This document shows positions 1-34,157 of a DNA stretch of 34,157 bases, one piece after another. This DNA comes from Polaribacter sp. (GTDB taxonomy: Bacteria > Bacteroidota > Bacteroidia > Flavobacteriales > Flavobacteriaceae): the NCBI GenBank assembly GCA_020631275.1, contig JAHDHO010000008.1, forward strand, positions 1 to 34,157. Direction: 5' to 3'. Both the position numbers and the translations under genes were made by a program. The first letter of the stretch is position 1. Every line of letters starts with the position of its first letter. The notes beneath the pieces were generated by a model. It saw only the letters and a list, made by a program, of their open reading frames with translations. It ran no database searches and was not told where the DNA came from.

Positions 1-1
1 T

Positions 2-280
2 TTTATCGATCAATCTCAGTCGTTAAACTTATTTATGAAAGATCCTGATTTTGCGAAGTTAACTTCAATGCACTTCTATGCTTGGAAGAGTGGATTAAAA
101 ACAGGAATGTACTACTTACGTACAAAATCTGCAGTAAACGCGAAGCAATTCACATTAAATGTAGAGAAAAAATCGGATACAATAGAAGATAAACCGATGA
201 GTGCAGCAGAATTTAAAGCAATGGTAGATGCTTCTAAAAACGGAGCACCAGACGACGATTGCTTAATGTGTGGTTCTTAA
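2..280 (+). CDS. nrdA: Ribonucleoside-diphosphate reductase alpha subunit (class Ia), C-terminal fragment
   Basis: Frame open from base 2: [51 protein letters not shown]...DDDCLMCGS; characteristic RNR large-subunit C-terminus with CxxC tail. Confidence 0.95.
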
Positions 281-302
281 TTTTTGATAAAATATAATCA
301 AT

Positions 303-332
303 AAGAGAAGTCGAAAGGCTTCTCTTTTTTTA
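303..332 (+). terminator. Rho-independent terminator after nrdA
   Basis: AGAGAAG-tcgaaagg-CTTCTCT followed by T-run. Confidence 0.7.
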
Positions 333-356
333 TTGTATTTTCGAAGAAATTTTAAA

Positions 357-866
357 ATGAAGAAAGCTTTTTTATTATCGGTAGTAGTTTTAATCTCTTT
401 TTCTTGTAAAAAAGGTAAAGAAGTAGATACGCAAAAAATTAATAAAGAAACTTCAGAAACATTTATCAATTTTGATAAATATACTTTTAACACAACAGAG
501 AATACTAGAGAAAAAATAACCTTATCTAAAGAAAGTATGTATATTTTAGATTTTTGGTATTTAGAATGCGAGCCGTGTGTAAAACAACATAAAGAGATTA
601 GAGAATATCAGCATATACTTGCTAAAAACAATATAAAAGTCATTGGTATTTCTATTGATAGAAGCCAGAAAAACTGGAGAAATTATTTAAAAAAACATCA
701 ATATAACTGGCAAAATTACAATCAGTTTCAAGAAGAAAATGATTTAAAATACGACTTAAATATTAAATTTTTTCCAAGATATTATTATGTAAATGATAAA
801 GGATTTATTTTGCGAAAATTTAATTCCTTCAAGCAAGTAATCAATTATTTAAAAATAAAAAAATAG
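357..866 (+). CDS. TlpA-like thioredoxin-fold lipoprotein
   Basis: Signal/lipobox LLSVVVLISFSC; redoxin pattern FWYLECEPCVKQHKEI; start at 357 (MKKAFLL) preferred over track start 333. Confidence 0.75.
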   Translation: MKKAFLLSVVVLISFSCKKGKEVDTQKINKETSETFINFDKYTFNTTENTREKITLSKESMYILDFWYLECEPCVKQHKEIREYQHILAKNNIKVIGISIDRSQKNWRNYLKKHQYNWQNYNQFQEENDLKYDLNIKFFPRYYYVNDKGFILRKFNSFKQVINYLKIKK

Positions 867-884
867 CCCTAAAATTAAAGTAGA

Positions 885-2222
885 ATGAACTGGGAACAAC
901 TCCTTTCTTTAAAGCGCTTTGGCGATACTCAAAAAAGACCTAGAATTGCACAAGATGAAACACGATTAGGTTTTGATGTAGATTTTGACAGAATTATTTT
1001 TTCATCTGCATTTAGAAGTTTACAAGACAAAACACAAGTAATTCCGTTATCTGAAACAGATTTTGTACATACGCGTTTAACGCATAGTTTAGAAGTATCT
1101 GTAGTTGGTAGAACGCTTGGTAGAAGAGTTGGTAAAGCCTTATTAGAGCGTCATCCTAACTTGGTAGATTTAGGTTACACTTTTAATGATTTTGGTGCAA
1201 TAACTGCCGCTGCGTCTGTTATGCACGATATCGGGAATCCGCCATTTGGTCATTCAGGAGAAAAAGCAATTGGCGAGTATTTTAAAACGGGTAAAGGTGT
1301 AAAATATAAAAATGAACTGTCGGATAAAGAATATCAAGATTTGATCGATTTTGAAGGAAATGCAAACGGATTTAAAATTTTAACCGAATCTAGAAAAGGA
1401 ATTTCTGGTGGTTTAAGATTAAGTTATGCAACCTTGGGCGCATTTTTAAAATATCCTAAAGAGAGTCTTCCTAAAAAGCCAACAAACCATATTGTAGATA
1501 AAAAATATGGCTTTTTTCAATCAGAAAAAGAAGCATTTTTAGATGTAGTAAAAGATTTAGGAATGCTCGAAAAAAAATCTGATGGTATTTCTTTTTTCAG
1601 ACATCCTTTAGCTTATTTAGTTGAAGCTGCAGATGACATTTGCTACACAATCATAGATTTTGAAGACGGAATAAACCTTGGCTTAATAGACGAAGAATTT
1701 GCTTTAGAATACATGATTAAATTGGTAAAAGATACAATCGATATCAAAAAGTACCATTCTTTACAACATAAAACTGATAGAGTTAGTTATTTAAGAGCTT
1801 TAGCAATTGGTGTTTTAATTAATGAAGCAGTAACGATCTTTTTAGACAACGAAGAGGCAATTTTAAATGGTACGTTCGAAAAATCTTTACTCGACAAGTG
1901 TAAGTTTGAGGCTCAAATTAACGACATAATTAAAATAAGTGTTTCTAAAATATACAAAAGCACAGAAGTGGTAGAAAAAGAGGTTGCTGGGTATAGAATT
2001 ATTGCAGATTTATTAGATGTTTTTGTAACAGCTTTAAATAATAAGTTTGACGGTTGCTCATCAAATTTTGACAACTTGGTTTTAAATTTATTGCCAGAAG
2101 AATACAAAACAGAAACAACTAATTTGTATGATAGGATTATGCAGGTTTGTAGTTATGTTTCTAGAATATCAGATAGTTACGCCATACGAGTACATAAAAA
2201 ACTAACTGGTAATATTATGTAG
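885..2222 (+). CDS. dgt: Deoxyguanosinetriphosphate triphosphohydrolase (HD superfamily dNTPase)
   Basis: FSSAFRSLQDKTQV, HTRLTHSLEVS, VMHDIGNPPFGHSGE motifs. Confidence 0.93.
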   Translation: MNWEQLLSLKRFGDTQKRPRIAQDETRLGFDVDFDRIIFSSAFRSLQDKTQVIPLSETDFVHTRLTHSLEVSVVGRTLGRRVGKALLERHPNLVDLGYTFNDFGAITAAASVMHDIGNPPFGHSGEKAIGEYFKTGKGVKYKNELSDKEYQDLIDFEGNANGFKILTESRKGISGGLRLSYATLGAFLKYPKESLPKKPTNHIVDKKYGFFQSEKEAFLDVVKDLGMLEKKSDGISFFRHPLAYLVEAADDICYTIIDFEDGINLGLIDEEFALEYMIKLVKDTIDIKKYHSLQHKTDRVSYLRALAIGVLINEAVTIFLDNEEAILNGTFEKSLLDKCKFEAQINDIIKISVSKIYKSTEVVEKEVAGYRIIADLLDVFVTALNNKFDGCSSNFDNLVLNLLPEEYKTETTNLYDRIMQVCSYVSRISDSYAIRVHKKLTGNIM

Positions 2223-2271
2223 TAAATTATATAATTATTAAATTTAATTCCTTTTTAAAATAGGTTTAAGT

Positions 2272-4971
2272 ATGAATAAAAAATTAGGTTTTTCTATTAT
2301 AGTAATAATTAGCTTATTAATTTTTATGTTTTATGTTGATAACTCACAAGTAACTTTTGAAAATAAAAAGAAAGAGTATGTTGAATACATACTAAATCAT
2401 CCTTATACTAAAAGAGCTCCTTTAACTTCAGAAGAAATAAAAGCATTACCAAAAAAAGATCGACCAGATTTAGCATTTGAGCAAGATTTTTTAAGAACTA
2501 TGGATCCGAAGACCAAAAAGTTGCATCAAGATAGATTGGTAAAAGCTTTAAAATATGGTAAAAAGATAAAACAAGAATCTAGCTCTAAATCTGCAACAAC
2601 TTTTAATTGGGAGTCTAGAGGTCCAAAAACTGTAGCAGGAAGAGTTAGAGCATTAATGTTTGATCCTAATGACACCGAAAGTAAGCGAGTATTTGCTGGT
2701 GGGGTTAGTGGTGGAATTTGGAAAAATGAAGATATTACAGATGAAAATTCATCGTGGGTTATGGTGAATTCTGATATGACAAACTTTGCTGTTTCGGCTA
2801 TGACATATGATCCAGTTCAAAACAATACATTTTATGTTGGTACTGGAGAAGGTTGGGGAAATGCAGATGCAGTAAATGGTGCCGGAATCTGGAAAACAAC
2901 CGACGGAGGTTTAACTTGGAATAATTTACCATCAACTACTAACTTCGAATATGTTTATGACATAATTGTTAGAAATGAGAATGGGATTGGTGTTATTTAT
3001 GCAGCAATGCAAGATTTAGAAAATAATTTTTCTGAGGGTACAGATTTATTTAGATCTGTTGATGGAGGAAATTCTTGGTCTATAGTTTCTACAGAACCAA
3101 TTAGAGATTTAGAATTGTCATCAGATAACAAGATTTGGGCAGGTACTGCATCAGGATCTATATTATCATCATCAAATGGTGTAGTATTTACATCTAATTA
3201 TAGCTCTTCTTTACCATCTTCAGGTAGAGTAGAGTTATCTACAGCAAAATCAAATTCTAATGTAATATATGCCCTAATTGCATCTAGAATAGAGAATTCA
3301 AATAGTCCCGATACATTTGTAACTGGCTTAGGAGAAATTGTAAAAAGTATAGATGCAGGAGTAACATTTACCAACTTAGATGAACCCTCAGATACTAGAG
3401 ATTCTTCGATACCAAATGATGATTTTACAAGAGGACAAGCCTGGTATGACTTAATTATTGAAGTAAACCCAACAAATGAAAATGAAGTTTATGTTGGAGG
3501 TGTTAATACTTTTAAAAGCACAAATGGCGGAGTTTTATGGTCCAAAACTTCTAGTTGGGACAGTCGTTTTGACAACTCTGTAAGTTATGTACATGCAGAC
3601 ATTCATAATATTGTTTTTAGACCAAGTTATAATCAATTATTAATAGCTACAGATGGAGGCATTTTTTATTCTCCTGATAACCAAAAGAATGCTAATCAAA
3701 ATTCAATATTTCCAAGAAATCTTAATTTAAATATAACTCAATTTTATTCAGCTGCGATAGATCCTGTAAACTCAAATGGTTTTATGGGAGGAGCGCAAGA
3801 TAATGGTACAATTTATTTATTTGAACCGGGTATCAGTAATTCTTTAGAAGTTTTAGGTGGCGACGGCGGATTTAGTTTTATAGATCAAACGGCAGTAAAT
3901 GCAACAGAAAGCATTTATTATATAGCTTCTACACAATTTAATGTAAGTTATCTGTATGATTCTTCTTTTCCTGCCACAGACTATATAACTTTAGTTAATA
4001 ATAGAGATTCTGGCAATTTTATAAATGCATCAGATTATGATGATGAAAATAATATCTTCTATTCTTTTAATGATAATAATGAAATTACAAGAGTTACTTT
4101 AAAAGGCGATTTTGAAAACCAAGGTTTTAGAGATAATTTTAATGGTGTACAAGATATAATTTCAACACCTCTTTTTGGGAATTCTGATGTAACACATATT
4201 AGGGTTTCTCCTTACAATATAGCTGCTAGAAAAGTATTTTTTGGTACGGTTACTGGTAGACTTTTAATTTTTGATAGTACAGATGAAAGTTTTCAGATAA
4301 TTAATGAACCATCGAATGTGTTTGGTGCAATTTCTTGTATAGAACTAGGTGCTTCCGACGATGAAATTCTGCTAACATATTCTAATTACGGAGTAAAAAG
4401 TGTTTGGTATACTATTGATGGTGGAGATAACTGGAAGGATGTTGAAGGTAATTTACCTGATATTCCTGTAAGGTGGTCTTTATTCAATCCTTTGGATAGA
4501 AAAGAGGTTTTATTAGCTACTGAGGCCGGAATATGGAAAACAAGTGATGTAACTGCAGAAACAGTTGTTTGGGAACCTGCATCTTCTGGAATGGGAAATG
4601 TTAGAGTAGATATGCTACAGTATAGAGCATCAGATAATTTAATTTTAGCAGCTACACATGGTAGAGGAATGTTTACAGCTAACTTTACTGATAACACAGC
4701 TTCTGATACAAATGTCATGAATGAAGACAAAGTTTTTACTGTTTACCCTACTGTTTCTAAAGGAGCTTTTACAGTATTTTCCAAAAATATTTTAGGTAAA
4801 GTGAAAATAAATATTTTTGATACTGCAGGAAGACAAGTTCATAGTTCTAGTTTAGATTTTAGTGTAACTGAAAAACAACCAATTTCATTAGATATTAATT
4901 CAGGAATTTATATTGTAAATTTAGTAGATAAGAACAATAACAAATCTTCTAGAAAAATTATTATAGAATAA
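2272..4971 (+). CDS. Secreted BNR/sortilin-like repeat beta-propeller protein with T9SS C-terminal sorting domain
   Basis: Repeated KTTDGGLTWNN / RSVDGGNSWS / YTIDGGDNWKD motifs; C-terminal VYPTVSKGAFTVFSK...GIYIVNLVDKNNNKSSRKIIIE typical of type A T9SS domain. Confidence 0.85.
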   Translation: MNKKLGFSIIVIISLLIFMFYVDNSQVTFENKKKEYVEYILNHPYTKRAPLTSEEIKALPKKDRPDLAFEQDFLRTMDPKTKKLHQDRLVKALKYGKKIKQESSSKSATTFNWESRGPKTVAGRVRALMFDPNDTESKRVFAGGVSGGIWKNEDITDENSSWVMVNSDMTNFAVSAMTYDPVQNNTFYVGTGEGWGNADAVNGAGIWKTTDGGLTWNNLPSTTNFEYVYDIIVRNENGIGVIYAAMQDLENNFSEGTDLFRSVDGGNSWSIVSTEPIRDLELSSDNKIWAGTASGSILSSSNGVVFTSNYSSSLPSSGRVELSTAKSNSNVIYALIASRIENSNSPDTFVTGLGEIVKSIDAGVTFTNLDEPSDTRDSSIPNDDFTRGQAWYDLIIEVNPTNENEVYVGGVNTFKSTNGGVLWSKTSSWDSRFDNSVSYVHADIHNIVFRPSYNQLLIATDGGIFYSPDNQKNANQNSIFPRNLNLNITQFYSAAIDPVNSNGFMGGAQDNGTIYLFEPGISNSLEVLGGDGGFSFIDQTAVNATESIYYIASTQFNVSYLYDSSFPATDYITLVNNRDSGNFINASDYDDENNIFYSFNDNNEITRVTLKGDFENQGFRDNFNGVQDIISTPLFGNSDVTHIRVSPYNIAARKVFFGTVTGRLLIFDSTDESFQIINEPSNVFGAISCIELGASDDEILLTYSNYGVKSVWYTIDGGDNWKDVEGNLPDIPVRWSLFNPLDRKEVLLATEAGIWKTSDVTAETVVWEPASSGMGNVRVDMLQYRASDNLILAATHGRGMFTANFTDNTASDTNVMNEDKVFTVYPTVSKGAFTVFSKNILGKVKINIFDTAGRQVHSSSLDFSVTEKQPISLDINSGIYIVNLVDKNNNKSSRKIIIE

Positions 4972-4991
4972 CTTTATAAAGTTTATAATTT

Positions 4992-5023
4992 AAAAAACGG
5001 CACTAATTTTAGCGCCGTTTTTT
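4992..5023. terminator. Bidirectional terminator between convergent genes
   Basis: AAAAAACGGC...GCCGTTTTTT inverted repeat. Confidence 0.7.
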
Positions 5024-6788
5024 ATGCTCTATTAAATCTAGAAATTAAACTATCAATATCTAAATTAAGTGTTTGTTGTAGTTTTGTTACACTACCATGT
5101 TCAATAAAATTGTCTGGTATACCAAGTATTTCTACTTTATTTTGATATTCATTATCTGCCATGAATTCTAAAATAGCAGTTCCAAAACCTCCTTTTACTG
5201 TTCCGTCTTCGATAGTATAAATATTCTGATGCATTTTAAATATTGTATGCAAAGTGTTTTCATCTAACGGTTTAACAAAGCGCATATCATAATGAGAAAA
5301 ATTAGAAGGTAGATCTACAAATTTTAAAGCCTCAGTAACATTTTTAGCAATTGTTCCAATAGATAAAATAGCCGTTTTGTTTCCTTTTTGTAAACAATAA
5401 CTTTTAGCGATTTCAATTTTTTTGAAAGGCTGTTTCCAGTCGATAATATTGCCAGTTCCTCTAGGGTAACGAATTGCAATTGGATTTTTTAATCCTAATT
5501 GAGCAGTATATAATATGTTTCTTAGTTCAATTTCATTTCTAGGAGCAAAAATAATTAAATTAGGAATTAATCTTAGATAAGCTAAATCGAAAACACCGTG
5601 ATGTGTTGCGCCATCTTCACCAACCAAACCAGCTCTATCTAGGCAAAATATAACAGGTAAATTCTGTATAGCAACATCATGAATTACTTGGTCGTATGCA
5701 CGTTGTAAAAATGTAGAATAGATATTGCAGTATGGTATTAAATTTTGAGTTGCCATACCTGCAGCCAATGTAACTGCGTGTTGTTCTGCAATACCAACAT
5801 CAAAAGTTCTGTTAGGGTATTTTTCTAACATTAACTTTAAAGAACTACCCGTTAACATGGCAGGTGTAATACCAACAATTCGTAAATTTTTATCTGCTAG
5901 TTCTACAATAGTTTGTCCAAAAACATCTTGATATTTAGTATATAAACTTTTCTCTTTTAGAATTCTTTCTCCAGAAATTTTATCAAATTTACCCGGAGCA
6001 TGGTACGTAACTTGGTCTTCTTCTGCTTTTTGTAAACCTTTTCCTTTTGTGGTAATTACGTGTAAAAATTTTGGACCTTTAACAGATTTCAAGCGCTCTA
6101 ATTCATTTAATATTTTAGGTAAATCATGTCCATCAATCGGTCCAGAGTAATCGAAGTTTAAAGCTTTTATAATATTATTTTGAGCTGCTAATTTTTTATC
6201 GCTTTTTACTTTTGTTAAGTATTCTTTTAAAGCTCCAACAGCAGGGTCGATACCAATTGCATTGTCATTTAATATAATTAACAAATTAGCGTTAGAAACA
6301 CCAGCATGGTTTAAAGCCTCAAAAGCCATACCGCTAGCAATAGAAGCGTCTCCAATAACAGCAATATGTTGTTTTTCGGTTTCTCCTTTTAAGTTAGATG
6401 CTATTGCCATTCCTAAAGTAGCAGAAATGGATGTAGAAGAATGTCCAACACCAAAAGTATCAAATTCACTTTCTTTTCTTGCCGGAAAACCAGCAATTCC
6501 TCCAAATTGTCTATTGGTATGAAAAACGTCCTTTCTTCCTGTTAAAATTTTATGACCGTATGCTTGATGCCCAACATCCCAAACTAGTAAATCATCTGGA
6601 GTTTCAAATAAATAATGTAAAGCAATAGTTAATTCTACCACGCCTAAACTAGCACCTAAATGGCCTTCTTTTGTGGCAACAATATCAATAATAAATTCTC
6701 TTAACTCTTTTGCGAGTTGAGGTAGCTGACTTTGATTTAATCTGCGTAAATCTTTTGGGTTTGATATGTTATCTAACAAATTTGTCAT
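5022..6788 (-). CDS. dxs: 1-deoxy-D-xylulose-5-phosphate synthase
   Basis: HLGASLGVVELTIALHYLF, GDASIASGMAFEALNHAG, VGIAEQHAVTLAAGMA, DRAGLVGEDGATHHGVFD; start at 6788 preferred because a -7 box (TATTTTTG, 6796-6803) lies inside the track's longer ORF. Confidence 0.95.
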   Translation of the reverse strand: MTNLLDNISNPKDLRRLNQSQLPQLAKELREFIIDIVATKEGHLGASLGVVELTIALHYLFETPDDLLVWDVGHQAYGHKILTGRKDVFHTNRQFGGIAGFPARKESEFDTFGVGHSSTSISATLGMAIASNLKGETEKQHIAVIGDASIASGMAFEALNHAGVSNANLLIILNDNAIGIDPAVGALKEYLTKVKSDKKLAAQNNIIKALNFDYSGPIDGHDLPKILNELERLKSVKGPKFLHVITTKGKGLQKAEEDQVTYHAPGKFDKISGERILKEKSLYTKYQDVFGQTIVELADKNLRIVGITPAMLTGSSLKLMLEKYPNRTFDVGIAEQHAVTLAAGMATQNLIPYCNIYSTFLQRAYDQVIHDVAIQNLPVIFCLDRAGLVGEDGATHHGVFDLAYLRLIPNLIIFAPRNEIELRNILYTAQLGLKNPIAIRYPRGTGNIIDWKQPFKKIEIAKSYCLQKGNKTAILSIGTIAKNVTEALKFVDLPSNFSHYDMRFVKPLDENTLHTIFKMHQNIYTIEDGTVKGGFGTAILEFMADNEYQNKVEILGIPDNFIEHGSVTKLQQTLNLDIDSLISRFNRA

Positions 6789-6795
6789 GTGAATG

Positions 6796-6803
6796 CAAAA
6801 ATA
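6796..6803 (-). promoter_or_regulatory. Bacteroidetes -7 box TATTTTTG for dxs
   Basis: Reverse complement of caaaaata matches TAnnTTTG, 7 nt from ATG. Confidence 0.45.
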
Positions 6804-6844
6804 CAATTTAACTTTTTGTAATATTGATTTTTATATTTCAAAAA

Positions 6845-7294
6845 ATGATACAACCTTTCGACGATGTCTATTTTATGAAGAAAGCTTTACAAGAGGCTGA
6901 ACTTGCTTTTGATAAAGGCGAAGTTCCTGTAGGCGCAATCATCGTTTTTAAAGATCAAATAATTGCAAGAGCCCATAATTTAACAGAAATGCTAAATGAT
7001 GTAACGGCACATGCAGAAATGCAAGCTTTTACAGCTGCGGCAGATTTTTTAGGCGGAAAATACCTAAAAGACTGTGTATTATATGTTACTCTAGAACCTT
7101 GTCAAATGTGTGCAGGTGCAAGTTATTGGGCACAGTTGGGTAAGATTGTTTACGGAGCATCTGAGCCCGAAAGAGGTTTTAGAAATTTAGGGACAAAGTT
7201 GCATCCAAAGACAGAAATTGTAGCAGGAATTTTAGAGAACGATTGTGCACAGATTTTAAAACGATTTTTTATTCAGAAACGTAATTTGAATTAA
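6845..7294 (+). CDS. tadA: tRNA-specific adenosine deaminase (TadA-like)
   Basis: HAEMQAF and PCQMCAGA zinc/catalytic motifs; start at MIQPFDDVYF preferred. Confidence 0.9.
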   Translation: MIQPFDDVYFMKKALQEAELAFDKGEVPVGAIIVFKDQIIARAHNLTEMLNDVTAHAEMQAFTAAADFLGGKYLKDCVLYVTLEPCQMCAGASYWAQLGKIVYGASEPERGFRNLGTKLHPKTEIVAGILENDCAQILKRFFIQKRNLN

Positions 7295-7302
7295 TTTTTA
7301 TG

Positions 7303-8520
7303 ATGCAAAAATACGATGTAGTTGTAATTGGTGGTGGTCCGGCAGGAGGGCAAGTTGCAAGAAATCTAGCCAAAAAAGGGCATAAAATTTTATTAGTAGA
7401 ACGATTTCCTTCATTTTTAGATAATAATTTTTCTAGTGCTGGTATGACGTTAGCACCTTTAAAAGAATTTAATTTACCAGACAAAGTTATTGGCGCTTAT
7501 TGGAAAAATATTACCATTCAGTGTACAAAAAACAGTTATTTCTGGAAAGGAAATACAAGCAAAGGTGTTGTTTTAGATTACGGAAAATTAAAACAATTTT
7601 TAGCTGATGATGCAAAGAGTTTTGGTGGAGAAGTTTTAACAGGCTATAAATACATCAGTAAAAAAGTAAACGATAAAACTGTAATTGTTTCTTTACAAAA
7701 AGCCAAGTCTACAGAAGTTATAGAAGTAGAAAGCAAATTAGTTGTAGATGCTACAGGGCCACTTAGAAAGGTAATGTACGATGATAAAGAAGTACAACCA
7801 ACAATGAATTTGGGTAGTGGTACAGAATATTTAATAGAAGTTGCACCAGATATTTATGATAAATACAAAGATCAATTGGTCTTTTTTTTAGGACATAAAT
7901 GGGCAATTAAAGGGTATTCTTGGATTTTTCCTATGGAACAAAATATTTTAAAAGTTGGTGCAGGAAAAACACATTTAAAATCTCTTAATCAAGAAAATAC
8001 AGATAAAACTACTAAAAAAATTACCGAACAAATTATTAAAGAATATTTAAAGTGCGATACTTATAAACTGTTAGATGTTCATGGTGGTATATTAAGATAT
8101 TCTGAGGGTTTAAAAGACAAATTCTATAATAATAAAGTAATTGCAGTAGGCGATTCTATTTCTGCAATAAACCCAAGAGGTGGTGAAGGAATTAGATATG
8201 CAATGCAAAGTGCAGATTTAGCGTGCATATATATTGATGAATATTTGGTTAAAGGCACAACAAACTTTGATAATTACCGAAAAAAATGGCGTAGAAGAAA
8301 ACTTTTTAAATGGCGTTTAAGTGAAGTTTCTAGTCAAAGAATGTACAGTAAGTATACAGATATTCAGATAGAAAATAGAGTAAAGTTTTTTCATGAAAAC
8401 TTTAGTACAGACGTTTTAATAGATAGTTTGTTTAACTTTAAATACAACCAAATTATTTTACGATTTTTTCAATTAATTCGATTAAAAATAGAATTTGCTT
8501 TTAAAAAAGATAGATTTTAA
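7303..8520 (+). CDS. FAD-dependent oxidoreductase, geranylgeranyl-reductase-like
   Basis: N-terminal Rossmann VVVIGGGPAGGQVARNLAKKGHKILLVER; VVDATGPLR; GGEGIRYAMQSADLA. Confidence 0.75.
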   Translation: MQKYDVVVIGGGPAGGQVARNLAKKGHKILLVERFPSFLDNNFSSAGMTLAPLKEFNLPDKVIGAYWKNITIQCTKNSYFWKGNTSKGVVLDYGKLKQFLADDAKSFGGEVLTGYKYISKKVNDKTVIVSLQKAKSTEVIEVESKLVVDATGPLRKVMYDDKEVQPTMNLGSGTEYLIEVAPDIYDKYKDQLVFFLGHKWAIKGYSWIFPMEQNILKVGAGKTHLKSLNQENTDKTTKKITEQIIKEYLKCDTYKLLDVHGGILRYSEGLKDKFYNNKVIAVGDSISAINPRGGEGIRYAMQSADLACIYIDEYLVKGTTNFDNYRKKWRRRKLFKWRLSEVSSQRMYSKYTDIQIENRVKFFHENFSTDVLIDSLFNFKYNQIILRFFQLIRLKIEFAFKKDRF

Positions 8521-8616
8521 TGTCTTTTTGTTAAATATTTTATAAAAAAATCTTAAAAATTTGTGAGATAGTTTGTTTTAGAGAACTTTACAAGAACTAA
8601 TTAAATTCTCTTACAG

Positions 8617-11115
8617 ATGAAAAACATTCTACTCTTATTCTTGTCATTATTTGCTACAATAGCAATATCTGCACAAGAAACCCCTGCACCAAATTATAGA
8701 GCAGCAGCAAAATATTCGCCAAAAAACTTAGCGAAAATGGTGCATTCTACAAGTGTTAGTCCGCATTGGTTAAAAAAAGGAAACCGTTTTTGGTATTCTT
8801 ATAAAACATCAGAAGGTTCTAACTATTATTTAGTAGATGCAGATAAAAAGTCGAAGCAACTACTTTTCGATAATGTTAAAATGGCAAAATGGTTAACAGA
8901 AATTACCAAAGATCCGTACGATGCAAAACACTTACCTCGTTTTAGATTTAAATTTAACGAAGCAGAAAATGCAATTCGTTTTAGAGTAAAATCTACAGAA
9001 GAAGTTGCCGTTGTAGAAGACAAAAAAGAAGAAAAGAAAGATTCTACATCAACTAAAAAAGCCAAAAAGAAAAAGCCTAAAATGGAGAAGAAAACTTATT
9101 ATTTAGAATATAAGTTAGGCGGAAACGGTTTAAAAATAATTAATACTAAAAAGGAAGAAAAAAAGCCTTGGTTAAGATGGGCAAACGTTGCTCCAGACAG
9201 TTCTATTGTTTTATATTCTAAAAATTACAATTTGTATTGGATGGATAAAGTGAACTTTAAAAAGTTTATTAAAGATGAAAAAGATAGTACGGTTGTAGAA
9301 AACCAATGGACTAAAGACGGAGAAGAAAACTACGGATACGGCGGCGGTTCTAGAGAAGATAATGTAGATAAAGAAAAAAACAAAGACAAGCGTAAAGGTG
9401 TTTGGGGAACTTGGTCTCACGATTCTAAAAAGTTTGTATTTCAAAAATCAGATTCTAGACATATTAAAGATTTGTGGGTAATTAATTCTACTGGTAAAAA
9501 AAGACCAACTTTAGAAACGTATAAATACCACATGCCAGGAGAACAAGAATATTATAAATCTGAGTTATTAATTTTTGATATTCCTACTAAATCTCACATA
9601 AAGGTTCCTTTAGATACAGTTCGTCAACAAAGTATATCTGTGTTTAGAGCACCAAGAAAACAATCTAGTAGAGATGATGATTTTAGGCCTTCTTTGCTTT
9701 TATCAAAAAAAGGAAAAATATATTTCAGTGTAATTTCTAGAGATCGTAAAAAGTATGATATTAATGTTGCAGATCTTAACACAGGTGAATATAAAACGTT
9801 AATAGAAGAGCGTTTTAATACATATATAGAGTCTCGTCCGTTAATTCTATTAAACAACGAAAAAGAGATGTTGCATTGGGCAGAACGTGATGGTTGGGCG
9901 CATTTTTATTTGTATGATTCTGATGGAAACTTAAAGAACCAAGTAACAGAAGGCGATTACCATGTAGATGGTTTTGCAGGTTTAGATGAAAAAACAAGAA
10001 CACTTTACTTTACCGCAAATGGAGTTAATAAAAAACAAGATCCTTATTATTTACATACTTATAAAATTAATTTAAATGGGTCTGGAATGAAAACATTAGA
10101 TGCAGGAGATTTTACAGCAACTACTTCTATGGCAGATTCTAATAAATATTTTGTGAGTAATTATTCGAGAGTAAATACAGTACCAAAATCTGAACTTAGA
10201 GACGCAAATGGGCGTAAAGTTATGGATTTAGAAACTGCAGATTTATCGCAATTAATGGCGTCTGGTTACAAATTTCCAGAACCTTTTAAAGTAAAAGCAG
10301 ATGATGGAATTACAGATATTTACGGTGTAATGTACAAGCCTTTTGATATGGATTCTACAAAAGTATATCCGTTATTAGAATATGTGTATCCTGGTCCGCA
10401 AACAGAAGCTGTAAACAAATCTTTTTCTTACAGAATGGATAGGTTAGATAGAATGGCACAAGTTGGTTTTGTAGTTATTACTTTAGGAAACAGAGGTGGG
10501 CACCCAGATAGATCTAAATGGTATCACAATTATGGTTACGGAAATTTACGTGATTATGGTTTGGCTGATAAAAAATATGTTGCACAACAATTGGCAAATA
10601 AACACAAATTTATTGATATTGAAAAGGTAGGAATTTATGGTCATTCTGGTGGTGGATTTATGTCTACTGCAGCAATGTTGGTATATCCAGATTTCTTTAA
10701 AGCGGCAGTTTCTTCTGCCGGAAATCACGATAATAATGTGTATAATTCTTGGTGGAGTGAAACGCATCATGGTGTAAAAGAAGAAATAGATGCAAAAGGA
10801 AAAATTTCTCATAAATACAAAATTGATGACAATCAATCTTTAGCAAAAAATCTTAAAGGACATTTAATGTTGATTCATGGTGATATGGATAATAACGTAA
10901 ATCCGGCAGGAACTATTAGAATGGCAAACGAATTAATTAAGGCAAACAAACGTTTTAAATTTATGATTATGCCAGGACAAAGACATGGTTTTGGTAGTAT
11001 GACAGAATATTCTTTCTGGTTAAGAGCAGATCATTTTAGTAAGTATTTATTAGGAAAAGAAGCAACCGATACAGATATTATGTTTATGAATTTAGATAAG
11101 CCAATGAATAGATAA
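8617..11115 (+). CDS. S9 family prolyl oligopeptidase/DPP-IV-like peptidase
   Basis: Signal peptide; C-terminal hydrolase with GIYGHSGGGFMSTAAML nucleophile elbow, HGDMDNNV and GQRHGFG. Confidence 0.9.
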   Translation: MKNILLLFLSLFATIAISAQETPAPNYRAAAKYSPKNLAKMVHSTSVSPHWLKKGNRFWYSYKTSEGSNYYLVDADKKSKQLLFDNVKMAKWLTEITKDPYDAKHLPRFRFKFNEAENAIRFRVKSTEEVAVVEDKKEEKKDSTSTKKAKKKKPKMEKKTYYLEYKLGGNGLKIINTKKEEKKPWLRWANVAPDSSIVLYSKNYNLYWMDKVNFKKFIKDEKDSTVVENQWTKDGEENYGYGGGSREDNVDKEKNKDKRKGVWGTWSHDSKKFVFQKSDSRHIKDLWVINSTGKKRPTLETYKYHMPGEQEYYKSELLIFDIPTKSHIKVPLDTVRQQSISVFRAPRKQSSRDDDFRPSLLLSKKGKIYFSVISRDRKKYDINVADLNTGEYKTLIEERFNTYIESRPLILLNNEKEMLHWAERDGWAHFYLYDSDGNLKNQVTEGDYHVDGFAGLDEKTRTLYFTANGVNKKQDPYYLHTYKINLNGSGMKTLDAGDFTATTSMADSNKYFVSNYSRVNTVPKSELRDANGRKVMDLETADLSQLMASGYKFPEPFKVKADDGITDIYGVMYKPFDMDSTKVYPLLEYVYPGPQTEAVNKSFSYRMDRLDRMAQVGFVVITLGNRGGHPDRSKWYHNYGYGNLRDYGLADKKYVAQQLANKHKFIDIEKVGIYGHSGGGFMSTAAMLVYPDFFKAAVSSAGNHDNNVYNSWWSETHHGVKEEIDAKGKISHKYKIDDNQSLAKNLKGHLMLIHGDMDNNVNPAGTIRMANELIKANKRFKFMIMPGQRHGFGSMTEYSFWLRADHFSKYLLGKEATDTDIMFMNLDKPMNR

Positions 11116-11142
11116 TCTATCTATTAAATAGCTTTTAATAAT

Positions 11143-11178
11143 AAAAAAAAAACTCCGAATTTTCATTCGGAGTTTTTT
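11143..11178. terminator. Bidirectional terminator
   Basis: AACTCCGAA-ttttc-TTCGGAGTT flanked by A-run and T-run, between convergent genes. Confidence 0.75.
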
Positions 11179-11193
11179 ATGTTTAATTTTTAA

Positions 11194-11400
11194 TTAATCT
11201 TCTACATACTCTAAAATATCTGAAGGTTGGCATTCTAAAGCTTTGCAGATAGCTTCTAATGTAGAAAAACGAACTGCTTTAGCTTTACCTGATTTTAAGA
11301 TAGATAAATTAGCAGTAGTAATGCCAATAATTTCTGCCAACTCTTTACTTCGCATTTTGCGTTTGGCAAGCATTACATCTAAGTTTACAATAATTGCCAT
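11194..11400 (-). CDS. Small Cro/C1-type HTH regulator (YozG-like)
   Basis: 68 aa: RSKELAEIIGITTANLSILKSGKAKAVRFSTLEAICKALECQPSDILEYVED. Confidence 0.9.
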   Translation of the reverse strand: MAIIVNLDVMLAKRKMRSKELAEIIGITTANLSILKSGKAKAVRFSTLEAICKALECQPSDILEYVED

Positions 11401-11402
11401 GT

Positions 11403-12329
11403 TTATATTGTTAGGTCGTTTTCTTGCTGAATCTGATTAGCTTTAGAAAGTAAATCGCTAAAGACAAATAAGCCTAAGGAAACAATAATTAATGTAAAAT
11501 CAAATTCATAATGAGGTGATATGCTTAAAAACACATCACTTTGTACTGTATTTTTAAAACTTGCATGATCATAATAGAAACTAAATAAGAAACTAAAAAC
11601 CAACTGAAGGACTTGCCAAATAATGATTAAACTTGCAATTTTGTTGATAGTTTTGACCAATTCTAAACTAAATTTGAGCGATGTTTTCAACAGCTGAAAA
11701 AGCGTTTTTAAATAGTAAAGTATAAGAATTATGATTATAAACGATAAATAGAATTTTAGATTAAAAAGAGTAGATAATTGCCAGTTTTTTGTCTCAATTT
11801 TTAAATTTGTTTTTCCTGAAATGCTGGAGACTTTTGTTGATACGTTTTCATTGTAATCTCCATCAAATTGTATTTTTTTTCCAAAAAATTCTAAATCTTT
11901 AGAGTTTTCAAAAATACTGTCTAATTTTTCTTTTGTAAACTTACTTTTTCCAAAAAAATCAGGATTTACAAAATTTAGCCTATCATCAGAATATCGACTA
12001 AAAACCTGAGTATCTATAGTGTTACCTAAACTGTCTTTTATGTAATTCGTAAACCTTTTACCTTGATTAAAAGATAAACTAAAATTTACAGGAATTTCCT
12101 TATTTGAAATATTGATAGTGGAATTTTTTGAAGTTTTTAAAATTCCGTTTCCTGTATAAAGAGTAAATGCTAAGGCTACAAAGGAGATTACAATCATTAT
12201 CCAAAATCCAAAATTAAAAAGAAGATATAAAAATGTAGTAATTCTTTTTTTCTGAAATGTACTGTAGATTAAGAACCCTACAATAGAAAATATTACTATT
12301 AATACAGTTGTTTGAAATATAGTTAACAT
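11403..12329 (-). CDS. DUF2975-like membrane protein with long non-membrane insertion
   Basis: Hydrophobic helices at both ends; C-terminal LSKANQIQQENDLTI as in neighbours; adjacent to YozG-like HTH. Confidence 0.75.
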   Translation of the reverse strand: MLTIFQTTVLIVIFSIVGFLIYSTFQKKRITTFLYLLFNFGFWIMIVISFVALAFTLYTGNGILKTSKNSTINISNKEIPVNFSLSFNQGKRFTNYIKDSLGNTIDTQVFSRYSDDRLNFVNPDFFGKSKFTKEKLDSIFENSKDLEFFGKKIQFDGDYNENVSTKVSSISGKTNLKIETKNWQLSTLFNLKFYLSFIIIILILYYLKTLFQLLKTSLKFSLELVKTINKIASLIIIWQVLQLVFSFLFSFYYDHASFKNTVQSDVFLSISPHYEFDFTLIIVSLGLFVFSDLLSKANQIQQENDLTI

Positions 12330-12331
12330 AA

Positions 12332-12832
12332 TTATATAGTTAGGTCGTTTTCTTGTTTTACTTCTCTTGCTTTTTCTAATATTTTACTGAAAATGTAGAA
12401 GAAAAAACCCATAATCATAGAAAAATATAGGATAAATATAAAGTCAGTACTCATCTTTAAGCTGGCAAACTTACCATCAAAAATATCTACAAAAATGGTT
12501 AAACTACCGACTGCTGCGGCGCGTAAAAAGTAAAAACCTGTTTTTTTAAATAGCAATATTTTTTCGATTGAAAAGATATCTTCAATGTCTTTAAAATTTA
12601 GAGTTTTTATCAAATTGTAAAAACCTATAAAAAATAATATACTGGCTATAAATTTGATACCAAATTTTATCCAAATAGCACTAGAACTTGCGTTATTAAT
12701 TACCATACCTAAATAACTGAAATCGTTTTCCATAAAAGCAAATAATGCTTTAATTGGATATAGAAAAAGAATAAATGTAAAAACGAATGAAAAGGTTTTA
12801 ATTCCTTTTTTTAAGTCTTGTATGTCTTTCAT
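12332..12832 (-). CDS. DUF2975-like membrane protein
   Basis: Four predicted hydrophobic segments; C-terminal ILEKAREVKQENDLTI. Confidence 0.8.
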   Translation of the reverse strand: MKDIQDLKKGIKTFSFVFTFILFLYPIKALFAFMENDFSYLGMVINNASSSAIWIKFGIKFIASILFFIGFYNLIKTLNFKDIEDIFSIEKILLFKKTGFYFLRAAAVGSLTIFVDIFDGKFASLKMSTDFIFILYFSMIMGFFFYIFSKILEKAREVKQENDLTI

Positions 12833-12835
12833 AAA

Positions 12836-13339
12836 CTATATTGTTAAATCGTTTTCTTGTTTTGTGTTTTTGGCAATTTTAAAAATTTCACTTAGCGTTA
12901 AAAAGAACAATCCTAAACAAATAATTACCAAGTGTTGATTTAAACCAAATTCTAAAGAAACTTTATGGTCAAAGTAAATTTTGCTTGTAAAAGATATTAA
13001 GAGAGAAATAATACCAGAAATAGCTAATAAATTTCCAGTTTTTTTGAAGTATATAATAACAGTTTCTTCAAAAATTTTTACTCTTATAAAAAGGTGTAAT
13101 ACTTTTCTAAAGAAATATAACGCAGTAATAATCAATAAATAATTTAAAGCAGAAACTGAAAGTAATATTTTTGATAATAAAGTATCGTTAGTAAAATTTA
13201 TTGAATTCATTTTGATGTTTAAATCGCCTAAATCAACAAAGAAAACAGCTATTGAAATACCAATTATAATTATTACAATGGGCATAGAAAAAATCCAAAG
13301 TAAATCTACAATTGCTTTTAGAACATTAAGTTTTTTCAT
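12836..13339 (-). CDS. DUF2975-like membrane protein
   Basis: Four predicted hydrophobic segments; C-terminal IFKIAKNTKQENDLTI; start at 13339 (MKKLNVLK) preferred since TATATTTG box (13363-13370) lies upstream. Confidence 0.8.
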   Translation of the reverse strand: MKKLNVLKAIVDLLWIFSMPIVIIIIGISIAVFFVDLGDLNIKMNSINFTNDTLLSKILLSVSALNYLLIITALYFFRKVLHLFIRVKIFEETVIIYFKKTGNLLAISGIISLLISFTSKIYFDHKVSLEFGLNQHLVIICLGLFFLTLSEIFKIAKNTKQENDLTI

Positions 13340-13362
13340 TATTTCATATATTTTTGATAGTC

Positions 13363-13370
13363 CAAATATA
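13363..13370 (-). promoter_or_regulatory. -7 box TATATTTG for the DUF2975/HTH operon
   Basis: Match to TAnnTTTG about 23 nt upstream of the first ATG. Confidence 0.4.
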
Positions 13371-13430
13371 TAAAAATTATTGAAAAACAATAATAAAATA
13401 TTAAAAAAGAGTAATTATTTTGTTTTAGGA

Positions 13431-13466
13431 TAAAAAAAATCAGAAGTTTTAACCTCTGATTTTTCT
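13431..13466 (-). terminator. Terminator after BI-1 gene
   Basis: AAAAATCAGA...TCTGATTTTT inverted repeat downstream of the minus-strand CDS. Confidence 0.6.
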
Positions 13467-13490
13467 AAATATTTTTAAATGAATTGGTTC

Positions 13491-14192
13491 TTAATCTCTA
13501 GACATAAATATTTGTAAAACGTACCAAAAAAGCAACATTAAAGAAGCAAATAAACCTAAAGAAGCAGGTATATAATCTTCTGTACCAAATTTGTTAACCA
13601 AATTAGATGTTTGGTATAAGATAGATCCGCCAGCTAAAACACACATTCCAACAGAAAACCATAAACCTAAATTAAAACCGAATAAAGAGCCTGCAACAAT
13701 TAAACCTAAAGCTATAAAAAAGCCAATTGTTAAACCTGTTTTAAGAAAAGAAAAGTCTTTTTTAGTTAAAAAAACAACCGCAGAAATACCCGCAAATAAA
13801 GCTAAAGTAACTAAAGCTGCTTGTTGTATTAAATCTTCACTTTCTGTGTAGTAAATGGCAATTGCTAATAACGGCACAAAAATGATTGCTTGTGCAAAAA
13901 CATACAAAGCATACGCCATGTATTGTATATTTTTATCGGCAGTTTTTAAAACTGTACTTTCTGCATAATTTGTAATCAGCATAAAACCACCTAACATAAT
14001 TAACCAACGCCAACCTTGTGTCATAGACATCATAAAGGTTACAATTGCATCGCTTTGTAATAATAAATATTCAAATAAAACAAATAAAAGTACGCCACCA
14101 GCAACGTGTGCATATGTTTTTTTGTAGAATTCTACTCGATCTAAATCGGTAGCATTAATTAGCATCGTTTTGTTTTCAAACGTATTTTCCAT
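13491..14192 (-). CDS. Bax inhibitor-1/YccA family membrane protein
   Basis: Seven-TM pattern; FYKKTYAHVAGGVLLFVLFEYLLL, ILYQTSNLVNKFGTEDYIPASLGLFASLMLLFWYVLQIFM. Confidence 0.9.
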   Translation of the reverse strand: MENTFENKTMLINATDLDRVEFYKKTYAHVAGGVLLFVLFEYLLLQSDAIVTFMMSMTQGWRWLIMLGGFMLITNYAESTVLKTADKNIQYMAYALYVFAQAIIFVPLLAIAIYYTESEDLIQQAALVTLALFAGISAVVFLTKKDFSFLKTGLTIGFFIALGLIVAGSLFGFNLGLWFSVGMCVLAGGSILYQTSNLVNKFGTEDYIPASLGLFASLMLLFWYVLQIFMSRD

Positions 14193-14259
14193 AGTAATAT
14201 AATTTTTTAAAAAATAAAGATATTCTTTTTAAGTTGAAGTAAAAGAAGAGAGAAGAAAT

Positions 14260-14694
14260 TTATACTTTCTTTATAACATTGGTTACAATTCCCCATATAA
14301 CAAAATCGTTATCTTCTGTAATGTTTATAATTGGGTAATTAGGGTTTTCTGGTTGTAGCCAAACTTCGTTTTTTTCTACACGAAGCCTTTTTACAGTAAA
14401 CTCGCCATCTAAAAAGCAGACCGCAATTTTATTGTTAGCAGGTTCTAAACTTCTATCAATTACCAATAAATCGTTGTCGTCTAAACCAGCATCAATCATA
14501 GATTGCCCTTTTACTTTGGCAAAAAAAGTAGCGTCTTTGTTTTGTATTAGTTCATCATCTAAAGAAATTCTAGTTTCTCTAAAGTCGTCTGCAGGCGAAG
14601 GAAAACCGGCAGAAATGCCAACATCAACCAAAACAGCTCCGTCTCCAGAAGAAGCCTTTGGCGTAAAAAAAGTAAGATTTTTAGATGTTGTCAT
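14260..14694 (-). CDS. umuD: UmuD-like LexA-family autoprotease, Pol V subunit
   Basis: Autocleavage-like region ISAGFPSPADDF, catalytic Ser KGQSMIDAGL and Lys GEFTVKRL; ATG at 14694 preferred over TTG at 14706. Confidence 0.9.
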   Translation of the reverse strand: MTTSKNLTFFTPKASSGDGAVLVDVGISAGFPSPADDFRETRISLDDELIQNKDATFFAKVKGQSMIDAGLDDNDLLVIDRSLEPANNKIAVCFLDGEFTVKRLRVEKNEVWLQPENPNYPIINITEDNDFVIWGIVTNVIKKV

Positions 14695-14736
14695 AATACT
14701 TTGCAAATTAAAACATTTCTTTAAATTTTAAAGAGT

Positions 14737-15996
14737 TTATTTTACAATTAAAACTTCGTTAATATTTGTGGTAAATTTTTTAGACAATCGGTTTTGTTTC
14801 ATTTTCCAGGTTCTGTTTAAATCTTGATTGCCAAGTTTAATTTTATCACTTTTAAATTTCTTATTTAAATTGTCTATTGCAGACATTAAAGGTTTGTGTT
14901 TTGGGTTTTCATGGCTAAATAAATTTAGCTGAAAATTGTCGTTAGGTACCAAGCCAGAGATAATTACACCTGCTTTTTTATAATTAACACCCTTTTGAAA
15001 AATCGTTTTTACGGCGGCTATTGCTGCGGATGAAATAGTTAACGTTGAATCTGTTGGGTAGGATAAAAAAACTGTTTTGTTTTCTTTTAAATAAGTTTGA
15101 TTTTTATCGAAACGATTGCTTCTAAGAAACACAGTTATTACATGGCAATTCGATTTTTGATCGCGTAATTTTTTTGCGCAACTCGACGCAAAAGTAGAAA
15201 TACGTTCGGTAATATTTTCTAGATCTGCATACGTATTTTCGAAACTTCTTGTGGTAGCAATCATTTTTTTAGAAGAAACAGCATCTTCTAACGGTATTTT
15301 AGAAATGCCTTGTAAATCTTTTTGCAAACGCCATTCTACAATAGAAAAATTTTTTAAAACCCAATCGCTTGGTAGTTGTGTAAAATCGTATGCAGTTTCA
15401 CAACCTTTTGCTTGTAGGCGTTTTTTTAACCGACTTCCAATTCCCCAAACATTGCCAATTTTAGTCCATTTTAGAGCTTTAATTCTATTCTCTTCAGAAT
15501 CTATTATACAAATGCCTTTTGATTGTTTTAAGTTAGAACGCGCAATTTTATTGGCAACTTTACTAAGTGCTTTTGTTGGTGCAATACCAACGCATGTTGG
15601 TATTCCTGTCCATTTTAAAATTTTACTGCGCATTTTGGTTGCGTAGTTAGACAAGTCATAATTTTCGAAACCTTTTAATTCTAAAAAAGATTCATCTATA
15701 GAATAGACTTCTATATCTGGAGAAAAACCCGCTAAAATATTCATAACTCGAGTACTCATGTCTCCGTATAACGGATAATTAGAAGACAAAACGGTAATAT
15801 TGTTGCTTTTACAAAATTGTTCCCATTTAAAAATTGGCGCACCAAAAGGTAGTTGTAATTTCTTGGCTTCGTCGCTCATAGAAATAACACAACCATCATT
15901 ATTGCTTAAAATAGCAACTGGTTTTCCTTGTAAATTTGGGTTAAAAACGCGTTCACAAGAAGCATAAAAATTATTACAATCTATTAGCGCAAACAT
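14737..15996 (-). CDS. umuC: Y-family DNA polymerase V catalytic subunit
   Basis: MFALIDCNNFYASCERVFNPNLQGKPVAILSNNDGCVISMSDEAK, VYSIDESFLEL, GIPTCVGIAPTKALSKVANKIA. Confidence 0.95.
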   Translation of the reverse strand: MFALIDCNNFYASCERVFNPNLQGKPVAILSNNDGCVISMSDEAKKLQLPFGAPIFKWEQFCKSNNITVLSSNYPLYGDMSTRVMNILAGFSPDIEVYSIDESFLELKGFENYDLSNYATKMRSKILKWTGIPTCVGIAPTKALSKVANKIARSNLKQSKGICIIDSEENRIKALKWTKIGNVWGIGSRLKKRLQAKGCETAYDFTQLPSDWVLKNFSIVEWRLQKDLQGISKIPLEDAVSSKKMIATTRSFENTYADLENITERISTFASSCAKKLRDQKSNCHVITVFLRSNRFDKNQTYLKENKTVFLSYPTDSTLTISSAAIAAVKTIFQKGVNYKKAGVIISGLVPNDNFQLNLFSHENPKHKPLMSAIDNLNKKFKSDKIKLGNQDLNRTWKMKQNRLSKKFTTNINEVLIVK

Positions 15997-16000
15997 GTTG

Positions 16001-16008
16001 CAAAATTA
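16001..16008 (-). promoter_or_regulatory. -7 box TAATTTTG for umuC
   Basis: Exact TAnnTTTG match ending 4 nt before the ATG. Confidence 0.45.
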
Positions 16009-16074
16009 TTAAAAAAATAGGCTCAAATTAAGATTGTTAATATCTTAATCTGTTAAAAAACGATTATATTTTTT

Positions 16075-17577
16075 TTAAGAAATGGATGCTAATTTTGTGT
16101 AAGCATTCTTTAATTTTTTGATGACGATTACCATTTCTTCTTTTTCTAAATGGCCAAAACCAAACCGAATTGCACATGTGTTTTTATCTTGATATAAGAT
16201 CGTTTTAGGTAGAAATAAATCGTTTTTATGCGTTTCTTCTGCTAATTTTATTAGAGAAATATGTTTTTTAAATTGCAACCAAATAGCCAAACCACCAGCA
16301 GGAATTTGCCATGTTGCAATTTTAGAAAAATGTTGAGTTAGTAAGATAGATAAAGCGTCTCGTCTTTGTTTGTAAATTACAATATTTTTTTTCATTAGAC
16401 GATGAATTTCGCCTTCGTGAATTAATTCTGATAACATTTGCTGCTGAATTAAATCGCCTTGTTCATCAAGTAATTGCAAGTAATTTTTAGCTTCTGATAT
16501 TACATTTTTTGGCGCGACTATAAAACCTGTTTGAAAACTAGGAAATAAAGATTGCCCTAATTTACCTAAATAAATAACCAAGCCGTTTGTGTCTGCACTT
16601 GCAATTGGTAACATTGCAGCTCCATCATACTGAAAATCGTACTCATAGTCATCTTCTATAATTGCAAAACCAAACTCTTTTGCCAAAGCAAGTAAAGCCA
16701 AACGTCTCTCTGTACTTAAAGTTACCGTTGTTGGATAGTCTCTATGCGCGCAGACATACACACATCGTATACTATTTTTTATAAAATGTTTTCTAATATA
16801 GTCTACATCCAATCCGTTTTTATCAACAGGAATCGTTTTAATAGCAGCTCCAGCTTGATGAAATATCATGTTTGCAGCATAATTACTTAAATTACCTACT
16901 AAAACAACATCGTTTTGTTTGATTAATAATTGAGAAACAATGTACAAACTCATTTCTGTACTTCGCGTACTTATTAAATTTTCTGGCTTTATAAAAAAAT
17001 CTCTAGTTGCATTTAAATAATTGCACAATTCTGTTTGAAACAAAGAGTAGGAAATTTCGTTAGATCTGTTCCATTTTTTAATTAACGTTTTACGTTTCAT
17101 GGCTGCGCTATACCATCTAGAAAATTGATGCACAGGATGTAAACGTAAATCTGGTTTACCATCGTTAATTGTATATTTTGCCTTTGTGGTTTGTGTGGTA
17201 GAAGCTAAATGAAAAGAATTTTGAAAAGGAAAACCAGCAGTTGTAGCGTAATTAGATGTTTCGTTTCCGTTTTGTACAGGCGCTTTTATTTTTCTTTTTT
17301 GCACTGCGGATGCAGATATGAAAGTACCTTTATTAGGAATAATTTCTACCCAACCTTGTGATGCTAATTCATCATAAATAGCAACAGCTGTATTTCTATG
17401 AATTTTTAAAAGTTTACTTAAAACTCTAGTGCCAGGTAAAATAGTGCCTTTATTTAAATGCTTTCTTTGAATTGCATTTATAATTTGTTGCGCAACTTGT
17501 ATGTAAACAGGTTGTGCTGCAGACTTATCAAAATTAATTGTTTCTTTAAAAAGCGTATTAACCGGACTATCTTTCAT
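16075..17577 (-). CDS. MocR-family regulator: GntR-type wHTH fused to fold-type I aminotransferase domain (PdxR-like)
   Basis: N-term QPVYIQVAQQIINAIQRKHLNKGTILPGTRVLSKLLKIHRNTAVAIYDELASQGWVE; C-term EDDYEYDFQYDG...LGKLGQSLFPSFQTGFIV. Confidence 0.9.
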   Translation of the reverse strand: MKDSPVNTLFKETINFDKSAAQPVYIQVAQQIINAIQRKHLNKGTILPGTRVLSKLLKIHRNTAVAIYDELASQGWVEIIPNKGTFISASAVQKRKIKAPVQNGNETSNYATTAGFPFQNSFHLASTTQTTKAKYTINDGKPDLRLHPVHQFSRWYSAAMKRKTLIKKWNRSNEISYSLFQTELCNYLNATRDFFIKPENLISTRSTEMSLYIVSQLLIKQNDVVLVGNLSNYAANMIFHQAGAAIKTIPVDKNGLDVDYIRKHFIKNSIRCVYVCAHRDYPTTVTLSTERRLALLALAKEFGFAIIEDDYEYDFQYDGAAMLPIASADTNGLVIYLGKLGQSLFPSFQTGFIVAPKNVISEAKNYLQLLDEQGDLIQQQMLSELIHEGEIHRLMKKNIVIYKQRRDALSILLTQHFSKIATWQIPAGGLAIWLQFKKHISLIKLAEETHKNDLFLPKTILYQDKNTCAIRFGFGHLEKEEMVIVIKKLKNAYTKLASIS

Positions 17578-17581
17578 TTTA

Positions 17582-17596
17582 AAACTGGACCAGTTT
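17582..17596. promoter_or_regulatory. Perfect palindrome AAACTGG-A-CCAGTTT, candidate operator
   Basis: 7-bp arms with 1-nt centre, 5 bp upstream of the MocR start codon. Confidence 0.5.
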
Positions 17597-17644
17597 AGTC
17601 GGCGCTAAAGTTACGAGTTTTGCATCATAATAAAATCATTATTC

Positions 17645-19465
17645 ATGAAAATTAAATTTACCTTATTATTTGCTTTAATTTTAGGTGCAGTATCTATAAA
17701 AGCACAAGAAAATACGGCGCAACGAGATACTTTAAAAGAAGTTGTAATTACAACAAATAGAATCGATTTACCTTTTAAAGAAAACTCTAGAACTATAAAT
17801 GTTATTTCTGCTGCAGATATAAAAAATAGTGCAGCTACAAATGTTGCAGATTTATTACAGCAAGTTGCGGGTGTAGATATTAGAAGAAGAGGAACAGCCG
17901 GAAGTCAAGCAGATTTATATATTAGAGGTGGTGGTTTTGATCAAACTTTGCTTTTAATTGATGGTATTAAAATGGATGATGCGCAAACAGGGCATCATAC
18001 GTTAAATGCAGCTTTGCCTATTGAAGTTATCGAAAGAATAGAGATTATTAAAGGACCAGCCGCAAGGGTTTTTGGTCAAAATGCGTTTACCGGAGCCATA
18101 AATATTGTAACTAAAAAAAGGTTAAAAAACACGGCTTCTTTAAATGTTGAAGCAGGTTCTTTTGGGCAATTAAACGGTTCTTTAACCGTTGGTAAAGAGT
18201 TTGAAAACACATCGATTATTGCGCATGTTGGTGCTTTAACATCAGATGGTTACAGAGAAAATTCTGATTATAATAATTTTAATTATTTCTTAAAAGGAGT
18301 TTTTAATAAAAAGAAGCAACCAATCGAGGTTTTAGCTACTTTTTTCGACAAAAAATTTGGTGCACAAAACTTTTACACACCAGAAGCATTTGGCTTAAAT
18401 GAATATGAAGAAACTCAGAATAGCTTATTAGGAGTTTCTACAACTTTTAAATCAGAAAATCTTAAAATAACGCCAAGAGTTTATTGGAGAAGAGGGCAAG
18501 ATATATTTCTATTAAAAAGAGATGATCCAGATTTTTATAGAAACCTTCATATTACAAACAAAGTTGGTGTAGAGACAAATGTATCTTATACTTCTAACTT
18601 AGGAGTTACTGGTTTTGGTGTAGATGTTTCTAGAGTTTTTATAAGTAGCAATAACTTGGGTAAAAGAAACAGAACAATGGCAAATGTGTTTTTAGAACAT
18701 CGTTTTAAATTTGGTGCTGTAGATATTACTCCGGGTGTAGCAGCAACTTATTTTTCTGATTTTAAATTTCATGCATTTCCTGGCTTAGATATTGGGTTAA
18801 AATTGTCTGATAAATTTAAATATTATTGGAATATTGGTTATACATATAGAATACCAACGTATACAGATTTATATTACAATGACTCTAGTACAACCGGAAA
18901 CCCTAACTTAAAACCAGAAGAAGCAATTGCGCAAGAGTTTGGTTTAAAATACACTGATAATAACTTTTTTGCAACCTTATCTTTATTTACCAGAGCTTCT
19001 GATAATATTATAGATTTTATTAGACAAAACGATGCTCAAAACAAATTTACGGCAACAAACATTGCTAAAGTAAATACGCAAGGTTTAGAGTTTAATGCTA
19101 ACTATACATTTAAAATTAAAGATTTTAATCAGAATTTATCATTTGGGTATACCTTTATAGAAGATGATATAAATGATCAAAACAGAAGTTTATCTCGTTA
19201 TAGATTAAACACTTTAAAGCATCAATTTATAACACGTTTTTCTACGAAGTTATTTAAAAATGTAAGTCAGAATATTATTTACAAACATGCAGACAGAACC
19301 GTAGGACCAAGTTATAATGTTTGGGATGCTTCTATAATTGTTGCAGTTAATAAATTTAACTTTACAGTTACAGCAAATAATATTTTTGATGCAGAATATA
19401 TAGAATCTGGTTTTTTACCAATGCCACCTAGCAACATTTTATTTGGTTTGCGTTACAATTTTTAA
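17645..19465 (+). CDS. TonB-dependent outer membrane receptor (BtuB-like size and architecture)
   Basis: Signal peptide; TonB-box-like LKEVVITTNR; plug IRRRGTAGSQADLYIRGGGFDQTLLLIDGIKMDD; C-terminal FGLRYNF. Confidence 0.9.
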   Translation: MKIKFTLLFALILGAVSIKAQENTAQRDTLKEVVITTNRIDLPFKENSRTINVISAADIKNSAATNVADLLQQVAGVDIRRRGTAGSQADLYIRGGGFDQTLLLIDGIKMDDAQTGHHTLNAALPIEVIERIEIIKGPAARVFGQNAFTGAINIVTKKRLKNTASLNVEAGSFGQLNGSLTVGKEFENTSIIAHVGALTSDGYRENSDYNNFNYFLKGVFNKKKQPIEVLATFFDKKFGAQNFYTPEAFGLNEYEETQNSLLGVSTTFKSENLKITPRVYWRRGQDIFLLKRDDPDFYRNLHITNKVGVETNVSYTSNLGVTGFGVDVSRVFISSNNLGKRNRTMANVFLEHRFKFGAVDITPGVAATYFSDFKFHAFPGLDIGLKLSDKFKYYWNIGYTYRIPTYTDLYYNDSSTTGNPNLKPEEAIAQEFGLKYTDNNFFATLSLFTRASDNIIDFIRQNDAQNKFTATNIAKVNTQGLEFNANYTFKIKDFNQNLSFGYTFIEDDINDQNRSLSRYRLNTLKHQFITRFSTKLFKNVSQNIIYKHADRTVGPSYNVWDASIIVAVNKFNFTVTANNIFDAEYIESGFLPMPPSNILFGLRYNF

Positions 19466-19494
19466 ATATTGTAGAACTTAAAAATTAATAAAGT

Positions 19495-19526
19495 TAAAAA
19501 ACCTGTTGAAAAACAGGTTTTTTTTA
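19495..19526 (+). terminator. Rho-independent terminator
   Basis: AAAAACCTGTT-gaaa-AACAGGTTTTTTTT. Confidence 0.8.
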
Positions 19527-19684
19527 TAAATTGAAGTTGGTAGTAAATAACAGGTTCTTACTAATAAAGTTTTATGTATGCTAAGTTTAGCCATTTATTA
19601 GAATTCAATAGAAATTACCAATATCATCATTTTTTGAAACGATCGGTTTTTTTCTTTACATAAATCAATTAATTTACAATTTCT

Positions 19685-19692
19685 TAACTTTG
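19685..19692 (+). promoter_or_regulatory. -7 box TAACTTTG for the cupin-like gene
   Basis: TAnnTTTG match 19 nt upstream of ATG. Confidence 0.4.
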
Positions 19693-19711
19693 TGGCTTAA
19701 TTTTTAATAGC

Positions 19712-20578
19712 ATGAGTTTAAACTTATCTCAAATAGATACGGTAGAAACAATAACCAAAGAAGATTTTATAAAAAATTACTTTAAGCCACAAAAACCTTT
19801 AGTAATAAAGAATTTTGTAAATGATTGGCCTGCATATTCTAAATGGAATTTAGAATATATGAAGCAAGTGGCAGGAGATAAAGTAGTGCCTTTATACGAC
19901 GATAGACCAGTTGATTTTAAAGACGGTTTTAACGAGCCACACGCTAAAATGAAAATGTCTGAATATGTAGATTTACTTAAAAGAGAACCTACAAAATTTA
20001 GAATTTTTCTTTGGAATATTTTGAAAGAGGTACCGGTTTTACAAAAAGATTTTAAGTTTCCAGATTTTGGTTTACGTTTGATGAAAGGTTTACCAATGTT
20101 ATTTTTTGGAGGTACAAATTCGCATACATTTATGCATTATGACATCGATTTGGCAAATATTTTTCATTTTCATTTTGAAGGAAAAAAAGAAGTAATTCTA
20201 TTCGATCAAAAGCAAAATGATTTTTTATATAAAATTCCGCATTCTTTAATCGTTAGAGAAGATATTGATTTTTCGAATCCAGATTTTGATAAATGGCCCG
20301 CTTTAAAGAAAGCTAAAGGTTATACTGCACATTTAGAGCATGGGCAAGTACTTTATATGCCAGAAGGATATTGGCATTACATGAAATACATTACACCAGG
20401 TTTTTCTATGAGTTTAAGAGCAATTGCAAGAAAGCCCCAAAACCTTTCTAAGGCAATTTACAATGTTTTTGTAATGAGAACAATAGATAATGTAATGCGA
20501 AGAATTAAAGGTCAAAAGTGGATTGATTGGAAGAATGAAAAAGCAATATCAAGAACTAATAGATTAAATAACTTATAA
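19712..20578 (+). CDS. Cupin-like/JmjC-type (Cupin_8) protein, putative 2OG-Fe(II) oxygenase
   Basis: KPLVIKNFVNDWPAYSKWN; HxD-like NSHTFMHYDIDLANIFHFHFEGKKEVILFD; LYMPEGYWHYMKYI. Confidence 0.8.
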   Translation: MSLNLSQIDTVETITKEDFIKNYFKPQKPLVIKNFVNDWPAYSKWNLEYMKQVAGDKVVPLYDDRPVDFKDGFNEPHAKMKMSEYVDLLKREPTKFRIFLWNILKEVPVLQKDFKFPDFGLRLMKGLPMLFFGGTNSHTFMHYDIDLANIFHFHFEGKKEVILFDQKQNDFLYKIPHSLIVREDIDFSNPDFDKWPALKKAKGYTAHLEHGQVLYMPEGYWHYMKYITPGFSMSLRAIARKPQNLSKAIYNVFVMRTIDNVMRRIKGQKWIDWKNEKAISRTNRLNNL

Positions 20579-20648
20579 TTAGGGTGGTTATACCTATTGT
20601 TTGTTTTTTACTTTTTATTAAATTGCGTTTTTAAAAAACTAAGGTATT

Positions 20649-20804
20649 ATGAAGTCATGTCCAAAATGCAAGTCTGAATCTAGACACAGAATGAAAAGAA
20701 AAGGTATTTCTAGACTTTTTCCTGGCACTAAGGGTTATGCTTGCGATAAGTGTAATACTAGCTATACTTGGTTTCCGATAATAAACAGATCTTTTAGATT
20801 ATAA
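20649..20804 (+). CDS. 51-aa basic zinc-ribbon-like protein (not in supplied ORF track)
   Basis: Translates as MKSCPKCKSESRHRMKRKGISRLFPGTKGYACDKCNTSYTWFPIINRSFRL*; two CxxC knuckles; followed directly by a terminator hairpin. Confidence 0.8.
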   Translation: MKSCPKCKSESRHRMKRKGISRLFPGTKGYACDKCNTSYTWFPIINRSFRL

Positions 20805-20841
20805 AAAAAAGCCTGACAAGTAAAATTGTGAGGCTTTTTTT
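20804..20841. terminator. Bidirectional terminator
   Basis: AAAAAGCCTgACAA...TTGTgAGGCTTTTTTT between convergent genes. Confidence 0.7.
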
Positions 20842-20863
20842 ATGCGTTAATTCTTTAAAGGTG

Positions 20864-22210
20864 TTATTTAAAGAGTCTAAATATATCATTTCCGTTTGCA
20901 AAAAGTAATAATGCAATTAGTAGAATAAAACCAACTACTTGTGCGTACTCTAAGAATTTATCTCCAGGTTTTCTACCTGTAATCATTTCCCAAAGTGTAA
21001 AAACTACATGTCCACCATCTAAAGCAGGTATTGGTAAAAGATTCATAAAACCTAGCATAATAGATAAGAAAGCAGTTATTTCCCAAAAAGATTGTGCACT
21101 CCAAGTATCTGGAAAAATACTTCCAATAGAAATGAAACCACCTAAACCTTTATAAGCACCAGTACTTGGGTTAAAAATCTTTTTTAATTGTTTTATATAA
21201 TCTGTTAGAGTTTTCCAAGATTTGTTTAAACCCGCAGGTATTGCTTCAGAAAAAGAATATTCTATTTCTTCTAAATCGTAATAACCTAAACGCTCTAAAT
21301 CTTTAAAAGAGGTTCCGCCAAAAACTACACCTAGGTTTCCGTAGTTAGAGACTTTTACAGGTATTTCTTTTGTTTCGTTGTTTCTTTTAACAGTTAAAGA
21401 GATGTCTTGTCCTTTGTACTTTGCAAGTTCTTTTTTAGCTTCATCATAATAAGTAATTGATGTGCCATTAATTGCTGTAACAATATCTTTTGGTAAAATA
21501 TTAGCATTTGCATTTAAAGAATCTTTTTGAACTTTCGCAATTACAAAAGGATATCTTACATTTAAGAAATTACCAGCATCTTTACCTCTATCCATTAATT
21601 GAGAAATAAAATCTTCTGGTATTTCCTTGTCTAAAATTTGTCCGTTTCTTTCTATTTGATAAGTGTTACCATTTATAAACTCTAAAGATAGTCCAGAGAA
21701 TTTTTTTACTTTTTGACCATCAACAGTTAAAATTTTATCACCGGTTTGTAAGCCTAAGTTTTCTGCTAATTTATTTTCTACCCAAACACCATCCTTTACG
21801 TTTTCGTTTGGTAAATATTTTTCACCATAAGCCCACATTAGCATTATGTAAATAAAAATACCTAAAACAAAGTTTACAAAAACACCACCAAGCATAATAA
21901 TTAAACGTTGCCACGCGGGTTTAGAACGAAACTCCCAAGGTTGTGGTGGTAAAGCCATTTGTTCGGTATCCATACTTTCGTCTATCATACCAGAGATTTT
22001 TACATAACCACCTAAAGGAATCCAACCAATACCATAAACGGTTTCTCCTATTTTTTTCTTGAAAATAGAGAATTTATAATCGAAGAATAAGTAGAATTTT
22101 TCTACTCTAGTTTTAAACAATTTTGCAGGGATAAAATGCCCTAATTCATGCAAAACAATTAATAAAGATAAACTTAGTATAAATTGCGATGCTTTTATTA
22201 ATATTTCCAT
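20864..22210 (-). CDS. rseP: RIP/site-2 membrane metalloprotease
   Basis: HELGHFIPAKLF (HExxH), PDZ region, FMNLLPIPALDGGHVVF motif. Confidence 0.93.
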   Translation of the reverse strand: MEILIKASQFILSLSLLIVLHELGHFIPAKLFKTRVEKFYLFFDYKFSIFKKKIGETVYGIGWIPLGGYVKISGMIDESMDTEQMALPPQPWEFRSKPAWQRLIIMLGGVFVNFVLGIFIYIMLMWAYGEKYLPNENVKDGVWVENKLAENLGLQTGDKILTVDGQKVKKFSGLSLEFINGNTYQIERNGQILDKEIPEDFISQLMDRGKDAGNFLNVRYPFVIAKVQKDSLNANANILPKDIVTAINGTSITYYDEAKKELAKYKGQDISLTVKRNNETKEIPVKVSNYGNLGVVFGGTSFKDLERLGYYDLEEIEYSFSEAIPAGLNKSWKTLTDYIKQLKKIFNPSTGAYKGLGGFISIGSIFPDTWSAQSFWEITAFLSIMLGFMNLLPIPALDGGHVVFTLWEMITGRKPGDKFLEYAQVVGFILLIALLLFANGNDIFRLFK

Positions 22211-22382
22211 TCAGCGTTAAATCATAATTAAATAAGAAACAAATGTAAGGTTTTCGAGAGAGTTGTAAAAGAACAATTAACGCTAGCTTTTTTTATTTAA
22301 CATAGATTTTAGATAGCTTTTGATTTTGTTTCCTTTTTTGGGCTGTTTTTAAGTCGTATTTTTGCAACATAAACGTTGTATT

Positions 22383-23063
22383 ATGGAGGTTAAATTCTTT
22401 AAAAAATCGATTCCGACACTTATTTTTTTAGCAGTTTTTTCTGCGGTTGCAATACCTGTTTTTTATCATTTATTAAAAGTTGATAAAAAATTGAAAGTAT
22501 ATAGTCCTGCAGATGTAAACCCGAGATTGGTAGATTTTTCTATGAAACATATTACAAAAGATCATACCATTGCAGATTTTGAACTAACAAATCAAAACGG
22601 AGAAATAATTACGAATAACAGTTATAAAGATAAAATCTACGTAGCAGATTTCTTTTTTACACGCTGTCAAACTATTTGCATTGCAATGGCTTATAACATG
22701 AGTGAGTTACAAGATTTTTATAAGAATGATAAAGATATAATGTTTCTTTCGCACTCGGTTACACCAATTATAGATAGTGTTTCTGTGTTAAAAGAATATG
22801 CAGAAAGAAAAGGAGTGATTGATGGTAAATGGAATGTAACCACAGGATCTAAAAAGCATATTTACGAGCTTGCAAGAAAAAGTTACTTCGCTGTTTTAGA
22901 CGAAGGAAATGGTGATGAAAACGACTTTATACATACAGAGCAGTTTGTATTAGTGGATAAAGATAGACGTATTCGTGGGTACTATGATGGTACTGAAAAA
23001 GAAGATATGGAGAAGTTAAAAAATGATATTGTTTTGTTAAAGGAAGAATATGCATCCGAATAA
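22383..23063 (+). CDS. SCO1/SenC family protein
   Basis: FFFTRCQTICIAMAYNMSELQ (CxxxC) and later HTEQFVLVDKDRRIRGYYDG; start at 22383 preferred because TATTTTTG (22357-22364) overlaps the track start. Confidence 0.85.
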   Translation: MEVKFFKKSIPTLIFLAVFSAVAIPVFYHLLKVDKKLKVYSPADVNPRLVDFSMKHITKDHTIADFELTNQNGEIITNNSYKDKIYVADFFFTRCQTICIAMAYNMSELQDFYKNDKDIMFLSHSVTPIIDSVSVLKEYAERKGVIDGKWNVTTGSKKHIYELARKSYFAVLDEGNGDENDFIHTEQFVLVDKDRRIRGYYDGTEKEDMEKLKNDIVLLKEEYASE

Positions 23064-23064
23064 C

Positions 23065-23096
23065 TTGTTTAGAATCATTCTAAATGATTATCTTTG
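23065..23096 (+). promoter_or_regulatory. Bacteroidetes housekeeping promoter with palindromic operator upstream of feoA
   Basis: TTG (23065-23067)-N21-TATCTTTG (23089-23096); palindrome TTTAGAAT-C-ATTCTAAA (23068-23084) inside spacer. Confidence 0.7.
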
Positions 23097-23115
23097 CTAA
23101 TCCAAAAAATAAATA

Positions 23116-23346
23116 TTGAGCACAATCGCATCTTTACATATTGGCGAAATGGGTTATATATCTGAAGAATCTTTAGATTTTATTCCGTTAAAATTACTAG
23201 AAATGGGTTGCTTGCCAGGTGCCGAAGTAGAACTGGTGCAAATAGCGCCCTTAAAAGACCCTTTATATATTTGTGTAAACGGTAGTCATTTGGCAATTAG
23301 AAAAGAAACAGCATCAAAAATAAAAATCTTAAAAGCAAATTTATAA
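23116..23346 (+). CDS. feoA: Ferrous iron transport protein A
   Basis: Small SH3-like protein, LLEMGCLPGAEVELVQIAPLKDPLYICVNGSHLAIRKETASKI; TTG start; overlaps feoB start. Confidence 0.9.
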   Translation: MSTIASLHIGEMGYISEESLDFIPLKLLEMGCLPGAEVELVQIAPLKDPLYICVNGSHLAIRKETASKIKILKANL

Positions 23347-25457
23347 TGCCTAAAAACGATATAAAAGTTGCTTTAATAGGAAATCCTAATACAGGTAAAA
23401 CATCTTTATTTAATCAACTAACAGGTTTAAATCAAAAAGTTGGTAATTATCCAGGAGTTACTGTAGATAAAAAACAAGGTACAAGTAAATTATCTGCTAC
23501 CCAGAATGCATTAATTACAGATTTACCAGGAACTTACAGTATAAATCCTACGTCTTTAGATGAAAGTATTGTATTAAAAACATTACTTAAAAAAGATATT
23601 AAAGAATCGCCAGATGTAATTTTGGTAGTTGCAGATGTAGAGAATTTAAAAAGAAATCTTTTATTGTTTTCTCAAATAAAAGATTTAGAAATTCCGACAG
23701 TTTTGGCAATTAATATGGTAGATCAAATGACTAAGAAAGGAATTTCTATTGATTTATCTGCCTTAGAAAAAGAGCTAAATACAGAGGTTATTTTAATTAG
23801 TGCGAGAAAAAATCAAGGAATCGAAGAGGTTAAAGCGGCAATTATTCGTTGTCATGTTGCGGCTAAAGCATCGCCTTTATGCGGAATAAACTCTAAAATA
23901 GATCCAGATTATTTTTCTAAACTAAAAGAAATTAGCCCTAATTACTCGATGTATGAATTATGGTTGATGGTAACTCAGAATAATTATCCAGATGCTATAA
24001 GTAAAGAAGAAAAAGAGAAATTACTTGCCTTTAAGCAAGATGTATCTAAATTAAAAAAGTATCAGCATAAAGAAACAATTTATCGTTATCAAGAGATAAA
24101 TAAAATTTTAAAGAAAACATATTTAGTAGATAAAAGTAAAGCTACAGATATAAGAAGTAAATTAGATAAAATTTTTACACATAAAATTTTTGGGTATGTA
24201 ATTTTCTTTTTGATTCTTTTGGTAATTTTTCAATCTGTTTTTGATTGGGCAACAGTACCTATGGATTTTATTGATGCCACATTTGCTGATTTATCAAACT
24301 TTGTAAAAAGTAAATTAGCACCCGGTGTTTTAACAGATTTACTAGTAGAAGGTATTATACCAGGAATTGGAGGAGTTATAATATTTATACCACAAATTGC
24401 TATACTATTTTTATTTATTGCTATTTTAGAAGAAACAGGTTACATGAGTCGTGTAGTTTTTCTGATGGATAAAATTATGCGTCGTTTTGGTATGAATGGT
24501 AAAAGTGTAATTCCGTTAATTTCTGGAACCGCGTGTGCAATACCAGCAATTATGGCAACAAGAACTATTTCTAGTTGGAAAGAGCGTTTAATAACAATTT
24601 TAGTTACGCCATTTACAACTTGCTCTGCACGTTTACCTGTTTATGCAATTTTAATTGCATTGATAATACCAAATAAAAGAATTTTTGGGTTTTTAAACTT
24701 ACAAGGTTTAGTTTTACTTTCGCTATATGGTTTAGGATTTGCGACAGCAATTTTAGCAGCATATATATTGCATAAAACATTAAAGGTAAAATCGAAGTCT
24801 TTTTTTATAATAGAAATGCCAAATTACAAAGTGCCTTCTGTTAAAAATATCTTTTTTGAAGTAGTAGAAAAAACAAAAGCCTTTGTATTTGGTGCCGGAA
24901 AAATAATATTAGCCTTGTCTATTATTCTATGGTTCTTGGCTTCTAACGGGCCAGAATCATTTAAAAATACAGAGAAAAACGTTGTAGAAAATACTGTTAA
25001 TAATAATCTAAATGAAGAAGAGTTAAATCAGAAAATAGCATCTTCTAAATTAGAGAATTCTTATATAGGTATAATGGGTAAAACTATAGAGCCAGCAATA
25101 AAACCTTTGGGTTACGATTGGAAAATTGGAATTGCATTGATAACATCTTTTGCGGCCAGAGAAGTCTTTGTAGGAACTTTGGCAACAATTTATAGCGTAG
25201 AGTCTGATGATGAAGATACAACCACAATTAAAGAAAAAATGCGTTCTGAGGTAAATTTAGAAACGGGTAAAAGCCGATTTAATTTTCCGGTTGGTATGTC
25301 TTTAATGGTCTTTTATGCATTTGCAATGCAATGTATGGCAACATTAGCAATTGTAAAAAGAGAAACTAAAACTTGGAGATGGCCTTTAATACAATTATTT
25401 GGTATGGCATTATTGGCTTATGTTTCATCGTTTATCGTATATCAATTATTAAGCTAA
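23346..25457 (+). CDS. feoB: Ferrous iron transport protein B
   Basis: G1 GNPNTGKTSLFNQLTG, DLPGTYSINP, NMVD; Gate motifs with GTACAIPAIMATRTI and TTCSARLPVYAILI. Confidence 0.97.
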   Translation: MPKNDIKVALIGNPNTGKTSLFNQLTGLNQKVGNYPGVTVDKKQGTSKLSATQNALITDLPGTYSINPTSLDESIVLKTLLKKDIKESPDVILVVADVENLKRNLLLFSQIKDLEIPTVLAINMVDQMTKKGISIDLSALEKELNTEVILISARKNQGIEEVKAAIIRCHVAAKASPLCGINSKIDPDYFSKLKEISPNYSMYELWLMVTQNNYPDAISKEEKEKLLAFKQDVSKLKKYQHKETIYRYQEINKILKKTYLVDKSKATDIRSKLDKIFTHKIFGYVIFFLILLVIFQSVFDWATVPMDFIDATFADLSNFVKSKLAPGVLTDLLVEGIIPGIGGVIIFIPQIAILFLFIAILEETGYMSRVVFLMDKIMRRFGMNGKSVIPLISGTACAIPAIMATRTISSWKERLITILVTPFTTCSARLPVYAILIALIIPNKRIFGFLNLQGLVLLSLYGLGFATAILAAYILHKTLKVKSKSFFIIEMPNYKVPSVKNIFFEVVEKTKAFVFGAGKIILALSIILWFLASNGPESFKNTEKNVVENTVNNNLNEEELNQKIASSKLENSYIGIMGKTIEPAIKPLGYDWKIGIALITSFAAREVFVGTLATIYSVESDDEDTTTIKEKMRSEVNLETGKSRFNFPVGMSLMVFYAFAMQCMATLAIVKRETKTWRWPLIQLFGMALLAYVSSFIVYQLLS

Positions 25458-25573
25458 TGCAAGAGGTAATTGTTTACATATTAGTAATTTTAGCTGTTTT
25501 CTTTTTAGGTAAAAAGTATATTTTTCCAGCAAAGAAAAAAGGAAACTGTAATACAGGGTGCGATTGCCATTAA
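25457..25573 (+). CDS. 38-aa FeoB-associated Cys-rich membrane protein
   Basis: MQEVIVYILVILAVFFLGKKYIFPAKKKGNCNTGCDCH; start overlaps feoB stop (TAATG); track ORF at 25373 is over-extended. Confidence 0.85.
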   Translation: MQEVIVYILVILAVFFLGKKYIFPAKKKGNCNTGCDCH

Positions 25574-25592
25574 AAACTTAACAGAAAATTAA

Positions 25593-25623
25593 TTGTCTTT
25601 TCTTGTAATGATTTCTATTTTTG
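25593..25623 (+). promoter_or_regulatory. Promoter TTG-N20-TATTTTTG for the DUF2911 gene
   Basis: TTG at 25593-25595, TATTTTTG at 25616-25623. Confidence 0.6.
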
Positions 25624-25665
25624 AAAGACTTGAAACAAATACATTAACAAAACATATTAAAAAAA

Positions 25666-26217
25666 ATGAAAAAATCAATTTTAGCAATTGCAGTATTTGC
25701 AATTACATTATTTAGTGGTACAGATTCTTTTGCACAAAAATGGAAAAAATTAGATGTAAGCCCTATGGATGCTTCTACGTTTCCTGATAATTGGAGAGAA
25801 TCAAATAAGGTAGTAAAAGTTGTTTATGGTCGTCCGCAGTTAAAAGGAAGAGATTTAGCAAAATTAGCACCAGCAGGTAAAGTCTGGAGAACAGGAGCAA
25901 ACGAAGCAGCAGAAATTACATTTTTTAAAGATGTGGTTTTTGGTGGTAAAAAAGTAAAAGCAGGAACTTATTCTTTATTTACAATTCCTGCTGCAGAAGG
26001 AGATTGGACAGTTATTTTAAATAATGCTAGAAACGTTTGGGGGCATTATACTTATAAACAGGCAGATGATGTTGCTAGAGTAAAAGGGACTGTTTCTAAA
26101 TCAGAAGAAAATATAGAAGCTTTTTCTATGATTTTTGAAGACGATATGACCTTAAAAATGGGTTGGGCAAATACAGTAGTATCTGTGCCGATTTCAATGG
26201 AAATTATTGAAAAATAA
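25666..26217 (+). CDS. DUF2911 family secreted protein
   Basis: VVYGRPQLKGRDLAKLAPAGKVWRTGANEAAEITFFKDVVFGGKKVKAGTYSLFTIP. Confidence 0.9.
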   Translation: MKKSILAIAVFAITLFSGTDSFAQKWKKLDVSPMDASTFPDNWRESNKVVKVVYGRPQLKGRDLAKLAPAGKVWRTGANEAAEITFFKDVVFGGKKVKAGTYSLFTIPAAEGDWTVILNNARNVWGHYTYKQADDVARVKGTVSKSEENIEAFSMIFEDDMTLKMGWANTVVSVPISMEIIEK

Positions 26218-26239
26218 TTACTATTTAAAATTCATAAAA

Positions 26240-26274
26240 AAGCCTTTTAATTCCTATTAAAAGGCTTTTTTATT
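26240..26274 (+). terminator. Rho-independent terminator
   Basis: AAAGCCTTTTAAT-tcct-ATTAAAAGGCTTTTTT. Confidence 0.75.
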
Positions 26275-26336
26275 TTTAAAATATCTTAACTGTTTAAGCA
26301 AGTACTTTTTTACTTTAATCTTCTAAAGATTAAATG

Positions 26337-26344
26337 TAAATTTG
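26337..26344 (+). promoter_or_regulatory. -7 box TAAATTTG for leuS
   Basis: TAnnTTTG match 22 nt upstream of ATG. Confidence 0.4.
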
Positions 26345-26366
26345 CAGCCTATAATAAAAGAATCAA

Positions 26367-29300
26367 ATGCAATATAATCATCAAGAAATAGAAGAAAATT
26401 GGCAAAAGTTTTGGGCAGAAAACGAAACTTTTAAAGCCGAAAATAATTCTGAAAAACCAAAATATTACGTGTTAGATATGTTTCCTTATCCGTCTGGTGC
26501 AGGTTTACATGTTGGGCATCCTTTAGGCTATATTGCAAGTGATATTTATGCACGTTACAAGCGTCATAAAGGTTTTAATGTTTTGCATCCGCAAGGGTAT
26601 GATTCTTTTGGTTTGCCTGCAGAACAATATGCAATACAAACAGGGCAACACCCTGCAAAAACTACAGAGGCAAATATTGCAACGTACAGAAAACAATTAG
26701 ATAAAATTGGTTTTTCTTTCGATTGGAGCAGAGAAGTAAGAACTTCTAGTCCAGGATATTATAAATGGACGCAGTCTATTTTTATTGAGTTATTTAATTC
26801 TTGGTATAATAAAGACTCTGATAAAGCAGAAGATATTTCTAGCTTAGAAAAAATCTTTAATAAAGAAGGAAACGCAAATGTAAACGCTGTTTCTGATGAA
26901 GATATCGCTATTTTTTCTGCGGATGAATGGAAAGGGTATTCAGTTAAAGAACAAGAAGAAATTTTATTACAATATCGTTTAACTTTTTTATCGGATACAG
27001 AAGTAAACTGGTGTCCGGCATTAGGAACTGTTTTAGCAAATGATGAAATTGTAAACGGAGTATCAGAAAGAGGAAGTCATCCGGTAGTTCGTAAAAAAAT
27101 GACACAATGGTCTATGCGAATTTCTGCTTATGCACAACGTTTGTTAGACGGCTTAGAAAAAATTGATTGGCCACAACCTTTAAAAGATTCTCAAACCAAT
27201 TGGATTGGGCGCTCGCAAGGTGCAATGGTAACTTTTAAAGTAGAAGAAACTGCCGCAAATACTTCATCAGAAGTAAAACTATCTTACAAAGAATTAGAAG
27301 ATTTAAAAGAAGTTCGATTAAACTTAACTAAAGCAGAAACTATACTTTGGAATGAGTTAAAGAACAAAAAAGGAGCATCAAAATTTAGAAAAAAGTATAC
27401 AATTGGTACTTTTATGGTAGATTTTGCATGTATTGCTAAAAACTTAATTGTAGAGTTTTCTGGTAAAGAAGATGAAGCTGAAAGAACAACTTATTTTAAT
27501 AACGAAGGTTTTAATGTAATTCGTTTTACAAATGAAGAGGTTTTAGAAAATGTTATAAAAGTTGTATCAGAAATAAATACAGCAATTCAGTTTCCAAAAG
27601 AAATAGAAAAAATAACTGAAAAAGAAGTTGTTAAAGAGAAAAGCGACTATAAAATTGATGTTTTTACCACAAGACCAGATACCATTTATGGTGTAAGCTT
27701 TATGACGTTGGCGCCAGAGCACGAATTGGTCTCTAAAATTACAACAGCTGCACAAAAAGCAGAGGTAGAGGCCTATATTGCTGCAACAGCAAAAAGATCT
27801 GAACGAGATAGAATGGCAGATGTAAAAACCATTTCTGGTGCATTTACAGGTGCGTATGCTATACACCCTTTTTCTGGTGAAAAGGTTCAAATTTGGATTG
27901 GAGATTATGTGTTAGCAAGTTACGGTACAGGAGCAGTAATGGCGGTTCCTTGCGGAGATCAACGCGATTATGATTTTGCAAAACATTTTGGTATTCCAAT
28001 TCCTAATATTTTCGAAGGCGTAGATATTTCTAAAGAAGCACACACAGATAAAGAAGGAACTGTAATTGCAAATTCAGACTTTTTATCAGGATTAAAATAT
28101 AAAAAAGCACTAAAACTTGCCATTTATGAAATGGAAAAAAGAGGTTTTGGTTATGGTAAAATAAATTACAGATTAAGAGACGCGGTTTTTAGTAGACAAC
28201 GTTATTGGGGAGAACCTTTTCCGGTTTATTATAAAGACGGAATGCCACAAATGATAGATGAAAAACATTTACCAATTGTGTTGCCAGAAGTAGAAAAATA
28301 TTTACCAACAGAAGATGGTAAACCACCATTAGGAAATGCAACAGAATGGGCATGGGATTCTCGTGCTAAAAAAGTAGTTTCTAATGATAAATTAAAGAAC
28401 AAAACAGTATTTCCTTTAGAATTAAACACAATGCCTGGGTGGGCAGGAAGTTCTTGGTACTTTAACCGCTATATGGACGCTTCTAATACAGAAGAATTTG
28501 CAAGCAAAGAAGCTTTAAATTACTGGAAAGAAGTAGATTTATATATTGGTGGTTCTGAGCACGCAACAGGGCATTTATTGTATGCTCGTTTTTGGCAAAA
28601 ATTCTTGTTTGATAAAGGAATTGTACCTGTAGATGAGTTTGCTAAAAAGCTAATAAATCAAGGGATGATTTTAGGTACTTCTGCATTTGTTTACAAAGCG
28701 ACTCCGTTTGTAAAAAATGGTTGCGCAATAGATAAATCTAATGATGATGTTATCGAGAAAATTCCAACGGTTTTTGTTTCTAAAAACTTATTTACTTCTG
28801 ATGACGAATTTGAAACTGTTGTTAAAAATTATTTATTAGATAATGGTTTACTAAATCCTAATTATGCAGATTTAGTAATGATTGTTAAAACACCTTTACA
28901 TGCAGATGTATCTTTGGTAAATGCTTCGGATGATTTAGATATCGAAGGATTTAAAGAACATCCTCTAAATGCAGAATATAAAAATGCGGCGTTTATTTTA
29001 GAAGAAGGGGTTTATAAAGTTGGGCGTGAAGTAGAAAAAATGTCTAAATCTAAATACAATGTTGTGAATCCTGATGATATTGTAAAAGAATATGGTGCAG
29101 ATTCATTGCGTTTGTTCGAAATGTTTTTAGGACCTTTAGAGCAAGCAAAACCATGGAAAACTTCGGGTATTTCTGGTGTGTCTTCGTTTTTAAAGAAACT
29201 TTGGAAACTTTATTTTAATGGCGAAGAGTTTTCTGTTTCTGATGAAAAAGCTACAAAAGAAGAATTAAAAACATTACACAAAACAATTAAGAAAGTAGAA

Positions 29301-29717
29301 GAAGATATAGAGAATTTCTCTTTTAACACTTCTGTTTCTACTTTTATGATTGCTGTAAACGAGTTAACAACACTAAAGTGTAACAAGCGTGAAATCTTAG
29401 AACCTTTATTGGTTTTATTATCGCCTTATGCACCACATATTTCAGAAGAATTATGGAGCAAATTAGGTAATAAAGAATCTATATCTACAGCAGCTTTTCC
29501 TGTTTTTGATGCAAAACATTTAGTAGAAAGTGCAAAAAATTACCCTATTTCGTTTAACGGTAAAATGCGTTTTACTTTAGAGCTTCCTTTAGATTTATCT
29601 AAAGAAGAAATCGAGAAAACAGTAATGGAGCACGAAAAAACAATAGCACAGTTAGATGGTAGAACTCCTAAAAAAGTTATTATTGTACCAGGTAAAATTG
29701 TAAATATTGTAGGTTAA
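26367..29717 (+). CDS. leuS: Leucyl-tRNA synthetase with internal DUF559 insertion
   Basis: HIGH-type PYPSGAGLHVGH, VNWCPALGTVLANDEIVNG, TTRPDTIYG, GTGAVMAVPCGDQRDYDFA, KMSKSKYNVVNPDDIV; extra ~130 aa at residues ~295-427. Confidence 0.95.
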   Translation: MQYNHQEIEENWQKFWAENETFKAENNSEKPKYYVLDMFPYPSGAGLHVGHPLGYIASDIYARYKRHKGFNVLHPQGYDSFGLPAEQYAIQTGQHPAKTTEANIATYRKQLDKIGFSFDWSREVRTSSPGYYKWTQSIFIELFNSWYNKDSDKAEDISSLEKIFNKEGNANVNAVSDEDIAIFSADEWKGYSVKEQEEILLQYRLTFLSDTEVNWCPALGTVLANDEIVNGVSERGSHPVVRKKMTQWSMRISAYAQRLLDGLEKIDWPQPLKDSQTNWIGRSQGAMVTFKVEETAANTSSEVKLSYKELEDLKEVRLNLTKAETILWNELKNKKGASKFRKKYTIGTFMVDFACIAKNLIVEFSGKEDEAERTTYFNNEGFNVIRFTNEEVLENVIKVVSEINTAIQFPKEIEKITEKEVVKEKSDYKIDVFTTRPDTIYGVSFMTLAPEHELVSKITTAAQKAEVEAYIAATAKRSERDRMADVKTISGAFTGAYAIHPFSGEKVQIWIGDYVLASYGTGAVMAVPCGDQRDYDFAKHFGIPIPNIFEGVDISKEAHTDKEGTVIANSDFLSGLKYKKALKLAIYEMEKRGFGYGKINYRLRDAVFSRQRYWGEPFPVYYKDGMPQMIDEKHLPIVLPEVEKYLPTEDGKPPLGNATEWAWDSRAKKVVSNDKLKNKTVFPLELNTMPGWAGSSWYFNRYMDASNTEEFASKEALNYWKEVDLYIGGSEHATGHLLYARFWQKFLFDKGIVPVDEFAKKLINQGMILGTSAFVYKATPFVKNGCAIDKSNDDVIEKIPTVFVSKNLFTSDDEFETVVKNYLLDNGLLNPNYADLVMIVKTPLHADVSLVNASDDLDIEGFKEHPLNAEYKNAAFILEEGVYKVGREVEKMSKSKYNVVNPDDIVKEYGADSLRLFEMFLGPLEQAKPWKTSGISGVSSFLKKLWKLYFNGEEFSVSDEKATKEELKTLHKTIKKVEEDIENFSFNTSVSTFMIAVNELTTLKCNKREILEPLLVLLSPYAPHISEELWSKLGNKESISTAAFPVFDAKHLVESAKNYPISFNGKMRFTLELPLDLSKEEIEKTVMEHEKTIAQLDGRTPKKVIIVPGKIVNIVG
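27291..27590 (+). other. DUF559-like (Vsr/PD-(D/E)XK-fold) domain inside leuS
   Basis: LEDLKEVRLNLTKAETILWNELKNKKGASKFRKKYTIGTFMVDFACIAKNLIVEFSGKEDEAERTTYFNNEGFNVIRFTNEEVLENVIKVVSEINTAIQ follows the DUF559 pattern RxxxTxAExxLWxxLxxxxxxxxKFRRQxxIGxYxxDFxCxxxxLxxExDGxxH...GxxVxRFxNxxVxxN. Confidence 0.85.
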
Positions 29718-29736
29718 TAAAACAATATAAAATCTT

Positions 29737-29787
29737 AAAAAGTAAGGAATTTAATATTTTTAAATATTGAATTCCTTACTTTTTTTT
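29737..29787 (+). terminator. Long inverted repeat/terminator after leuS
   Basis: AAAAAGTAAGGAATTtAATATT-ttta-AATATTgAATTCCTTACTTTTT. Confidence 0.75.
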
Positions 29788-29808
29788 AAATCTGATGTAA
29801 GAATAATT

Positions 29809-30066
29809 ATGAACGCTTTTTTTGAAATTATTGGTTTGTTAGCAGCGTTACTAACTACCATATCTTTTTTACCACAAGTATATAAAACATGGCAAACCAA
29901 AGATACTTCTGGTTTGTCTTTAACAATGTTTATTGTGTTTTTTTTAGGTATCATTTTATGGCTTATTTACGGTATTTATTTAAATAGTTTACCCATGATT
30001 TTAGCCAATACAATTACAGCAGTTTCTTCTATGTATTTAATAATTATGAAGTTGAAGCATAAATAG
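29809..30066 (+). CDS. SemiSWEET / PQ-loop family transporter
   Basis: 85 aa, three hydrophobic segments, LTTISFLPQVYKTWQTKDTSGLSLTMFIVFFLGIILWLIYGI. Confidence 0.9.
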   Translation: MNAFFEIIGLLAALLTTISFLPQVYKTWQTKDTSGLSLTMFIVFFLGIILWLIYGIYLNSLPMILANTITAVSSMYLIIMKLKHK

Positions 30067-30093
30067 AGAATATGTTTTTGATGTGAAATTGAT

Positions 30094-30125
30094 AAAGCCA
30101 CTACAGTATTTGTAGTGGCTTTTTA
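30094..30125 (+). terminator. Rho-independent terminator
   Basis: AAAGCCACTACA-gtatt-TGTAGTGGCTTTTT. Confidence 0.8.
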
Positions 30126-30160
30126 TTTAACTATCTTGTCCTTTCTAAAATAAACTTCAA

Positions 30161-30625
30161 ATGAAAACAAATTATTTCTTCTGTATATTGATTTTTGGAA
30201 TGCTTTTTGGTAACTGTAAACGAGAAGAATCCTTAGAAAAATACATGGCAAAAAGTTGGGAAACTACTTATTTAAAAATAGAAATGCCAACTTTTGAAAA
30301 TACAGATTCTTTAAATGTTTTTGAAGATAAGTTTGATAATAACCCAATACAAGTAGCACAGTCTAAGTACAATTTAGATGGTACTTTTACAGCTTGGTTT
30401 TTAACTAATTCTAATCAGAAAATATTAGAAACCGATGGTACCTGGAATGTGGTTGGAGACTCTTTAAAAGTTTCTTTTTTTTATAATAATAAAGAGATGA
30501 AGGTAGCTTATAAAATTACAAAAACAGAAGAAGGGTTTAAAGGCGAAAGTAAATATGATTGGGATAATGATGGTATTGCAGATGATCTTTTAACAATGAA
30601 AACGAAAGAAATTAAAAACGAATAA
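30161..30625 (+). CDS. Lipoprotein of unknown function
   Basis: Lipobox-like GMLFGNC; lipocalin-like predicted beta-rich body; no recognised family. Confidence 0.7.
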   Translation: MKTNYFFCILIFGMLFGNCKREESLEKYMAKSWETTYLKIEMPTFENTDSLNVFEDKFDNNPIQVAQSKYNLDGTFTAWFLTNSNQKILETDGTWNVVGDSLKVSFFYNNKEMKVAYKITKTEEGFKGESKYDWDNDGIADDLLTMKTKEIKNE

Positions 30626-30626
30626 T

Positions 30627-32084
30627 TTGAGTTTATTTAAAAACATATCTTTAAGAATACGTATTTTTTTATCGATGATTTTGTTAGTACTGTTGGCATC
30701 AGTATTAATTCTGGTTGTTACTGTTTATCAATATGACGAGCAAACAAAAGACTATAATATACAACGGTTTGAGCGTAAAGAAGCTATTGCAAAAAAAACA
30801 ATTGAATTAGAACTTACAAATAAAACTACATATGCTGTAAAAACAGAAAACCTCTCAAAAATTTTTCAGAATAGAATTTACGAAATTTCATCTATTAACA
30901 AATTAAACATTACAATTTATGATTTAGAGGGTAAGTTGTTAAAAACCTCTTTTGGTAATGCTTTCGAAAAGATAGACAATACGCCTTTAACAGATTTTAT
31001 TGTTACTGAATTGGCCCAAAATTCTAATCACAGAATTTTTAAAAATAAACAAATTGACGGCACAGGGTATCAAACATCATACTCATATATTACAGATCCA
31101 AAATTTAAAAGAATTGGTATTTTAGAATTACAATTTACACAAGACAATTCAGAAATAGAACACGAGCTAAAAGAGTTTATTTACAGATTAAGTTTGGTGT
31201 ACGCTCTAATGTTTTTAGTGGCAATTTCTTTAGCTTATTTTTTATCTAGTTATATAACACGTTCTATTAAAACAATTTCAGACAAAATGCAGCAAACGCG
31301 TTTGAATGAAAGAAACGAGAAAATTATATTAAACAAAGCAAGTTCAGAGATTGAAGTTTTAGTTGCTGCGTATAATAATATGATCGATCAATTAGAAGAA
31401 AGTGCAGCAAAATTAGCAAAAAGTGAAAGAGAACAAGCTTGGAGGGAAATGGCAAAACAGGTAGCGCATGAAATAAAAAACCCGTTGACACCTATGCGAT
31501 TGTCTGTGCAAAGTTTCGAGAGAAAATTTAATCCGGAAGACGAAAATATAAAAGAGAAATTGGCGGAATATAGTCAGACTTTAATTCAACAAATAGATGT
31601 TATGAGTTCTATTGCATCTGCATTTTCTGACTTTGCAAAAATGCCTACTCAGAAAAAAGAAGAAATAGAAGTAATTAGTGTTGTTAAATTGGCGTTAGAC
31701 ATTTTTAACGAAAAATCGATAAAATATCTGCCAGAAAACAAAGAATTATATGCTTTTTTAGATAAAACTCAGTTAATTAGAATTGTAACTAATTTGGTTA
31801 AAAATGCGATTCAAGCGACAGAGAGTGAAGAAAACCCGTTAATACAAGTCGAGGTTTTAGAGCATCAGAATAAAATAAAGATTATTGTTTCTGATAACGG
31901 AAAAGGAATTTCTAATGATGTAAAAGATTTAATTTTCGAACCAAAATTTACCACAAAATCTAGCGGAATGGGATTAGGTTTGGCAATGATTAAAAACATA
32001 ATAGAAGCATACGATGGTAAAATATCTTTTACCTCTAAAGAAGGAGAAGGAACCGTTTTTACCGTAACCTTACCAAAGAAATAA
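30627..32084 (+). CDS. Membrane sensor histidine kinase with HAMP-like linker (NtrY-like)
   Basis: Two TMs; H-box AKQVAHEIKNPLTPMRLSVQ; N-box LVKNAIQAT; G-boxes VSDNGKGI, GMGLGLAMIKNI; TTG start 1 nt after upstream stop. Confidence 0.9.
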   Translation: MSLFKNISLRIRIFLSMILLVLLASVLILVVTVYQYDEQTKDYNIQRFERKEAIAKKTIELELTNKTTYAVKTENLSKIFQNRIYEISSINKLNITIYDLEGKLLKTSFGNAFEKIDNTPLTDFIVTELAQNSNHRIFKNKQIDGTGYQTSYSYITDPKFKRIGILELQFTQDNSEIEHELKEFIYRLSLVYALMFLVAISLAYFLSSYITRSIKTISDKMQQTRLNERNEKIILNKASSEIEVLVAAYNNMIDQLEESAAKLAKSEREQAWREMAKQVAHEIKNPLTPMRLSVQSFERKFNPEDENIKEKLAEYSQTLIQQIDVMSSIASAFSDFAKMPTQKKEEIEVISVVKLALDIFNEKSIKYLPENKELYAFLDKTQLIRIVTNLVKNAIQATESEENPLIQVEVLEHQNKIKIIVSDNGKGISNDVKDLIFEPKFTTKSSGMGLGLAMIKNIIEAYDGKISFTSKEGEGTVFTVTLPKK

Positions 32085-32119
32085 AGACAAATTACAATTT
32101 AATAATAAATATAATTTAC

Positions 32120-32902
32120 ATGAATTTTGATAATATATTAGTTGAAAAATCAGCAGCTTTAGCCAAAGTAATTATTAATAGGCCAAAAAAACTAAACGCA
32201 TTAAACAAGGCAACTATAGAAGAGTTGCACGAGGCTTTTAAAAGTTTAGATAAAGACGAGAGTATAAAAACAATTTTAGTAACAGGTAGCGGTGATAAGG
32301 CTTTTGTAGCAGGAGCAGATATTTCTGAATTCTCTGATTTTTCTGTAGAAGAAGGCGGTGGTTTGGCAAAAGCAGGACAAGAAATGCTATTCGATTTTGT
32401 AGAAAATTTAGCTACGCCTGTAATTGCGGTAGTAAATGGTTTTGCACTTGGTGGTGGTTTAGAATTGGCAATGGCGTGTCATTTTAGAATTGCTTCTGAT
32501 AATGCTAAAATGGGATTGCCAGAAGTTTCTTTAGGTGTAATACCGGGTTATGGTGGTACACAACGTTTACCGCAATTGATTGGTAAAGGTAAAGCTATGG
32601 AAATGATTATGACTGCCGGTATGATATCTGCAGAAGAAGCAAAGCAAAATGGTTTGGTTAATTATGTCACTACACAAGAAGAATTAATGCCTTTAGCAGA
32701 AAAATTGGCATCTAAAATTTTAAGAAATTCATCTGTTGCAATAAGTGCAGCAATAAGTGCTGTAAATGCTAATTATAAAGATGGTGTAAATGGTTTTAAT
32801 ACAGAAATAGAAGCTTTTGGTAACTGTTTTGGTACAGAAGATTTTAAAGAAGGTACTACTGCTTTTTTAGAAAAAAGAAAAGCGAATTTTCCGGGAAAAT
32901 AA
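32120..32902 (+). CDS. Enoyl-CoA hydratase/isomerase family protein
   Basis: NRPKKLNALNKATIEEL, FVAGADISEF, NGFALGGGLELAMACHFRIAS, PEVSLGVIPGYGGTQRLPQLIG. Confidence 0.93.
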   Translation: MNFDNILVEKSAALAKVIINRPKKLNALNKATIEELHEAFKSLDKDESIKTILVTGSGDKAFVAGADISEFSDFSVEEGGGLAKAGQEMLFDFVENLATPVIAVVNGFALGGGLELAMACHFRIASDNAKMGLPEVSLGVIPGYGGTQRLPQLIGKGKAMEMIMTAGMISAEEAKQNGLVNYVTTQEELMPLAEKLASKILRNSSVAISAAISAVNANYKDGVNGFNTEIEAFGNCFGTEDFKEGTTAFLEKRKANFPGK

Positions 32903-32920
32903 TTTTAAAAAAATAGCATA

Positions 32921-32951
32921 AAAAAAGCGAACCAATCAAGGTTCGCTTTTT
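32921..32951. terminator. Bidirectional terminator
   Basis: AAAAAGCGAACC-aatcaa-GGTTCGCTTTTT. Confidence 0.8.
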
Positions 32952-32996
32952 GCATCAAATTATAGCAGTAATCTGATGAAACAATTAACTAAATTT

Positions 32997-33581
32997 TTAT
33001 AGATTAAAATCTTGTTCGTAAGATCTATTATCACTTTTTATAACCACTTTGTAGTCTCCTTTTATTTCTTTTGATACTTTATAAACTCTACTTAATACAT
33101 CTTCTGTATTTGTAACAGTTTCAGAAAAAATAATTTCGTTTTCGTAGTATAATTCTACTTTAACTGGCTCTTTGTCGAATGTAATTTTAGATACATAAAC
33201 TGTGTCGTCTTCTGCTCTAATTACTGGTTTAAAGATTGTTTTTTCGTCGTTAAAAGAAATTTCACCTTCGTTTACAGTAAAGTATTTTACTATTATTTCG
33301 AAATCTTTTTCTAATTCTGTAGTGTAATTTCCTTTTTCTAATTTAGATAAATCAAATATCTGAGAAAATGAACCTGTATTTTTAATTACCTGAGTATAAA
33401 TTACTGTTCCGTTTTCGTTCTTTATAGATAAAGTATGTCCCTTTTTTACAGTTCTATACTCTAATCTTACTCTCTTTCCTTTTACAACGTCTATAGAGTT
33501 ACTATTTACGTTTGCGTAGTTCATTAATGTTCCTAACATCATAACTACTACTACTAAGTACTTTTTAATTGTTGTTTTCAT
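32997..33581 (-). CDS. Secreted protein of unknown function
   Basis: Signal peptide MKTTIKKYLVVVVMMLGTLMNYANVNS; beta-rich body with two similar halves. Confidence 0.7.
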   Translation of the reverse strand: MKTTIKKYLVVVVMMLGTLMNYANVNSNSIDVVKGKRVRLEYRTVKKGHTLSIKNENGTVIYTQVIKNTGSFSQIFDLSKLEKGNYTTELEKDFEIIVKYFTVNEGEISFNDEKTIFKPVIRAEDDTVYVSKITFDKEPVKVELYYENEIIFSETVTNTEDVLSRVYKVSKEIKGDYKVVIKSDNRSYEQDFNL

Positions 33582-33610
33582 TGTTTTTCATTTAATGATT
33601 ATTAACACTA

Positions 33611-33618
33611 CAAATGTA
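33611..33618 (-). promoter_or_regulatory. -7 box TACATTTG for the secreted protein gene
   Basis: TAnnTTTG match upstream of ATG 33581. Confidence 0.4.
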
Positions 33619-33784
33619 TGGCGGTTTTACAACCCCAAAAACATCAAAATTGATTAATATATATGCTAAATTATCATCACAAATACCGACTATTTCGTTG
33701 TAGGTTAATTTAGTATACAATAAAGTTAATTTTATATATTTTATTACATTTAAGTGTTGTAATTTTGTAGCTTAAATTATTTAA

Positions 33785-34157
33785 ATGAAAACAAAACCTA
33801 CTTTAGAAAAAATTACGCCAAGTTTTGGTAGTTCTTTGTTGGTTAAAAAACACGTACAGTTTTTAAAGGAGAATAAAGCATTTTGGCATTTTCATCCAGA
33901 AATAGAAATTGTATACGTTAATAAAGGAAAAGGTAAAAGACATATTGGTAACCATATAAGTTATTTTAATAATAGTCAATTAGTACTTATAGGTTCTAAT
34001 TTGCCACATTTAGGTTTTACAGATCGATTAACTACAAATGGTTCTGAAACCTTAATACAGTTTAAGCCAGATTTTTTAGGAGCAGAATTTTTTAAGAGAA
34101 ATGATTGCCATTGATCAATTATTTGAGCGTGCAAAAAAAGGAATACGTTTTAATATT
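33785..34157 (+). pseudogene. AraC-family regulator N-terminal cupin region, apparent frameshift near 34088-34095, truncated by window end
   Basis: AFWHFHPEIEIVYVNKGKGKRHIGNHISYF...FLGAEFF; coding continues in +1 frame as REMIAIDQLFERAKKGIRFNI. Confidence 0.65.

Follow-up and report, generated by a model that had tools for sequence, protein, structure and literature searches.

The question raised by this locus is why three neighbouring DUF2975 proteins, encoded in tandem on the reverse strand of the 34,157-nt stretch of Polaribacter DNA analysed herein (the window), all end in the identical peptide QENDLTI. To our knowledge, no function is known for DUF2975, a common family whose members were found here in several phyla next to YozG-type regulators. 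The initial annotation had traced the shared ending to 23-bp repeats, and both the coordinates and the reading frame ends were confirmed. The copies at 11404-11426, 12333-12355 and 12837-12859 are the sole matches within the window at three mismatches or fewer (shuffled sequences average 0.01), and on the reverse strand each comprises the QENDLTI codons and the first bases of the stop codon of one of three consecutive ORFs. The genes run in the order C, B, A, with the HTH gene last, and are separated from the next start by 3, 2 and 2 bp, respectively (Table 1). Pfam matches for the operon proteins are limited to DUF2975 and HTH_26/HTH_3/HTH_19. The DUF2975 proteins score 36.7–39 bits against PF11188 (gathering cut-off 27), with alignments reaching the profile end (130/130). 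As all three matches cover the final profile position, the QENDLTI-type tail is, at the level of sequence, part of the Pfam family itself. No further DUF2975 above the Pfam cut-off is present elsewhere in this draft Bacteroidota genome, and neither DUF2975 nor the HTH finds a match in two more genomes of the same genus, such that the distribution is patchy. The window also harbours a Bax1-I family gene (13491-14192) and, beyond it, ORFs resembling a UmuD/UmuC-type pair (14260-15996).

Table 1. Features of the DUF2975–HTH operon (window coordinates)
Feature	Position	Strand	Details
Predicted operator dyad TTATTG-TTTTT-CAATAA	13377..13393	.	Within the promoter of this operon
Predicted -7 promoter box TATATTTG (TAnnTTTG)	13363..13370	-	6 bp past the dyad
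DUF2975 gene C	12836..13342	-	168 aa, ATG at 13342; PF11188 E 4.3e-9; 4 predicted TM helices, tail cytosolic by hydropathy and K/R loops
Gene C QENDLTI tail codons	12839..12859	-	
DUF2975 gene B	12332..12832	-	166 aa; PF11188 E 9.3e-10
Gene B QENDLTI tail codons	12335..12355	-	
DUF2975 gene A	11403..12329	-	308 aa; PF11188 E 4.8e-9, residues 191-308; extra TM helix
Gene A QENDLTI tail codons	11406..11426	-	
YozG-type HTH_26 regulator	11194..11400	-	68 aa, DNA-binding domain only; PF13443 E 1.8e-25
HTH residues I34, A40, A42, S46	in 11194..11400 gene	-	Predicted tail contacts; covariation and AlphaFold

The remainder of the three proteins had been described as poorly conserved. Their bodies are indeed divergent, but homology is detectable beyond the tail, with, for example, 28 % identity across 144 aa (E 2e-9). 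Hydropathy and K/R counts for all three are compatible with a cytosolic C-terminus; the third TM helix of gene B scores under the hydropathy cut-off, its four-helix layout being borrowed from the family model. The TM layout of gene A predicts an extracytoplasmic loop of 138 aa, which may possibly serve as a sensor part.

With regard to the spread of the tail beyond this operon, the Pfam model contains the tail and would render any search with it circular; for this reason, sampling was performed blind to it. One sample consists of DUF2975 ORFs found with an HMM from which the 14 C-terminal residues had been omitted, and the other of loci gathered in named genomes by HTH search alone. Both place [ED]-x-x-L-T-[IV]-COOH on nearly all DUF2975 proteins beside a YozG-type HTH, in Bacteroidota and Bacillota alike, with Proteobacteria displaying variants such as ENxxFV. 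With the C-terminal residue counted as -1, as in the covariation analysis below, 241 of the 243 tails paired with a YozG-type HTH terminate in I, V or L, and approximately 98 % have E or D at -6. The family-wide (E/Q)xDLT(I/V) endings that the initial annotation had mentioned for other DUF2975 proteins are therefore real. Similarly, the YoaS-type DUF2975 of Bacillus mojavensis, upstream of a YozG-type HTH, has the C-terminus QEAIDIKSENDLTV. At one further locus (L187:1975-2475), a second, upstream DUF2975 copy ends in KSEND, short of LT[IV], adjoining an intact tailed copy; from its sequence, the upstream copy is possibly decaying.

The presence of the tail follows that of the regulator. It is lost in seven of nine DUF2975 proteins without a nearby HTH gene vs 3/266 with one, although these losses represent approximately three separate events in the tree, such that a simple 2x2 test overstates their independence. 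Exceptions exist in the form of two HTH-less proteins (L037 and L059) with near-canonical tails. In L152:334-3213, three DUF2975 genes keep the tail even though a 364-codon gene, the product of which resembles a serine beta-lactamase-type hydrolase, intervenes before the HTH. YozG-type HTH genes without an adjoining DUF2975 also occur (L178, L195, L221, L317 and L321); in the first three of these the HTH directly follows a flotillin-like (SPFH) gene that bears no such tail. At L165:2445-2990 and L223:375-884, the protein preceding the YozG-type HTH ends in IESSLII or IESSLTI, is not a DUF2975 by Pfam, and combines a soluble domain with two predicted TM helices. These sequences suggest that the tail can be carried by membrane proteins unrelated to DUF2975, and as the two partners are homologous, they account for one acquisition; a search of 346 genomes for homologues in other Bacteroidota returned three weak matches. 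Viral contigs in IMG/VR also carry DUF2975–HTH pairs, as do many plasmids, including those of Klebsiella, Streptomyces, Priestia and others (L227-L236 and L336-L359).

The two partners also vary together, residue by residue. From 680 HTH-by-tail couplings, the four strongest link A42 and S46 to tail position -2 (z 9.6 and 8.0), and I34 and A40 to position -3 (z 5.9 and 5.3). The coupling of A42 to -2 ranks first under every thinning, whilst the order of the other three shifts. Threonine at -2 is accompanied by Ala42 in 191/193 pairs and phenylalanine or tyrosine by Gly42 in 26/26. Isoleucine occurs with Gly42 in eight of ten pairs and with Ala42 in the other two; valine and leucine are found with Ala42. 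One exception to the covariation rule is L315, which retains I34 and A40 with the tail ETDATV. The -2/42 pattern was first noticed among Bacteroidota, Bacillota and a small number of Proteobacteria, and was then checked on 22 pairs carried by plasmids of Proteobacteria, Actinomycetes, Bacilli and Clostridia. The rule is followed in 14/14, mostly from other phyla (F/Y/I with G42 in 8/8, T with A42 in 6/6). Independent contrasts, on a tree from which the trait columns were excluded, give approximately five changes in the same direction, none opposite and two unchanged (P = 0.06, with few independent events), and cross-position controls are weaker. Some genomes, for example G350 (L144 and L335) and G205 (L146 and L142), contain two systems of different class, and each system is internally matched. 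As both HTH classes share the same operator dyad, the changes at 42 and 46 do not track DNA specificity, and covariation as a mere by-product of that specificity is disfavoured.

Structure prediction places the tail against residues 43-44 of the regulator. The AlphaFold2 input was natural DNA in which the two genes lie in frame, with the TAA stop of the DUF2975 gene translated as Gly, and 65 paired rows. In a run with the tail and HTH of L163, tail residue -1 is predicted as a strand residue with HTH 43 as its only free partner, and in a full-length run for L025, tail residues -2/-1 match HTH 43-44. Both runs used tail-bearing constructs, with pairing deduced from DSSP by elimination. The short linker joining the proteins forces their proximity and removes the free carboxylate, and AlphaFold draws on the same covariation. 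A gapless HMMER alignment of weak score equates HTH residues 34, 40, 42 and 44 with Q33, T39, R41 and R43 of the 434 repressor. In the 434 repressor–operator complex this stretch contacts DNA, and the same surface meets DNA in Cro/CI-type proteins. By this homology the docking site would overlap the DNA-contact stretch, so that tail and DNA should compete. No close solved structure of the HTH was found, the only one being VanUg (3tyr) at low identity. Taken together, covariation, co-loss and structure prediction strongly favour the earlier suggestion that the tail is a short linear motif recognized by the HTH; as a reading of sequences and models, such recognition is well supported.

The site from which the HTH would act is predicted in the operon's own promoter. 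Of 223 related operons, 199 have TTATTG-N5-CAATAA, allowing up to two mismatches, upstream of their first DUF2975 gene vs 16 when shuffled. An exact TAnnTTTG follows the dyad by 6–8 bp in 70/144 Bacteroidota operons, and the position of the dyad relative to this -7 box appears repressor-like. The copy in the window is the only exact one in the 2.7-Mb genome, where approximately one would be expected by chance according to a control pattern. In 25 relatives, the exact sites whose spacer is entirely A/T occur at 17 places beside DUF2975–HTH operons and at three elsewhere (counted by eye). A wider regulon was considered and rejected, since exact sites elsewhere are about as common as a backward control pattern; judged by its sites, the regulon looks self-contained.

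We consider it probable, from these sequences and models, that the products of this operon form a repressor switch tethered to the membrane. The HTH, a 68-aa repressor with a DNA-binding domain only, would bind TTATTG-N5-CAATAA in its own promoter and repress its own operon. The DUF2975 proteins, with 4–5 TM helices, would present a free, acidic, cytosolic tail (E-N-D-L-T-I-COOH) as the recognition peptide. This may lie along the loop between helices 3 and 4 of the HTH, placing -2 next to 42/46 and -3 next to 34/40. Docked on the DNA-binding face, the tail would sequester the HTH at the membrane, away from its operator, derepressing the operon, and a signal from outside or from within the membrane would alter tail availability. 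Direct binding in cells, exclusion from DNA, the anti-repressive sign and any signal are what we infer; derepression in particular is a prediction by homology to the 434 repressor. A broader proposition, to which we assign even chances, is that control of DNA-binding-only HTH proteins by membrane proteins, via a free C-terminal peptide in the DNA-contact loop, is a widespread architecture. The tail–HTH code (-2 with 42, -3 with 34/40) may then keep apart paralogous systems that share an operator, and unrelated membrane proteins may also be able to carry the peptide.

Other explanations differ from this switch in how much of the evidence they accommodate. The closest retains the contact but reverses its consequence, in that the tail would bind the HTH as a positive co-factor, through recruitment to the membrane or co-repression, and would not take it off DNA. 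Covariation, co-loss and docking bear on recognition and not on sign, and are thus equally at home here; it is the overlap of the predicted site with the DNA-contact loop, together with the acidic nature of the tail, that renders this reading unlikely. A toxin–antitoxin-like module, with DUF2975 as membrane toxin, the HTH as autoregulating antitoxin and the tail as their point of contact, seems improbable. DUF2975 has no known toxic domain, orphan copies persist without an HTH, and two to four DUF2975 genes can be stacked within an operon, which is difficult to reconcile with the idea, even though the module is small and occurs on plasmids and viral contigs, and YoaS-like proteins beside Xre genes surfaced in a toxin–antitoxin screen (Makarova et al. 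2009; PMC2701414).

Two further possibilities had been raised in the initial annotation. An acidic stretch followed by a hydrophobic C-terminus would be compatible with protease recognition, such that the tail might be a degron or a tag for membrane-protein quality control. Neither role predicts residue-specific covariation with HTH positions 34, 40, 42 and 46, nor is the loss of the tail in the absence of the HTH explained, and we regard both as very doubtful. Least credible is a function for the DNA repeat itself, in translational coupling, or its being a simple relic of recent gene conversion. Near-identical 23-mers do stand at three junctions, the tails in the window are identical at 4–6 of 7 codons (vs approximately half expected), and within-operon codon identity is 68 % vs 49 % expected. 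Against this, the threonine codons at -2 are close to even across genomes (ACG 68, ACA 63, ACC 56 and ACT 51). The conservation of synonymous sites among orthologues, for which a check had been suggested, was not borne out; these sites are saturated, placing selection on the protein rather than on the DNA. Coupling is further contradicted by junction gaps that vary from -4 to >200 bp, and by the L152 tails, which are kept away from the HTH junction. Gene conversion as the sole cause is ruled out by retention of the same peptide in far relatives, across phyla. The near-identity of the repeats is, as read from the sequences, the product of a shared peptide, codon bias and common descent.

The proposed membrane-tethered switch can be set against several described systems. 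YoaS–YozG has the same two families (PF11188 and PF13443) in the same order. In the window, gene A lies directly upstream of the HTH_26 gene with a 2-bp gap; here, however, a single HTH is common to three DUF2975 genes in tandem. Linkage of YoaS-like proteins to Xre regulators was noted in 2009, listed with number 32, and the proteins were called likely permeases (PMC2701414); that account includes neither tail motif nor operator. No paper on the mechanism of the pair was found in a search mostly outside the subscription literature. What is proposed herein for DUF2975, namely a function, a single-residue contact code and an operator, is testable in its entirety in Bacillus subtilis yoaS-yozG.

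In functional terms, the proposed switch would resemble SdpI/SdpR of B. subtilis, where a polytopic membrane protein derepresses its own operon by capturing a small autorepressor at the membrane (PMC1626106). The gene order is reversed in that system, and the window proteins, which match PF11188 and HTH_26-like families only, include neither an ArsR-family autorepressor nor an SdpI-family protein. A similar functional likeness extends to the LytTR regulatory systems HdrRM and BrsRM, two-gene, autoregulated pairings of membrane protein and DNA-binding regulator that operate without a phosphorelay (PMC6193735). In these, the LytTR gene comes first, with a DUF3021/DUF2154 partner, and direct repeats lie upstream of the -35; in the window, an Xre-type HTH comes last, with a DUF2975 partner, and an inverted dyad is located inside the promoter. 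Pfam finds neither a LytTR-family regulator nor DUF3021/DUF2154 in the operon proteins.

A further parallel is CylR1/CylR2 of Enterococcus faecalis, in which a DNA-binding-only HTH of approximately 66 aa is accompanied by a membrane protein that is co-transcribed with it and required for induction; signalling from CylR1 to CylR2 is described as not being understood (PMC3709268). CylR2 (1utx/2xiu) is among the best fold matches of the window HTH, itself a stand-alone protein of this fold (TM 0.83–0.85 on the CylR2 chains). CylR1 differs in having three predicted TM helices, and the cyl regulators are divergent from a lantibiotic operon, whereas the regulon in the window looks to be confined to itself. 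The DUF2975–HTH pair thus provides a concrete model for the CylR1/CylR2 question, i.e. how a small membrane protein may signal to an HTH that lacks a sensor domain.
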